This document shows positions 1 to 64,000 of a stretch of 64,000 bases of DNA, piece by piece. The notes under the pieces are model-generated. The model did not search any database, had not been told where the DNA came from, and saw nothing but the letters and a program-made list of their open reading frames with translations. Source of the stretch: Myxosarcina sp. GA_180221_E-2-1-MAG-40_15 (lineage in GTDB: Bacteria > Cyanobacteriota > Cyanobacteriia > Cyanobacteriales > Xenococcaceae); the NCBI GenBank assembly GCA_020692205.1, contig JAIMKV010000011.1:1681-65680 (forward strand), given 5' to 3'. Each line of letters opens with the position of its first letter. Position 1 is the first letter of the stretch. A program made the position numbers and the translations under genes.

Positions 1-73
1 TTTTGACTTTTGACTTTTGACTTTTGACTTTTGACTTTTGACTTTTGACTTCTGACTTCTGACTTCTGACTTC
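1..73. repeat. heptanucleotide tandem repeat
   Basis: About ten head-to-tail copies of the 7-base unit TTTGACT. The last three drift to a TCTGACT form. It lies just beyond the stop codon of the glycosyltransferase gene. Such short tandem heptamers are common in cyanobacterial intergenic DNA. The array may extend left of the window. It has no spacers, so it is not a CRISPR array. Confidence 0.9.
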
Positions 74-77
74 GTTA

Positions 78-1265
78 TTACCAGTTAATGCGCGATCGCT
101 CAAAAGCAATTTGACGATAAACGGAGATCGTTTGTTTAGCCAAATCGTCCCAGCTAAAATTTTCGGCTATGGACTTGTAAGCATTATTGACTAACTGTTG
201 AGCAAGTTGAGGATTTTTTAACACTTCCAAAATGCCCCAGGTCAAAGAATAAGGATCGTTGGCACGAGTCACAATGCCTGTATGATTATGCTGCACTACT
301 TCTGGGAGTCCCCCCGTATCCGATACAACCACGGGAACACGAGCAGCAAAACTTTCTAAGGCAACGATGCCAAAAGGTTCGTAAAGGCTGGGAAAAACCG
401 CACAGTCGGCAATGGTCTGAAACTTATCCAAATCAGCGTCAGACATAAAGCCTGTAAAGTAACATTGTTGCCAGATACCGAGAATGCTTGCCTGATGTTT
501 AAGATGACCAGTATTACCGCCACCAATAATGACGAATTTAACCTTTCCGCCCATTTCTTGTAGTACCATGGGAGCTGCATTGAGCAAAACTGAAACTCCT
601 TTTTCGTAAGTCATGCGCCCTACATAATAAATAATTTTCTCTTGGTCATTAGCGAAGCGACGACGAAATTTAACCCGATTAAAGTTATTACTATGATGTT
701 TTTTTTCAGGGCGAATACCGTTGTAAATCACATCAATCTTATCTATGGGCGATTGAAAAACCCGCTGAATTTCCTGGCGCATATATTGACTACAGACAAT
801 TACTCTCCAGGCTTCGTGAGCTAATAATTTTTCTTTGCCATTGATGTATTGTTGACTGGTGTTGTGGATGCCGTTATAGCGACCATATTCCGTAGCGTGA
901 ATTGTTGCAGCTAGAGGAAGCTTAAAGCTGTGCTTGAGGGCGATCGCGGCATCTCCGACTAGCCAATCATGAGCATGGATCAAATCAAAGTCACCATGCT
1001 TGCGCAGCAGTTCTCCTCCCAGGCTACCCATACTGTTGTTCATGTTAGCTACCCAATGAAAAAAATCATTGCCATGGGCAACAGCGCAACGATAGAGATG
1101 GATTCCTTCAACTATTTCGTATTTAGGGGCAGAACCAAATTCGACGGTGATTAGATGAACTTCGTATCCTAGTTTGACTATTTCTGGGTATAATTCCGCT
1201 ACGTGGCGAGCGATTCCTCCAACTATACGAGGTGGGAATTCCCAAGCTAGTGCTAAAATCTTCAT
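78..1265 (-). CDS. GT4-family glycosyltransferase (glycogen-synthase-like)
   Basis: A 395-residue GT-B fold glycosyltransferase. The N terminus (LAWEFPPRIVGGIARHV, residues 5-21) has the Gly-rich acceptor loop seen in GT4/GT5 enzymes. Residues 210-225 carry the YVGRMTYEKGV start of the nucleotide-sugar domain. The EPFGIVALE motif near residue 300 is the family E-x7-E motif. It should transfer a glycosyl unit from a nucleotide sugar in the cytosol. The donor and acceptor cannot be read from sequence. It lies alone, ends next to the heptamer array and is divergent from the carrier at 1646. A true GlgA would be longer, so an exopolysaccharide or glycolipid role is at least as likely. Confidence 0.85.
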   Translation of the reverse strand: MKILALAWEFPPRIVGGIARHVAELYPEIVKLGYEVHLITVEFGSAPKYEIVEGIHLYRCAVAHGNDFFHWVANMNNSMGSLGGELLRKHGDFDLIHAHDWLVGDAAIALKHSFKLPLAATIHATEYGRYNGIHNTSQQYINGKEKLLAHEAWRVIVCSQYMRQEIQRVFQSPIDKIDVIYNGIRPEKKHHSNNFNRVKFRRRFANDQEKIIYYVGRMTYEKGVSVLLNAAPMVLQEMGGKVKFVIIGGGNTGHLKHQASILGIWQQCYFTGFMSDADLDKFQTIADCAVFPSLYEPFGIVALESFAARVPVVVSDTGGLPEVVQHNHTGIVTRANDPYSLTWGILEVLKNPQLAQQLVNNAYKSIAENFSWDDLAKQTISVYRQIAFERSRINW

Positions 1266-1645
1266 CTTTTTGAATCCTCACGCGATCACCTTATTGACAG
1301 CTATAACTTTACCTAACTGATGACATTAGATCAGGTTGTAAAATTTACGGTTAAATTTTTTGCTATTTTGGCTTAACTATTTGCCCATAATACACAACTG
1401 TCTAGTAAAAGCGATCAATTTGTCTTATTTTCAGCCTAGTCGAGATCCAGTGCGATCGCTTGACAATTAATAATGGCAATTAACATTAGCATTGTTTTTA
1501 GCTCAAGTAAAAGGCGATCGCCGCCAGTTAGAATCTTTGATCTTGAGATTGGGAATTAATCAGCTATTAATACAATGGGGTTGCATTAAACTGACATTAT
1601 TACTAAGCTTTCAAAGCTGCCTCACTGTCTATCGATTCTCTTTTT
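1266..1645. other. divergent intergenic region
   Basis: A 380-base gap between two divergent genes that must hold both promoters. It contains several GCGATCGC-type sites. An open frame at 1492-1686 has no coding character and overlaps the next start. I see no RNA gene or repeat. Confidence 0.5.
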
Positions 1646-3052
1646 ATGTCAATCACCCCACTATCTACTTCTCAGCCTTTATTTAATTATCGTCAGCTTT
1701 GGAATATGAATTTGGGCTTTTTGGGCATTCAGTTTGGCTGGGGTCTACAAATGGCAAATATGAGTGCTATTTTCGAGCATTTAGGAGCAGATGCTGATCG
1801 ATTACCAATTCTCTGGCTAGCCGCACCGTTGACGGGTTTATTAGTACAGCCAATCATCGGCAACTTAAGTGATTACACCTGGAACTTTTTGGGTAGAAGA
1901 CGACCTTATTTTTTAGCAGGAGCGATTTTAGCATTTATTGCTTTGGTGTTGATGCCTCGCTCTTCTAGTCTGTGGATGGCAGCGGGGTTGCTCTGGATTT
2001 TAGATACTAGTGCTAATGTTAGTATGGTGCCATTTCGAGCTTTTGTGGGAGATTTATTACCCAAAGAGCAGCGAACTAAGGGTTTTGCTATGCAGAGCAT
2101 AATGCTAGGGTTGGGAGCGGTTTCCGCCTCGGCTTTGCCTTGGATTCTGAATAATCTTTTCCACGTCAGCAATGTTAGCAACGCGGTGCGTAAGATCCCT
2201 CTGACGGTAGAAGTGTCTTTTTACGTTGGCGGGATATTATTTTTGGGTACTGTATTGTGGACAATCGTGACCACCCCTGAATCTCCGCCCGTAAATTTAG
2301 CCAAGTTTGAACAGCTAAAAAGCAATCGGGGAGGGATTATCAACAGCTTTCGAGAGTCTTGGCAAACTTTGGTGCAAATGCCGCCAATAATGCAGCAATT
2401 GGCAAAGGTGCAGTTTTTTACCTGGTTGGGAATATTTTGCTTTTTTTTGTATTTTCCTCCCGCAGTGGCGCGCAATATTTTTGGAGCAACTAATCAAAAT
2501 TCAGTACTCTACAGTGACGGTATAGAATGGGCAGGAATTTGTTTTGCCGTCTACAATGCGGTTTGCATTGGGTTTTCATTTGTTTTACCCCGCATTGCTC
2601 AACACTTGGGTCGTCCTACAACTCACAGTCTATGTTTACTCTGTGGTGGAATTGGTTTGGTTTCATTATTGACTGTTAGCAATCAATATATTTTGCTGGT
2701 GGCAATGGTGGGATTAGGTATAGCTTGGTCAAGTGCGCTGATTATGCCTTACGCTATGTTAAGCGGTTCAATTCCCCCTCAGCGACAGGGAATTTACCAG
2801 GGAATCTTTAATTTTTTTGTAGTGCTACCAGAGATTGTGGCATCTTTGGGTTTTGGCTGGGTTATGCAGCATCTACTCCATGAAGATCGACTATTGGCGG
2901 TAGTAATGGGGGGAGTATGCCTAATTATTGCAGCAGGACTGACTTTATTTATTCGGACTTCTACCAGTAATTTAAAAGTGGAGATGGCAACCGTAGAAAA
3001 TGAAACTTTTACACTGAAAGAAACTCAAGCAGGCGAGCAAAAAGTATCATGA
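1646..3052 (+). CDS. MFS transporter, SLC45/GPH-like
   Basis: A 468-residue membrane protein with about 12 hydrophobic segments. The loop between TM2 and TM3 reads GNLSDYTWNFLGRRRPY (about residues 72-88). This matches the D-x-W-x-x-x-x-GRRRP signature of the SLC45/sucrose:H+ symporter branch of the major facilitator superfamily. It probably carries a sugar or other small solute across the plasma membrane; the substrate is not readable. The stop overlaps the start of the next gene in an ATGA, so the two are translationally coupled and may act together. An ATG start directly precedes the first amphipathic stretch. Confidence 0.8.
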   Translation: MSITPLSTSQPLFNYRQLWNMNLGFLGIQFGWGLQMANMSAIFEHLGADADRLPILWLAAPLTGLLVQPIIGNLSDYTWNFLGRRRPYFLAGAILAFIALVLMPRSSSLWMAAGLLWILDTSANVSMVPFRAFVGDLLPKEQRTKGFAMQSIMLGLGAVSASALPWILNNLFHVSNVSNAVRKIPLTVEVSFYVGGILFLGTVLWTIVTTPESPPVNLAKFEQLKSNRGGIINSFRESWQTLVQMPPIMQQLAKVQFFTWLGIFCFFLYFPPAVARNIFGATNQNSVLYSDGIEWAGICFAVYNAVCIGFSFVLPRIAQHLGRPTTHSLCLLCGGIGLVSLLTVSNQYILLVAMVGLGIAWSSALIMPYAMLSGSIPPQRQGIYQGIFNFFVVLPEIVASLGFGWVMQHLLHEDRLLAVVMGGVCLIIAAGLTLFIRTSTSNLKVEMATVENETFTLKETQAGEQKVS

Positions 3053-6000
3053 TTAGACAATTTGGTCGCTTGCCGCAACTTGCACTGTTAGCCGTAACGG
3101 TATTGACTTATAACGTTATTGCTATGGCGATCGCCAATTCTTTGTTTGTCAGTCAGGTGGGTGCAGGAAAACTACCCATCGCCTTCATCCTGATCGGATT
3201 ATGTTCTCTGCCTATTTATGGCATTTTGACTCAGATTGCTGATCGCTATAGTCGTCCTCAAATGTTTCGCTATGCAATGTTAGCGTCAATGTTAACCATG
3301 CTGGGGTTGAGGCTAATGCTCGATTTAGATGCAGTCTGGGTTTATTATGTGTTGCTGATTGTGATTTTTTTTCAGTGGGATGTTAACAATAACCTGCTCT
3401 ATCCTGGGCTACTGACAGACTATTTCACTACTATCGAATACAAGCGATACGCTCCTTTAATCGGCATTGCTCAGGCGATGGGAACTTTGGTAGGAGGTGG
3501 GGCAACAATTTTACTGTCACATTTTTTTCCTAGTCGAGAATTATTGTGGAGTTTGCCTTTATTGATGGCGATCGCTTTTGGACAACTGGTTTATTTGGAA
3601 AGTTCCCAACGTCGCCTCGAAGTCTCGGTTCAAAAAACTCAGACTAGCATTATAGAATCTTTAAAAACTCTGCCTGATTTGGGTAAACGCTATCCGTTGG
3701 TGTTGTTTTTAGCTACCAGCACCTTTTTACTAGTAATTATTTATATTTGTTCTGAGTTTCTTTGGTTTAATATTTATGGGCAGCAGTTTGATGAGTCTGA
3801 ACTAACCAGTTTCTTGGGACTGATGCGGATGGTGATCTCTTCGATCCAGGTTATATTTCTCTACGGGATTACTCGCCCGCTACTCAAATGGGTAGGGGTG
3901 GCGAGACTAAACGCAGTCTATCCGATAACCACTCTGGTGAGCTTGATCGGACTATTGTTTAATTTCAAGCTGCCCGCAGCTATTGGTTTACACATCAACG
4001 GAGATGCACTGTATAAGTCGATTAACCTTCCCGTTCATCAGCTAAACTACAATGGCATTCCACATCAGTATGTGGGGCGAATTAGAGCCTTGAGCGATGG
4101 TTTGATCTATTCTCTCGGACTAACTTTGGCGGGGGTAGTGCTGTGGCTGTGCCATCTCTATTTCAGCTTGCCACAAATTACCATGTTGGCAATTGCTCTA
4201 ACCATATTGCTTCTGCTGGTGCGCTTACCAATGGGCAGGTTTTATACCCAAAGTTTAGAGGAGATGATTCGCACTGATACAATCAACCTAGATGATTTCG
4301 ATCCTAAAAGAACTCAGCTACCGTCTCAGTCTAGCAAGGCGATCCGAGAATTTTTAACTGATGGCGATCGCTTTACCCAAATTAAGGGTCTAGAATTAGC
4401 TGCCAATATGGGCAATCCGAGTCAGTTTTTTACCGAAGTTAAGGCTTTATTACCCGAAACAGATAGTTCCTTGCGCCAGGGAATCTTAAAGTTATTTAGC
4501 CGTAGCGATCACCAAACTCTACAGCAGTTTGCCAATTTATTAGCTGATGACAATCCGACAGTAAGAGTAGCCGCGCTGGAAATTTTAATTGCCAACCAAT
4601 ATACTTTTGAGCCAGAACAACTCCAAGTTCTAATTGCCGACAGTAACCAGGAAGTCAAGGCGTTGGGTTTAGTTGCTACATTTCAATCCACCACAGCCGA
4701 AGAATTAGATTCTAGCATTGCCGAACAGTTTTGGCAGTTAGAATTAACCGACACTACAGCCAAAGCGATCGCCTCAGTTGTCCGCCACAGTGAAAACCCA
4801 GAGTTTATTACCCTGATTGAATATCTATTGCCCCAAGCTAGCGCCGAAGCAAAACAAGAAGCACTTAATGCCCTAATCAATCTTGCTTCTCCTCAAGACC
4901 ATAATTTAGCCAAAATTGCTGCTGCTGAAATTCAACATCACGATCCAGCAGTTCGGGTTGGCGCATTCAAAATATTAGAGATTACTCATTGTCCTGAGGT
5001 GTTGAAGCAAGTTACTCAAGGATTTGATGATGATGATGCCCGAGTGCGCCAACAGGTAGCGAGTACTCTAGCCGCTTATGGCAAAGCAGGCTTGACTATA
5101 GCTCAAGAAAATTTAAACTCAGAGTATCCTCATGTAGTTAATACAGCGATCGCGGCGATCGCGCTTTTTAAAAGCAAGCAAGCTAACGAAATTCTTTTTA
5201 AGCATCTCACGCCAGAATTTCGGCAGTTTAACCTAATTCGTAAGTGGCAACAACAGATTCCCCGACAAGATCCTAGCTGGCAATTATTAGCCGTGGCAAT
5301 TGAAGATTATCAGCAACGGCTATTGCAAAAGGTGCTATATATTTTGTCTTGTCTAGGATATTCCCGCACCGTTAGTTTAGTCAGACGCGTCTTAGCAACT
5401 AGCGATCGCCGCGATTTAGCTAATGCAGTGGAAGTTTTAGCTTCAATCAATCATCGACGCTTTGTTCAACCCCTGATGCCTTTACTAGAACAGACGGTAT
5501 CAGAACAACTCCAGCCTGAGATTGAGCCTACTCCGCAATGGCTGCGCCATAAAGGCTATAAAATACTTTTGGAGGCATTAGATTCAAGCGATCGCTGGAT
5601 TAAAACCGGAGCGTCCGCAGCCTTGGCGACTATTCCTACAGCTTTACTTAAAGATCCCGATCCCATTGTACAATCAGTGGCACAGGAAATTTTTCCTGTT
5701 CAGCAGCTTACCTGTCCCGTTAGCACATCTATGAATCGATTGCTTTTACTCCGAAACCTGGCTTTATTTAAAAATCTTTCCCTGGATGAGCTGTTTCAGA
5801 TTGACAAAGCTTTAGAACAAAAACAAGTATTAGCTAAAGAAACTATTTACACAGAAGGTAGTTGGGGTGGACATTTATATATTATTGCCGCTGGCAAAAT
5901 ACAAATTGTTAAACAGCTTGATGGCGAACCACAGGAAATAAAACAGCTAACTACAGGACAGTATTTTGGCGAGATCGCCCTGTTTGATGAAGCTCCCCGT

Positions 6001-6168
6001 TGGGATAGTGCGATCGCAATTGAAGACACTGTATTGCTTTGTCTAGAAAAGAAACGCTTTATTAGCCTTATTACTCAACGCCCCCAGATCATTCTCGAAA
6101 TTTGTCGTTTTTTAAGTCAGAGATTACGAGAAACCGATAAATATATGTCTGCAAAAAAACCCTGTTAA
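3049..6168 (+). CDS. carrier-like membrane domain + HEAT repeats + cNMP-binding domain fusion
   Basis: A 1039-residue three-part protein. Residues 1-405 hold about 12 transmembrane segments resembling the MFS/ATP-ADP translocase (Npt1/Npt2) group, including the run FFQWDVNNNLLYPGLLTDYF. Residues 425-885 are helical HEAT-type repeats. Residues 895-1030 form a cyclic-nucleotide-binding fold with GQYFGEIALFDEAPRWDSA, which has the phosphate-cassette Glu and Arg. It starts inside the stop codon of the SLC45-like gene (4-base overlap). The layout suggests a transporter or membrane sensor gated by a cytosolic nucleotide-binding module, but ligand and cargo are unknown. One continuous frame, with no sign of an assembly join. 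Confidence 0.8.
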   Translation: MIRQFGRLPQLALLAVTVLTYNVIAMAIANSLFVSQVGAGKLPIAFILIGLCSLPIYGILTQIADRYSRPQMFRYAMLASMLTMLGLRLMLDLDAVWVYYVLLIVIFFQWDVNNNLLYPGLLTDYFTTIEYKRYAPLIGIAQAMGTLVGGGATILLSHFFPSRELLWSLPLLMAIAFGQLVYLESSQRRLEVSVQKTQTSIIESLKTLPDLGKRYPLVLFLATSTFLLVIIYICSEFLWFNIYGQQFDESELTSFLGLMRMVISSIQVIFLYGITRPLLKWVGVARLNAVYPITTLVSLIGLLFNFKLPAAIGLHINGDALYKSINLPVHQLNYNGIPHQYVGRIRALSDGLIYSLGLTLAGVVLWLCHLYFSLPQITMLAIALTILLLLVRLPMGRFYTQSLEEMIRTDTINLDDFDPKRTQLPSQSSKAIREFLTDGDRFTQIKGLELAANMGNPSQFFTEVKALLPETDSSLRQGILKLFSRSDHQTLQQFANLLADDNPTVRVAALEILIANQYTFEPEQLQVLIADSNQEVKALGLVATFQSTTAEELDSSIAEQFWQLELTDTTAKAIASVVRHSENPEFITLIEYLLPQASAEAKQEALNALINLASPQDHNLAKIAAAEIQHHDPAVRVGAFKILEITHCPEVLKQVTQGFDDDDARVRQQVASTLAAYGKAGLTIAQENLNSEYPHVVNTAIAAIALFKSKQANEILFKHLTPEFRQFNLIRKWQQQIPRQDPSWQLLAVAIEDYQQRLLQKVLYILSCLGYSRTVSLVRRVLATSDRRDLANAVEVLASINHRRFVQPLMPLLEQTVSEQLQPEIEPTPQWLRHKGYKILLEALDSSDRWIKTGASAALATIPTALLKDPDPIVQSVAQEIFPVQQLTCPVSTSMNRLLLLRNLALFKNLSLDELFQIDKALEQKQVLAKETIYTEGSWGGHLYIIAAGKIQIVKQLDGEPQEIKQLTTGQYFGEIALFDEAPRWDSAIAIEDTVLLCLEKKRFISLITQRPQIILEICRFLSQRLRETDKYMSAKKPC

Positions 6169-6199
6169 TTCTAAAGCTAAGGCTAATTTTTGATTAAGA

Positions 6200-6710
<511 letters not shown>

Positions 6711-6780
6711 TTAATAAGATACCATAAGAACTTTGTTTTGAATACTAATTTGAATTTCAGATTCTGCTCAAAACTCTATC

Positions 6781-7311
6781 TCATTTCATAATTTTGTGGC
6801 AATCACTCTTAAAGTTTAGACTATACATCTCTACATTTAAGCCATGATAAATTACCTTTTTTTCTAACTCCATGCCGAGCTTTTTCGCTACTCGAATCGA
6901 ACGAATATTTTGAGGAGCGATTAAACAAACAAAACGTTGAAAATTAAATTTTTGCTGGCCATACTTTAAGACAGCTTGAGCTGCTTCTGTAGCCAATCCC
7001 TGTCCCCAATATTTTTTTGCCAAACGATAGCCAATTTCTACTTCTTGCTGCTGGTTAATCGATTGAATAAAAAAACCGCAGTAGCCAATCAGCTCATTAC
7101 TTTGCTGGTGAACTAAGGCATATAAACCAAATCCAGGTTCCAAGTAAGATAGCAATCTTTGTTCAATAAACTGCCTAATTTGCTGGCGATTATGTACTCC
7201 AATAATGGAATATTGCATCACTTCAGCATCACCCAAAATTGGTATTAAAGCTTCTCGATCCCGAATGGTAATATATCTAAGGGTTAATCTAGAAGTCTCG
7301 ATGATCTTCAT
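6781..7311 (-). CDS. GNAT acetyltransferase, RimJ/RimL-like
   Basis: About 176 residues from the ATG at 7311, where the conserved start KIIETSRLTLRYI begins. An upstream in-frame start at 7350 would add a hydrophobic leader not expected in the family. The acetyl-CoA loop is seen as GYRLAKKYWGQGLATEA (Q/R-x-x-G-x-A type), followed by NIRSIRVAKKLGME. It is a cytosolic N-acetyltransferase of the RimL group; the substrate could be a protein N terminus or a small molecule. It follows ftsI on the same strand but shows no functional tie to it. Confidence 0.8.
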   Translation of the reverse strand: MKIIETSRLTLRYITIRDREALIPILGDAEVMQYSIIGVHNRQQIRQFIEQRLLSYLEPGFGLYALVHQQSNELIGYCGFFIQSINQQQEVEIGYRLAKKYWGQGLATEAAQAVLKYGQQKFNFQRFVCLIAPQNIRSIRVAKKLGMELEKKVIYHGLNVEMYSLNFKSDCHKIMK

Positions 7312-7362
7312 CAATAGGAACTTAATATAGAGTAAAGCCAATATTAACAACAGATAGCAATT

Positions 7363-7375
7363 AAACCGCTTCGCG
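7363..7375. repeat. short GC-rich hairpin
   Basis: ACCGC-TTC-GCGGT is a perfect 5-bp hairpin in the gap between ftsI and the GNAT gene. On the minus strand it is followed by only a few T residues, so it would be a weak terminator. Such CCGCGAAGCGG motifs are widely dispersed in cyanobacterial genomes. Confidence 0.5.
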
Positions 7376-7424
7376 GTAGCTCTTAGCTTTTTAGTTAAAC
7401 TTTAAAAATTAATTAGCCACACGA

Positions 7425-9335
7425 TTAATTAACCTTGTTAGTATCTATTTTGCTACTAGGTGGTATTCCTTCAATATTTATTATGCCTTGAATCACTTCG
7501 CCTACTATCGGTGCAGCAACGGTAGAGCCATAAGTATGTTCCCCACGAGGTTCATCAACTACGGCTAAAACTGCGTAACGAGGAGCTTCAACTGGAAATA
7601 AACCAACAAAACTGGTGATTTTTGCTGTTTCATCGTATCCACCTTGGTTAACTGCTTTTTGGGAAGTTCCTGTTTTTCCAGCAATTCTGTAGCCTGGAAT
7701 TTTAGCTGCATAACCACTACCTTCTTCAACTACCGTTTCCATCATTTCTAAAACAGTACTGGCAGTTTGAGGAGAGAAAACTTGCTTACTATTTGGGGGC
7801 TGAAAATAATGGAGATAGCCTTGATAATCTGACAAACCCCTTACTACATGAGGCGTGATTAATTTACCCTTGTTGGCTAATGCTGCATGAAGTTGAATTA
7901 GCTTGAGGGGTGTTAGCGAAAAACCTTGACCAAAAGCTGTAGTGGCGGGTTCAATTTCCCTAACGGTAAATTCTACCTCGTTTTTTAATCTGCCTGGAGT
8001 GTATCCTGGAATGTCAAATTCTACCTCGTCCTCAATGCCTAATTTCTGTAGATCCCGATAGTAGTCGAGAGGTTTCATCTGACGCATGATCTTAATCATC
8101 CCTACGTTACTAGAGTACTGAAGAATTGCTGGCAAAGTTAATTTTCCTCGCGCACCTTTTTTCTCAAAATCATGGTTACGCACCACAGCATCTTCGATCT
8201 GAATTTCTCCCGTATCATCAAAGGTATCCTGGGGAGAAATAACTCCCGCATCTAAAGCTAGAGCAATATTAATCGGCTTAAAAGTAGAACCAGGCTCGTA
8301 AAGATCCGTAATTGCCCAATTTTTAAACAGCCCGAAATCAGTAGTTTTATAATAAGTATTGGGATCGTAAGTAGGTTCAGATACCAAAGTGGCGATCGCC
8401 CCATCGCGAACATCCATGACAATTACCGTACCCTGTTTCGCCTTATAGCGTTTCATCTGCTGCTTTAAGGCATTACGAGCAATTTGTTGTAAACGTAAGT
8501 CAATCGTTAACTGTAACCTAAGATCGTCAAAGTTAAATAGCTGTTGCGATCGCGCTAAATCTCCTGGGTAAAATACGGCTTTTTCTCGGTCGAAGCTGCG
8601 CTTCATTTTCCAGCTTATGGGCTTGCGTTCGAGGAGTTTGTTTTGAGTGTATTCTACTCCCGCCTGAGGGGCGCGGCTACTATCGCGATTGACATAACCT
8701 GTTACCTCTGCTGCCATTTTTCGATGGGGATAGAAACGGGTGTAATTTTGCTTTAAATCTAAACCATCAATTTGTAGTGCTGTAATTTTTTCTCTGGCAG
8801 ATTCAGGTAAATCTTCCGCCAAAAGAATCCCCCAATCTTGTTGAGCAAAAATTGCTAACAATTGTTCAGGGGTTTTGTTGCCTAATATATCTGATAGCTG
8901 GGCGGCGATTTCTGCGGCTGGTACTGGCTGAGAATTTCGTTTAAATAAATGAGGATGAATGTAGAGAGTATAGGTAATCCGATCTGTTGCTAAAACATTT
9001 TGTTGGCGGTCAACAATTTGACGACGGGGGATATAAAACTTTAATCTAGTTGTTTGCTGATCTTGAGCTATCTGGGTTAGTTTTTTCCCCTGAGGAGCTT
9101 GTTCGTAAATGACTACAGGATCGACAATTTGAAGATAATAGAGTCTTGAGCCTAAACCTAGCGTACCAATAACTAAGATGCCCCAGATCAAAAACAGCTT
9201 TAATATCGGTTTCCTGTTACCCTGATTCTGGTAGGCATCATTAAATGTCTGGCGATTGTAATCTGGCTTGCGCTGAGTTGGTCTTGAATTGTGTTTCTTC
9301 AATCTGAGCGGTAGTTGAAACTTAGATTTGGACAT
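7425..9335 (-). CDS. ftsI: septal peptidoglycan transpeptidase (class B PBP, FtsI)
   Basis: A 636-residue class B penicillin-binding protein. A single membrane anchor lies near residues 45-68 (KLFLIWGILVIGTLGLGS). A dimerisation/pedestal region follows, then the transpeptidase domain with STFK (catalytic Ser), SSN and KTGTSQ in the right order. It cross-links peptidoglycan at the division septum from the periplasmic side. The gene directly upstream on the same strand is an FtsL-like single-span protein, the usual ftsL-ftsI order. A PASTA domain is absent. The long basic N-terminal tail is normal for cyanobacterial homologues. Confidence 0.93.
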   Translation of the reverse strand: MSKSKFQLPLRLKKHNSRPTQRKPDYNRQTFNDAYQNQGNRKPILKLFLIWGILVIGTLGLGSRLYYLQIVDPVVIYEQAPQGKKLTQIAQDQQTTRLKFYIPRRQIVDRQQNVLATDRITYTLYIHPHLFKRNSQPVPAAEIAAQLSDILGNKTPEQLLAIFAQQDWGILLAEDLPESAREKITALQIDGLDLKQNYTRFYPHRKMAAEVTGYVNRDSSRAPQAGVEYTQNKLLERKPISWKMKRSFDREKAVFYPGDLARSQQLFNFDDLRLQLTIDLRLQQIARNALKQQMKRYKAKQGTVIVMDVRDGAIATLVSEPTYDPNTYYKTTDFGLFKNWAITDLYEPGSTFKPINIALALDAGVISPQDTFDDTGEIQIEDAVVRNHDFEKKGARGKLTLPAILQYSSNVGMIKIMRQMKPLDYYRDLQKLGIEDEVEFDIPGYTPGRLKNEVEFTVREIEPATTAFGQGFSLTPLKLIQLHAALANKGKLITPHVVRGLSDYQGYLHYFQPPNSKQVFSPQTASTVLEMMETVVEEGSGYAAKIPGYRIAGKTGTSQKAVNQGGYDETAKITSFVGLFPVEAPRYAVLAVVDEPRGEHTYGSTVAAPIVGEVIQGIINIEGIPPSSKIDTNKVN

Positions 9336-9552
9336 AAATTAAGCTCTAAGCTATCTGGCGTTGAAAACTAGCTAATAGCTAATTTTAGGCATAAAAACTA
9401 ATTTAGCTTATATCTTTTAAATGATTGATTGTCCGCAAACATAATTGCCAGAAATAAATATATTGTTGACTCAACTTAACTTTGATTGTGGATTGAAAAG
9501 ATCTGCTATTGAGGTTGAAACATAACAGCTAAGATGATCAACTGGCTCTTGC

Positions 9553-10059
9553 TTAATAGCCAAAACTATTAAGCTTTAATTCAACCGTTTTTGCTCGCTC
9601 TGTGCTGATATCAGACTGGTTTTTGACTCCAATTTTTGCAGGAGGAATAAATACTGCTGACTCTGGACTAGACACAGATAGAAGTTTATCTTGACTAGCT
9701 TCTTGAGCAATTTGATATTTGAGCGTTTCGTTAATTGCGATTAGCTGACGTTCTTGACGCTGTAAGTTTTCTAAATGCTGATATTCTTGGCTCCAAACTT
9801 TGGGAATATGTACCGTAGATATATAAAGACCGATGCTAGCAGTCATAGAAACTATAGCTATACCAAAAGAACTTTTTTGCAATAATGACAGTGTATTAAG
9901 ATTACTAGGTAGGTTATTTGGTGGCGCAAACGTCTTGGGCTTGACTACTTTTGTTGGTTTTGTTTGAGGCTTGACTAATTGGCGTTGGTTACCAATTTTC
10001 TCTGGTTGTGCTTGAGGAGAATAAACGGGATAAAAATCAGGCTGGCGAAGAGCAGACAT
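9553..10059 (-). CDS. FtsL-like division protein
   Basis: 168 residues: a Pro/Lys-rich cytosolic tail (1-60), one transmembrane helix (about 66-85, SSFGIAIVSMTASIGLYIS), then a coiled-coil-like stretch (HLENLQRQERQLIAINETLKY) and a low-complexity tail. Its size, topology and position directly before ftsI match FtsL, the scaffold that recruits FtsI/FtsW. The sequence family itself diverges fast, so the call rests on architecture and context. A 217-base gap separates it from ftsI. The ATG at 10059 is preceded by a purine-rich AAGGAGA Shine-Dalgarno. Confidence 0.65.
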   Translation of the reverse strand: MSALRQPDFYPVYSPQAQPEKIGNQRQLVKPQTKPTKVVKPKTFAPPNNLPSNLNTLSLLQKSSFGIAIVSMTASIGLYISTVHIPKVWSQEYQHLENLQRQERQLIAINETLKYQIAQEASQDKLLSVSSPESAVFIPPAKIGVKNQSDISTERAKTVELKLNSFGY

Positions 10060-10235
10060 TGAATAATCTCCTTATTTGAGCAGGAAGTCGTTGGGCGAAT
10101 CTTAACTCATATTGGCAAAAATGATAAGAGGAGAAGGCAAAAATTAACTCAAGTCACCAAAAGTCGATGTTCCTAGCTTTGTCCCCTTTAATCTTATGGT
10201 AATCATAAATTTAATTTGGCATAAATATTTTGACG

Positions 10236-11441
10236 ATGGCGCAGGTGGTAATTATTGGATCAGGTCCTACTGGTGCAGTAACAGCATTATTATTGGTACA
10301 AAGGGGAATTGAGGTCAAACTGATTGAGGCAGCTCGCGATTTTAAACGGTTATTTCGCGGCGAAGGATTAATGCCCAGTGGGTTAGATGCTCTAGAACAA
10401 ATGGGATTGCTGGAATTATTAACCGACATTCCTCACCAGACTATTGATGGGTGGGAGTTTTTATTATCTCAGCGAAGATTATTTCGGGTTGATGAACCGA
10501 TAGAAGCCAATGGAAGGCGCTGCACGACAGTTTCTCAACCTGACTTATTAGCAGCAATTATTAAGCAAGCTAAGGAATATGCTCAGTTTGAATTTATTCA
10601 AGGTGAACCAGTACAGGATATTGTGCGTCAGCCTAGCGGCAGAGTTGGTGGCGTTAAATTAAGTTCTGGAGTAGAAATCAGCGCAGCTCTCGTAATAGCT
10701 GGTGATGGGCGTAATTCTACAATCAGGAACAAAGCTGGGATAAATTTGACTAAGCTACAAAGCAATGTCGATATTCTCTGGTTTAAGCTCGATCCTGGTG
10801 CATTATCGAAATCAAAAAATATCTTTTATTCAATTCTGCAAGGAAGAGATGGATTTGGTCTATTTAGAGGCTCATCAGGTAAGCTACATATTGGTTGGGG
10901 ACTACACGCGGATGATAATTGCGGGGTGCAAAATCTTGACTGGGCGGCTAAACTCGCGGCAAATTCTCCCCCCTGGCTAGCTGAACATATTTTAAATCAT
11001 CAGGCAAGCCTAACTAAGCCGATGCTTTTATCTGTAGTCGTGGGTCGTTGCGATCGCTGGTCAATTCCTGGACTACTCCTACTAGGAGATGCGGTTCATC
11101 CCATGTCGCCGATCCGCGCCCAGGGTATCAATATGGCGTTTCGCGATGCGATCGTTGCAGTTAATCATTTAGTGCCGCTATTAAGTCAAACAGAACTTAA
11201 TTTAAGTCAAATTGATGCAGTACTACCTGTAATTCAACAGGAAAGAGAACCGGAAATTATCCAAATCCAAAAATTACAGGCACAAGAGATCGGTCAAGCT
11301 GAATTGTTACATAGCAGTGCTTTGCTGCGTTGGGGTGCTAAAACTTTTACGCCGATTATTCGTCCAGCTATTCGGGCATCCTGGTTAAGAAGGCAAAAAC
11401 AATTACGTCAGGGTGTAACTAATGTTCGACTAACTGTATAG
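10236..11441 (+). CDS. FAD-dependent monooxygenase (UbiH/PHBH-like)
   Basis: About 401 residues from the ATG at 10236; a TTG six bases earlier is less likely. The N-terminal dinucleotide fold is VVIIGSGPTGAVTALLL. DG is seen in VIAGDGRNSTIR and the second FAD motif is GDAVHPMSP, the three fingerprints of aromatic-ring hydroxylase flavoproteins. It is probably a soluble FAD/NAD(P)H monooxygenase acting on an aromatic or isoprenoid substrate; which one is not readable. It converges on cpcF with only 14 bases between stops, and no terminator is visible there. Confidence 0.8.
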   Translation: MAQVVIIGSGPTGAVTALLLVQRGIEVKLIEAARDFKRLFRGEGLMPSGLDALEQMGLLELLTDIPHQTIDGWEFLLSQRRLFRVDEPIEANGRRCTTVSQPDLLAAIIKQAKEYAQFEFIQGEPVQDIVRQPSGRVGGVKLSSGVEISAALVIAGDGRNSTIRNKAGINLTKLQSNVDILWFKLDPGALSKSKNIFYSILQGRDGFGLFRGSSGKLHIGWGLHADDNCGVQNLDWAAKLAANSPPWLAEHILNHQASLTKPMLLSVVVGRCDRWSIPGLLLLGDAVHPMSPIRAQGINMAFRDAIVAVNHLVPLLSQTELNLSQIDAVLPVIQQEREPEIIQIQKLQAQEIGQAELLHSSALLRWGAKTFTPIIRPAIRASWLRRQKQLRQGVTNVRLTV

Positions 11442-11455
11442 AGCAAAAATAATGG

Positions 11456-12100
11456 TTAGTTGTCCGTGAGCAACTGCCCATTGTTAATGGCGTATTTAAT
11501 TCGAGCCTGAATAGCTGCTTCTGGTTCAGAAATGATCAATGCTTGGAACTTATTGATAATTTCTGATACTAACTTAGGTTGGCTGATTGCCAAAGTATTA
11601 CCTAATGCCTCTAGCCCAACAACCGCAGCATATCGAACTACCCATTCTCCGTCTTCTGTTGCCAGCAAGAGAGTCTTCAATACCTTCTGCTGTGCTGTAA
11701 TAACTTCCTCAGCAGGTAGCTTTGACCAGATAATGCTGCCCAATCCCTTGGCTGCTGCACGGCGGACACTCTGAGAAAAGTCAGAAACCGCAGCTTTTAA
11801 TAACAAATCTAAAGCAGCAGGATCGCCAATACCCGCAAATACTCTTGTAGCCCATGCTCTTGCACCATAGTTATAGCTATCTAGGTTCTTGAGCAAATAA
11901 GGAACAACGGGGTCGCCAATTTTAATTAAACCATCAACCGCAGCTACCGCAGCCCCAGGATTGTTGAACCCCAAAACCTCGACTAAGGTAGGTATTGCAG
12001 CTTGATCGGTCGCTTCTGCTAGGTCTTCTACGGTTTTTAAGAGCAAGTCAGCAGAGTCGGCTTGGTTTACCGCCTCAATTAATTGTTGAACATCGGACAT
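11456..12100 (-). CDS. cpcF: phycocyanin alpha-subunit phycocyanobilin lyase, CpcF subunit
   Basis: 214 residues of HEAT-like (PBS-lyase) repeats, for example [29 protein letters not shown] and [13 protein letters not shown]. Length and position after cpcE identify it as CpcF. With CpcE it forms the heterodimer that attaches phycocyanobilin to Cys84 of CpcA. The NHCQGN motif of the isomerising PecF is not present, so a phycoviolobilin lyase is unlikely. It is the last gene of the cpcB-cpcA-cpcE-cpcF run and sits 214 bases after cpcE. Confidence 0.88.
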
Positions 12101-12314
12101 CGATAGCTTGTGACTAGTTTAAAGTCAGGAACATATTGTAGTTAAACAATAATTTTACTACTTTACTTAACATCAAGCTTATTTTGCCAGCTTCAATAGC
12201 TTGATCTTTTGCTACTGCTGAGGCTTATTTTACGTAACGGTTACCTAATTCAACAGCAGAAATGCTCAAGAAATACAACTAAATTTTATTTTTGGTTAAA
12301 AAATTTACGATCGC

Positions 12315-13127
12315 TCATAGAAGAGAATCCATTAAGTTCATTATGTTAATGCTCTGGGTAGATATTTCTGGATCTTGGTTGTCTAAATTAGTTTCTAACA
12401 ATCCTTTAAGTGCAATCAACTTCATACTATTTTCAGCTAAAGTATCAGCGATCGCCTGACTCGCTTTGAGATAGCCTACAGCACCCAGATCCATTAAAGC
12501 CGAGCGACGCAGTTGTAAATCGTCTCCAGACAAAGCTCTAATCAGCATTTCGCCATATCGATCTTCTTTAGTTAGCTGGTACATTGCCCTGGCAGCAGCA
12601 TATTTTACTTTTTCTGTGGGGTGCTGCGTAAATGGCTCTATTAAGTCTACTGCACCCGTTGCGCCTAATGTTCCCAAAGCTTCAATTACCGCCTCATAAG
12701 GCTGGACTAAGTGGGGTTTACCGGTCACTCTAGTAGCTGCTGCTACTCCCCCATCTAATAGCTTGATCAAGGAAGGAATGCATTGGCGATCATGCAACAT
12801 TTCTAAAGCTTGAGCAGCAGCTTCTCTGACATAAAAATCAGGAAACTCTAAACAACGAGTCAACGGCTCTACAGCATTTTTGTCTCCAAGTTTACCCAAA
12901 GCTCTCGCAGCATTGCGACGCAAGGGATAACCCCCATCGGGAGCGCGGTCTTGTTCATCTTCCAATGCCATCAATAAAGCAGCGATCGCCTCTGTTTCTC
13001 GAACTCTAAATTTTCCTAACCACCATGCGGCATAGTATCGTTTCCCCAAATCCTCTTTTTGCTTGAGGTTGGCGATCGCTTGCTCTACCGTCAGTTGCTC
13101 TGCCTCATTTTTTGGCTCATCTTTCAT
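12315..13127 (-). CDS. cpcE: phycocyanin alpha-subunit phycocyanobilin lyase, CpcE subunit
   Basis: 270 residues, the usual CpcE length. The segment RYYAAWWLGKFRV and the run APDGGYPLRRNAARALGKLGD are strongly characteristic of CpcE. HEAT-like repeats fill the rest. It works with CpcF to ligate bilin to CpcA Cys84 during phycobilisome assembly in the cytoplasm. It follows cpcA after 185 bases that contain a large hairpin, which probably sets its expression far below cpcBA. ATG start at 13127 with a preceding AAGGATAAAG. Confidence 0.93.
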   Translation of the reverse strand: MKDEPKNEAEQLTVEQAIANLKQKEDLGKRYYAAWWLGKFRVRETEAIAALLMALEDEQDRAPDGGYPLRRNAARALGKLGDKNAVEPLTRCLEFPDFYVREAAAQALEMLHDRQCIPSLIKLLDGGVAAATRVTGKPHLVQPYEAVIEALGTLGATGAVDLIEPFTQHPTEKVKYAAARAMYQLTKEDRYGEMLIRALSGDDLQLRRSALMDLGAVGYLKASQAIADTLAENSMKLIALKGLLETNLDNQDPEISTQSINIMNLMDSLL

Positions 13128-13157
13128 GCTTTATCCTTCGTTGCTTCAAACATGACA

Positions 13158-13219
13158 ATACTCAGAAAAGTAAACAAATACTAGCCTTATTGCTGGCATT
13201 GGCATACTTCTCTGAGTAT
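13158..13219 (-). promoter_or_regulatory. intercistronic hairpin between cpcA and cpcE
   Basis: Arms at 13158-13172 and 13205-13219 are complementary over 15 bases with one mismatch (ATACTCAGA...TCTGAGTAT). There is no long T run after the right-hand arm on the minus strand. It is therefore better read as an mRNA-stabilising or attenuating element that separates abundant cpcBA message from the lyase genes than as a full terminator. Confidence 0.7.
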
Positions 13220-13312
13220 CGCTTCATCAATCAAATATTTTGACTTTATATATGTGTCAGTCTTTATGAGACAGACTTGACCTATTACTTACAAACTAAA
13301 CTCACCTAATTT

Positions 13313-13801
13313 CTAGCTAAGTGCGTTGATAGCATAGTCAATGTAGTTATTAGCTTCAGTTGAAGGCTGACCACTCAAACCATGGTTGCTCTTAATATAT
13401 TTTAGAGCTTCGATATACCAGCTAGGAGATAACTCATAAGCACGGTTGATTTCGTCTAAACCTGCAACTAAATACTCATCCATAGGACCAGTACCACCAG
13501 AAACTAGGCAGTAAGTGATCATTCTGAGGTAATAGCCGATGTCACGAGAACATTTAGCTTTACCTTCAGGAGTTGCAGCATACTGAGGTCCTTGAGTGCT
13601 AGTAGTATAGGGGAACTTAGAATAAACTGCGTTAGCTGCACCGTCAACTAGACGTTGAGAATTGCTAGTTAAAGCTTTAGCTGCTTCTAGAGCTGCGCTG
13701 GCACGTTGGAAACGACCAAAAGCAGTCTGAATTTCAGTATTGGACAAAAAACGACCCTGGGAATCAGCAGAAGAAACTGCTTCAGTTAAAGGAGTTTTCA
13801 T
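13313..13801 (-). CDS. cpcA: C-phycocyanin alpha subunit
   Basis: 162 residues, the exact family length. It begins [20 protein letters not shown] and carries the bilin attachment Cys84 in [13 protein letters not shown]. The C terminus [14 protein letters not shown] is typical. With CpcB it builds the hexamers of phycobilisome rods. The gene follows cpcB by 90 bases in the conserved B-A order. Nothing suggests a phycoerythrocyanin variant, as the downstream lyases are CpcE/F rather than PecE/F. Confidence 0.97.
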
Positions 13802-13891
13802 GATTGTGATCTTTCTCTTGTTTTACTAATTTTTTCTAAACCACCAAGGGTTGATTTGCCTTGTTCAGGCATAGCGATCGCTCTTACTGAA

Positions 13892-14410
13892 CTAGGCTAC
13901 TGAGGAAGCAGCGCGGTCAAAGTAGCTAGCAATCTCCGAAGAAATAGCACTACAGTCGCCAGGAGTGATGTTGCTGGTATCGTTAACGATTGCCAAAGCT
14001 GCTTCTTTCATTTTTTGAACGCCAACAGCCACGGAAGCACCTGGAGTACCCAGAGCTAGATAAGTTTCACGTAGTCCATTTAGACAACGATCTTCTAAAA
14101 CACTTGCATCACCAGTAAAAATAGCGTAAGTGATATAGCGCAAAATGATCTCCATGTCGCGCAAGCAGGCTGCATTCCGACGACTAGTGTAAGCGTTACC
14201 GCCAGGAGCAATTAACTGAGGCTGCTCGGCAAATAAAGCGCGAGCTGCATTAGTAACAATAGCCGAAGCATTACCAGTAATGCGGTTAACTGAATCCATA
14301 CGTTTGTTGCTTGCTGCAACCATTGCACTTAAAGCGTCTAATTGGCTTGTGGATAGAAATTCACCACGAGCATCAGCTTGAGACACTACTCTAGTAAATG
14401 CGTCGAACAT
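13892..14410 (-). CDS. cpcB: C-phycocyanin beta subunit
   Basis: 172 residues, the exact family length. The start [20 protein letters not shown] is diagnostic. Two bilin cysteines are visible: Cys82-84 in [17 protein letters not shown] and Cys153-155 in [12 protein letters not shown]. The Asn72 region ([10 protein letters not shown]) is conserved. It is the first gene of the cpc operon, with a TAGGAG Shine-Dalgarno before the ATG and a long untranslated region upstream. Confidence 0.98.
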
Positions 14411-15157
14411 TATAAATAATCTCCTACTCGAATTAAATTTGGTTTAGTTGAACTTCAAAAAGGAATCTTAACTTAAAAACTGCTTTCGGCAACTAGCTAA
14501 AGCTAACTTGAGAAAGCGGTCAGTTTCCATAGGTGCTAAGTTACTATTCTCTAGGTACTCAGGTTTAGTTGCTTAAGTCACCTAATAAAACTTTACACTC
14601 TTAATAAAAAACCGTAAAAGTGATCAATTTACGGCGATCGCTCATAGCATTTCGCAAAGCTTGATGGTACTGACCCCGCACTGTGCGATTCCTACTTAGG
14701 CTTCGCCAACAGGCATTTACCCCTCAGATAACTTTTATACAACGACAACGAGCCATTATTTGTTACGTCTTGTTAATTTTTTCTAGTTTTACTGACTATT
14801 TTTAACAAAATTTGGGTTCTGTTAATTTTTTAGCCAGCTTTGGCACTTTCTTGCATTTTAATGATTAATTATTTGTCAACTCAAAATCAAAGGCAAAACC
14901 TCAATTCTTTACTGTTTAGCATATAGCCAACCTGTTGAGAACAAATATAATCGACTAAATCAGCTAAAGACCTATTAGAAACAAGCGTTGTTATCCGCTA
15001 TTATCTTATCCTTTTGTAATTTAAAGCAATTGACTGTTACTTTTATCAACAATTAGCTGATTGGCTGCCACTATCACAATTAAACATTCGATAGCAGAAA
15101 ATCATGCCAGTTATGACATGACAATTTGTCTGAGACTGGCTAGTTTGTTAGCAGCGT
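14411..15157 (-). promoter_or_regulatory. cpc operon promoter and leader region
   Basis: 747 bases without a gene, between the stop of pebB and the start of cpcB on the same strand. Given the usual long leaders of cpc operons it should hold the strong cpcB promoter. I could not single out one -35/-10 pair with confidence. The region is AT-rich, with repeated GTTAATTTTT-like stretches near 14770 and 14820. No tRNA or other RNA gene was recognised. Confidence 0.5.
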
Positions 15158-15904
15158 TTAGCTAGCTAAAGCTAAAGTTTGATCGAGGTCAAACAGGAAA
15201 CCATGAATATATTTCTCGGTCCATTCTGAGCCATATAAACGAGTTAACATGCCTCGAGCCGGGTCTTTTTCAGCTCGATAGTTGGCATAGCTTTTGTGAG
15301 CCTGAAGAATCGCTGATAATTGCGGTCGATCTTTAACTGCCTCAGCTTGTTCAACAAAGTTGATGTAAGCATCTAAATAATCGCAAAATGCTGCAAAAAC
15401 TTGGCTTTCAACTACTTCGGTTTGTGAAGGACGAGTCCACAAAAAAGCAGGAGAAAAGTATTGTTGAGCTTCTTGGGGAAAATCTCCCCCCCAAGGTAAA
15501 TCTTGCTGGTATTTATGGAACATTGGCATAATCGGCTCGATATATTTAGCCTGATAAGCTTCATCTTGACTAAATAAAGGCTGCATATCGATCGCAATTA
15601 AATGTCCTCCAGGCAAAGTAACTAAATCCGCGCCAAAAAATGGTAGATCGTAGTTAAGCTTGGGAAAAATCACCAAGTTTAGTACCTGAAGTGAGCTTCC
15701 TCCCTGAACATGAGCTGCCCTAATTTGCCTCAATTTGTCGGATTTAAAGCCGTGACTCGTAGTGATTACAGACTCTTGCTTTTTGCCTTTGCCCATCACG
15801 CCTTCTTTGCGTTCAAAGCCATCAGGAATGGGATAAGGCTGCAAATCTAATCTAGATTGTAAAGTTGCGATCGCTCGCTCTAAAAAAGGTTGGTATAAAG
15901 TCAT
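15158..15904 (-). CDS. pebB: phycoerythrobilin:ferredoxin oxidoreductase
   Basis: About 248 residues of the ferredoxin-dependent bilin reductase family, from the ATG at 15904 (an upstream TTG at 15913 is possible). Recognisable blocks are [15 protein letters not shown], the IDMQPLF core near residue 120, and [28 protein letters not shown] at the C terminus. PebB reduces 15,16-dihydrobiliverdin to phycoerythrobilin. It follows pebA by about 87 bases on the same strand, the usual peb order. That assignment, rather than PcyA, rests on the family blocks plus the tandem arrangement. Confidence 0.9.
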
Positions 15905-15991
15905 ATTGTTCAAAGCTTTTAGCTTTTAGCTTCTTGGTGCAGCGCTTTTAGCTTTTGATTAACTATGTTCAATGTTTAGATTTATAGCTAA

Positions 15992-16726
15992 CTATTTTCT
16001 AGCAGATGATACCGCTAGAGGAGAAGCATCTTCAAATAAAAATTCGTACAAGAATTTTTCGGACCATTCTGCACCAAAATAGCTGCTAAACAAGCCATGA
16101 GCAGGATCTCTTTCGGCACTGTACTGATCGTATTCTTTTTGAGCCGTAACGATACGCTGAATCGCTTCTGGCTCAGTTAAAGGTTCAGCATCTGCTAACA
16201 TTTGCCAATACAGACTGAGATATTCTTGATAGGCAGGAAACAGACGGTTAACTACGGTTTCAGAATCAGTTTTAGCAAATAGCAAATATTTAGAGAAGTA
16301 CTGATTAGCGTCATAGAACTTCATTTCTAAATTTTGCGCCAGTTCGTTGTACTTGTCGCGAATTTTTCGCATCGGTTCAATATACTTATCTGTATAAGTG
16401 CGATCGCGGAACAAGGGTTGAAAGTCCATTACCACTAAAATTTTCTTCTTGCCAAAGGACAGAAAATCTACTCCCAATAACGGAATGTCATAATGGTGAG
16501 CAGGATAAATGACGCTGTTAAATACTTGAGCCGTCTCGCCTGCATCAATATAGGAATAGCGAATTTTCCTGAACTGTGGGCATTGATAGCACCAACTTTG
16601 AATAGTGGCCCGATTCTTGCCTCTTTCGCTAACGTTGGATTCTAATCCTACAGGAATAGAACGACTTCGTAAATCGAAGTGTTTAAAAAGTTCTTCTTCT
16701 AAATATTCTTTAAAGGGCGCGAACAT
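15992..16726 (-). CDS. pebA: 15,16-dihydrobiliverdin:ferredoxin oxidoreductase
   Basis: 244 residues of the same bilin reductase family. It begins MFAPFKEYLEEELFKHFDLR and contains VVMDFQPLFRD and AERDPAHGLFSSYFGAEWSEKFLYEFLF. PebA reduces biliverdin IXalpha to 15,16-dihydrobiliverdin, which PebB then completes. The pair implies that the organism makes phycoerythrobilin, although no phycoerythrin genes lie in this window. There is no clear Shine-Dalgarno; the ATG at 16726 follows an AT-rich leader. A GTA-N8-TAC motif starts only 20 bases upstream. Confidence 0.92.
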   Translation of the reverse strand: MFAPFKEYLEEELFKHFDLRSRSIPVGLESNVSERGKNRATIQSWCYQCPQFRKIRYSYIDAGETAQVFNSVIYPAHHYDIPLLGVDFLSFGKKKILVVMDFQPLFRDRTYTDKYIEPMRKIRDKYNELAQNLEMKFYDANQYFSKYLLFAKTDSETVVNRLFPAYQEYLSLYWQMLADAEPLTEPEAIQRIVTAQKEYDQYSAERDPAHGLFSSYFGAEWSEKFLYEFLFEDASPLAVSSARK

Positions 16727-16745
16727 ATAATTATTGCTATATACA

Positions 16746-16787
16746 GTATGCCTCGTTACAAGAATAAAAAAGAAGCCAGTCTATAGT
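16746..16787 (+). promoter_or_regulatory. possible NtcA site with downstream -10 box
   Basis: GTA-N8-TAC at 16746-16759 is followed after exactly 22 bases by TATAGT (16782-16787), the layout of an NtcA-activated promoter on the plus strand. On the opposite strand the same site sits 20-33 bases ahead of the pebA ATG, where bound NtcA could block pebAB. The motif occurs by chance about once per 4 kb, so this is tentative. Confidence 0.35.
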
Positions 16788-16918
16788 CTCTTTTTCTAAA
16801 GACAAAGCAACAAAGCTTTACGAAAGAAGCTATCAGCAGAAAATAGTCATCCACAACGTTCTTCGATTAGGATCTTGAGGTAACTTGAATTGATTAGGCG
16901 ATCGCGCCAGGAAAAACT

Positions 16919-17557
16919 ATGTTATTAGAAGTAAAAAAAATTATAGTCCCCCCAGGACAGACAGTAATTCTACATGATATTAGTTGGGACGAATTTGAAG
17001 CGATCTTAGTAGATTTAGGCGAAAGTCGAGGTTCTAGAATAGCTTACGACCAAGGCAAACTGGAAATTATGACACCTTTACCAGAACACGAAGTTAATAA
17101 AATTTATGTCAGTAATTTTGTCGAAATTTTGCTAGAAGAACTGGATCTTGAATTTTGTCCTCTGGGTTCAACTACTTTTAAAAATCAATCAATGTTGAAA
17201 GGAATTGAACCTGATAGTTGTTTTTATATTCAAAATGAAGCCGCGATCAGAGGGAAAAATAGATTAGATTTGACAATAGATCCACCACCAGATTTGGTTT
17301 TAGAAATAGATCTTACCAATCGTAGCCATCCAGAAATATATCAGTCTTTGGGTGTACCAGAACTATGGAGATCTGAAAAAAACTAGCTACAGATTTTGTT
17401 ACTAATCGATGGTAAATATGTAGAGTCATTAACTAGTCGCAATTTTCCTAATTTACCCTTAACTGAAGTCATTCCCCAATATCTAACCCAGTGTCGTAGG
17501 GAAGGCAGAAATAAGGGTATGAGAGCTTTTCGCAGTTGGGTAAAAGAGCAATTGTAG
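16919..17557 (+). pseudogene. Uma2-family endonuclease gene with in-frame stop
   Basis: The first 155 codons read as a Uma2 (DUF820) protein: WDEFEAILVDLGESRGSRIAYDQGKLEIMTPLPEHE near the start and PPDLVLEIDLTNRSHPEIYQSLGVPELWR, the PD-(D/E)XK core. A TAG at 17384-17386 ends it at ELWRSEKN. The same frame continues at once with LQILLLIDGKYVESLTSRN and ends RSWVKEQL at a TAG at 17557, which is the normal C-terminal part. The simplest reading is a single nonsense change in a gene of about 213 codons. The truncated product keeps the catalytic core and might still fold. Confidence 0.8.
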
Positions 17558-17650
17558 TTTTTTTCAGATACGATGGAAAAATTTTTATCTTCTCTGTGGA
17601 ATGCAGCGCAACCTATTGAAGAATGGATTAGCCAATATTTTATTAGATCT

Positions 17651-17676
17651 TAGGGGCGTTTGGCCAAACGCCCCTA
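17651..17676. repeat. 26-bp perfect palindrome
   Basis: TAGGGGCGTTTGG followed by its exact reverse complement. It sits after the broken Uma2 gene and has no T run, so a terminator role is uncertain. GGGGCG...CGCCCC palindromes of this type are dispersed repeats in many cyanobacteria. Confidence 0.75.
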
Positions 17677-17699
17677 CCGAAATTTATGTGTCTGAGATA

Positions 17700-17789
17700 T
17701 TTTCTCAATTGATATGATATATCGTTTAGAAATTGGTTTACGCAATTCTCGAGCAACCGAATCATCTTCCTGTTCCCTTTCTGCTCTCT
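17700..17789 (-). pseudogene. possible Uma2 C-terminal tail remnant
   Basis: Read on the minus strand, 17789-17726 encodes QAQLKRAEREQEDDSVARELRK. This is the charged heptad-like tail typical of many Uma2 proteins, and it has no start or catalytic core. It lies just beyond the stop of the methyltransferase-like gene in another frame. The match is by composition only. Confidence 0.3.
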
Positions 17790-18473
17790 TTAATTGTGCT
17801 TGACTACTAACATTTTGTTTGCTCCTGGTTGTAATTCATAGGGTACTTTTACTATCGCCACGAAATATCCTAAATTACTAAACTTATCCATTACGAAATC
17901 TAGGTAAGGTGAAGTTTCCTGCATTAAAGTTAATAGGGGAAATATTCTAACTTCTTGACTTACTCGTAACATTTCTTGAATAGCAGCAACATGGAAATCG
18001 CGATCACACTGTGCCGAATATAAAAACAAAAAATGGGAACACAATGCCAAATCGTAGCTTTGATCGGCAAAATCTAAATTAGGTAATTCTTGAGCTTGAT
18101 ATCTATCTTCTTGTTTACCCAGTTGATAATCTTGAAGAAAAGTTCCTAGGGTTTTAATCCTACTAGCCTTCAATTCTTGAGGATTGTTATGATAGCTCCA
18201 CACCCAATTGTTGGGCGTTGCAATTATCTGCTCGATAATGTTATCTACTACCGCATCAAATCTTTGTTTAATCTCCGCACCAGCAAACTGATAGATCGGA
18301 TCAATGGAAGTGATGTTATATCCTTTAGCTGTACCTTCGGCATTGAAGCTCGCAGGGCCATCACCGACTCCCAAAATGCGCTGTTGCAGATCTTCTGAAG
18401 AGAGGTTGAACATTTTGATGTATTCGTCAAGCGATCGCCCGAAGGGAACTACTTTGTCTAACTTCATCACCAT
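17790..18473 (-). CDS. SAM-dependent methyltransferase-like protein
   Basis: 227 residues. The stretch ILGVGDGPASFNAEGTAKGYNITSIDP (about 34-60) resembles motif I of class I methyltransferases, with the acidic end of beta-2 in SIDP. YDLALCSHFLFLYS (about 140-153) fits motif IV/post-I regions, and EMLRVSQEVRIFPLL the following strand. I infer a Rossmann-fold methyltransferase of unknown substrate. It is flanked by two Uma2 loci, with its start 80 bases from the intact Uma2 gene on the opposite strand. Confidence 0.55.
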   Translation of the reverse strand: MVMKLDKVVPFGRSLDEYIKMFNLSSEDLQQRILGVGDGPASFNAEGTAKGYNITSIDPIYQFAGAEIKQRFDAVVDNIIEQIIATPNNWVWSYHNNPQELKASRIKTLGTFLQDYQLGKQEDRYQAQELPNLDFADQSYDLALCSHFLFLYSAQCDRDFHVAAIQEMLRVSQEVRIFPLLTLMQETSPYLDFVMDKFSNLGYFVAIVKVPYELQPGANKMLVVKHN

Positions 18474-18552
18474 AATCTATTACTTTCTTCTCAATGCCTG
18501 ATAAATTTCTATACTAGTCATTAAAAGTCATATTATCAAATCAACAGTTGTT

Positions 18553-19152
18553 ATGCTTATTTCGCCTAATTTACCGATTAATCGCGATAAATTTACTCAG
18601 AATGACCAAATATTGACTATTACTGGAGCTACTTGGTTTGACTATCAGAATTTTGATTCTCAGGAATATCCAGGTTATCGGGTTGCTTATTTCAATGGGG
18701 AAATAACTATTGTGTCCCCTGGAAGAAATCACGAAAGAATTGCTGCGGTAATTAATCGCTTAATTATTGCCTACTGTGAGAAATATGAGCTTCAAGATTT
18801 TCCTTTTGGACAAACAAGATTAAATATATGGGGACAAGCTGGGAGAGAACCCGATCTGGCTTACGCTTTTAATAATGATAAAGATTTACCTGACTTGGTA
18901 GTAGAAGTCATATTCAGTAGTGGCGATCTTGAAACCCTCAAATCTAGCTACAAAAATATTGGCATTTGCGAACTCTGGATCTGGAAAGAAAATAAAATGA
19001 CTTTTTATGCTTTGGAGCAAGAAAATTACACTGTGATTCAAGCTAGTGAGATGTTAACCACTATAGAATCAGAGTTGTTGGTGAAATATGTTAATCGAGG
19101 AATGACTGAGAGTCCTTTAATAATTAAACAAGATTTTTTAAAAGTTATTTAG
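18553..19152 (+). CDS. Uma2-family endonuclease-like protein
   Basis: 199 residues of the Uma2/DUF820 family: FDSQEYPGYRVAYFNGEITIVSPGRNHE at the N terminus, then GREPDLAYAF and DLPDLVVEVIFSSGDLETLKSSYKNIGICELWIWKENK, the PD-(D/E)XK-type core with Asp and Glu in place. These proteins are very numerous in cyanobacteria and their function is unknown; a nuclease activity is inferred from the fold. It is intact, unlike the copy at 16919, from which it differs strongly in sequence. Confidence 0.8.
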   Translation: MLISPNLPINRDKFTQNDQILTITGATWFDYQNFDSQEYPGYRVAYFNGEITIVSPGRNHERIAAVINRLIIAYCEKYELQDFPFGQTRLNIWGQAGREPDLAYAFNNDKDLPDLVVEVIFSSGDLETLKSSYKNIGICELWIWKENKMTFYALEQENYTVIQASEMLTTIESELLVKYVNRGMTESPLIIKQDFLKVI

Positions 19153-19368
19153 ATTGTACTTCTCTTGACTATTGCGATCGCCGAAAATATTGATTTCATG
19201 AGTGCAGATGAACAATTTTGCCCTGATGAGCTGAATTTAATTTGGGGCTTTAATTGAGATTTTAAAAGATCTTGAGCAAAAATAGTTTTTAGATGCAAAT
19301 GTGGAATAGTTGGTAACATAAACAATTAAGCAGGATTAACCTTTTTATCTCCGTTTTTATCTTACAAA

Positions 19369-21690
19369 ATGACTGACTTTCTGAGCCATCTAAATTCCTC
19401 ACAACGCCTCGCTGTTGAGCATTATTGCGGGCCAATGTTGGTGGTAGCAGGAGCAGGATCGGGTAAAACCAGAGCGTTAACTTATCGCATTGCTAATTTA
19501 ATTCGTAATCATCAGGTAGATCCAGAACATATTTTGGCAGTTACTTTTACCAATAAAGCTGCGCGGGAGATGCGAGAAAGGATTGAATATATTTTTGCGA
19601 CGGAGTTGGCATTAGAACAGCATGGTCAACGGCTAGAATTTTTGACGGAGTATGAACAGAAAGCATTAAAGTCGCGGGTATATAAAAGAACAACTAAAAA
19701 ACTCTGGATTGGTACTTTTCATAGCCTATTTGCCAAATTATTACGCTTCGATATCAATAAATATCAGGATGAGCGAGGACGTACCTGGAAACGTAATTTT
19801 TCGATTTTTGATGAATCGGATGTCCAGAGTTTATTCAAGAATATTGTCACGAAGGAGTTAAATTTAGATAATAAAAAATTCGATCCTCGTAAAATTAGAT
19901 ATAGCATTAGTAATGCTAAAAATCAGGGTTTGACTCCAGATGAGTTTGCCAAACAAGAATCTGGTTATCGTGGGCGCGTTATTTCGGAAATTTACAACGA
20001 ATATCAGTCTAGGTTAGCTGCCAATAATGCGCTGGATTTTGACGACTTGATTTGGGTTCCAGTCAAGTTGTTTCAGCAGAATGAGTCGATTTTAGGCTAC
20101 TGGCATACACAGTTTCAGCATATTTTGGTTGACGAATACCAGGATACCAATCGTATTCAGTATGATTTAATTCGCTTACTGGCAACTAATGGTGAAACCA
20201 ATAAGAGTGAGTGGAATTGGCACAGGCGATCGCTTTTTGTGGTCGGAGATGCCGATCAGTCGATTTATTCTTTCCGTTTGGCAGACTTTACCATTTTGCT
20301 CGATTTTCAAAAAGATTTTGGTGATGGTTTGCCCGATGAAGATACCCGCACCATGATTAAGCTAGAAGAGAATTATCGTTCTCGGGAAAATATTCTGCAA
20401 GCAGCGAATCATTTAATTGCCCACAATAGCCAACGCATTGATAAGGTTCTCAAACCAACGCGGGGAGTAGGAGAACAAATTTACCTATATAAAGCCGATG
20501 AGGAACAGGAAGAAGCGCGATTTGTCGTCCAGCAGATGCAGCAAATTAAGCAAAATAACCCCGAAATAGATTGGGGAGACTTTTCGATTCTATATCGTAC
20601 TAACGCTCAATCTCGTCCCTTTGAGGATTTACTGCTACACAATAATATTCCCTACAATATTGTCGGCGGTTTAAAATTTTATGATCGTAAAGAAATTAAA
20701 GATGCGATCGCTTATTTACGCATTATAGTTAACCCCGAAGATACGGTTAGTTTACTCCGAGTTGTCAATGTTCCCCGTCGCGGTATTGGCAAGACAACTA
20801 TTACTAGATTGATGGATGCCGCTCAGCAGTTGGGTGTACCGTTGTGGGAAATTGTTAATGATGAAACTTCGGTTAATACTATCGGGGGAAAAGCAGGTAA
20901 ATCTTTGAGTCAATTTGCGCGGATGATTCAAGAGCAAAAAGAGCGTTTGGATGAGTTGACGGCAGGAGAGGTGTTAAATAATATTATCGAGCAGTCGGGT
21001 TACGTCAAAGAACTACAACAGCAAGGAACAGACGAAGCCGATAACCGTATTGCCAACATTTACGAGCTATACAACGCCGTGCAGCAGTTTCAGGAAGATA
21101 ATGAAGAAACTAGCCTGGAAGCGTTTCTTGCTAGTGCTTCCCTGGCTTCAGATTTGGACGGTTTAGATGAAAAACAGCAAAAAGTTTCGCTGATGACACT
21201 TCATTCAGCTAAAGGTCTAGAATTTCCTATAGTTTTCTTAGTCGGAATGGAACAGGGTTTACTGCCCCACAATCGAACTTTAAACGATCCTTTGGAGATA
21301 GAGGAAGAACGCCGTTTATGCTACGTAGGAGTTACCCGCGCCCAAGAACAGCTATTTTTGACTTACACTAGACAACGCCGTCTTTGGGGAACTAGAGAAC
21401 CTGCGGTATCTTCTCAATTTTTAACAGAACTTCCAGGGGAATTGATTAACAGCAATGTTAATGCAGCTAGTACCTATCGCCGCCGTACTCCCGCCCAAAA
21501 ACCTACCCCTGGTCAAGAAATTGATTGGAGTGTAGGCGATCGCGTTTTGCATTATGAGTTTGGTGCTGGAGAAATTACCCATGTCCTAGGAAGCGGCAAG
21601 AAAGCCACTTTGGCCGTTAAGTTTCTGAGTATGGGGGTAACGAAAATTATTCCTACAGTCGCCCCGATGGAGAAAGTGGAACAGGATTAA
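19369..21690 (+). CDS. pcrA: UvrD/PcrA-type superfamily 1 DNA helicase
   Basis: 773 residues. Motif Q/Ia (LNSSQRLAVEH), Walker A GAGSGKTRALTYR near residue 30, Walker B/motif II VDEYQDTN near 260, QSIYSFR, and late motifs LMTLHSAKGLEFPIVFLVGMEQGLLPH and RRLCYVGVTRAQEQLFL are all present. It is a 3'-5' helicase in nucleotide excision repair and replication restart. A C-terminal Tudor-like segment (VGDRVLHYEFGAGEITHVLGSGKKATLAV) matches the PcrA/UvrD tail that contacts RNA polymerase. ATG start. It ends facing the PAP/fibrillin gene. Confidence 0.93.
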   Translation: MTDFLSHLNSSQRLAVEHYCGPMLVVAGAGSGKTRALTYRIANLIRNHQVDPEHILAVTFTNKAAREMRERIEYIFATELALEQHGQRLEFLTEYEQKALKSRVYKRTTKKLWIGTFHSLFAKLLRFDINKYQDERGRTWKRNFSIFDESDVQSLFKNIVTKELNLDNKKFDPRKIRYSISNAKNQGLTPDEFAKQESGYRGRVISEIYNEYQSRLAANNALDFDDLIWVPVKLFQQNESILGYWHTQFQHILVDEYQDTNRIQYDLIRLLATNGETNKSEWNWHRRSLFVVGDADQSIYSFRLADFTILLDFQKDFGDGLPDEDTRTMIKLEENYRSRENILQAANHLIAHNSQRIDKVLKPTRGVGEQIYLYKADEEQEEARFVVQQMQQIKQNNPEIDWGDFSILYRTNAQSRPFEDLLLHNNIPYNIVGGLKFYDRKEIKDAIAYLRIIVNPEDTVSLLRVVNVPRRGIGKTTITRLMDAAQQLGVPLWEIVNDETSVNTIGGKAGKSLSQFARMIQEQKERLDELTAGEVLNNIIEQSGYVKELQQQGTDEADNRIANIYELYNAVQQFQEDNEETSLEAFLASASLASDLDGLDEKQQKVSLMTLHSAKGLEFPIVFLVGMEQGLLPHNRTLNDPLEIEEERRLCYVGVTRAQEQLFLTYTRQRRLWGTREPAVSSQFLTELPGELINSNVNAASTYRRRTPAQKPTPGQEIDWSVGDRVLHYEFGAGEITHVLGSGKKATLAVKFLSMGVTKIIPTVAPMEKVEQD

Positions 21691-21723
21691 TTGACTCTAA
21701 TAGTAGTAGGTTGAGAAGTTTTG

Positions 21724-21765
21724 CCTGAGTCAAGGCTTCAGGTTAAAAGACCAAGTTTTTCTTGG
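21724..21765. terminator. weak hairpins between convergent genes
   Basis: Two small hairpins, CCTGA...TCAGG (21724-21742) and CCAAG-TTTTT-CTTGG (21751-21765), lie between the stops of the helicase and PAP/fibrillin genes. Neither has a strong T run. They may limit convergent read-through. Confidence 0.35.
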
Positions 21766-21778
21766 TTTACTGGCAAAA

Positions 21779-22375
21779 TTAAGCAAAAAAGGTTTCCTTC
21801 GTTAAGATAAAAACATTGCCTTCATTTCCTCGGCCAATTCGCATATCTTCATCTAAATAGGTAATATCTAGCCAGCCTTTTTGTTCTCCACGGTCAATTT
21901 TGAAGTCAAAAGGAAAAAACTTTTTGCCCGCCTCAATTTGCTGAATCAGTTTGGCTGGAGTATTGTAACCCAGTAGACGTTGTAAACCAATAATCGAACG
22001 TTCAAACATGACGTTAACTCGATTTTCGGAAACTGGTTCAAAAGTAGCAGCAACGCTGACTAACCCTTCCAGCATTGGTAAGCCGATAATTTCGGCAATG
22101 TTATAGACTTTAGCTTCTGAGACGCGAATACATTGATAGATTTGTCCCAGTTTAAATAGAGGAAAACGGTCTAAACCAAGAATACCTTTGCTTGTGGTAT
22201 ATAATAAACGCCAGTCACCGTTGAGCAAATCCTTCGCTTCTAAAGGTTTGTGAGTCGGATTATCATCCTCTAACTGTTGAATTGCGGCGAGAACTCGAAC
22301 ATTATCAATTTCGTTAGCTAGCAAACCACGGTTCTTGCCAGCGATCGCTTCTAACAATTCTGCTTTTTTATTCAT
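21779..22375 (-). CDS. PAP/fibrillin (plastid lipid-associated) family protein
   Basis: About 198 residues from the ATG at 22375 (MNKKAELLEAIAGKNRG); an alternative start eight codons upstream is not favoured. The blocks LLNGDWRLLYTTSKGILGLDRFPLFKLGQIYQCI and GWLDITYLDEDMRIGRGNEGNVFIL match the PAP/fibrillin lipocalin-like family. Members associate with thylakoid membranes or plastoglobule-like lipid and affect tolerance of photo-oxidative stress. The ligand is unknown. Confidence 0.85.
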   Translation of the reverse strand: MNKKAELLEAIAGKNRGLLANEIDNVRVLAAIQQLEDDNPTHKPLEAKDLLNGDWRLLYTTSKGILGLDRFPLFKLGQIYQCIRVSEAKVYNIAEIIGLPMLEGLVSVAATFEPVSENRVNVMFERSIIGLQRLLGYNTPAKLIQQIEAGKKFFPFDFKIDRGEQKGWLDITYLDEDMRIGRGNEGNVFILTKETFFA

Positions 22376-22887
22376 AAATCCCTTGACCCCAATCAACAAT
22401 TTTAATCAGATTAACTATATATTTTATAGACTTATTTAAGTTTATGATGATCTTGAAAACCGAAACCCGACCAGGGAAACATAAGTTTTCGCGATCGCCT
22501 GATTTTCCAGGATTTTACAAGATGCTTGCTGTTGGCCTTACGGGGTGACAGCAAGTTTAAAAGGATGAGAGTATAAGCGTTTTGGCTCTGAAGCCCGTTG
22601 ATCAAAAGGTAGCTTATTAGGAGTCGAAGGTACTGAGCCCTAAACGAACGGCAGCCCACTTCGACTTCGTCAGTATCATTAACTTTTCGACCCAATAGAT
22701 AGCTTTCCCGTTTCCTTTTCCTTGAATAAACTTGTACGAAAAATTACGCGATTTAAGTCTCTAAATCACTGCTGCCAATTATTAAGCAAATAAATTCATA
22801 GTCTGGATCTAACTTCTTAATTAGCTGAACTGCTTTGATCTACTCCCCAAAAAGCGATTCCGCTCAAATATCAATATCTAGGTATGC
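22376..22887. other. intergenic region with structured segment
   Basis: 512 bases between two minus-strand genes. An open frame at 22432-22695 has an unusual composition and no family look. Two strong inverted repeats occur: CTTGCTGT/ACAGCAAG at 22525-22532 and 22548-22555, and GTCGAAG/CTTCGAC at 22623-22629 and 22659-22665. This could be a structured RNA on either strand. I could not match it to 6S RNA, tmRNA, RNase P RNA or SRP RNA from memory. Confidence 0.4.
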
Positions 22888-24711
22888 TTAAACAGGCAAA
22901 CCGTCTAAAGTGTCAGCTAGAAATTCTGTGCGACAGGCATGACGTTGAATTTTACCACTAGAGGTTTTAGGTAAACTACCAGGCTTAAGTAGTAACGTTG
23001 TATGTACCTGTAGATCATGGTTTTTGGATATCTCTCGTCGAATTAGTTGAGTTAGCTCCTTAACCTGGATAATTTCTGAGGACACGGGTGAACCGTCATC
23101 AGGCTCACCGCGAGATGTCAGTGTCGCAGCTGACTTGCCAGAAGATTTAGAACTAAAACGATTGCTACTCCAGTAACGACGCTCAACTTCTGCCAGAACG
23201 ACTAACTTTTCTTCTCCTTGAATATTAATCGAAAAGCTTGCCACACAGCTTGGTCTAATCCAAGAAGTAGTTTCCTCGACAGTCTTTTCTATATCTTGGG
23301 GATAATGATTGCGGCCTTTAATAACAATCATATCTTTAAGACGACCTGTAAAAAATACCTCTCCTTCGTCTAGAAAACCCAAATCACCTGTACGTAAAAA
23401 AGGGCCATCGCCAGTGTCTTTTAAATAGGCATTAAAAGTAGCTTCGGTTATTTCTGGTTGTCTCCAGTATCCTTGGGCAATACTCGAACCAGATACCCAA
23501 ATTTCGCCAACTTCTCCTGGTTTACAGCTTGTTAGAGATTCAGGATTAGCGATCGCAATTTTTTGATCCCTTAAGCTTTTACCACAGCTAACTAAGGTAT
23601 GGGGATGAGGTTCATTGGCATCGGCGATCGCAATTTTGTTTTGTTCTAAAGCTTTTCCCTGAACAGTTTTAGTCACTACCGCGGCATTTCTAGAGCCTCC
23701 AGAAATAATCAGCGTGGCTTCTGCCATGCCATAACAAGGATAAAAAGCTGAATAGTCAAATCCATAAGGGGCAAAGGTTTCAGCAAACCTGGTTAGGGTT
23801 TCATGGTTGATTGGTTCTGCACCATTAAAAGCCACCTGCCAATGACTCAGATCCAATCCTCTCAACTGTTCGGCTTTAAACTTGCGAACACAGAGATCGT
23901 AGGCAAAATTAGGACCGCCGCTAGTGGTAGCTTGGTAACGAGAAATTGCTTTGAGCCAGCGTAAAGGATTTTGGAGAAACATTAATGGCGACATTAAAGT
24001 CACGGGAAAGTCACCAAACAAAGGCTGGAGAACACCCCCAATTAAACCCATGTCATGATAAGGTGGCAACCAAATCACTCCTTTGCTTTGAGGAGAATGT
24101 CTAAAGCAACAATGGATTGCCTCTAAGTTGTGTAGCAGGTTTCTATAGGCGATTTTGACTCCTTTGGGTTCTGCCGTTGAGCCAGAGGTGTATTGCAGAA
24201 AAGCGATATCATCATGGGAAAGATTGGGTTTGTACCAGTTTAAACCCGCATCTTGGTCTATGGTATCTGTGGTAATCCAGCATAAACTTTGTAGCTCAGG
24301 AGTGCTTTCTAACTGACGTTCTAATCCTCGCAAGGTATCGCTACTGGTCAGAGCGATGTTTGTTTGAGCGTTTTGTAAAATATTATCAATACGGCTTAAG
24401 GAACGATTGGGGCGTGGAGGATAAGCCGGGATTGCGATCGCTCCAGCATAAAGACAACCAAAAAAAGCAGTAATATAGTCTATTCCCGCTGGAAATAGCA
24501 ATAAGACTCGATCTTGAGGAGAAATAATTGATTGAAGCTTAGCAGCGATCGCTTTGGCTTGTTGTTCCAGTTGTCCATAGGTAAGGCTAATTTCTTCCGT
24601 TTCTCCATCCACCAGAAAATTATATATTATCTGGTCAGGCTGCTCCATCGCGCGAATCTGAAGTATCTCGACCAATGTAGCTGCTTTAAGCTTATTTTTT
24701 AAACCACTCAT
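22888..24711 (-). CDS. stand-alone fatty acyl-AMP ligase
   Basis: 607 residues of the acyl-adenylate superfamily. The P-loop is LQYTSGSTAEPKGV (about 172-185) and IAIPAYPPRPNRSLSRI near residue 95 is typical of FAALs. GYWRQPEITEATF and FLRTGDLGFL hold the later core motifs, and PKTSSGKIQRHACR carries the C-terminal catalytic Lys. It adenylates a fatty acid for transfer to an acyl carrier protein. No carrier-protein or polyketide module is fused or adjacent, so it is not an olefin-synthase loading unit here. A Ser/Gly-rich linker near residue 530 separates the last subdomain. Confidence 0.85.
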   Translation of the reverse strand: MSGLKNKLKAATLVEILQIRAMEQPDQIIYNFLVDGETEEISLTYGQLEQQAKAIAAKLQSIISPQDRVLLLFPAGIDYITAFFGCLYAGAIAIPAYPPRPNRSLSRIDNILQNAQTNIALTSSDTLRGLERQLESTPELQSLCWITTDTIDQDAGLNWYKPNLSHDDIAFLQYTSGSTAEPKGVKIAYRNLLHNLEAIHCCFRHSPQSKGVIWLPPYHDMGLIGGVLQPLFGDFPVTLMSPLMFLQNPLRWLKAISRYQATTSGGPNFAYDLCVRKFKAEQLRGLDLSHWQVAFNGAEPINHETLTRFAETFAPYGFDYSAFYPCYGMAEATLIISGGSRNAAVVTKTVQGKALEQNKIAIADANEPHPHTLVSCGKSLRDQKIAIANPESLTSCKPGEVGEIWVSGSSIAQGYWRQPEITEATFNAYLKDTGDGPFLRTGDLGFLDEGEVFFTGRLKDMIVIKGRNHYPQDIEKTVEETTSWIRPSCVASFSINIQGEEKLVVLAEVERRYWSSNRFSSKSSGKSAATLTSRGEPDDGSPVSSEIIQVKELTQLIRREISKNHDLQVHTTLLLKPGSLPKTSSGKIQRHACRTEFLADTLDGLPV

Positions 24712-24919
24712 TCACTTTTGATTGTTTAAATCGATTTACACCATATCTTATTATTGAAAATTCAAGTATAAATAAACTCAGAGCATAATCATATCTGAAG
24801 TAATTAAATTACCCCACAGCTTACATTAATCAACACTAAAACCGAGTATTAATGTGACACCTTGGAAATAGTCCTCTTGATTAGATAATAAGATATAGTT
24901 TCTAGCTAGCAGCAATTTG

Positions 24920-26101
24920 ATGATGAATTTGTCAGAATTTTCTAATTCTCAAAGATTAAGAGAGATTCTTCTTGCTAAAATTGAAAGTTCGCCCCAGGAG
25001 CGAATCACTTTTGCTCAATACATGGAATTAATTTTATATCACCAGGATTATGGCTACTACAATTCGGGGATAGCTAGCATTGGAGTTCAAGGAGACTTTT
25101 TTACCTCTTCTTCTTTAGGTAAAGATTTCGGCGAATTGCTGGCGGTACAGTTCCAAGAAATGTGGCAAAATTTAGGCTGTCCTAATCCTTTTTATTTAGT
25201 TGAAATGGGTGCGGGAAATGGGGAACTTGCCCAAGATATTTTAAATTGGTTTCAAAATAGCGATGATCGGACTTTAACTCAAGCTTTGAGATATGTGATC
25301 ATCGAGCAGTCGCCAGCTTTGATTAAAGTACAGCAAGAGCTACTTAAGTCTTTTAATGTCGATCTTGCTTGGCAAACTTGGTCTGATATTGACTCAGATA
25401 GTGTTGAAGGATGTTTTTTTTCTAACGAGCTAGTGGATGCTTTTCCTGTACATCTGGTAACGAAAAATGAAGCTCGACTAAAAGAAGTCTTTTTAAGTCT
25501 TGAGTCAGGTAAATTATCCGAAGCTGTTCATCCTATTTCTACTGAAAAACTGGCTCAATATTTCGAGTTTGTGGGGATTGATTTATTACAAAAACAGTAT
25601 GCTGAAAATTATCGTACTGAAGTAAATCTTCAAGCTTTGGACTGGCTGGAAACCGTCGCCACTAAACTTAAGCGGGGATATATTTTAACCATTGACTATG
25701 GCTACAGATCCGAACAATATTATCGACCTTCTCGTCAGCTAGGAACTTTACAGTGTTATTATCAACATCGTCGTCACGATAATCCCTACTCTAATCTGGG
25801 CGATCAGGACATTACTGCTCATGTGGATTTTACTGCCTTAGAACGTCAAGGAAAGTTGTGTAATCTTCAAAATATTGGCTTGACTCAGCAGGGGTTATTT
25901 CTCATGGCTTTAGGTTTAGGCGATCGCCTAAATGAACTATCTAGTGGTAAATATAATCTGGCAGAAATATTTAACCGCCGTGATGTTTTACATCAATTAA
26001 TCAATCCTACGGGTTTAGGTGGTTTTGGAGTCTTAATTCAGGGCAAAAATTTGACCAAATCAGAGCAATCTTTACAGGGTTTAAGTATGCCAGCAATGTA
26101 A
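24920..26101 (+). CDS. MidA/NDUFAF7-like SAM-dependent methyltransferase (DUF185)
   Basis: About 393 residues. ITFAQYMELILYHQDYGYYNSG near the N terminus, FFTSSSLGKDFGELLAVQ, FYLVEMGAGNGELAQDIL (SAM motif I), SNELVDAFPVH and ILTIDYGY are the signatures of the DUF185 arginine methyltransferase family. The eukaryotic member methylates an Arg of complex I. In cyanobacteria a link to NDH-1 is plausible but unproven. A TTG codon directly precedes the ATG at 24920, and a second ATG follows. Confidence 0.85.
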   Translation: MMNLSEFSNSQRLREILLAKIESSPQERITFAQYMELILYHQDYGYYNSGIASIGVQGDFFTSSSLGKDFGELLAVQFQEMWQNLGCPNPFYLVEMGAGNGELAQDILNWFQNSDDRTLTQALRYVIIEQSPALIKVQQELLKSFNVDLAWQTWSDIDSDSVEGCFFSNELVDAFPVHLVTKNEARLKEVFLSLESGKLSEAVHPISTEKLAQYFEFVGIDLLQKQYAENYRTEVNLQALDWLETVATKLKRGYILTIDYGYRSEQYYRPSRQLGTLQCYYQHRRHDNPYSNLGDQDITAHVDFTALERQGKLCNLQNIGLTQQGLFLMALGLGDRLNELSSGKYNLAEIFNRRDVLHQLINPTGLGGFGVLIQGKNLTKSEQSLQGLSMPAM

Positions 26102-26120
26102 AGTCCCAGCTGATTACTAC

Positions 26121-26188
26121 AAAAAAAAAGCCATTGCGAAGACTAAACATGAATTGCGATCGCTCTCAAGGTATCGCTACGCAATGGC
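26121..26188 (-). terminator. amt terminator
   Basis: On the minus strand, GCCATTGCG (26188-26180) pairs with CGCAATGGC (26138-26130) and is followed by nine T residues (26129-26121). The loop is about 41 bases and includes a HIP1 site. It fits a Rho-independent terminator for amt. Confidence 0.75.
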
Positions 26189-26220
26189 AATAATTAAATC
26201 AAACTTGACTTGAGGGAAAT

Positions 26221-27705
26221 CTAGAATTCAGAACTTTCTGTGGGGTTCATACCGATAGGAACACCACCAGCACCACCAGCTAAGACATCGGCTTCTTTAA
26301 CAAATCCACTGTATGCTTCCATACCGTGTTCGCTGATATCTAAACCAAGCCTTTCTTCATCTTCATGAACTCGAATACCAATAGTAAATTTGAGGATTGA
26401 CCAAACAATGACACTAAAGATAACGGTAAAGGCACCAATAGATAGGATACCAATAAGTTGAGTCACGATATTAGCTGTACCGAAAATACCTACAGCTAAA
26501 GTTCCCCAGATCCCACATACCAGGTGAACTGAAGTTGCACCAACAGGATCATCAATTTTGATACTATCAAAAAAGGCAACTGAGAAAACAACAATAATCC
26601 CAGCAATTAAACCAATGATCACCGCAGACAAATAGCTAACATCCGCACAACCAGCGGTAATACCGACTAAACCAGCCAAAATACCGTTAATGATCATCGA
26701 TAAGTCAGGCTTCCCGTCTTTGATCCAAGACGTGAAGGTTGCTGCCACACCACCTGCTGCTGCGGATAAATTAGTAGTTACGGCGATATAAGGAACGTTG
26801 GCTGTGGCTGCCAATTCTGAACCAGGGTTGAAGCCAAACCAGCCAATCCAAAGAATCAAACAACCTAGAGTAGCGAAACCCATGTTGTGTCCAGGGATAG
26901 CGCTAGTTCTACCGTTTTGGTACTTACCAATTCTCGGGCCCAGAAGTGCTGCACCAACTAAAGCTGCCCAACCACCGACTGAGTGAACCACAGTTGAGCC
27001 AGCAAAGTCGGAAAAACCTAATTCAGCTAACCAACCACCATCCCAAACCCAGTGTCCAGTAATAGCGTAGGAAAAAGCTACTAGTAAGGTACTAAAGATT
27101 AAGAAAGCAGTGAACTTAATTCTTTCTGCTACCGCACCAGAGACAATGGTTGCAGCCGTTGCTGCAAAGGCTACCTGAAACAAAAAGCTGATTGCAGGAG
27201 GAACTGCTGCGGGGTAAGGATCGTCACCATAAGCTGCCGCATCACCACTAAAGAAAAACCCGCTGGTACCAATAAAGGGACTACCGTCGCCATACATTAG
27301 AGCGTATCCAACTGCCCAATAAGCTAAAGTAGCGATCGCAAAGACAATTAAGTTTTTGGCCAAAATATTAACCGCGTTTTTCTGACGGCAAAAACCTGCT
27401 TCTAGCATTCCAAATCCAGCATTCATAAAGATTACTAGAACTGAACAAAACAGCAGGAAAATGGAGTCTAAAACAACTCGTAGTTCGTCTAAATTAGCAG
27501 GGGCTTCCAACCCTTGTGCCGTAGCTGCCGTATTCCAGACGACAACTATCATCGCAGCTAAAGGAATACATATAAACCATGAAGGGGAGAATGTCTTGAA
27601 GACTGTTCTCAAAGGTCTTGGAAGCAAGCTTTTAGCTTGTGTTCCACTACCCAGAGTATTTTTACGTTTGAGTGTTTTTGTAGTTTTTAAGAATTCGGAA
27701 TTCAT
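26221..27705 (-). CDS. amt: ammonium transporter
   Basis: 494 residues of the Amt/MEP/Rh family. A basic N-terminal extension of about 35 residues precedes a signal-like segment ending AATAQG. About 11 transmembrane segments follow. Conserved blocks are [47 protein letters not shown] and [22 protein letters not shown], the last two holding the pore histidines. It moves ammonium across the plasma membrane and is usually under NtcA control. The palindromic NtcA site at 27800 lies 95 bases upstream of the ATG, although its best -10 box points the other way. Confidence 0.93.
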
Positions 27706-27799
27706 TTACACTTCGATTAAATTAGAAAATATAGCTAATTTGCCTATTTAATGACAAATTCGATTTTGTCTAGTCTGTGATTTTTTCTGCTTTTTTGCC

Positions 27800-27841
27800 G
27801 TATTTGCAAATACATTTATTTGTGCCATAAAACTGTATAAT
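27800..27841 (+). promoter_or_regulatory. NtcA-type promoter pointing into gene-free DNA
   Basis: GTATTTGCAAATAC (27800-27813) is a perfect 14-base palindrome of the GTA-N8-TAC type. On the plus strand it is followed after exactly 22 bases by TATAAT (27836-27841), the canonical class II NtcA promoter. Transcription would begin near 27848 and run into a stretch with no plus-strand gene. On the minus strand, toward amt, the best box at that spacing is only CAGACT. Confidence 0.65.
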
Positions 27842-28360
27842 GGTAGTCTTTTTTTAAATCAAAATTAAACTTTTATTCAAGTATTTAAATTGGCTTTGAG
27901 GGCAACTTTTTCTTGGGAACTAAAGCAAAAACTGTAACTTATGTGTCGAATTGTCTTCTTATTTAGTTCATCTTTACAGATCATACATAAAATTTCGCTC
28001 ATCAGTGAATAAAATTTAAGCTAGCCTGAGCAAACTTAATTAATTTACTGTTGAGTGGAGACAATGAAAGATTAGTTAATCTAATTTATGAGCAACAATA
28101 TTTAACAATTACTAAAAAAGATTATGGTTTTCTCTGTATTTAGTTGACTTTAAGTTTTCAACAAAAACAAACCATTACATCGCTAATTTTAACAATATAA
28201 CGTAAGAGAATAATGAAGAAAACCCAAATTCAAAACTACTTTTAGTTAAATTATTATAAGCTTCAAAAGCTTAAACCGTAGCGACCTGATGCCACATAAT
28301 GACAATGTTTCTAAAACTCACAAGTTTTACCATATTAGGCTTAGATGGAAATAAACGGCG
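27842..28360. other. gene-free region between amt and glnN
   Basis: About 520 AT-rich bases downstream of the plus-strand NtcA-type promoter and after the glnN stop. No open frame of note lies on the plus strand. A small RNA starting near 27848 is possible, but I could not identify its 3' end: no clear hairpin followed by T residues was found. Confidence 0.45.
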
Positions 28361-28387
28361 AAAAAAAAGGTCGCTCTATCTGCGACC
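28361..28387 (-). terminator. glnN terminator
   Basis: On the minus strand, GGTCGC-AGATAGA-GCGACC is followed by eight T residues, ending at 28361. It lies 29 bases after the glnN stop codon and is a standard Rho-independent terminator. Confidence 0.85.
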
Positions 28388-28415
28388 CCACGGGAATTGA
28401 ACAAACTAGCTAATG

Positions 28416-30590
28416 TTATTTGATAAACAACATTTCTTGATAGGTTGGCAACGGCCAAAGATCATCAGCTACTTCAGCTTCAAGAGCATCAACATCTTCT
28501 CTTACAGCATCCATCATCGGACGGATTGTAGTAGCAAAATATTTCATATGTTCTTCTGTGCTGGCAAAATCTTCTTTTGTCAAAGCAGAGCTTAATTTAG
28601 ACACTTTAGAGGTCATCGAGTTAGTCAACTCTGCAACTGTCTTGATATTATCCTTATCAAGACTAATGCCCATTTCTTCTAAACCCCCAACAGTAGTAGC
28701 AATATCAGCTAAATGTCTCATAGCAGCGGGATAAATTCCTGTTTTGGCAATGTCCACGACTAACTTAGCTTCTACCTCAATTGAGAGAATATATTGCTCT
28801 GCATATACTTCGTAACGACTTTCTAATTCCTTAGCAGAAAGTACTCCAGTCTTGGCAAAAAGTTCTTCAATATATTTTTCTGTTAATACTGGTAGAGCAT
28901 CAGCACTAGTAGGCAAGTTAGCCAAACCTCTTTCTTCAACTGCTATCTTATGCCATTCTTCAGAGTAACCATCGCCACCAAAAATGACCGCACCGTGTTT
29001 CTGCATTATTTCTTGAATCACAGTAAGTATTGCTTGGTTTAGCTCTGTACCCTTACTTAACTCACCTTCTAGAAGATCTCCTACGACAGTCAAAGAATCT
29101 GCCAGCATTGTATTGAGTGCAATCAATGGGCCAGAAACCGACTGACTAGAACCTACAGCACGGAATTCAAAGCGGTTACCAGTAAAAGCAAAGGGAGAAG
29201 TTCTATTGCGATCGCCTGCATCTTTGGCTAAAGGAGGTAAAGTATCGATCTCAAACTCCAATTTTCCGCTATGGCTGTACTGATCGCTAAGCTCCCCCGT
29301 AGCAATTTGGTTAAATAGCTCTTCTAATTGAGAACCCAAATAAACCGACATAATAGCAGGAGGTGCTTCGTTAGCTCCCAAACGATGATCGTTGCTGGCA
29401 TTAGCAATTACTGCCCGCATCAAAGGCCCATATTTATGTACCCCGCGAATTACCGCAGCGCAGAAAATCAGAAACTGGGCGTTTTCATGAGGCGAATCGC
29501 CAGGATCTAGTAAGTTCCCTTGAGTAGAATTACCTACAGACCAGTTAACGTGCTTACCCGAGCCGTTGATTCCCGCGAAAGGCTTTTCGTGAAGCAAACA
29601 GACAAAACCATGTTTCTTCGCGGTCTGACGCAATAAAGTCATAGTTAGCTGCTGGTGATCAGAAGCTACGTTAGCTGCTTCAAAAAAAGGAGCAATTTCA
29701 AACTGCCCAGGAGCTACTTCGTTATGTCTAGTTTTAGCGGGAATGCCTAAACGATACATTTTCTTTTCCACGTCCTGCATAAAGACTTGGACTCGCTCGG
29801 GAATCGCTCCGAAGTAATGATCGTCAAACTGTTGACCCTTGGCAGGAGGTTTGCCAAATAAAGTCCTGCCAGCTAATAATAAATCGGGACGGCTGTTGGC
29901 AAACAAAGCATCTACTAAAAAGTATTCTTGTTCTGCGCCACAGCTAGAATTCACAGGAGCAACATCATCATCACCCAAGAGCTTTAGCACTCTGGTTGCT
30001 GCCCTGTTCATTGCTCCAATAGAGCGCAATAAAGGAGTTTTTTTGTCTAGAGCTTCTCCTGTCCAAGAAACAAACACAGTCGGGATGCAAAGAGTCACGC
30101 CGTTATCTGTTTCCATCAGGTAAGCAGGACTGGTTACATCCCAAGCTGTATACCCTCTGGCTTCAAAAGTAGAGCGAATACCACCATTAGGAAAAGATGA
30201 ACCATCAGGCTCACCCTGCACCAATAGCTTACCTGCAAATTCAGTGATCGCACTGCCATCGCTTTGAGTGGAGATAAAACCATCGTGCTTTTCGGCAGTG
30301 GCATTAGTCATGGGATAAAAAACGTGAGCATAATACGATGCGCCTTTGGAAATTGCCCAATCTTTCATCGCTGATGCCACGGTGTCTGCAATGGAAACGT
30401 CTAGTTGTTCTCCTGCTTCAATGGTTTTTTTAAGTGATTTGAACACAGCTTTTGGCAAACATTGCTTCATTTTGCTCAAGCTGAAAACGTCTGCTGCCCA
30501 AAGATCTTCTAAACGTGTTGGAGGTCCGACAGGAATCGGTTCGCGGTCAGTAATTTGGTAGATTGCTTGTGTGCGAGATTCGTATCCCAT
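28416..30590 (-). CDS. glnN: glutamine synthetase type III
   Basis: 724 residues from the ATG at 30590 ([17 protein letters not shown]), the usual GlnN length. The frame stays open for 40 more codons, but those would overlap the promoter. Diagnostic blocks are [54 protein letters not shown] and [16 protein letters not shown]. GlnN joins ammonium to glutamate using ATP, as a dodecamer, and is induced in nitrogen starvation. An NtcA-type promoter lies just upstream, and the gene is paired with amt in a nitrogen-assimilation block. Confidence 0.96.
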
Positions 30591-30630
30591 GACAGTTGTG
30601 TTCTTCTTGCAAATATGTTTAGTTGAATCG

Positions 30631-30672
30631 ATCCTACTTGGTAGTAATCTGGGAAAATGTAACATAGGTAAC
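30631..30672 (-). promoter_or_regulatory. NtcA-activated glnN promoter
   Basis: On the minus strand, GTTACCTATGTTAC (30672-30659) matches GTA-N8-TAC with one mismatch. It is followed after exactly 22 bases by TAGGAT (30636-30631), a TAN3T -10 box. The predicted transcript begins about 35 bases before the glnN ATG. This also argues against the longer upstream reading frame. Confidence 0.7.
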
Positions 30673-30956
30673 AGAATTATCTTAATTTTTGATGAGCATG
30701 GCTCAATCAAAAGTAAGGTAAGCGATTGTTGCCAAGCTTGATTGATCGCTTAAAGTTAAGCTTTGTTTTAAATTTGTTCAGGTGTAGACCGAAAAGAAAA
30801 CTAAGATGTCAAAATTTAAAGTGAACCGTAGTCATCGCTACAACTTATGGGATTATTAATAAAAGTAGCTTAAGACATAACTGAAATAAATAAGGCGGTT
30901 AAACTCAGCCAAATTAAATAAATTAAATAAATTGCTGTTGGGAGAAACAAGGGAAG
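30673..30956 (+). promoter_or_regulatory. apcF upstream region
   Basis: 284 bases between the glnN promoter and apcF. It holds the apcF promoter, but I see no exact consensus. A TAAATTAAATAAATTAAATAAATT stretch (AAATT tandem-like) lies just before the ribosome-binding site GGGAGAAACAAGGGAAG. Confidence 0.4.
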
Positions 30957-31466
30957 ATGCGAGACGCAGTTACCGATTTAATTAGAAATTACGATATTGC
31001 CGGTCGTTATCTAGACCGTAATGCCATCGATAATCTTAAAGATTATTTTACCTCTGGTACTGCCAGAGTTGCAGTGGCAACTATAGTTAGCGGCAATGCT
31101 GCCACAATTGTAAAAGATGCAGGGATTAAACTATTTGAAGAAGTGCCAGAACTAATTAGTCCTGGAGGTAACGCCTATACTACCCGTCGTTACTCTGCTT
31201 GCTTGCGTGATATGGACTACTATCTACGTTATGCTAGCTATGCTTTGGTGGCGGGAAGCATGGATGTTTTAGATGAAAGAGTATTGCAAGGTTTGCGCGA
31301 GACATACAACTCTTTAGGAGTGCCAATTGGTCCTACTGTAGTTGGAATTCAAATTATGAAGGATATGCTCAAGGAAATGGCAGCAAACGAGGGGGTTGAA
31401 AATACTAATTTTATTGATGAGCCTTTTGAATATATGACTCGACAGCTAAGTGAGGTGTCTATTTAG
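30957..31466 (+). CDS. apcF: allophycocyanin beta-18 subunit
   Basis: 169 residues, starting MRDAVTDLIRNYDIAGRYLD. The bilin Cys lies in YSACLRDMDYYLRYASYALVAG, and VLDERVLQGLRETYNSLGVPIGPTVVGIQ is typical of ApcF rather than ApcB or ApcD. ApcF partners the terminal core-membrane linker ApcE in the phycobilisome core, passing energy toward photosystem II. Unlinked to other apc genes, as is usual for apcF. It has its own terminator. Confidence 0.95.
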   Translation: MRDAVTDLIRNYDIAGRYLDRNAIDNLKDYFTSGTARVAVATIVSGNAATIVKDAGIKLFEEVPELISPGGNAYTTRRYSACLRDMDYYLRYASYALVAGSMDVLDERVLQGLRETYNSLGVPIGPTVVGIQIMKDMLKEMAANEGVENTNFIDEPFEYMTRQLSEVSI

Positions 31467-31527
31467 TTTCTTGGCAAAAAACTGATCATTGTTGATGATC
31501 GCTTGAAAAAATTATCGAGCAATCTCT

Positions 31528-31566
31528 ATCGCCCTAATTCCAATTCAGGTTAAGGGGCGATTTTTT
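31528..31566 (+). terminator. apcF terminator
   Basis: ATCGCCC pairs with GGGCGAT across a loop of about 18 bases and is followed by TTTTTT. It lies about 60 bases after the apcF stop. Confidence 0.75.
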
Positions 31567-31898
31567 ATGCAATTTGTGCTGACTTTTTAGTCTTGGTTCT
31601 CGTATTCTTGTGGATCGTTAATAGAGCTTACAACGTATGGAATAGAAGAATTTGTACGGTAACCCACACTAACAAGACTGTTGCCATAGGTTACGTAGTT
31701 TAGCTAAATTAGCACTCGGATGGTAAGAGTGCTAATCTAACAGATAGATTGAAGCAGAAAAGTCTTGTTGGTAAGAACTATCAAGACCCGTATGTGTTCC
31801 GTTCATCGTCATCAGGCGATGTAATCTCTAGCAACTTTTACATCACACTGAGCATTCCGCACTTAAAATTTAGTTTTTAGTTATTTGGAGAATCTTGC
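31567..31898 (+). promoter_or_regulatory. groESL promoter and leader region
   Basis: 332 bases between the apcF terminator and groES. It contains the CIRCE operator (31709-31735), which marks the promoter. A leader of about 160 bases follows, ending with TGGAGAAT before the groES ATG. Confidence 0.6.
31709..31735 (+). promoter_or_regulatory. CIRCE operator (HrcA site)
   Basis: TTAGCACTC-N9-GAGTGCTAA, an exact match to the CIRCE consensus inverted repeat with a 9-base spacer. It is bound by the heat-labile repressor HrcA and represses groESL at normal temperature. Confidence 0.97.
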
Positions 31899-32210
31899 AT
31901 GGCAGCTATTAGTATTAACGTTACAACTGTAAAACCTTTAGGCGATCGCGTATTCATTAAAGTCAGTGCCAGTGAAGAAAAGACTGCTGGTGGTTTATAT
32001 CTACCCGATGCAGCTAAAGAAAAGCCTCAAGTCGGCGAAGTTGTAGGTGTTGGCCCTGGTAAGCCCAAAGATGATGGTGGTCACACACCTTTAGAGGTAA
32101 AAGTGGGCGATAAAGTTCTTTATTCCAAATACGCTGGGACTGATATCAAACTAGGTGGTGAAGATTATGTCTTACTATCTGAAAAAGATATCCTGGCAGC
32201 AGTTTCTTAA
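31899..32210 (+). CDS. groES: co-chaperonin GroES
   Basis: 103 residues with [43 protein letters not shown] at the start, including the mobile loop, and [28 protein letters not shown] at the end. It caps the GroEL ring during ATP-driven folding in the cytosol. It is first gene of the CIRCE-controlled groESL operon. Confidence 0.97.
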
Positions 32211-32354
32211 TTTGTCTTTTGATTAAATTACCAGGTGGTCACTCATAACTATTGTTGTGACTATTGACAAATATCCCCTACAAAAGCCTTACAGCACAAA
32301 AAATTTAATCTATCCGCAGTTCATCACCTTATTTATCGAAGGCAAATCAAATAT

Positions 32355-33977
32355 ATGGCTAAATCTATTATCTATAACGACGAAGCCCGTCGCGCACTAG
32401 AAAAAGGAATCGATCTATTAGCAGAAGCAGTAGCCGTTACCCTAGGTCCCAAAGGACGTAACGTAGTCCTTGAAAAAAAATTTGGCGCGCCCCAAATTGT
32501 CAATGATGGGGTAACGATCGCTAAAGAAATCGAGTTAGAAGATCACATTGAGAATACAGGTGTATCCTTAATTCGTCAAGCAGCTTCCAAGACTAACGAC
32601 GTTGCTGGAGACGGAACTACCACTGCGACAGTTTTGGCTCATGCCATTGTCAAAGAAGGTCTACGGAACGTGGCAGCAGGGGCAAACCCAATTGCCATTA
32701 AGCGTGGTATTGACAAAGCAATTGAGTTTCTCGTTGAGAAAATCAAAGAACAGGCACAACCCGTGGGCGATTCTAAAGCGATCGCTCAAGTAGGGACGAT
32801 TTCGGCGGGAAACGATGAAGAAGTCGGTAATATGATTGCTCAGGCAATGGATAAAGTCGGCAAAGAAGGTGTAATCTCTTTAGAAGAAGGTAAGTCCATG
32901 ACTACTGAACTAGAGATCACCGAAGGGATGCGCTTTGATAAAGGCTATATCTCCCCTTACTTTGTAACCGATACCGAACGCATGGAAGCTGCTTTAGAAG
33001 AGCCTCTAATTCTCATTACCGATAAGAAGATTAATTTGGTACAAGACTTAGTTCCTGTATTAGAACAGGTAGCTCGTCAAGGCAAACCTTTAGTCATTAT
33101 TGCTGAAGACATTGAAAAAGAAGCTCTAGCTACCCTAGTGGTTAACCGTCTGCGGGGTGTGCTAAACGTTGCAGCGATTAAAGCTCCTGGGTTTGGCGAT
33201 CGCCGCAAAGCGATGCTGGAAGATATTGCGGTACTTACTGGTGGACAAGTAATCTCTGAAGATGCAGGTCTAAAATTAGAAACCGCTACAGTAGAGATGC
33301 TAGGTAAAGCTCGTCGGATCAACATTACCAAAGACAGCACTACTATTGTTGCTGAAGGTAATGAAGCAGGCGTTAAAAGTCGCTGTCAGCAAATTCGCCG
33401 TCAAATAGAAGCGAGTGATTCTTCTTATGATCAAGAAAAATTACAGGAGCGTTTAGCTAAACTTTCTGGTGGTGTAGCGGTAATTAAGGTCGGTGCTGCG
33501 ACTGAAACCGAAATGAAAGACCGTAAGTTACGCCTGGAAGATGCCATTAACGCAACTAAAGCAGCGGTTGAAGAAGGTATTGTTCCTGGTGGCGGTACTA
33601 CACTAGCTCATCTAGCTCCTGACCTAGAAGAATGGGCAAAGAGCAACCTCAAAAATGAGGCTTTGACTGGTGCAACTATTGTAGCTCGTGCTTTAACTGC
33701 TCCTTTAAAAAGGATTGCCGAAAATGCGGGTCAAAATGGTGCTGTAGTTGCTGAAAGAGTCAAAGAAAAAGATTTTAACATTGGCTTTAATGCTGCTACG
33801 AATGAATATGTCAATATGTTTGAAGCTGGTATTGTTGACCCTGCCAAAGTGACTCGTTCTGCATTGCAAAATGCTGCATCGATCGCGGGAATGGTATTAA
33901 CTACCGAATGTATTGTGGTTGACAAACCCGAAAAGGATAAACCTGCTGCTGGCGGTGGCGGCGATTTTGATTATTAA
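32355..33977 (+). CDS. groEL: chaperonin GroEL
   Basis: 540 residues. [52 protein letters not shown] and [16 protein letters not shown] are the standard GroEL blocks. The tail is short and Gly/Asp-rich (AGGGGDFDY) rather than the GGM repeat of groEL2-type copies. That, and the linked groES and CIRCE, identify it as the main GroEL1. A strong terminator follows. Confidence 0.97.
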
Positions 33978-34307
33978 TTTTCTAGCTATTAGCTATCAGT
34001 TAGTGATTTAGAAATTAAGGCTGTCTCATGATCTATTTGATGAGACAGCTTTTTTGATTCAGGAACATTTAACATTTAACGAATTGCAAGGGTTCGCTGG
34101 CTGGTTAGGCAAACAGCATTAGATCGCAATAGTTTAGGTCTTAAGTTCCTGACGTAGAGCTATTTATTCATCAAGCTCTCAGTAACTAACTGACTGTAAT
34201 ATTCGGTAATCCGACACCACCTTAAAATTGTTAATTGAATTAAGATCAAGATTAATAAGTAAGCAATAAGCAAGTTTAAACTATTAATATAGATTTCAGT
34301 CAAAATT
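33978..34307. other. groEL-BI-1 intergenic region
   Basis: 330 bases holding the groEL terminator (34020-34056) and the promoter of the next gene. Nothing else was recognised. Confidence 0.5.
34020..34056 (+). terminator. groESL terminator
   Basis: GCTGTCTCAT (34020-34029) pairs perfectly with ATGAGACAGC (34040-34049) across a 10-base loop and is followed by a run of T residues. Confidence 0.93.
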
Positions 34308-35036
34308 ATGAGTAATACTAGTAACTTTAAAAAAGCAATTCAGGAGGCTCAGGGAAAGTCAATTCTTGGTCCAAATGTCATCACCAATGCACTTCCTTAT
34401 TTGGGTGGTGGTTTAGTCTTAACCGCTTTAGGAACGTATGGTGGATTGGGTGTAATTGCCTCTCGTCCTGACTTGTTTATGCCCACCTTTATTGGGGCAA
34501 TGATTGCAGAATTAGTTCTCTTCTTTGTAGCTCGCGGAGTAGCTCAGCAGGGAAATAATAGTACTGCTTTACCTTTACTTGCTCTCTACAGTCTCCTATC
34601 TGGTTATACTCTTAGCGGGATCGTTTATCTGGCTTTGAGTAATTCTGGAGTGGGTATTCAGGGAGTTGGTATTGCAGCGCTTGGTTGTGGTGTCACTTTC
34701 ATCGCTGGACGCAAAATTGGCTCTAATCTATCAGATGAAGATGGGTTGGCTTTATCGCAAACAGTACGTCTTGGGGTTACAGCCTTATTCGTTGTCTTGG
34801 TAGGACAATTGCTATTTTCTGTCTTTGGAGTTTACACTCCTAGCTGGTTAGAAGTTGCTATTTCTGGTGTTGGCGTTGCCCTCTTTGCTGGTGTAGCAGT
34901 AGTGGACTTTTACATTTTGCCGCGTACATATGAAGATGAGCAATATTTACCAGCTGCTCTTTCAATGTATCTAACCTATATCAATCTCTTTGTCTTCATC
35001 CTACGTTTATTGATTGCGATGAACAGCCGTGATTAA
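34308..35036 (+). CDS. Bax inhibitor-1 family membrane protein
   Basis: 242 residues with about seven transmembrane segments. LLALYSLLSGYTLSGIVYLAL, FIAGRKIG, VGVALFAGVAVVDFYILPRTYEDEQYLPAALSMYLTYINLFVFILRLL match the BI-1/YccA (UPF0005) fold, with the acidic pair near the C-terminal end that forms the pH-sensing Asp pair in BsYetJ-type leaks. In bacteria members are linked to calcium leak and protease regulation. Role here unproven. It is monocistronic with its own terminator. Confidence 0.75.
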   Translation: MSNTSNFKKAIQEAQGKSILGPNVITNALPYLGGGLVLTALGTYGGLGVIASRPDLFMPTFIGAMIAELVLFFVARGVAQQGNNSTALPLLALYSLLSGYTLSGIVYLALSNSGVGIQGVGIAALGCGVTFIAGRKIGSNLSDEDGLALSQTVRLGVTALFVVLVGQLLFSVFGVYTPSWLEVAISGVGVALFAGVAVVDFYILPRTYEDEQYLPAALSMYLTYINLFVFILRLLIAMNSRD

Positions 35037-35084
35037 TTATTAGCAGGTACTAGTTTTAATTAATTAATTAAATAGTGACTTTAT

Positions 35085-35118
35085 CCGTTTCTAGTTTATT
35101 CTAGAAGCGGTTTTTTTT
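35085..35118 (+). terminator. terminator of the BI-1-like gene
   Basis: CCGTTTCTAG (35085-35094) pairs with CTAGAAGCGG (35101-35110), with one G-T pair and a 6-base loop, followed by eight T residues. Confidence 0.9.
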
Positions 35119-35330
35119 AGAGAAAACTCCGAGAATTGTTGTTTTGAACTCTTAGATTCTGGTATGAATACTGAAGTGGTTTTTATTTAGCGTGATTAGA
35201 CTGAGTTTAATACAAGCCTTAACGTATCAGGTCTTTATACTTCAACCGAGCGACTGAATTAATTCGAGCGGGAGTTAATGCTGAAGACATTAGTTAAGGT
35301 TAACTAATTTTAAAACTTGGTTTAGTAACA

Positions 35331-35525
35331 ATGCGTTGGAAATTATTTTTCGAGTTCTGTCTAACAATTTCAATTGTTTTTGTTCTGGCGGGAGATTTAT
35401 TTTTACCTCAACCTTACCGCAGTGGTAGCCAGCAATTAAAAGTTAATCTAAATCATTTTTTGACTAGTCTATTGCCTCGCAAAACAATTATCGATCTTGA
35501 TCCTAAAATACCTCCAAATAGTTAA
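35331..35525 (+). CDS. small membrane-anchored hypothetical protein
   Basis: 64 residues: one N-terminal hydrophobic helix (LFFEFCLTISIVFVLAGDLFLP) and a polar C-terminal half (LLPRKTIIDLDPKIPP). It has an ATG start, a normal composition and no overlap with another gene. It looks like a short conserved cyanobacterial membrane protein, but I cannot name a family. It converges on the methyltransferase at 35710, with a long hairpin between them. Confidence 0.55.
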   Translation: MRWKLFFEFCLTISIVFVLAGDLFLPQPYRSGSQQLKVNLNHFLTSLLPRKTIIDLDPKIPPNS

Positions 35526-35612
35526 AGCACAGCTATTGAGCGAGATCTTTTTAAATCTTTAGGGAAAATTCTATTTGCTTACCTTTGGTATTGCTGCTGA
35601 CTTGATCAAAAA

Positions 35613-35667
35613 CATGTATAGCGATCGCACCTATATCTTCATAGATAAAGTGCGATCGCTATACATG
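35613..35667. terminator. long perfect hairpin with HIP1 in each arm
   Basis: Eighteen-base perfect arms at 35613-35630 and 35650-35667 (CATGTATAGCGATCGCAC and its reverse complement). The 19-base loop contains a further TATCT/AGATA stem. It sits between convergent genes and would fold strongly in RNA from either strand. No T run follows, so termination would not be classical Rho-independent. Confidence 0.7.
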
Positions 35668-35709
35668 TGCAATCTCTTTGTCCGCCAATTTAAATATTAA
35701 GACTAGAAG

Positions 35710-36612
35710 TTAAAACTTTTGAGCTGGAAACGGAACGGTATTCATCACTACAGAAACCGCAGGATTGGGCTTACGTAAAACTAAAAAGTCTTGTACTCCA
35801 GGAATATAATCAATCATCTGGAAATATGAGCCAAAAACTCTAATTATTTCAGCACGAGTTTGAATTACATCCCAGCCAGAACCACCCAGGCGGGTAGAAT
35901 AAGTAGCATTAGAATCTTCAGAAGTTAGAGTAAAGCTACCTTTAGTTTCTAACTCTTGTAATTGCCTGGTGCCTAAGAGTGTTGAGGCGTGAAACTTACC
36001 CAGTACTGAACAGATAAATATTCCACCAGGACGCAAAATTCTTTGCATTTCTGCTAACCATAATTCTTGAGTATCAAGCGGAATATGGGTAAATACGGAA
36101 GAGGCTAACATTAGGTCGAATGAGTCGTCTTGAGCAAAACCAAGAGGTGGCTTTAGTTCGTTGTGATAAAACTCAATCTCAGGCAGATTTTTCTGACACC
36201 ATTCAATCATTTTTGGGTTCACATCTGAACCTACTAGCCTCACTCCTTCAATACAGCGAAAATGCCTTAATAATCGAGCTGTACCACAGCCTAATTCGTA
36301 GATTGAACCAATAGTTCTCAGGTTAATCGAAAAGTGTTCTAAAATCTGGAATAAACGTAAAATTTCCAAATATCCAGTTTCAAAATAAACATTATTATTA
36401 CTTTGCTTGTCTAATTCTTGCTCATTTAAAGCAGCGGTTTTGGCGATCAACTCTTTCGGTGGAACAGGACCTGGATCTACTGAGCGATAATTAAGTTCTA
36501 ACTTTTCTTGAGCATATTTTTGAAACCGCTTTTCTTGTAGTTGTCGTTTGATGTAGTAAACAGTAGTTTTTGGCAGTAAGATTTTGGCTGTTTTACGGGC
36601 GATTTTTAGCAT
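35710..36612 (-). CDS. class I SAM-dependent methyltransferase
   Basis: 300 residues. Motif I is IYELGCGTARLLRHF (about 104-118), the acidic beta-2 end is VGSDVNP, motif IV is FDLMLASSVFTHIP and the post-IV motif is LRPGGIFICSVLG. A basic N terminus (LKIARKTAKILLPKTTVYYIKRQLQEKRF) precedes the domain. Such enzymes often modify glycans or small lipids next to glycosyltransferases, but no such partner is adjacent. Substrate unknown. Confidence 0.8.
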   Translation of the reverse strand: MLKIARKTAKILLPKTTVYYIKRQLQEKRFQKYAQEKLELNYRSVDPGPVPPKELIAKTAALNEQELDKQSNNNVYFETGYLEILRLFQILEHFSINLRTIGSIYELGCGTARLLRHFRCIEGVRLVGSDVNPKMIEWCQKNLPEIEFYHNELKPPLGFAQDDSFDLMLASSVFTHIPLDTQELWLAEMQRILRPGGIFICSVLGKFHASTLLGTRQLQELETKGSFTLTSEDSNATYSTRLGGSGWDVIQTRAEIIRVFGSYFQMIDYIPGVQDFLVLRKPNPAVSVVMNTVPFPAQKF

Positions 36613-37121
36613 AGAATCAAGCCTCGATCAGTTTGTAAATTAATTCATTACAAAATCCTTATTATAAATATATAAAATTTAAATTATTCATATTATAAAT
36701 AAAATTATATTTTTAAGTTTTGATCAAGAAAATTAACATAGTCTCTGCTTTGATTAAATAAATTATAACTCTACATTTTTAATTTTCAGATTAGACTAGT
36801 ATTTCTCAATAATCTCGAATATATTAATTTTAAAAAGCCGTATCTTTGTTTGAAACGAAAAACATCTACCAATAGTTATAAATGTATTTAAAGTATTAAT
36901 ACAAATCAAAATATTATTAGATTAAAACTTGCTTACAGATATTTTCATTTTATCTTTTAAAATTAAATATATTAAATATAACTCAAAAAATTAAGCATTT
37001 TAATGATTAAATTGTACCAATATGAGTGTTTTTGCCAAAAACACTTTGATTTACCTCAAACTTGTGAATAATAAGGCTATTTTAATTAAACGGGTTTTGC
37101 CCTGTAGAATAAATATCTATA
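36613..37121. other. very AT-rich intergenic region
   Basis: 509 bases, extremely AT-rich between about 36650 and 37020, separating divergent genes. It must hold two promoters. No open frame, RNA gene or clear repeat was found. Confidence 0.5.
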
Positions 37122-37691
37122 GTGAATGATCACAATCTGACTTTAGCTACTTTTGCCTTAGCTTCAATTATGTCTCTAGAACAAAATCGCGATCAAGATG
37201 AAGACTTGCTGTTGCTACAAGATGTTTTAAATAGCCGTCCTTTCTCTTTAGCCGAAGCTATTGGTCGTGAAGGGGGTGTTTTTCTTAAAGGTGAATCTAC
37301 GGTGCCTAAACTGGTTCAGGTAATCACCGCAATTAACATCTTTATTGATCGCCATCTCCAAGATCCTGCCGCAGCGTTACAGGCGATTTTGTATCAATGG
37401 GTTCAAGGAGATCCCAGAGTTAGCCAATATAAAGAGACTCCATTATTAGCTTTAGCAGAAATTTTGCAGTCCATTATCAATAATCCTCACTTGCTTTATG
37501 AGTTGGTGCGCCAAGTAGACATAAAATGGGGGCAGATGTACGGCGAACGTCCTTACTTTCAACAACCAGGACAAGCCCCTCACCCCAATGACGAATACAC
37601 CCACGAATCTGTTAAACAGGATTTATTAGATTTACAGCATAAATTGCGATCGCATCAACAAGCAGAGCAGCTGCTCGCCAATGAACAGTGA
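37122..37691 (+). CDS. conserved-looking hypothetical protein
   Basis: 189 residues, mostly helical, with no signal peptide or membrane segment. The GTG start at 37122 has no clear Shine-Dalgarno; an ATG 17 codons later is possible. Blocks such as FSLAEAIGREGGVFLKGESTVPKLVQVITAINIFIDRHL and YERPYFQQPGQAPHPNDEYTHESV-like text suggest a folded cytosolic protein. I do not recognise the family. Its stop lies 4 bases from the stop of the NUDIX gene on the other strand. Confidence 0.6.
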   Translation: MNDHNLTLATFALASIMSLEQNRDQDEDLLLLQDVLNSRPFSLAEAIGREGGVFLKGESTVPKLVQVITAINIFIDRHLQDPAAALQAILYQWVQGDPRVSQYKETPLLALAEILQSIINNPHLLYELVRQVDIKWGQMYGERPYFQQPGQAPHPNDEYTHESVKQDLLDLQHKLRSHQQAEQLLANEQ

Positions 37692-37695
37692 TCAA

Positions 37696-38247
37696 TCACC
37701 GTTTCAAATAAGCTTGTGCCAGATAAAAACAGGCAATCGATTTTCCGTCTATCGGTTCACCTGATAAAATAGCCGTCTCCAATTCCGCCTCACTCATCAA
37801 GACTACCTCAAGATCTTCGTCTTCGTCTTGTTGCGGTGGAGTTTGCAGCTTTTCAAGATCTTGCGCTAAAAAAGCATAAATATATTCATCAGAATATCCA
37901 GGTGCCAGGATAAATTTGCCCATGTCCTGCCATTTGTTAGCTCTGTAACCCGTTTCTTCCTCTATTTCTCGCTTGATGGTTTCAAAGGGAGATTCATTGG
38001 CCTCTACTGTCCCCGCGGGAAATTCTAATAATCTACCCTTTGCCGTAAAGCGATACTGCTTAACTAAAACAAACTTACCATCAGCAGTTACAGGAACAGC
38101 TAAAGCTCCCCCAGGATGGCGAATACATTCCCATTCCCCTGCAATACCATTGGGTAAACGTAGTTTAACTACTTCATAATCAAATTTGCGTCCTTTATAC
38201 GATAGCTTTTGCTCGATGATTTCTGGAGGTTCGTTACCTACGGACAT
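37696..38247 (-). CDS. NUDIX hydrolase, ADP-ribose pyrophosphatase-like
   Basis: About 183 residues from the ATG at 38247; a longer frame from 38295 adds 16 residues. The full NUDIX box is GTVEANESPFETIKREIEEETGY (shown by its invariant G, E, REIEEETG pattern at about 90-112). The preceding LLEFPAG and following FILAPGYSDEYIYAFLA fit the ADP-ribose pyrophosphatase group. It cleaves nucleoside diphosphate derivatives such as ADP-ribose with Mg2+. Confidence 0.87.
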   Translation of the reverse strand: MSVGNEPPEIIEQKLSYKGRKFDYEVVKLRLPNGIAGEWECIRHPGGALAVPVTADGKFVLVKQYRFTAKGRLLEFPAGTVEANESPFETIKREIEEETGYRANKWQDMGKFILAPGYSDEYIYAFLAQDLEKLQTPPQQDEDEDLEVVLMSEAELETAILSGEPIDGKSIACFYLAQAYLKR

Positions 38248-38430
38248 GATATTTACTTGTATTCCCTCAATTGCACAAATATCATATCTTGGCACTGCTG
38301 ATTTAAGTTAGAGAGTTGATAAAATTGTTTTAGCATTAAGCTTGGGGTTCCGCGGTCAATTAATAAAATTCTATTTTGGCTCTTGTAGTGAATTCCAGGA
38401 TAATTATTGATCTCTCTGATTAACTCAAAC

Positions 38431-38778
38431 ATGGCTGGAAAACGTAAGTCCAATCAAAATCGTATTGCTTATCAAGAATTTGGCAACACTGATAATTCTC
38501 TGGCGTTAACCAGAGGAGTGCCTGATTTACCCCCCAATAAACAGGATCTGAGAATACAAGCAACGCGATCAGGGCGTAAAGGTAAAACCGTGACGATAAT
38601 TACAGGATTTCAACACCAACCTGAAACTCTAACAAAACTTTTGAAGCAGTTAAAAAGCCAATGTGGTAGCGGGGGTACGGTCAAAGATAACACTCTGGAG
38701 ATTCAGGGAGACCATAAACAGCCGCTATTAGAAACTTTAACCAAATTGGGTTACAAAGCTAAAATTAGCGGAGGCTAG
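38431..38778 (+). CDS. SUI1/YciH-type translation initiation factor homologue
   Basis: About 115 residues from the ATG at 38431; an upstream TTG frame is unlikely. The C-terminal domain reads RKGKTVTIITGFQHQP, LLKQLKSQCGSGGTVKDNTLEIQGDH and LLETLTKLGYKAKISGG, the SUI1/eIF1 fold found in bacterial YciH. The N terminus is basic and disordered. In bacteria YciH affects initiation fidelity. It is divergent from the NUDIX gene. Confidence 0.88.
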   Translation: MAGKRKSNQNRIAYQEFGNTDNSLALTRGVPDLPPNKQDLRIQATRSGRKGKTVTIITGFQHQPETLTKLLKQLKSQCGSGGTVKDNTLEIQGDHKQPLLETLTKLGYKAKISGG

Positions 38779-38947
38779 TATCGTTGGATTGTTAGGGTTT
38801 TAATTTTTTCTCGCTGATTATTTGATTTATGCTTACGTTTACTACTTACTACCATTAGCTGGAAGTTGAATCTTCTAGATTCTCAATTTAATCTGGACAA
38901 GATACTAAAGGTAAGCAGATTCAAACCTTTAAAAACCAATAAAAATA

Positions 38948-40540
38948 TTGTTTCGATACCAATTACTTCAAGCTAGTTACTTAACTATTTCGTCTTGCTT
39001 ATTGTCTCAGATAACAGTATCCGCAGCCAGTAATGCCATAGCTCAACCCGCATCTAATCCAGTGGAGACTACTATAGTTAGTCAGTCAATTAAACCGATT
39101 AAGCAGCAAAAGCGATCGCGCCCTCCCGTATTTTCAGGGCAGAAAGTTCGTTCAGAAGCTGTGGTTCCCATGGGTAATAATGAAACGATCATCACTAAGA
39201 TCGCGGTACGGTATGTGGATGAGGATGGCAAGCTGACTACAGGCAAAACCAACCCTGATGTAATTACCAGAGAATTGGCGCTCCAGCCAGGAGATCTTTA
39301 TAATGCTAAATTAGCCAAAGAAGGCTTAGAGGGAGTTTTAGATTTAAACATTGTTGAACGAGCCAGTCTAACCCTAAAAACAGTTGCAGATAATCGGGCG
39401 GTAATGACGATCGCGGTTCAAGAAAGCAGTAATCTTTCCCTGGGCTTTGGTTTAACTTTACCACCTCCCACTGCTCTCCAGGGGCCAGTTCGACCTACGA
39501 CTGTAAACGCAGTATCTGATAGTGCCAGTGGTTTTGGTGGTGGGTTTCAGGTAGGGTTATTGAACCTTGGTGGTAACAATCAGGAAATAGATTTAGGTAT
39601 AGAAGGCGGAGAGCAAAATTTTGGACTTAATCTAGGATACAGAAAGTTTTTTAAACACGATCGCGGTATTGGAGTTAACTTCTTTAGCCGTAGAGGAGTA
39701 GAACCCGAATTTGATGAGAGCGATCGCGATTTAGATTTGCCTGATGATGACGATCCGTGGGTGCATCGTCTAGGGGGAGGTGTAGAATATTTTCAACCAA
39801 TAGGAACAGATTTTGCAGGCGCGCTCGGGGTTTCTTATCAACGAGTATCCATCAAAGACGGAGCATTTTCTGACAATATTGAACCGCGAGATGAATTAGG
39901 CAATCGCTTGATGGTAAGTGATGATGGGGACGATTTGCTAACGCTAAATTTTGCTGCGGTATTAAATCGGCAAAACAATCCCCGTAATCCGACTCGCGGT
40001 TACCAACTGCAATTTGGCAGTGACCAATATTTTCCCATCGGAGAAGCTGGCATTTTGGCAAATCGTTTAGCTGCTAGCTATACCCAATATATTCCTTTTC
40101 CCTTATTTGGCTTTACTAAAGGTGCTAGAACTCTAGTTCTCAATCTTCAGGGTGGAACTATATTAGGAGATGCTATTCCTTACGATGCTTTTATTTTAGG
40201 CGGTTCTAGTTCGGTGCGAGGCTATGACACTGCCGAAATTAGTACGTCTCGGAGTTTTATTCAGGCTACTGCTGAGTATCGCTACCCCATTGTTGGCTTT
40301 AACGTCTTCAAAAATAAGATTGATGTGGGAGGGACATTATTTATCGATTATGCTACTGATTTAGGTTCTGCTGATGCCGTAATCGGTCAACCAGCCATTG
40401 TTCGCGATCGCTCAGGAGATGGCTTTGGTTATGGTCTGGGTCTACGAACCTTAACTCCAATCGGCGCAGTACAAACAGAGTTTGCCTTTAACGAGGGAGG
40501 CGATCCTAAGTTTATTTTTACCGTCGGTGATCGCTTTTAA
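38948..40540 (+). CDS. Omp85/BamA-family outer-membrane protein
   Basis: 530 residues. A signal-like N terminus ends near ASNAIAQ. One POTRA-like domain follows (ITKIAVRYVDEDGKL...VITRELALQPGDLYNAKLAKEGLEGVLDL). The C-terminal half is a beta barrel with the family motif FILGGSSSVRGYDTAEIS and an aromatic C terminus (FIFTVGDRF). The short POTRA part suggests a TamA-like or FhaC-like member rather than the main BamA. No in-frame ATG lies near the start; TTG at 38948 is the best candidate. Outer membrane; the client is unknown. Confidence 0.8.
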   Translation: MFRYQLLQASYLTISSCLLSQITVSAASNAIAQPASNPVETTIVSQSIKPIKQQKRSRPPVFSGQKVRSEAVVPMGNNETIITKIAVRYVDEDGKLTTGKTNPDVITRELALQPGDLYNAKLAKEGLEGVLDLNIVERASLTLKTVADNRAVMTIAVQESSNLSLGFGLTLPPPTALQGPVRPTTVNAVSDSASGFGGGFQVGLLNLGGNNQEIDLGIEGGEQNFGLNLGYRKFFKHDRGIGVNFFSRRGVEPEFDESDRDLDLPDDDDPWVHRLGGGVEYFQPIGTDFAGALGVSYQRVSIKDGAFSDNIEPRDELGNRLMVSDDGDDLLTLNFAAVLNRQNNPRNPTRGYQLQFGSDQYFPIGEAGILANRLAASYTQYIPFPLFGFTKGARTLVLNLQGGTILGDAIPYDAFILGGSSSVRGYDTAEISTSRSFIQATAEYRYPIVGFNVFKNKIDVGGTLFIDYATDLGSADAVIGQPAIVRDRSGDGFGYGLGLRTLTPIGAVQTEFAFNEGGDPKFIFTVGDRF

Positions 40541-40562
40541 CCTTAACGCTTAACTATCGTGC

Positions 40563-41327
40563 CTAATAATCTAATAAAACTCTAACCCATTCAGGAGGAC
40601 GAGAAATAGGATTATCCAAACGATCTAGCAACATCAAAGCCACTAAATGTACGGCAAATAGATAAACTAAATTCTGGACAATAATCGAGCCGATAGCTAG
40701 AGTTTGAATTAAGGCAAAGTCTGGCTGTGCCAAGATACCTAACTTAAAAAAAATCCAGTCTAGCAGTTGGGTAATTTGAGTAATTGCATAGATCCAAAGG
40801 TTTTCTCCCACCAAAATAGAAGTAAGCCAAAAACGGAACAATAGCCCCATTGAACCAATAGCAGCACCCAAGCCAATTGAAAATATCCAGCTTAGCTTAC
40901 TCTGCCAACAAGCCCCCAATAGCACTCCCATCAATCCATAAGGCATTAGGAAGGTAACGCTTCGAGTAGGACCCATCAAAACTAGTAACAGTAACCCTGA
41001 GACAATCGCTGCCATCCAAGAAGCACGATTACCTCGCCTAAGATAAATCAGCGCAATAGGAATGGGAAAAAAAACCTTTAAAACTGGTCCTAGAGGAAAG
41101 TAATAGTTAATTAGCCACACCAGGCTGGCAGCACTAGCTAAAAAAGCGGTTTCTACCATCACTACTGTATTAGTAGCAGTTTTGGTTTGTTTAATAGTTT
41201 TTTTGGAGGAAGATGCCGTGTAAGCTTGAGTTGGTGGCTTAGAATCCTCATCGACCCAGTTAATCTCGTTCTCATCAGCCTGATTAACAGCGTCAGATAG
41301 CGATCGTTTGTGGTCTTCTGTAGACAT
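40563..41327 (-). CDS. DUF2232-type integral membrane protein
   Basis: 254 residues. A polar N-terminal tail of about 55 residues is followed by about seven transmembrane segments (ETAFLASAASLVWLINYYFPLGPVLKVFFPIPIALIYLRRG and so on). The layout and the PIPIALIYLRRG block fit the cyanobacterial DUF2232 family, related to membrane components of ECF-like or YybS proteins. Function is not established. It ends convergent with the Omp85-like gene. Confidence 0.7.
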   Translation of the reverse strand: MSTEDHKRSLSDAVNQADENEINWVDEDSKPPTQAYTASSSKKTIKQTKTATNTVVMVETAFLASAASLVWLINYYFPLGPVLKVFFPIPIALIYLRRGNRASWMAAIVSGLLLLVLMGPTRSVTFLMPYGLMGVLLGACWQSKLSWIFSIGLGAAIGSMGLLFRFWLTSILVGENLWIYAITQITQLLDWIFFKLGILAQPDFALIQTLAIGSIIVQNLVYLFAVHLVALMLLDRLDNPISRPPEWVRVLLDY

Positions 41328-41434
41328 AGGGTTGTTTAATTAGTTAAACCAATTTAAAGATATTTGATTGGCCAGATACTTAAGATATTAATATGAGAAA
41401 GAAATATAATATCGCTTTATTTGGTTTGAATAGA

Positions 41435-42142
41435 TTAGCAAATTGTATCTTCTAAAGCAGGTAGATCGGGGATTCGCATTGAATCTGCGTTTCTTTGAAT
41501 TAAACCTTTCTTTTCTAGTTTAGTTAATACCCTGGTAACAGTTTCCCTCGCTAATCCACTTAAACTACTTATTTCTCGATGAGGTAAATTCGGGATTTCT
41601 GTGCCTTTCTCGCCTTCTGTTCCCTGTCCCTCGACTAAAAACAAAATAGCATCAGCAACTCTGGAAATGCTGCTAGCTTCTCGTAATTGAAGTCGTCGGT
41701 TGACTTGGCGTAATCGCTTTGCCATTAATTGAACCAAACGGACTCCTGCCATGGGTTCAGTATTAATCAGATTAACAAAATCCTCTGCTGGTATTCTACC
41801 AATTAAAGTTTTGGTTAGGGTAATAGCATCTGTTGATCGTGGCATTTTATCCATTGCTGCCATTTCACCAAAAATTTCGCCTCTACCTAAGATGTTAAGG
41901 GTAACTTCTTTGCCATCTAGATTATAGGTACGAATTTTTACCCATCCTTCCAAGATAAAATACACTGATCCACCCCAATCATTTTCTAGAAGCAGTACTT
42001 GATTTGGTGGATGAGAAATGGTTACAAAATGAGCAGCTATTTTATGGATGCTATCTTCTGGTAAATCAGACATAAACGGAACTAATTGGATTAGTTCTTC
42101 ATGATTAATATTGGACTCTAAATAACGAGATTGGTCTTCCAT
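41435..42142 (-). CDS. Crp/Fnr-family transcriptional regulator
   Basis: 235 residues. The N-terminal effector domain has VYFILEGWVKIRTY and GEIFGEMAAMDKMPRSTDA, keeping the Glu and Arg of the cAMP phosphate cassette. The C-terminal winged helix reads LPHREISSLSGLARETVTRVLTKLEKKGLIQR. It is not NtcA, which has a different core. It could respond to cAMP or another ligand. It is divergent from the sugar transferase at 42584, a possible target. Confidence 0.87.
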   Translation of the reverse strand: MEDQSRYLESNINHEELIQLVPFMSDLPEDSIHKIAAHFVTISHPPNQVLLLENDWGGSVYFILEGWVKIRTYNLDGKEVTLNILGRGEIFGEMAAMDKMPRSTDAITLTKTLIGRIPAEDFVNLINTEPMAGVRLVQLMAKRLRQVNRRLQLREASSISRVADAILFLVEGQGTEGEKGTEIPNLPHREISSLSGLARETVTRVLTKLEKKGLIQRNADSMRIPDLPALEDTIC

Positions 42143-42583
42143 GGAGAAGTCGATCTTAAGTTCGCTGTAAATATCTCCTTTTTATCATTAAAAAAAGCAA
42201 AATAATTGAACTTGTCATAATCAATCGAAAAAATGAAGCCTTTTGAAGGATTATTGGTAACTTTGTTTTTAACTTCTTAGCTTAAAAAAAATTTGGCAAT
42301 CTTATTAGCCAGGTTAAACAACCACTTAAATTAATTACAAATAGCGAAATCAATTGAAGCTAAGACAATTTGGTGTTTAAGCAAAAAAGTTTCAATTGTT
42401 TTATCTACATAACTAATCTAATAAAACCAGAAATTACATCCAATCTTTAAAATCAAAGGTTTTCTGTTAAAGATTTGGTAAAGAGTACCTTGATTTCTGG
42501 CAATACAGAACTCTAAGCAAATAGTATTACGTAAAGAGCATAATCAGACTGTATTAATTATAAAATCTATCAAATTCTTTTTT
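42143..42583. other. divergent intergenic region
   Basis: 441 AT-rich bases between the Crp-family gene and the sugar transferase. It holds both promoters. No clear operator palindrome (TGTGA-N6-TCACA type) or RNA gene was found. Confidence 0.5.
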
Positions 42584-43258
42584 ATGACTTCCCCTGCCAA
42601 TTTTCAATCTGGTGATATGAGAGTTCTACCTTTGCGTGTTGAACCCCAAGTTCATCCATCAATAGATAGTAAAGCTAAGCGAATATTAGATATATTCGGC
42701 GCAATTATTGGTCTGGTTATTACAGGAATTGTGGCTATACCTGTGGCGATCGCCATGCAGTTTGATAGTCCTGGTAGTATTTTTTATAGTCAAGTTCGTT
42801 GTGGTTTAGAGGGAAAGCCATTCAAAATCTGGAAGTTTCGCTCTATGATTGCTAATGCAGATCGAAAACAGCATTTAGTAGAAAATCAGGCCAAAGGACA
42901 CATTTTTAAAAACGAAAACGATCCCCGTGTTACCAAAGTTGGTCGTTTTTTACGCCGCACCAGCTTAGATGAGTTTCCCCAGTTTTGGAATGTTCTTCAA
43001 GGTGATATGAGCTTAGTTGGTACTCGTCCACCAACTATTGAAGAAGTTGCTCTGTATGAAGATCATCATTTTGAGCGGCTCAAAGTAAAGCCTGGTATCA
43101 CAGGTGAGTGGCAGGTTAAAGGTCGCTCAGAAGTATTGGACTTTGAGGATATCGTTCGGATGGATCTCAATTACCAAAAAAGATGGTCTTTACTTTACGA
43201 CCTAAATTTAATTATGCGTACTGTTATTGTCGTTTTAATTCGTAAAGGAGCTTGTTGA
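42584..43258 (+). CDS. undecaprenyl-phosphate sugar phosphotransferase (WcaJ/EpsL type)
   Basis: 224 residues of the bacterial sugar transferase family. One hydrophobic segment (ILDIFGAIIGLVITGIVAIPVAIAM) precedes the catalytic domain with KIWKFRSM, RRTSLDEFPQFWNVLQGDMSLVGTRPP and VKPGITGEWQVKGRS. It transfers a sugar phosphate from a nucleotide sugar to a polyprenyl phosphate, the first step of exopolysaccharide or O-antigen repeat assembly, at the inner membrane. No other EPS genes are adjacent. Confidence 0.9.
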   Translation: MTSPANFQSGDMRVLPLRVEPQVHPSIDSKAKRILDIFGAIIGLVITGIVAIPVAIAMQFDSPGSIFYSQVRCGLEGKPFKIWKFRSMIANADRKQHLVENQAKGHIFKNENDPRVTKVGRFLRRTSLDEFPQFWNVLQGDMSLVGTRPPTIEEVALYEDHHFERLKVKPGITGEWQVKGRSEVLDFEDIVRMDLNYQKRWSLLYDLNLIMRTVIVVLIRKGAC

Positions 43259-43282
43259 AGCTAGAATTTGAACAACACGGTG

Positions 43283-43894
43283 ATGAATATCCCAGGTTTA
43301 ACTAATTTAAAATCAAGCTATTTTATGAATCTTCCTACTTGGATTACTTTATCTCGACTTTTAGGAATCCCCTTTATTCTTTACCTACTTAAATACCCCA
43401 CACCAGACAACCGTTGGCTCTGTGTGGGGATTTTTGTGGTCGCAGCAGGGACAGACTGGGTGGATGGCTATCTGGCTCGTAAACTAGACCAAGTGACCGA
43501 GTTAGGTAAATTCCTCGATCCTCTGGTAGATAAGCTTTTGGTGTTAGGAACGTTACTGGCTTTAATTGAACTTCAGCTAGTCCCTGCTTGGGGAGTATTT
43601 ATCATACTAGCTAGGGAATTAGCGATCGCAGGATGGCGTGTTAATCCCAAACTTACTGGTAACAGCAGTATTTCAGGGGCAAATATCTGGGGTAAGCTCA
43701 AAACCGTAGCCCAAATTATTGCGATCTCTGTTTTGATTGCGCCTCTATCTTCTCGGTGGGATACCGCTAGCATGGTCTTGTTTTGGCTAGCAGTCGCCTT
43801 TAGCCTAATCTCTGGCTGGATTTATATTTTGCCTAATATCTCTTCATCTAAGGAAAAATCTCTGTCTGAGCGATCGCGTCCCGACGCAAGATAG
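43283..43894 (+). CDS. pgsA: CDP-diacylglycerol-glycerol-3-phosphate phosphatidyltransferase
   Basis: About 203 residues; candidate starts are ATG at 43283 (used), TTG at 43268 and ATG at 43326. The CDP-alcohol phosphotransferase motif DWVDGYLARKLDQVTELGKFLDPLVD has all the Asp residues. About five membrane spans. It makes phosphatidylglycerol phosphate, precursor of the only phospholipid of thylakoids. Its last 73 bases overlap the 3' end of the opposite-strand CSP41-like gene. Confidence 0.9.
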   Translation: MNIPGLTNLKSSYFMNLPTWITLSRLLGIPFILYLLKYPTPDNRWLCVGIFVVAAGTDWVDGYLARKLDQVTELGKFLDPLVDKLLVLGTLLALIELQLVPAWGVFIILARELAIAGWRVNPKLTGNSSISGANIWGKLKTVAQIIAISVLIAPLSSRWDTASMVLFWLAVAFSLISGWIYILPNISSSKEKSLSERSRPDAR

Positions 43895-44757
43895 TCGTTT
43901 TGGAAAGAGTCTTTTAAGCCAGAAACTAAATCGTAGCGAGGTTGCCAATCTAGATCTGTTTTGGCTCGATGAATATCTGCAAAGAAGTGCTGTTGACGTA
44001 TCGGAAAAGCCTTACGTTTACCAAAGTCAAATTTAGCAGGATCGTAATGAACTAGCTTCACCTGTTCAGGTGTTTTACCCGCAGCTTCAGCACAAGCATA
44101 AGCTAAACCGTCAAAAGTGACATAGCGATCGCCTGAAATATTATAGATCTTACCAATAGCAGTTTCGTTACCTAAAACGCTAGCCATTGCCAAAGCTAAA
44201 TCTTGAATATGACCAAACTGAGTCATATACATTCCGTTACCTGGAATGGGAATAGGGCGATCGCGTACGATGCGATCAAAAAACCAGGCTTCTAAATCAT
44301 TATAATTTTGTGGTCCATAAATATAAACTGGGCGGATAGAAGTCCAAGGAATACCAGACTCAGCTAAATAAGCTTCTGTATGATGTTTACCTTTGTGACG
44401 ACTATTGGGATCTACAGGATCTCCTTCAAAGTGAGGCATTTGAGCGGATTTTAAATACACTCCAGCCGAACTTACATAAACAAAATGTTTAACTTTCCCT
44501 TGAAAGATTTCAACTAAGGGTTGAGTATCGCTTAATTCCCGTCCATTGTTATCAAAAATGGCATCAAAGCTCTCCTGGGACAGTTTTTCTGTTAACTGAG
44601 TTCTATCCTGGCGATCGCCCTGAATCTGACTGACTCCCTCTACTGGTGCAGGATGATTACCGCGATTGAACAAAACTATTTTATGTCCCTGTTTAACTAA
44701 AACTTTAGTTAGGTAAACTCCAATAAAGCGAGTCCCCCCCATGATTAAAATTCGCAT
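43822..44757 (-). CDS. NAD-dependent epimerase-like protein, CSP41b type
   Basis: 311 residues of the atypical short-chain dehydrogenase group. The start RILIMGGTRFIGVYLTKVLVKQGHKIVLFNRGN is the dinucleotide fold, VYVSSAGVYLKS lies at the active-site region, and RPVYIYGPQNYNDLEAWFFDRIVRDRPIPIPGNG is typical of CSP41/RAP38. Plastid homologues bind and cleave chloroplast RNA. The C terminus overlaps pgsA on the opposite strand by 73 bases. Confidence 0.83.
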   Translation of the reverse strand: MRILIMGGTRFIGVYLTKVLVKQGHKIVLFNRGNHPAPVEGVSQIQGDRQDRTQLTEKLSQESFDAIFDNNGRELSDTQPLVEIFQGKVKHFVYVSSAGVYLKSAQMPHFEGDPVDPNSRHKGKHHTEAYLAESGIPWTSIRPVYIYGPQNYNDLEAWFFDRIVRDRPIPIPGNGMYMTQFGHIQDLALAMASVLGNETAIGKIYNISGDRYVTFDGLAYACAEAAGKTPEQVKLVHYDPAKFDFGKRKAFPIRQQHFFADIHRAKTDLDWQPRYDLVSGLKDSFQNDYLASGRDRSDRDFSLDEEILGKI

Positions 44758-44970
44758 TATTTACCTCTTTAAATACTCGTGTTATATTTTCTGACTAACT
44801 CTCAACTTATCAGTAAAATAATTAGTAATCGCTCAAGAATTTGAAACTATTTTAAAAATTTAGAAGAAATATTAGATCATTTTGTAGTGTTATATTTTGT
44901 AGTTAGTCAGGATGGCGATCCTTAATAAACGATATAATATCTGTAGTAATTGTTGCCGTAAAAGTATTTC

Positions 44971-46593
44971 ATGCCCGTAGAACTCCAAACTGAAATCGAA
45001 CAGGCTGTATCTAGTCGTCGTAATTTTGCGATTATTTCCCACCCTGACGCGGGAAAGACCACCCTGACTGAAAAACTTTTGCTCTACGGAGGTGCGATTC
45101 ATGAAGCAGGTGCAGTTAAAGCCCGTCGAGAACAGCGTAAAGTTACCTCTGACTGGATGGAAATGGAACAGCAACGGGGTATTTCGATTACCTCTACGGT
45201 GTTGCAGTTTATCTATGAGAATTTTCAGATTAATCTCTTAGATACCCCTGGACACCAAGACTTTAGTGAGGATACTTACCGTACCCTTGCGGCTGCGGAT
45301 AATTCAGTAATGCTGATTGATGCAGCTAAGGGACTTGAGCCACAGACTCGTAAATTGTTTGAAGTTTGCCAACTGCGATCGCTCCCCATTTTTACCTTTA
45401 TTAATAAACTTGATCGCCCAGGAAGAGATGCTTTTGAACTCATTGATGAAATCGAGCAGGAATTAGGCTTACAGACTTATGCAGTCAACTGGCCGATCGG
45501 CATGGGCGATCGCTTTAAGGGCGTATTTGACCGTCGTGAGCGTAAAATTCACCTGTTTGAACGTCGTTCTCATGGCAGTAAAGCAGCCCAAGATACGGTC
45601 ATCGAACTAGGCGATCCTCGCATTGAGGAATACCTCGAACAAGAGCTTTATTATCAGCTAAAAGAAGAATTAGAAATCCTTGATGAGATTGGTGCAGAAT
45701 TTGATTTAGAACAGGTTCATGCTGGAAAAATGACCCCGATTTTTTTTGGTAGTGCCATGACCAACTTTGGAGTCGAGCTATTTCTCAAAGCCTTTTTACA
45801 GTATGCCCAGCAGCCCGAAGCCCATAACTCTTCTATCGGTATAATTGAGCCTACCTACGAAGAATTTACGGGGTTTGTCTTTAAACTCCAGGCAAATATG
45901 GATCCTAAACATCGCGATCGCGTGGCGTTTGTGCGCGTCTGTACAGGGAAGTTTGAAAAAGACATGACGGTACAGCACGCTCGTACTGGCAAAACTGTTC
46001 GTCTATCTCGTCCCCAAAAGCTCTTTGCTCAGGGTAGAGAATCTTTAGATGAAGCTTTCCCAGGAGATATTATTGGTTTAAATAATCCTGGAGTATTTGC
46101 GATCGGCGATACGATTTACAACGGTAAAAAAATAGAATACGAGGGTATTCCCTGTTTTTCGCCTGAAATCTTTGCTTATCTCAAAAATCCTAACCCCTCT
46201 AAATTTAAGCAATTTCAAAAAGGGATTAAAGAATTACAGGAAGAAGGTGCGGTACAGATCATGTATTCCACCGATGAATTTAAACGTGACCCAATTTTGG
46301 CAGCGGTAGGACAGTTGCAGATCGAAGTAGTGCAGTTTCGGATGCAAAACGAATACAACGTAGAGACTGCCATTGAGCCTCTAGCATACAGCGTGGCTCG
46401 TTGGGTACATGGAGGTTGGTCAGCCTTAGAAAAAGCGGGTCGGATCTTTAATGCGATCACCGTTAAAGATAACTGGGGTAGACCAGTGCTGCTGTTTAAA
46501 AATGAGTGGAACCTGCGTCAAATTGAACAGGATATGCCAGAACTTCAGCTAAAATCTATCGCTCCTGTAGGTTCGGGAATACAGCCAGATTAA
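44971..46593 (+). CDS. prfC: peptide chain release factor 3
   Basis: 540 residues, normal length. Translation GTPase motifs are [16 protein letters not shown] (G1), [13 protein letters not shown] (G2 region), [18 protein letters not shown] (G3) and [10 protein letters not shown] (G4). RF3 recycles RF1/RF2 from the ribosome after termination using GTP. Single gene with an ATG start. Clear identity. Confidence 0.95.
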
Positions 46594-46610
46594 ACTAATT
46601 TGTTTCAAGA

Positions 46611-46634
46611 AGCAAAGGAGCAAAGGAGCAAAGA
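46611..46634. repeat. short 8-base tandem repeat
   Basis: Three copies of AGCAAAGG (the last ends AGCAAAGA), just after the prfC stop codon. Confidence 0.7.
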
Positions 46635-46736
46635 AGATAACTAATAACTAATTAGTATTTTGTTGCAGATTTGTATTGCTTGATTTAATCTATTAAAGGT
46701 TTTAAAACAATTTTAAATTAAGCAAGGTATTGCTGT

Positions 46737-47867
46737 ATGTTTGACTGTATTATCGTAGGTGCTGGTCCTGCTGGAAGTAGTGCTGCTTATCATTTGGCGA
46801 AGCAAAGACATTCAGTTTTAGTTGTCGAAAAAGCGGATTTTCCTCGGACTAAATCCTGTGGAGGCGGTGTTTCTCCTGCGATCGCTCAATGGTTTGATTT
46901 TGATTTTTCTCCTGTAGTGCAAAATCATGTTTCCCAGGTTAAATACACTTTCAAAATGGGCGACCCTGCTGAGGTACAGCTAAAAGACGTTACGCCAATG
47001 TGGATGGTACAGCGTGAGCAGTTTGATAATTTTTTGATCGAGCAAGCTATAGGTCAAGGAGCAGAATTTAAAAGCGGTGTAGAAGTTACAGGTGCTAGTT
47101 TACAGGGTGATACTTGGCAAGTTCAGACTAGTGCAGGAACATTTGAAGGCAAGTATTTGATTGCAGCCGATGGAGCTAATAGCACCGTAGCGAAGCTATT
47201 AGGCATGAGTAACACTGCAACTATTGCAGCAGCTAGTTTACAAGTACCAGGACAAGTAAGCGATCGCCGTAAAGTAACGGCATTTTTTGACTTTGGGTCT
47301 TTAAAAAACGGTTTTATGTGGTGTTTTCCTAAAGCTGACGGCTATTCGTTTAGTGCTGCTTATGTACGTAATCCTCAAGGGAAGACTGATGAGCTAAAAA
47401 AACATTTAACTAAGTATGCAGAATTATTTAATTTAGATGCCAGTCAAGGAGAATACCAAGAACATCCTTTAAATCTATGGCAGGAAAATCGCACCCTACA
47501 CAGCGATCGCGCTTTATTAGCGGGAGAGGCAGCAGGAATAGTCGATCCTTTGATTGGGGAAGGCATTCGACCAGCTATGTTTACGGGAGTAAAGGCAGCA
47601 GAAGCAGTGATCGGCGCGCTCAAGGGAGAAGCTAATGCTTTAGCTGACTACACAGAGTCGATAAATCAGTCATGGGGAACGAATTTAGCTAAAGCTGACT
47701 TCCTAGCAGGTTTGTTCTATAAAGCTCCTAAAATTGCCTATACACTAGGGGTTAAACGTCCTGTTGCTGGTCAGTTGATGGGCAAAATTCTTTGTGGCGA
47801 ATTAAGTTATTCTCAAGTTGCGGAAAAAGCCACTCAGAAATTAAAGTTTATTCCAGGGATAGGGTGA
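46737..47867 (+). CDS. geranylgeranyl-reductase-family flavoprotein
   Basis: 376 residues. The FAD fold is CIIVGAGPAGSSAAYHLAKQRHSVLVVEK, and FPRTKSCGGGVSP is the GGR-family signature. GEAAGIVDPLIGEGIRPAM is the second FAD motif. The family includes ChlP, which reduces the geranylgeranyl chain of chlorophyll and tocopherol, and related prenyl reductases. At 376 residues it is shorter than ChlP, so a paralogue acting on another prenyl lipid is the safer call. Confidence 0.8.
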   Translation: MFDCIIVGAGPAGSSAAYHLAKQRHSVLVVEKADFPRTKSCGGGVSPAIAQWFDFDFSPVVQNHVSQVKYTFKMGDPAEVQLKDVTPMWMVQREQFDNFLIEQAIGQGAEFKSGVEVTGASLQGDTWQVQTSAGTFEGKYLIAADGANSTVAKLLGMSNTATIAAASLQVPGQVSDRRKVTAFFDFGSLKNGFMWCFPKADGYSFSAAYVRNPQGKTDELKKHLTKYAELFNLDASQGEYQEHPLNLWQENRTLHSDRALLAGEAAGIVDPLIGEGIRPAMFTGVKAAEAVIGALKGEANALADYTESINQSWGTNLAKADFLAGLFYKAPKIAYTLGVKRPVAGQLMGKILCGELSYSQVAEKATQKLKFIPGIG

Positions 47868-47978
47868 ATAGAGGGATAAGGGATTAGGGCAGAAGGACAA
47901 GGATAATGTGTTTTAAAATTCTCTAGGTTTAATGTCAAAATCCCAAATATTCTTTGAGAAAGTGTTTATCAAAATAGA

Positions 47979-48070
47979 CATTAACGCCATGCGCTTCACC
48001 GAACGGCATTAGACTTTGCCACACAAATAATAGCGTATGCTGCCGTTCCGTGTGCAAGCGCTTGTTATGC
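47979..48070 (-). repeat. attC-like site of the GNAT cassette
   Basis: On the minus strand it opens with GCATAAC, 10 bases after the GNAT stop, and ends with GTTAATG. Its outer arms (48070-48041 and 48008-47979) pair imperfectly, with unpaired bases, around a perfect AACGGCA/TGCCGTT inner stem. This is the architecture of an integron attC site folded as single-stranded DNA: R''-L''-loop-L'-R' with AAC/GTT cores. Confidence 0.7.
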
Positions 48071-48649
48071 ATCCGTGAATCACTCTGTAATACTTAGACT
48101 TTCTGTTCTATTAGGCACCTCTCCTAATTTCTTTTCCCAGAATAATGCTTTGCCCATTTTGGGATTTAGCTCATAGGCACTAAATCCAAACGCCTTGTAT
48201 GCTGATTGAGCAATATGATTTCCTTCAAGAACTTCTAGAGTAAGTTTACAGCAGCCCAAATCGAGTGCAATCTCCTCTGCTTTTTGTAAAAGAAGTTTGG
48301 ACAAGCCTCTTCCACGATAGGGTAAAGCAACAATGGCATCATGGATATTTAGTAATGGCTTGCAAGCAAACGTAGAAAATCCTTCTAAGCAAACAATAAG
48401 ACCTGCGGGTTGAGAATCAACAAATGCGAGAATGACGTGAGCTGATTTTCTCTTTGCAAGCTCTGTTGGGAGATTTGCCTTAACGTAATTGGGTAGACCT
48501 TGACCACCACCCATTGGGTCAAGTGCATACTCATCCATTAGTTGGATCATAGCTTCTACATGAGTAGATAAACCAAGGTCTGCTATTACAATGTCAATCA
48601 TCTATCAATAAATTTATTGATTCTTCTACATTAACAATTGTCGGCATAA
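47985..48649 (-). mobile_element. integron-type gene cassette 1 (GNAT)
   Basis: A 665-base unit bounded by G-TT cleavage points: GTTATGC at its 5' end (48650-48644, minus strand) and the GTTAATG core of its attC-like site. The 5' boundary GTTATGC is the exact reverse complement of the GCATAAC that opens its attC. This is what cassette circularisation requires. It contains one gene in the usual orientation. No integrase is in the window. Confidence 0.65.
48080..48601 (-). CDS. GNAT-family N-acetyltransferase (cassette-borne)
   Basis: 173 residues. The acetyl-CoA binding block is VALPYRGRGLSKLLLQKAEEIALDLGC (R-G-x-G-x-S loop), followed by CKLTLEVLEGNHIAQSAYKAFGFSAYEL. An internal Gly-Gly segment (DPMGGGQGLP) lies near the N terminus. 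It probably acetylates a small molecule or peptide; the substrate is unknown. GNAT enzymes are among the most frequent cargoes of integron cassettes, and the gene stops 10 bases before an attC-like site. Confidence 0.85.
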   Translation of the reverse strand: MIDIVIADLGLSTHVEAMIQLMDEYALDPMGGGQGLPNYVKANLPTELAKRKSAHVILAFVDSQPAGLIVCLEGFSTFACKPLLNIHDAIVALPYRGRGLSKLLLQKAEEIALDLGCCKLTLEVLEGNHIAQSAYKAFGFSAYELNPKMGKALFWEKKLGEVPNRTESLSITE

Positions 48650-48695
48650 CGGCTTGGAGTTGAGCCGACGCAGATAGTCTCTGAAACTCAGCCGA

Positions 48696-48720
<25 letters not shown>
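48644..48720 (-). repeat. attC-like site of the toxin-antitoxin cassette
   Basis: On the minus strand it opens with AGCTAAC (inside the last codons of the antitoxin gene) and ends with GTTATGC. An inner AAGCCG/CGGCTC pairing is possible. The outer arms are less symmetric than in the other site because TAACGGCTTGGAGTT occurs as a direct repeat (48647-48661 and 48702-48716). Boundary logic supports it more than folding does. Confidence 0.5.
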
Positions 48721-49224
<504 letters not shown>

Positions 49225-49238
49225 CTACCAACTAATTT

Positions 49239-49481
49239 TCAATCACAATCAAGATAAATTTCATCTTTACGCAAAACTTTTACAAAGTGCCCTGAAACAC
49301 GATCTAGCAAAACGTCAAACTCGCTGTTTGGCATTCTTAGATCAAATGGAATCATATGAACTGGGAGTTCTGTTTGCCTTCCACCGTCTACCAATCCCAT
49401 ACCAGCACAAAGAATAACTGTAATCTCTCCATTTCGCAGACATCCTAGAACTCTTGCTGGATAACGCCAATGTTCAGACAT
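49239..49481 (-). CDS. small hypothetical protein in the cassette
   Basis: About 80 residues from the ATG at 49481; a TTG four codons upstream is possible. It reads EHWRYPARVLGCLRNGEITVILCAGMGLVDGGRQTELPVHMIPFDLRMPNSEFDVLLDRVSG and ends YLDCD. No family recognised. It is 44 bases upstream of the toxin, in the same cassette and orientation. Normal composition argues that it is real. It could belong to the toxin-antitoxin unit or be an independent cargo gene. Confidence 0.55.
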   Translation of the reverse strand: MSEHWRYPARVLGCLRNGEITVILCAGMGLVDGGRQTELPVHMIPFDLRMPNSEFDVLLDRVSGHFVKVLRKDEIYLDCD

Positions 49482-49752
49482 TTCTGGTATCAAAAGAACA
49501 CCAAATGCAATCAGAAAACTTCTGACTTAAAAACAAACTTTAAGCCATCGACCCAACTCCTGGAAAGAAGACAGCTAACTATTTATTATACAGAATTTTT
49601 CCATGATGATTTATACTCATGTTTTGAATCGAGGCGGTAGAGGGGTTATAAGTCCTCTCGATCCTTAAAAAATTGCAGTTATTTAACTCTAGAGCAGCGA
49701 TCGCTTAAATCTCAACCTCGATCGCTCTTAAACAAGATTTTTTAGATTTACT

Positions 49753-50616
49753 TTATAAACAGTCTTTGAGGGAATTTCGCATCACTTCTACAGGGACGGG
49801 TTGCTGTAGCCAAATTTCTAGCGCAGCTACTCCCTGTTGCAGGAGCATTTCTAGTCCGTCGATCGCCGTTGCTCCTTGAGCTTGTGCTAGCTTTAGAAAT
49901 TGGGTGGGATTAGGAGTATAGATTAAGTCGTAGGCGATCGCATTTGATTTAAGTTTTTGCATCAAGGATTCCTCGACAGGGGAAGCGTCTACATGAGGTG
50001 ACATTCCTACGGGAGTTGTATTAATCAGTAAATCCGCAGCAGCAATTAAGCTAGTTAAATTATTCCAGTTATGTATTTTGAGTCTAGAAGTAATATTTGG
50101 CGCGTGTGACCAACTTTGATAAAATCGCGCTAACTTATCAGGATTACGTCCAACGACATGAATCTCTTGGCAGCCCAAATTAGTCAAACCAGCAATTACT
50201 GCTCTAGCTGCACCACCGTTACCTAAAATCACAGGAGTCATCTGTGTCCAGTCATGGGTCATAGTTTTTAAAGGAGCAATAAAACCGACCACATCGGTGT
50301 TTGTGCCTTTCCAACCTGAGGCAGTACGCCAGACGGTATTGACCGCACCAATATTAGCTGCATCATCAGAAATTTCGCTCAGCAGCGGAATTATCTCTTG
50401 TTTATGAGGAATAGTGATGCTGAATCCAACTAAATCGACGGCAGTGAAACCAGCGATCGCTTGAGCTAAGTCTCCCTGCTTAACTGGAAAAGGTACATAG
50501 ATATAGTCCAGTCCTAGATGCGCGATCGCTGCATTGTGCATTACTGGAGATAAGGAATGTTCTACGGGATCGCCGATAATCCCAAGCAGTTTAGTTTTTC
50601 CTGTGATTAGTTGCAT
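49753..50616 (-). CDS. aroE: shikimate dehydrogenase
   Basis: 287 residues from the ATG at 50616. Substrate residues are in GDPVEHSLSPVMHNAA; the catalytic Lys is in ITIPHKQEI and Asp in GTNTDVVGF. The NADP fold is VILGNGGAARAVIAGL, with VGRNPDK following. It reduces 3-dehydroshikimate to shikimate in aromatic amino-acid synthesis. aroC, four steps later in the pathway, lies 4.5 kb to the right but in a separate unit. Confidence 0.95.
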   Translation of the reverse strand: MQLITGKTKLLGIIGDPVEHSLSPVMHNAAIAHLGLDYIYVPFPVKQGDLAQAIAGFTAVDLVGFSITIPHKQEIIPLLSEISDDAANIGAVNTVWRTASGWKGTNTDVVGFIAPLKTMTHDWTQMTPVILGNGGAARAVIAGLTNLGCQEIHVVGRNPDKLARFYQSWSHAPNITSRLKIHNWNNLTSLIAAADLLINTTPVGMSPHVDASPVEESLMQKLKSNAIAYDLIYTPNPTQFLKLAQAQGATAIDGLEMLLQQGVAALEIWLQQPVPVEVMRNSLKDCL

Positions 50617-51052
50617 CAAATTTAACTATTGTTTGCTGGCTGATAAATAGTCTCTACCTATTAAACCCTATTAAACAATATCTCATGTCACGATGTAGCT
50701 CAAATTTGTTTGCTTACAGGCGAGATAGCTTTTTGCTCAAATAGTCTCGATCCCCTCCTAAATATCGATGCAATTATCCTCAATACCTGACCTCAAACCC
50801 AATCTAATTCAGATATTGCTCTCAGTTTTTTCTTTTGTCTTAAGAATTATAGTTAAGAATAAAGATCTATATTAATTTGGAGTGGTGCATACTCATCAAA
50901 TAGTTTTTTGATTTGAAGCAAGTGTTTATCTGCGCGTTACCAGCCCATAGTTGTGCGGATGCGCTGTTTTCTTTTTCTGTATGTATGTCGCTCACTACCG
51001 TTGGATTTTAATACAGCACCTATTTTTTACTTCGCTAATCGCCGATTGATTT
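50617..51052. other. divergent intergenic region
   Basis: 436 bases between aroE and the GH57 gene. It holds both promoters. No RNA gene, repeat or recognised operator was found. Confidence 0.5.
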
Positions 51053-53299
51053 ATGTCTCATCCCCTTTACGTAGCTTTTGTTTGGCATCAACATCAACCC
51101 CTATATAAGTCGCGTGAAGCAGACTCGGATGCTTGGGGACAGTATCGTTTACCTTGGGTACGTTTACACGGTACTAAAGATTATTTAGATCTAGTTTTGA
51201 TGCTGGAGCGTTATCCTAAGCTGCATCAAACGGTGAATCTTGTGCCATCTTTAATGTTGCAACTGGAAGACTACGCTGAGGGCGAGGCGATCGACCCTTA
51301 TTTGGCTCTGGCTTTGACTCCTGAAGCACAACTGAAGCCAAAAGATAAGCAGTATATTATTAAGCACTTCTTTGATGGTTATTTTCATACCTTAGTAGAA
51401 CCCCATCCTCGTTATGCTCAACTGTATCATCAGCAACAGGATAAAGGTGCTGCCTGGTGTTTAGAGAATTGGACGCATCAAGACTACAGCGATTTATTAG
51501 CTTGGCATAATTTAGCCTGGATCGATCCTTTGTTTTGGGATGATGCCGAGATTGCGGGATGGCTCAAGCAGGGTAAAAATTTCACTTTAAGCGATCGCCA
51601 GAGAATATATTCCAAACAACGAGAAATTATTCAGCGGATTATTCCTCAGCATAAGAAAATGCAGGATCTCGGACAGTTGGAAATCATGACGACTCCCTAT
51701 ACCCACCCGATTTTACCTTTATTGGCAGATACGGATGCGGGGCGAGTGGCTGTGCCGAATATATCTTTACCTCAGAGTCGTTTTCAGTGGTCAGAGGATA
51801 TTCCCCGTCACCTCAGCATTGCCTGGGAGATGTATATAGACCGTTTTGAGCAAGAGCCTTATGGTTTGTGGCCTTCGGAACAGTCGGTTAGCCCAACAAT
51901 TTTGCCCTATATCACCCAGCAGGGTTTTAAATGGATTTGTTCTGACGAAGCAGTATTAGGCTGGAGCATTAAGCACTTCTTCCATCGTGATGAGGCAGGT
52001 AATGTCTTTGAACCAGAATTACTTTATCGTCCCTATCGGTTAGAAACCGAACATGGCGATCTGGCGATTGTTTTCCGCGATCATCGTCTGTCGGATTTGA
52101 TTGGCTTTACTTACAGCGGTATGAGTCCTCGCCATGCCGCTACGGATTTGATTGGGCATTTAGAAGCGATCGCTCGTTCTTTAAAATCTCATCAAGATAA
52201 TCCCGATACTGCCCTGCAAAAACCTTGGCTGGTAACTATCGCCTTAGATGGCGAAAACTGCTGGGAATATTATCCTCGTGATGGTTTACCTTTTCTTGAA
52301 GCCTTATATGAGAGATTAAGCCGTGACGAAGATATTAAACTAGTCACTGTCAAAGAGTTTATTAAACAGTTTCCCCCGACTGAGACAATTCCCGCCCAAC
52401 AGTTACATAGTGGCTCTTGGGTAGACGGTAGCTTTACTACCTGGATTGGCGATCCCGTGAAAAATCGCGCTTGGGATCTATTAACAGCAGCTAGAGAGAC
52501 TTTAGCCAAACATCCAGAAGCGACAGAAGAGGCAAACCCTGAAGTCTGGGAAGCCTTATATGCGGCGGAGGGTTCAGATTGGTTTTGGTGGTTTGGCGAA
52601 GGGCATTCTTCCAATCAGGATGAAATGTTTGATCGGCTATTTCGCGAGCATATTGCGGCTATTTACCACGCCCTAAACGAACCTGTACCAACGAATATCT
52701 ATCAACCTGTAGATAAACACGAGGTAAAAGGCGATCGCCCTCCGCAAAGCTTTATTCATCCACTGATTAACGGTGTTGCTGACGAACAAGACTGGGATCG
52801 TGCAGGTAGAATCGAAGTTGGTGGTGCCAGGGGAACAATGCACCGTAGCAGTACAGTACAGCGATTATTTTATGGTCTAGATCATCTTAATTTTTATCTT
52901 CGCCTCGACTTTAAAACAGGAGTTGAACCAGGAAAGGATCTTCCAGGAGAATTACATCTACTTTGGTATTATCCTGGCATTACTAATCATAATAGTCCTG
53001 CGCCCCTGGCTAATTTGCCTGACGAAGCTCCTTTAAACTATCATTTTCATCACCACTTAGGCATTAATCTAGTTACTGACTCTGTGTGGTTGCAAGAGGC
53101 TCATAGTAACTATCAATGGCATATTCGAGTTTGTCGTGCCGAGGCAGCTTTTAATCAATGTTTAGAGATAGCCGTTCCTTGGGCAGATTTACACATCGAA
53201 CCAGACTATTCTTTAGAGATATTAGCTATATTTGCCGATCACGGTGAATTTCGTAGTTTTGTTCCCGAAGACAAATTTATTAGATTCCAAGCACCGTAA
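51053..53299 (+). CDS. glycoside hydrolase family 57 enzyme
   Basis: 748 residues. The N terminus VAFVWHQHQPLYK holds the family H-Q-H-Q-P motif. YGLWPSEQS carries the likely nucleophile Glu near residue 285, and TIALDGENCWEYYPRDG the acid/base Asp near 399. A C-terminal beta-rich module (from about 560) follows. GH57 covers alpha-amylases, branching enzymes and pullulanases, so an alpha-glucan role in glycogen turnover is likely. The phosphofructokinase gene follows on the same strand after 123 bases, a carbohydrate pairing. Confidence 0.88.
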   Translation: MSHPLYVAFVWHQHQPLYKSREADSDAWGQYRLPWVRLHGTKDYLDLVLMLERYPKLHQTVNLVPSLMLQLEDYAEGEAIDPYLALALTPEAQLKPKDKQYIIKHFFDGYFHTLVEPHPRYAQLYHQQQDKGAAWCLENWTHQDYSDLLAWHNLAWIDPLFWDDAEIAGWLKQGKNFTLSDRQRIYSKQREIIQRIIPQHKKMQDLGQLEIMTTPYTHPILPLLADTDAGRVAVPNISLPQSRFQWSEDIPRHLSIAWEMYIDRFEQEPYGLWPSEQSVSPTILPYITQQGFKWICSDEAVLGWSIKHFFHRDEAGNVFEPELLYRPYRLETEHGDLAIVFRDHRLSDLIGFTYSGMSPRHAATDLIGHLEAIARSLKSHQDNPDTALQKPWLVTIALDGENCWEYYPRDGLPFLEALYERLSRDEDIKLVTVKEFIKQFPPTETIPAQQLHSGSWVDGSFTTWIGDPVKNRAWDLLTAARETLAKHPEATEEANPEVWEALYAAEGSDWFWWFGEGHSSNQDEMFDRLFREHIAAIYHALNEPVPTNIYQPVDKHEVKGDRPPQSFIHPLINGVADEQDWDRAGRIEVGGARGTMHRSSTVQRLFYGLDHLNFYLRLDFKTGVEPGKDLPGELHLLWYYPGITNHNSPAPLANLPDEAPLNYHFHHHLGINLVTDSVWLQEAHSNYQWHIRVCRAEAAFNQCLEIAVPWADLHIEPDYSLEILAIFADHGEFRSFVPEDKFIRFQAP

Positions 53300-53422
53300 G
53301 CAAAATATAAGAAAGCAAGAATCAACAATGAAAATAGTAATTTCTAGAAATTTTATTAATTTTGTAGCTTTGGTTACCATCAAGCAGAAAAATTAAAGGG
53401 TAAATCGATTAACTTTGATCAA

Positions 53423-54502
53423 GTGCCAGAAAAAAAACGGATTGGTATTTTAACCAGTGGTGGTGATTGTGCAGGATTAAACGCGGTAATTAGAGCGGTA
53501 ACTCGCTGTGCCGTGAATGTCTATGGTTGGGAAGTATTGGGTATTTGTAAGGCAACTCATGGTTTAATGAGTCGTCCTCCTGAAGCGATGCCTCTAGATA
53601 TTACCAACGTTGATCGCTTGTTAACTATGGGAGGTACAATTTTAGGCACAACTAATAAAGGAGATCCTTTCGCCTTCCCGATGCCTGATGGTAAATTAAG
53701 CGATCGCTCTTGGGAGATTATTGAAGGATATCGACAACTAGATTTGGATGCTCTAATTGGTATTGGCGGAGATGGTAGTTTAGCTATTCTCAGGAAACTA
53801 GCACAACAGGGCGGAATCAACCTAGTTGGTATTCCCAAAACTATCGATAACGATGTCGGAATTACCGAACGTTCAATTGGATTTGATACGGCGGTGAATA
53901 TTGCTACAGAAGCACTTGATCGCTTGCATTTTACGGCTGCTAGTCATAATCGCGTGATGATTTTAGAAGTGATGGGACGAGATGCAGGACATATTGCTTT
54001 GAATGCAGGGATTGCGGGAGGAGCAAATATTATTATGATTCCTGAAATTCCCTATAAACTTGATCACATTTGCCAGCATATTAAAAAAAGACAAGCTAGA
54101 GGACAAGATTATTCTATTGCTGTCGTCTCCGAAGCCGTCTGTACTGAGTCTGGGAAGGTAATCGAACAAGGTCATTTTGCTGATTGTCGTTTGGGTGGTA
54201 TTGGTCAGTATTTGGCCGAACAAATTACAGCTAAAAGCGGTGCAGAAACTAGAGTAACTGTCTTAGGACATACTCAGAGAGGTGGTATTTCTTCTCCCTT
54301 AGATCGGATTTTGGCTTCCGCTTTTGGAGTTGCAGCAGTGGATTTAATTGCCCAAGAAAAATATGATCGCATGGTTGCTTGGCAGGATCGACAAGTTACT
54401 AGTATTCCTATTGCAGAAGCAATTAAGCACTATCGGGCAGTAGATCCAAAAGATACTTTGGTTAAAACGGCTAGAGGTTTGGGAATTTGTTTGGGCGATT
54501 AA
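53423..54502 (+). CDS. pfkA: 6-phosphofructokinase
   Basis: 359 residues from a GTG at 53423. The Gly-rich phosphate loop is GILTSGGDCAGLNAVIR, then IGIGGDGSLAILRKL, PKTIDNDV and MGRDAGHIAL. GGDGS, with Gly rather than Asp at the discriminating site, points to a nucleotide phosphoryl donor. Lys before TIDND is more usual in the pyrophosphate group, so donor use is not settled by sequence. It phosphorylates fructose 6-phosphate in glycolysis. Confidence 0.9.
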   Translation: MPEKKRIGILTSGGDCAGLNAVIRAVTRCAVNVYGWEVLGICKATHGLMSRPPEAMPLDITNVDRLLTMGGTILGTTNKGDPFAFPMPDGKLSDRSWEIIEGYRQLDLDALIGIGGDGSLAILRKLAQQGGINLVGIPKTIDNDVGITERSIGFDTAVNIATEALDRLHFTAASHNRVMILEVMGRDAGHIALNAGIAGGANIIMIPEIPYKLDHICQHIKKRQARGQDYSIAVVSEAVCTESGKVIEQGHFADCRLGGIGQYLAEQITAKSGAETRVTVLGHTQRGGISSPLDRILASAFGVAAVDLIAQEKYDRMVAWQDRQVTSIPIAEAIKHYRAVDPKDTLVKTARGLGICLGD

Positions 54503-54729
54503 TTCTGCCCATTTTGCAGCTAATTCAGCGCTAATTCCGCAAGAGGGTAATCTTTTGATTAAAGGCTATTTATGATTGCAACTAATCAAGATATACTAAC
54601 GACTTGATAGTATTGCTCAAACCTTTTTGGCCTCTTGTCACAGCCCATCTGGGAGCAAAACCATCCTACCTCAAGCAAAGCGCTCGCCCTTGACGATTTT
54701 TGATTAAGTTGATGACTCAGTACCAGCTT

Positions 54730-55083
54730 CTATGAAGAAGAACGGCAAGTCATGACTCCTTCTTTCTGGGTGTTGGAATTAGAATTGCTGCCCATCACTC
54801 GAACCGCAATCGTTGGTTCATAGTTAGGGTAACAACGCACTATAATCGTATCTTCGGGCTGTGTTACATACAGAACATAAACTGGTTTTCCTCCTAACGT
54901 GGCAGCTACTATTTTTGGAGGAGCGGTGGCAGTTGCAATAGTGCTTGATTGCTGAACAGAGTCAAGCTGGGAAGTTTCAGCTACAACAGGCTTTTCCTCA
55001 AAAGATTGCCAACAGAGCAAGAATAAAGCCGTAATCATGACCACCAAAATAAACCAAATCGCCGATAACTTAACCTTAACCAT
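54730..55083 (-). CDS. membrane-anchored hypothetical protein
   Basis: 117 residues. One N-terminal hydrophobic helix (IWFILVVMITALFLLCWQS) acts as anchor or uncleaved signal. A Ser/Thr/Ala-rich linker and a small domain with two Cys (IVRCYPNYEP and GVMTCRSSS) follow, perhaps disulfide-bonded in the periplasm. No family recognised. It is 46 bases downstream of aroC on the same strand and may be cotranscribed. Confidence 0.6.
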   Translation of the reverse strand: MVKVKLSAIWFILVVMITALFLLCWQSFEEKPVVAETSQLDSVQQSSTIATATAPPKIVAATLGGKPVYVLYVTQPEDTIIVRCYPNYEPTIAVRVMGSNSNSNTQKEGVMTCRSSS

Positions 55084-55129
55084 AGTGAAAGCTCTTTTCT
55101 CTTGAATATATAACTACCCATCAACAACT

Positions 55130-56224
55130 TTAGAACACCAACGTTTTGCACTGCGCCTGATGATATAAAAGGCGATCGCATAATACCAAAGCTACCATTG
55201 CTTCTACCATTGGCACTGCTCTAGGTAATACACAAGGATCGTGTCTTCCCTTAGCAGCGAGTAAAGTTGCTTCACCACCTTTAGTAACTGTTTTTTGTTC
55301 TTTGCCAATCGTAGCTGTGGGTTTGAACGCAACTCGAATTACGATATTCTCTCCATTGGAGATGCCTCCTTGAACTCCACCTGAACGATTAGAGACGGTA
55401 CGAGTATCACCATTTTCATCAATATAAAATTCATCGTTATGCTCACTTCCCAACATAGTTGTGCCAGCAAAACCCGAACCTATTTCAAAACCCTTAGTAG
55501 CAGGAAGCGACATCACACCCTTAGCTAAATCCGCTTCTAACTTATCAAATACGGGATCGCCCAAACCCCTAGGCACGTGGCGTGCGACACATTCGACAAC
55601 TCCACCCAGAGAATCTTGCTCTTTTCTGGCTAGATCAATCAACTCAATCATAGTTTCGGCAGATTCAGGGTTAGGACAACGAACTATATTACTTTCTACC
55701 TGCGCGCTGGTTACGGTATTAGAGTCTACTTCCGCTTCTATATTTTTAATCCGCTTGACATAACCAATAATTTCTACCCCAGCAACTTCCTTGAGAATTT
55801 TTTTGGCGATCGCACCTGCGGCAACTCTACCGATAGTTTCCCGCGCTGAAGCACGTCCACCGCCTTGATAGTTACGAATGCCATACTTAGCATCATAGGT
55901 AGCATCAGCATGAGACGGACGATACTTTTGTGCCATCTCATTATAATCTTGCGATCGCGCATCTTTGTTTCTGACCAGAATTGAGATTGGTGTTCCTGTA
56001 GTTTTACCTTCAAAAACTCCAGATATAATTTCACAAGTATCGCTTTCTTTTCTAGGTGTAGTAATTCTACTTTGTCCTGGTCTTCTGCGATCTAAATCTA
56101 CCTGTATTTCTGCTTCGCTAATTTTTAGCTGTGGAGGACAGCCATCAATAACTACCCCGACACCTCCACCGTGAGATTCCCCGTAAGTTGTAATGCGAAA
56201 TATTTGCCCAAATGTATTGCCCAT
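55130..56224 (-). CDS. aroC: chorismate synthase
   Basis: 364 residues, normal length. [30 protein letters not shown] is the N-terminal signature, [28 protein letters not shown] the FMN/EPSP region and [13 protein letters not shown] the third signature. It converts EPSP to chorismate using reduced FMN in the last shared step of aromatic biosynthesis. ATG start. Confidence 0.97.
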
Positions 56225-56309
56225 GATGCCCTATTGCGAGGTAGTAAAGCGATTTGTATTGTATCGCAACTTCTCTTGCTATTATGTCAATATTTTGTTT
56301 ATTGTTGCT

Positions 56310-56546
56310 TCAAGAACTAATCACTACCTTCAAAGTCAATCCTGTCATTCGCCAGGTAGCAAAGCAATTTTCAAATAAAATCTTGCTAGCTGCACCTAAA
56401 TCGCCATCTTCGCCAACATACCCACCTTGAATAAGTTTGCCACCTCTGGTTTCTAAGTTTAAGCGAGTCCCTTCGTCTTCCTGTTGCAGAATTAATTTTC
56501 CTCTAGCGAGTACTTGTCCCGCACGGCTAATAATTGCACATTCCAT
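56310..56546 (-). CDS. small hypothetical protein
   Basis: 78 residues with a regular beta-like pattern: MECAIISRAGQVLARGKLIL, TRLNLETRGGKLIQGGYVG, and ATWRMTGLTLKVVISS. ATG start, no membrane segment. It lies upstream of aroC and divergent from the pseudouridine synthase gene. Codon use and lack of overlap suggest a real gene. Family not recognised. Confidence 0.55.
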   Translation of the reverse strand: MECAIISRAGQVLARGKLILQQEDEGTRLNLETRGGKLIQGGYVGEDGDLGAASKILFENCFATWRMTGLTLKVVISS

Positions 56547-56602
56547 TGCTAAAATTTATTTAAGATTTAAAAGTTACCCAGACAAACATCATCTCATACC
56601 GC

Positions 56603-57541
56603 ATGAATCAAGGTTGGGTATATCGAGAACAGGTCAAATCTAGTGATGCAGGACAGACGGTGTTAGATTTCTACAGCCATAGATATCGTCACTCTAGCGC
56701 AGAAGAATGGAAAGCTAGAATCAAATTAGGTCAAGTACTGTTAAATAAACGACCTGTTACTACCGCAACAATCCTCCAGGCGCAAGACCAGCTAGATTAT
56801 TACCGTCAGCCTTGGATTGAACCAGAAGTTCCTTTAGAGTTTGATGTTCTGTATCAGGATCAAGATTTGATAGTAGTCAACAAACCTTTAGGACTACCCG
56901 TAATGCCAGGAGGCGGTTTCTTAGAACACACTTTGCTTTGGCAACTCAAAAAACATTATCCTCATAATACACCCGTACCAATTCATCGCTTAGGTAGAGG
57001 AACATCGGGATTATTATTATTAGCGCGATCGCCATTAGCTAAATCTTATCTAACTCAACAGATGCGAGATAGTACGGTTAAACAAAACAATAACCAGATT
57101 AATAAAGTTTATCGTGTTTTGGTGTCTGGTGATTCAATTCGCGACAATTTGACGATCAAACAACCAATTGATCAAGTTCCTCATCCTGTATTGGGCTATA
57201 TTTATGGGGCAACGTCATCAGGTAAATATGCTCACAGTGAATGTCAGGTAATTAAGCGTTATCGCAACTGCACTTTATTAGAGGTCAAGATTTTTACTGG
57301 TCGTCCTCATCAAATCAGAATCCATTTAGCAGCGGCAGGCTACCCCCTCTTAGGCGATCCTTTATACGTAATAGGAGGAACTTTCGCCAAGATTAAACCC
57401 GATCAAGAATCAATACCAGTACCAGGAGATTGCGGTTACTTTCTTCACGCTTATCGTTTATCTTTTGTTCATCCGCGAACCTTACAGCAGATCAATTTTC
57501 ACTGTCCGACACCCCAAAGATGGCAAATAATCTGTAAATAA
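56603..57541 (+). CDS. RluA-family pseudouridine synthase lacking the usual catalytic Asp
   Basis: 312 residues. YQDQDLIVVNKPLGLPVMPGG (motif I), the motif II region IHRLGRGTSGLLLLARSP, and TGRPHQIRIHLAAAGYPLLGDPLY (motif III) place it in the RluA family. An S4-like segment begins the protein (SSAEEWKARIKLGQVLLNKRPV). The canonical HRLDRxTSG has Gly (GGT codon) where the catalytic Asp belongs. I recall plant and cyanobacterial relatives with HRLGRGTSG, so it may be a subfamily trait, with altered or lost activity. Confidence 0.85.
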   Translation: MNQGWVYREQVKSSDAGQTVLDFYSHRYRHSSAEEWKARIKLGQVLLNKRPVTTATILQAQDQLDYYRQPWIEPEVPLEFDVLYQDQDLIVVNKPLGLPVMPGGGFLEHTLLWQLKKHYPHNTPVPIHRLGRGTSGLLLLARSPLAKSYLTQQMRDSTVKQNNNQINKVYRVLVSGDSIRDNLTIKQPIDQVPHPVLGYIYGATSSGKYAHSECQVIKRYRNCTLLEVKIFTGRPHQIRIHLAAAGYPLLGDPLYVIGGTFAKIKPDQESIPVPGDCGYFLHAYRLSFVHPRTLQQINFHCPTPQRWQIICK

Positions 57542-57615
57542 ACTTGGTAGTTAATCTTGGTTTGGCGATCGCAGTTTTCCTCGTCAAGTTGCTTCAAGTT
57601 AGCTGAGAGTAATGA

Positions 57616-58962
57616 TTAACCCCAAATGCGACGATTTAAATTTAAGTCCTCGACAATGCCAATCATCAGCTGTAAGTCTTGAAAATATTCTTTTAAGGGA
57701 GTAAAAGACAGCATGGTTTTAAACAACCTGGGTTCAAAGAGAGGGTGGCGATAAGGGATAGCGACATAGACAAAACCATCGACAAAAGAAAGATAGACTT
57801 TACGTCCAGCTTTTTGGTGAAACTCAACTAAACGACGCATTAAATTAGTGGAGAGAATATAGCGGGATTCTATTTGACTATCGCCATGTACCCGAAACAT
57901 TCGATTAAACTCAGGATCTTCTAGCTGAATAATATCTCCGCGCCAGTTATTCCAAGTGATTATTTTACCCTTGATATCGTTTGGCACTATAAAAGTACGG
58001 CTAAGAAAATTCTTGGCGAACTTGGCTTCAAAAAACAAACCATGAAAAACGGACTTATAGAAATAGTTTTCGATACCAAACTCATCTAGCTGTCTTCCTT
58101 GAACCCTTTCTACGGTTATTTCGGCAAAGAAGATATTTGTATTACCAATCGTGCCATAGACGCAATCTTCCTGTTGGAGAGAATCGGGTTCTTCTAGTTC
58201 ATCTCTAAGGATTTGACTTCGAGTCAAAGCAAGTATAGTTTGACGTTTATTTTCTAAAAACAGATGGGCTGCGTAACTAAGTCTACCTCGTTCATCAATA
58301 AAATTAATAATATTTTCAATAATATTGCGTTTGAAACCCAAGCCATAAACCTGAATACAGCCACGGCAAAAGATGACCCAAATTGAAGCAGGTAAAATTA
58401 AGCAGAATAGGTAAAACCAAAGAGAAATGCCAACTCCCAGCCAAAAGGACAATGTTAAACCAATACACCAGGTAGAGAATAGACAAATTAAGCCAGATAG
58501 AAACATAGTTCTGAGAGTATGCTGCCGACTACGTTCTAATTCTTTAAGCTGTTCGAGTAAATTATCCTGACAGTACTGCTTAAACTGAGACAGAGTTTTA
58601 AGTTTAATATCTGGTAATGGGAGACTTTCTGTTGGTTCAGATAATTCAGGTTGAAGATCTAAAGGCGATTGAGCATCAGGAACTAGATTGGCTAAGAACT
58701 TTTCTCCCCAAAGAGAAATAGCAGCTACCTCACTATTTGCCATAAGTTGACAAAGTGCGATCGCCTGTTCTAGCTGTTGATTTTGCTGGTAGGCTTTGAC
58801 TAAACCCCGTTGAACCTTAAAAGCGATCTGATCGCTAGAATCGATTATTGGTAATAGCTGTTCAAAAGTAGCTACTGAGGCAGAGAACTTGCCCTGATGT
58901 AAATAGCGATCGCCCAAAATCAATAGTCGTTCAATTTCTTTGGCTGATAAAGATTGATCCAC
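57616..58962 (-). CDS. DUF3137-like membrane protein
   Basis: 448 residues from a GTG at 58962. The N-terminal 90 residues look like TPR repeats (LLILGDRYLHQGKFSASVATFEQLLP). Two transmembrane helices lie near residues 155-200. The C-terminal domain (YGTIGNTNIFFAEITVERV...VFHGLFFEAKFAKNFLSRTFIVPN) resembles DUF3137. It begins 4 bases after the LemA stop and is certainly cotranscribed. LemA and DUF3137 proteins are often paired in bacteria; function unknown. Confidence 0.75.
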   Translation of the reverse strand: MDQSLSAKEIERLLILGDRYLHQGKFSASVATFEQLLPIIDSSDQIAFKVQRGLVKAYQQNQQLEQAIALCQLMANSEVAAISLWGEKFLANLVPDAQSPLDLQPELSEPTESLPLPDIKLKTLSQFKQYCQDNLLEQLKELERSRQHTLRTMFLSGLICLFSTWCIGLTLSFWLGVGISLWFYLFCLILPASIWVIFCRGCIQVYGLGFKRNIIENIINFIDERGRLSYAAHLFLENKRQTILALTRSQILRDELEEPDSLQQEDCVYGTIGNTNIFFAEITVERVQGRQLDEFGIENYFYKSVFHGLFFEAKFAKNFLSRTFIVPNDIKGKIITWNNWRGDIIQLEDPEFNRMFRVHGDSQIESRYILSTNLMRRLVEFHQKAGRKVYLSFVDGFVYVAIPYRHPLFEPRLFKTMLSFTPLKEYFQDLQLMIGIVEDLNLNRRIWG

Positions 58963-58966
58963 AGCC

Positions 58967-59554
58967 TTAATTTAATAAATTGCTAACGTTAACATTGCCA
59001 CGTTCTTCAGCAGGAGTAATAAATAACTCTTGAAACTGATATTTTAGATAGCCAGCAACCAGATTACTGGGAAACATTTCTAGGGCATTGTTATATTCAG
59101 TAACGGCTGCATTATAAAACCGTCTTGCAGCCGAGATTTGTTCTTCGGTTTCGTTAAGTGATGCCAGCAATTGGTTGACGTGCTGATCGGATTTCAACTC
59201 TGGATAATTTTCAATTAAGGCAACAATATTACCCATTGTGCGCGAGATTTGATTTTCTAGAGTCAGCCTTTGTTCTGAACCAACTTCACTCTTCATTACT
59301 TGCGATCGCAATCTCGTAATTTCAGCTAAAGTTTGCTGTTCAAATTCCAGATGATGTTTGACTACAGCCACCAAATTAGGAATTAAATCCCATCTTTTCT
59401 TAAGCAACACATCAACACTAGAACAAGATTTGCTGACTTGATTTTTCTTAAAAACCAAGCCATTGTATATTCTTACGCCGACGATAAAAATAGTACAAGC
59501 TAGCAGCAAAACTATACTTGCTACTGATAACAAAGTATATATTATAAAAGCCAT
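58967..59554 (-). CDS. LemA-family protein
   Basis: About 195 residues from the ATG at 59554; a longer frame adds 15. One N-terminal transmembrane helix is followed by YNGLVFKKNQVSKSCSSVDVLLKKRWDLIPNLVAVVKHH, ALIENYPELKSDQHVNQLLASLNETEEQISAARRFYNAAVTEYNNALEMFPSNLVA, the full LemA signature. Membrane-anchored helical protein of uncertain role, paired with the DUF3137-like gene. Confidence 0.9.
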   Translation of the reverse strand: MAFIIYTLLSVASIVLLLACTIFIVGVRIYNGLVFKKNQVSKSCSSVDVLLKKRWDLIPNLVAVVKHHLEFEQQTLAEITRLRSQVMKSEVGSEQRLTLENQISRTMGNIVALIENYPELKSDQHVNQLLASLNETEEQISAARRFYNAAVTEYNNALEMFPSNLVAGYLKYQFQELFITPAEERGNVNVSNLLN

Positions 59555-59730
59555 ATGAGAAAACCTATATTTAGAACTAATATCAAGCAAAAAAACCAAT
59601 TCAATCGCTCAAGAATCAGCTTCAAACTTAGAATTCCCTCAAAAACTAGATAACTATCAACTAACTTAAGGCTGAGAATTACAAAAAGAGTTAACTTGAG
59701 TTATATCGAGCAATTCAAAATTTAAAACTG

Positions 59731-60951
59731 ATGGTAAAAATTCTGCACTTATCCGATATTCATTTGGGAAGCGGTTTTTCTCATGGCAAGATTAATCCAG
59801 AAACAGGAATTAATACCAGATTAGAAGACTTTGTTAATACCCTAAAGATATGTATTGATCGGGCGATCGCTGAACCAGTCGATCTAGTCTTGTTTGGTGG
59901 AGATGCTTTTCCTGATGCTACCCCCGCACCCTATGTTCATGAAGCTTTTGCTAGTCAGTTTCGACGTTTAGCAGATGCTGAAATACCAGCAATTCTCTTA
60001 GTAGGCAACCACGACCAACACTCGCAGGGTAGTGGTGGTGCTAGTCTATCCATCTATCGTACCTTAGTTGTGCCAGGATTTATCGTCGGCGATACCATCG
60101 CTACTCATCACTTAGATACCCGTGGTGGTGCAATTCAAATTATTACCCTCCCCTGGTTGAATCGCTCTACCTTGTTAACTCGTCCCGAAACCGAAGGCCT
60201 AGCTTTGCCCGAAGTAAACGAAATGCTGATTCAGAAATTACAGCCAGTATTAGAAGCAGAGATCCGTCGCCTCGATCCCAAAATTCCTACAGTTTTATTA
60301 GCTCACTTGATGGCAGATCGAGCCAGTTTAGGGGCAGAGAAGTTTTTGGCGGTGGGCAAAGGCTTTACTATCCCTATGTCGATGTTGATTCGGGAGGAAT
60401 TTGATTATGTGGCCTTGGGTCATGTTCATAAACATCAAAACCTCAATCCTAGTAATGACCCCCCAGTCGTCTATCCAGGAAGTATCGAACGAGTCGACTT
60501 TGGCGAAGAAAAAGAAGCCAAAGGCTATATCTTGGTAAAATTGCAGCCAGGTAAAGCTGAGTGGAAGTTTTGCCCCTTACCTGCTCGTCCTTTTATCACT
60601 CTAGAAATGGACGTTTCTGAACAGGAAGACCCTTTAGCAGCGGTTTTAGAGGCGATCGCTAAACAAGATATTGACGAAAAAGTGGTTCGCTTGATCTATA
60701 AATTGCGCTCGGAACAATTAGATTTAATTAACACCTCTGCCATAGATAGAGCCTTGCAAACTGCTCATAGCCATAGCATTCGCCCAGAATTAGTTAGTCA
60801 GCTTGCTCGTCCTCGCCTTCCCGAATTAGGTGTGGGTAATACTTTAAACCCGATAGAAGCATTAACTACTTATTTGAACAATAGAACCGACTTAGAGGAC
60901 ATTCGTCAAGATTTATTAGCGGCTGCCGAGGTTTTGCTGAGTCAACGATGA
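59731..60951 (+). CDS. sbcD: SbcD-like DNA repair exonuclease subunit
   Basis: 406 residues of the calcineurin-type phosphoesterase family. Metal motifs are LSDIHLGSG, GGDAFPD, LLVGNHDQHS, LLAHLMADR and YVALGHVHKHQ, in order. SbcD is the Mre11-like nuclease subunit that works with the SbcC ATPase on hairpins and double-strand ends. The partner sbcC is not adjacent, as is common in cyanobacteria. GTG/ATG ambiguity is absent; ATG at 59731. Confidence 0.9.
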   Translation: MVKILHLSDIHLGSGFSHGKINPETGINTRLEDFVNTLKICIDRAIAEPVDLVLFGGDAFPDATPAPYVHEAFASQFRRLADAEIPAILLVGNHDQHSQGSGGASLSIYRTLVVPGFIVGDTIATHHLDTRGGAIQIITLPWLNRSTLLTRPETEGLALPEVNEMLIQKLQPVLEAEIRRLDPKIPTVLLAHLMADRASLGAEKFLAVGKGFTIPMSMLIREEFDYVALGHVHKHQNLNPSNDPPVVYPGSIERVDFGEEKEAKGYILVKLQPGKAEWKFCPLPARPFITLEMDVSEQEDPLAAVLEAIAKQDIDEKVVRLIYKLRSEQLDLINTSAIDRALQTAHSHSIRPELVSQLARPRLPELGVGNTLNPIEALTTYLNNRTDLEDIRQDLLAAAEVLLSQR

Positions 60952-60989
60952 GAGGCAGTTTCAGCTTAATTAAACTAAAAAACGTCAAC

Positions 60990-61170
60990 AATGGTTCGGA
61001 CAAAATTTGAATAATTTCAAAGACTGAAAGCCTAGAGAATTCGCATTTATCATCAGCAAACTTAATTTAATCAAAGTTAGCTTTATAGCTAACTTGAGAA
61101 AAAAGCCAAATTTTGATAACTATTGTCCTGTAAGGCTTACAAGTTCGTTAATAAAACTGTCCGAACCATT
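60990..61170. mobile_element. MITE-like element with 13-bp terminal inverted repeats
   Basis: AATGGTTCGGACA (60990-61002) and its exact reverse complement TGTCCGAACCATT (61158-61170) bracket 181 bases with no gene. Inside are the hairpin GTTAGCT-TTAT-AGCTAAC (about 61076-61093) and the palindrome TGTAAGGCTTACA. Short GTCAA sequences flank both ends but not in exact register. The structure fits a small non-autonomous transposable element; no transposase is present. Confidence 0.5.
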
Positions 61171-61184
61171 GGTCAATTAACTCA

Positions 61185-62612
61185 ATGAATACTAACAAAG
61201 CGCATCAACGCTGGGGTTATTTATTGCTGATTGCTAGTCTGTCAGCAATCTGCGTTGCGACGATATCTCCCTTTGAGTTTGTCATACCGCCAGGATTTTC
61301 GGGACGGTTGATCATTGAGGACTTTAACTTTGGCAGCAGCGTCAAAGATTATTTACAGAATATTTTGTTATTTATTCCTTTTGGGATCAGCTTAGCGTTG
61401 ATTTTTGATCGCCCGCAGCGCCAGACTTTAAGCATCTTAGTTATTGCTGGTTTGAGCGGTGCTGTGGTGTCAACTGTTGTTGAGGTAACGCAGTTGTTCT
61501 TACCCATTCGTGTTTCCAACCTGACAGACATCATCCATAACAGCTTAGGTAGTACTCTAGGGGGTATTTTATACTGTTGGCGTAGGAATATCACTCAGCT
61601 AGTGAGCGGTATAATCACAGGCGATCGCCGTAAGCTCAGTTTGAAATCTTTGCTAATTACGATCGCTGGCTATTGTTCAATAGTTATTTTAGGAGTATGG
61701 GTTTTACTAATTAACGTCACTTTGTCTAATTGGAATGAAGACTTTTACTTGGTAATTGGCAATGAGGCAACAGGCGATCGTCCATGGAACGGATATATTG
61801 ATAATTTGTATATTTGCGATCGTAGTTTAAATAAACTTGAAGTTGAACAGGCATTTAAGCAAGCTGATGCTTTTTTTCCTCAATTAACCAGCTTGGTAAC
61901 GGGTTTTAATTTCAATAATTTACCAAACTATTATCAAGATAATAGTCGTCATATTGCCAAATTATTATGGCATTCTTCATCTTCAACAAATCATCGAGAT
62001 AGCTCAAGTGATTTATCTAAAAATCAAGAATCAGCAAAAAAATCAGGAGTTTTAGTCAATTCACAACAATGGTTGAAAACTTCTCAGCCAGCAACTTTTC
62101 TCCAACAGAAATTAAAAAAAACTGACGAGTTCACCCTTTTTCTGACTATTTCTACTAACGATCTTAATCAAATTGGGCCAGCTAGAATTATAACTTTATC
62201 ATCTGGAATATATACTCAGAACTTAGTCGTTGCTCAAGAAAGAACAGACTTGAATTTTCGGTTGCGAACTCCAATTACTGGCAGCAATGCTACTCAACCA
62301 AAATTTATCATCCCGCAAGTTTTTAATAACTATAATCCTCAGCAAATTTTAATTACTTTTGCCGATAACAAGCTAAACTTTTATCTGGACAATTTCGCTC
62401 GTGAATATTCGTTTGAATTTACTCCAGCTAATAGCTTTTTAATTTATTTGCCTTGGGAACATAAGAACTGGATAATCAATCTTGAAAATTTTGAAATTAT
62501 TCGATATCAACTGCTTTTTTATTCGATAATTTTTGCTCCTCTGATTTTATTATTTGGCGTTTTGGTTTCTTACCTAATCGCCAGTAAATCTATTTTTAAT
62601 AAAAGGATATAA
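61185..62612 (+). CDS. VanZ-like membrane domain fused to LamG/ConA-like domain
   Basis: 475 residues. The N-terminal 140 residues have several membrane spans and the VanZ-like pattern DYLQNILLFIPFGISLALIF and VVEVTQLFLPIRVSNLTDIIHNSLGSTLGGIL. After two more spans, about residues 185-440 form a beta-rich region (WNGYIDNLYICDRSLNKLEVEQAF, then FTLFLTIST...QNLVVAQERTDLNFRLRTP...ILITFADNKLNFYLDN) resembling a LamG/concanavalin fold. A final helix near residue 450 re-enters the membrane. Probably an envelope protein binding glycans outside the plasma membrane. Confidence 0.7.
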   Translation: MNTNKAHQRWGYLLLIASLSAICVATISPFEFVIPPGFSGRLIIEDFNFGSSVKDYLQNILLFIPFGISLALIFDRPQRQTLSILVIAGLSGAVVSTVVEVTQLFLPIRVSNLTDIIHNSLGSTLGGILYCWRRNITQLVSGIITGDRRKLSLKSLLITIAGYCSIVILGVWVLLINVTLSNWNEDFYLVIGNEATGDRPWNGYIDNLYICDRSLNKLEVEQAFKQADAFFPQLTSLVTGFNFNNLPNYYQDNSRHIAKLLWHSSSSTNHRDSSSDLSKNQESAKKSGVLVNSQQWLKTSQPATFLQQKLKKTDEFTLFLTISTNDLNQIGPARIITLSSGIYTQNLVVAQERTDLNFRLRTPITGSNATQPKFIIPQVFNNYNPQQILITFADNKLNFYLDNFAREYSFEFTPANSFLIYLPWEHKNWIINLENFEIIRYQLLFYSIIFAPLILLFGVLVSYLIASKSIFNKRI

Positions 62613-62929
62613 ATGGTCGATTTTAGGTTGACATTTCATATTAGCCAATTCATAATTTGCTGACCAGATTAAGTTATTATCAAATCAACATTAAGCAATA
62701 TTTAGTTATTTTGCCAAATATTAAAAATTAAATTTTACTTCAACAATTTTTTACAATACTTGTTTTGTTTACCAATCGATTTTAAGAAATGCCACAATAG
62801 AATAGGATTAATATATCATGATTTGAGTCGATAAAATGCTAATGTTTAACACCAGCATTTAACTTTAGAGTAAAAATAAATGATCTAAAAATCTCAGCAT
62901 AAATGTGGTGTGAGCGAGGATTATTGGTA
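62613..62929. other. AT-rich intergenic region
   Basis: 317 AT-rich bases between the VanZ-like gene and the porin gene, presumably holding the porin promoter. No repeat, terminator or RNA gene was identified. Confidence 0.5.
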
Positions 62930-64000
62930 ATGTTTAGGTTTTGGGGAAGAATTGAGCAATTACCCCCTGTTTTTGCTATTTACATACTGTTATCATCAAG
63001 CATTGAGGCAACTGAAATACCAAAAAACCAGGAAATAAATTTTAATAAGCCAGATAAGGCCAGCTTAAAGATTGCCGAGCGTCAAGCAAGTTTAATTAAT
63101 AATTTAAGTTTAAAATCTAACCAGTTTAACTTATTAATTACTCAGGTAAATAGTATCGAACAATTGAAGGATATCAAGCCGACAGATTGGTCTTACGCAG
63201 CCTTAAAAGGTCTAATTGAACGTTATGGTTGCATTGATGGATATCCCAAAACAACGCCAGTAGGTGAAGAAACCTTGCCAGAAATGTCTTCTCGAACCTA
63301 TCGAGGACAACAAAGCGTTACTCGTGCTGAATTTGTTGCCGGACTTAACGCCTGTTTAAACCAAATTGAAACCATGATTGGTAATTCGGAAAATGTGCTT
63401 CAAACAGATGTAGCCACTGCTTTGCGATTAATGCAGGAGTTTCAATCAGAGTTAGCTATTCTACAGGGTAGGACAGACGGATCTCAGGCAAGATTAGAAG
63501 ATTTAGAAGCAACTCAATTTTCTACTACCACCAAACTAAGAGGAGAGGCTATTGTCGGCTTAGGTAGCATTTTATCTAGAAATACAGCAAACAATCCTGT
63601 ATTGGGCAGTAGACTAAGACTAGAATTATCAACTAGCTTTCAAGGAAACGATTTATTATTTACCAGATTATCCCGCAATGGCTTTCCTAGCTTTGAATCT
63701 GAGGTTGGAACTTTTCAAGGCAATCTCGCTTTTGCTGAACCTGATGATGATGATTTTGAGTTAGATGCACTACACTACTCCTTTAGTGTTGGCGATCGCT
63801 TTGACTTTATTATCGGTGCAGCGGGGGTAAATGCTGAGGATATTGCTCCTACAATCAATTTTCTGGATGGGGATGGAGGTTCAGGGGCAATTTCCGACTT
63901 TGGGACGCGAAACCCTTTGTATTATTCTCCAGGAGATGCTGGATTAGGCATTACCCATCGCCCCATCGATCAGGTTAAGATTAGTGCTGGCTATTTAGCT
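62930..64000 (+). CDS. SLH/OprB-type outer-membrane porin (partial, runs off the window)
   Basis: 357 codons are present from the ATG at 62930 with no stop before the window ends. An N-terminal hydrophobic segment (PPVFAIYILLSSSI) may be a signal. An SLH domain follows (IKPTDWSYAALKGLIERYGCIDGYP...TRAEFVAGLNACLNQIE), then a coiled coil (ALRLMQEFQSELAILQGRTDGSQARLEDLEATQ) and the start of a beta barrel (TTTKLRGEAIVGLG, FSVGDRFDFIIGAAG). This is the layout of cyanobacterial Som-type or iron-uptake porins. Confidence 0.9.
   Translation, partial: MFRFWGRIEQLPPVFAIYILLSSSIEATEIPKNQEINFNKPDKASLKIAERQASLINNLSLKSNQFNLLITQVNSIEQLKDIKPTDWSYAALKGLIERYGCIDGYPKTTPVGEETLPEMSSRTYRGQQSVTRAEFVAGLNACLNQIETMIGNSENVLQTDVATALRLMQEFQSELAILQGRTDGSQARLEDLEATQFSTTTKLRGEAIVGLGSILSRNTANNPVLGSRLRLELSTSFQGNDLLFTRLSRNGFPSFESEVGTFQGNLAFAEPDDDDFELDALHYSFSVGDRFDFIIGAAGVNAEDIAPTINFLDGDGGSGAISDFGTRNPLYYSPGDAGLGITHRPIDQVKISAGYLA

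Follow-up and report, generated by a model that had tools for sequence, protein, structure and literature searches.

Class II NtcA promoters are described as a GTAN8TAC site followed at about 22 bases by a −10 box, with the centre of the site near −41.5, and it has been noted that two divergent genes may share a single NtcA site (PMC3898017). Noncoding RNAs driven by NtcA are already known. NsiR4 (PMC6316151, PMC9196836) has the same type of promoter, with a perfect NtcA motif around −41.5 (PMC6316151), and NtcA-dependent noncoding antisense RNAs have been published for Nostoc (PMC10287535), as has an antisense control of glnA in Nostoc that involves read-through from gifA (PMC11288750). Here we describe a locus at which a single predicted NtcA site appears to carry two opposed promoter arms, one directed toward the ammonium transporter gene amt and one directed away from it.

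The NtcA-type site between amt and glnN

In the window, by which we mean the whole 64,000-nucleotide stretch of DNA that was analysed, glnN lies upstream of amt on the same strand, and the gap between the two genes measures 710 bases. A preliminary description of this DNA had pointed out a perfect palindrome in the gap with a TATAAT box 22 bases downstream and no plus-strand gene close beyond. These coordinates were confirmed; the TATAAT that follows GTATTTGCAAATAC points away from amt (the away arm), and the next plus-strand gene past it is an allophycocyanin-beta-family gene at 30957. The features of the locus are as follows:

26221-27705, minus strand: amt, ammonium transporter gene (TIGR00836, PF00909)
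27728-27757, minus strand: possible second amt promoter of the sigma-70 type, TTGTCA-N18-TATATT, from a promoter-site scan; weak
27765, minus strand: predicted amt transcription start, placed by spacing, about 60 bases before the ATG
27772-27777, minus strand: amt-facing −10 position CAGACT, exactly 22 bases from the site
27800-27813, strand-neutral: predicted NtcA-type site GTATTTGCAAATAC, a perfect 14-base palindrome common to both arms
27836-27841, plus strand: away-arm −10 box TATAAT, 22 bases from the site, in the direction that is noncoding here
27846-27848, plus strand: predicted start of the away RNA, placed by its distance to the −10 box
27848-27877, plus strand: predicted initial transcribed stretch, which opens with a T-run and is moderately conserved in the genus (0.60)
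27972-27995, strand-neutral: weakly conserved element CTTTACA...ACATAA, spotted in the genus alignment
28367-28389, minus strand only: terminator-like hairpin of glnN, from a terminator scan
28416-30590, minus strand: glnN, type III glutamine synthetase gene (GSIII_N, PF12437), with its 3′ end facing the away arm

The centre of the site lies about 40–41 bases upstream of the predicted away start at 27846–27848, and the two −10 boxes (27772–27777 on the minus strand and 27836–27841 on the plus strand) are 58 bp apart. With a GTAN8TAC site, a TAN3T box about 22 bases downstream and an NtcA protein encoded in the host genome (385 bits, cut-off 245), the away arm has the form of a class II NtcA promoter. 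The arrangement GTAN8TAC-N22-TATAAT occurs once in the 64-kb window, as compared to 0.02 expected occurrences (two of 100 shuffles had one). With a loose −10 box, TANNNT, two matches were found in the window versus 0.59 expected; as at least two matches were also present in 11 of 100 shuffles, this loose form alone is not significant. Over the whole genome the loose form gave 51 matches (23 forward, 28 reverse), compared to 28 for a backward control, so that about half of them are attributable to chance. The promoter-site scan of the region returned three promoter-like sites where 3.7 were expected, and the possible second amt promoter is therefore weak.

Several further observations concern the window genome. 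Its glnN is the sole PF00120 match in this near-complete assembly; Pseudanabaena PCC 6903 has been cited as a glnN-only cyanobacterium (PMC6316151). Another GTAN8TAC site is located at 30828–30841, some 250 bases before the start codon of glnN and with TAGTTT 24 bases on; glnN itself may therefore be NtcA-regulated. NtcA-like sites with a near-identical ending, TGTATACAGT or TGTATACCGT, are found at G000:C51:6405, 7461 and 11957 and at C110:4718. Finally, GTAATCAAAGATAC is common to C51:7461 and C110:4718 and is also present at C53:8187, as a repeated promoter-like unit.

The away arm across Xenococcaceae

Among the named records kept, the amt of the window was closest to that of Waterburya agarophytonicola KI4 (86%), followed by those of other Xenococcaceae, the family to which the host appears to belong. 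For the family set, 26 of 27 genomes had an amt match by protein at an E value of 1e-100 or better. Defining the away arm as an NtcA-like site followed after 21–23 bases by TANNAT, we found it in 19 of these 26 genomes, 11 of 13 in the genus of the window genome and eight of 13 in other genera. The ten same-genus relatives that bear the arm came from DNA similarity, independent of the promoter pattern; the eight arms outside the genus were chosen by a scan demanding TANNNT at N21–24. The gap sequence was matched in 11 of the 12 other same-genus genomes, ten of these matches being located at amt; G006 gave a weak match elsewhere only, and G010 gave none. In these ten loci and in the window, the site is followed at 22–23 bases by TANNAT, facing away from amt. 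The site of the 19 arm-bearing loci reads GTAN8TAC in 15 and deviates by one mismatch in four, the box is exactly TATAAT in 12 of the 19, and the spacing is 22 bases in 12, 23 in five and 21 in two.

The arm is absent in different ways. In G006 the site is kept and the −10 reads TATGAG, in G010 the upstream sequence differs, in G017 and G022 an NtcA-like site has a −10 facing amt instead, and the amt matches of G013, G014 and G020 sit in another branch of the tree. According to the preliminary description, the −10 box should be kept along with the site, and it was kept in 19 of 20 site-bearing genomes, with G006 as the exception and with eight of these genomes pre-selected for TANNNT. The amt match of G006 (G006:C92, L128) has an in-frame stop in the same genome as the degraded away −10; that of G002 also has one stop, yet the arm is kept there. 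A second glnN-amt pair, at G007:C1:2399550-2402782 (L135), has no NtcA arm.

We also chose the site blind to the −10 sequence and scored boxes of the form TANNNT with at least four of six matches to TATAAT at N22–23. From shuffled flanks, such a box would be expected on the away side in 2.4 and on the side toward amt in 0.35 of the 25 loci; it was present in 17 and in none, respectively. Like all those in the family, these counts are not independent, as the genomes are related. The 25 loci represent the 26 amt loci with G013 omitted as a near copy of G020, and two arm-bearing loci were scored as lacking the box, L122 because of its spacing of 21 bases and L127 because another site was chosen.

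Over the 11 genus sequences, the −10 box reached a mean pairwise identity of 0.91 and the site 0.83, as compared to 0.57 in the spacer and 0.32 in the six bases that follow the box. Past the predicted start, identity in the same alignment was 0.60 over 30 bases, fell to 0.39 over approximately another 100 and then to 0.27, with a climb to 0.52 at 27978–28002. In the 19 loci, the sixth base after the −10 box is a purine in 16 (T in the window), the seventh a pyrimidine in all 19 and the eighth a T in 17. The element CTTTACA...ACATAA, about 175 bases past the NtcA site, is found in most genus members and, by eye, also in L122 and L126; it might be a promoter on the minus strand or the binding site of a regulator.

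The comparison supports a real NtcA class II-type promoter facing away from amt and, as had been proposed for the window, directed there into gene-free DNA. One could object that TATAAT is no promoter and that the site, very likely amt's own (see below), serves amt only. This would leave both the 17 boxes in 25 loci and the conservation of the −10 box above that of the spacer unaccounted for, and we consider it very improbable.

In a tree of the amt matches, the away-arm label requires three changes, as compared to 13.5 in shuffles (midpoint root). All 19 arm-bearing rows fall within a clade of 22 with support 99/95, apart from the g6 rows. One gain followed by some losses would be the simplest, though not the only, reading of the tree.

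The amt-facing arm and other cyanobacterial amt promoters

On the amt side all 19 loci carry a similar hexamer at a distance of exactly 22 bases from the site, CAAACT in 14 and CAGACT or GAAACT in five. This box (CAGACT or CAAACT at N22) falls outside the TAN3T pattern, and because of this departure we infer its role as the amt-arm −10 from its spacing and from other amt promoters. A different palindrome, CAAACT-N11-AGTTTG, which extends between the site and amt, was considered as another operator and rejected: its first half coincides with the −10 position that faces amt, and several other genera have preserved its second half poorly.

In total, 80 named amt loci were scanned, six of them from Xenococcaceae and 74 from other cyanobacteria. 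In the non-family set we considered sites of the form GTATN6ATAC, of which there were 31 in 30 of the 74 loci. At N22–23 of these sites, boxes of the form [TC][AG]NN[AC]T face amt in 23 cases and face away in none, TGGAAT at N22 being present in ten; this count is descriptive, as these sequences had been inspected before the pattern was drawn up. TANNAT at N21–24 was found on neither side of any of the 31 sites, and TANNNT was found in neither direction at N22–23 and in three cases away and none toward amt at N21–24. A looser scan of all 74 loci (at most one site mismatch, TANNNT at N21–24) gave away matches in 14 and matches toward amt in ten; one of the 14 is TATGAT at N23 (L097).

In the 30 non-Xenococcaceae loci, which are among L034–L108, many amt NtcA promoters have, at 22 bases, a −10 of TGGAAT, TGCAAT or CAAAAT, not TAN3T, together with AGA right after the site. 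Anabaena NtcA ChIP data list amt4 with such a site (PMC3898017), and by our own count of the site taken from that source, GACAAT stands at N22. From these sequences, cyanobacterial amt promoters seem to use a divergent −10 box, and the site is very likely amt's own. Based on this comparison, we conclude that the site would first have served to activate amt with a poor −10 and that a consensus −10 would have been added on its other side in a lineage of Xenococcaceae. The earlier remark that the site might be shared with a divergent amt promoter is therefore supported, the CAAACT-like box at N22 in 19 of 19 loci marking the presumed amt arm.

The same loci bear on the idea that the away arm is active but functionless and arose merely because the NtcA site is symmetric and its surroundings are AT-rich. 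The palindrome is indeed symmetric, the DNA is AT-rich and chance TANNNT boxes are common near NtcA sites. However, TANNAT and the start region are conserved over variable spacers, and no other amt site among the 31 has an away TANNAT at N21–24. We therefore regard a mere by-product as improbable.

The away RNA and its neighbours

The preliminary description had envisaged a discrete, NsiR4-like small RNA between amt and glnN. Its expectation that the RNA region would be conserved was met for the first 30 bases (moderate, 0.60) and failed beyond them (0.39, then 0.27). When the RNA part was searched in 60 genomes, matches outside the genus were short, with E values of 0.0015 or worse. RNAalifold on the 11 genus members gave a consensus fold of 0 pairs, and single-sequence folds differ between genomes. 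We found no plus-strand terminator-like site in the window with a scan that would miss AU-rich stems, and no terminator common to the relatives. On these grounds the discrete small RNA was not borne out. Some relatives do have a plus-strand hairpin followed by a T-run, near +41 in L123 and near +57 in L002, a close relative of the window genome, and L009 has a strong two-way terminator near +150, before glnN.

Rfam families, including NsiR4, had no match in the window at gathering score, and a search of 27700–28420 at E values up to 1 yielded nothing credible, the one family matched being an implausible miRNA on the opposite strand (E 0.17). A short protein was likewise rejected as the product: within the first 320 bases, the plus-strand ORFs of at least 15 residues have neither a common position nor a common sequence across the 11 genus members (compared by eye, at most six ORFs per genome considered), except for a short stretch common to the closest pair, the window and L002.

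A trans-acting nitrogen-stress RNA of the NsiR4 kind would start at about 27847 and pair with distant mRNAs. It would fit the NsiR4-type promoter, the moderately conserved first 30 bases and the T-run hairpins of L123, L002 and L009, and these last two features mean that the RNA itself may matter. Its body, however, has neither sequence conservation nor a consensus fold, and the window offers neither a plus-strand terminator-like site nor an Rfam match, which makes a trans-acting RNA unlikely in our judgement. What has been kept through evolution, on this comparison, is the promoter and its place beside amt, not the RNA.

The gene facing the arm raises another possibility. In the 19 arm-bearing genomes, the nearest long facing gene is glnN in nine and glnA in six (at a distance of about 1.06 kb in G015, where two short, overlapping ORFs intervene). 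In the remaining four the adjacent gene, named by eye from its translation, is not a glutamine synthetase (mscS-like in G001, kinase-like in G009, allophycocyanin-family in G024, ABC-type in G016), and the arm still stands beside amt. Read-through from the arm into the 3′ end of glnN, or of glnA in other genera, could lower or time the expression of that gene. The 15 of 19 facing glutamine synthetase 3′ ends, the window without a plus-strand terminator-like site and the published Nostoc cases of antisense control of glnA and of NtcA-dependent antisense RNAs are in line with such an effect. On the other hand, the arm is kept in the four genomes with another neighbour, so that antisense to glutamine synthetase was rejected as the general, conserved reason for the arm; in L009 the terminator stands before glnN; and co-induction with an NtcA-activated glutamine synthetase would oppose that enzyme, with gifA being NtcA-repressed (PMC9196836). 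Antisense transcription of this sort may take place in the window genome itself, and as an explanation of the arm we hold it to be rather improbable.

In G001, G009 and G024 the neighbour lies on the strand of the arm, 842, 505 and 436 bases on, respectively, and the arm might there give rise to a long-leader mRNA. The arm thus need not be noncoding in these three genomes, and as the three genes differ, no shared coding target is seen. In G001, a stretch resembling the end of glnN (by eye) is located about 3.9 kb further, at the contig end. In G011 and G005 a single strand carries glnA, then glnN, then amt, an order that may be ancestral. Tandems of glutamine synthetase genes and amt (glnA-amt, glnN-amt, glnA-glnN-amt) are present in L029–L033, G005, G011 and other family genomes; among the 80 named amt loci, glutamine synthetase is near amt only in L029–L033.

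A possible role in cis and comparison with known systems

We favour a role in cis at amt, by partition of polymerase, over a trans-acting RNA or antisense to glnN. Overall, we see about an even chance that one NtcA site carries two opposed class II-type promoters and that the away arm acts in cis on amt. Both arms, their spacing, their conservation and their phyletic pattern are read from the sequence; from these we infer NtcA binding, transcription, mutual exclusion and an effect on amt. The older arm would be the amt promoter, site-N22-CAAACT, and the derived arm, site-N22-TATAAT, would have arisen within Xenococcaceae and would direct transcription away from amt, in the window toward DNA without genes on that strand. 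When nitrogen is short, NtcA at the centre could serve RNA polymerase on either side. The predicted starts are about 82 bp apart, and as both polymerase footprints would reach the NtcA site, use of one arm probably precludes, at least in part, use of the other. With its better −10, the away arm would take a share of the polymerase recruited by NtcA, and amt expression would be capped or smoothed. The away RNA, variable in sequence, would be secondary.

A stricter version treats the arm as a governor: the NtcA dimer would serve either amt or a stronger, useless direction, amt output would be capped and smoothed in proportion to NtcA activity, and the sequence of the RNA would be irrelevant, initiation being the function. 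We put this version forward as possible but doubtful.

In E. coli, divergent promoters that lie close together have been described as competing for polymerase: strong activation in one direction can repress the other, as with a CRP site located at −40.5 that activates one direction with the other being blocked, whereas basal bidirectional activity is given there as too low for competition (PMC12825309). That source deals with promoters whose elements overlap, and divergent promoters that are separate are not termed bidirectional in it (PMC12825309). As the E. coli geometry differs from that of the amt site, the polymerase-partition step is our extrapolation. Against a role in cis may be held that one of 20 site-bearing genomes (G006) lost the −10, that the region is missing in G010 and that scattered away matches occur in 14 of the 74 non-family amt loci under the loose scan.

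If the cis model is true, the locus would present a promoter arm conserved for its position and activity, not for its RNA, and a clean natural test of whether divergent initiation tunes the gene next to it. The locus further highlights how poor the −10 box is in many cyanobacterial amt promoters, and it cautions against taking any NtcA promoter directed into gene-free DNA as the sign of a small RNA. In the literature covered, which leaves out most subscription journals, we found no report of an NtcA noncoding promoter opposite amt.

In its GTAN8TAC site, spacing, −10 box and centre, the away arm resembles the class II NtcA promoters described in PMC3898017; it differs from them in that two opposed arms stand on one site, with an amt-facing −10 of CAAACT, not TAN3T. 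Site sharing as such is not new, as that source already notes that a single site may act on a divergent pair of genes. With NsiR4 the arm has in common the perfect NtcA site around −41.5. NsiR4, however, is reported from 38 or more genomes, which span all five morphological subsections (PMC6316151), whereas the body of the away RNA is unconserved beyond the genus, a distinction drawn from the description of NsiR4, not from its sequence. Like the Nostoc antisense RNAs as_pstS2, as_pknC, as_fdxB and as_leuA, which are noncoding and have NtcA-site promoters (PMC10287535), the away RNA would be a noncoding product of an NtcA-site promoter; unlike them, it would start in an intergenic gap beside amt, from a site shared with amt, and might or might not overlap a gene. 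As at Nostoc glnA/gifA (PMC11288750), the transcript would face the 3′ end of a glutamine synthetase gene, but gifA is an NtcA-repressed protein gene, whereas the away arm has no coding sequence ahead of it in the window's gap and, by prediction, is activated by NtcA. With the bidirectional promoters of E. coli (PMC12825309) the locus would share divergent starts that may compete for polymerase. The core elements of those promoters are overlapping and pseudo-symmetrical under the strict definition, which does not extend to the amt site; here, the −10 boxes lie apart and are linked by one activator site.
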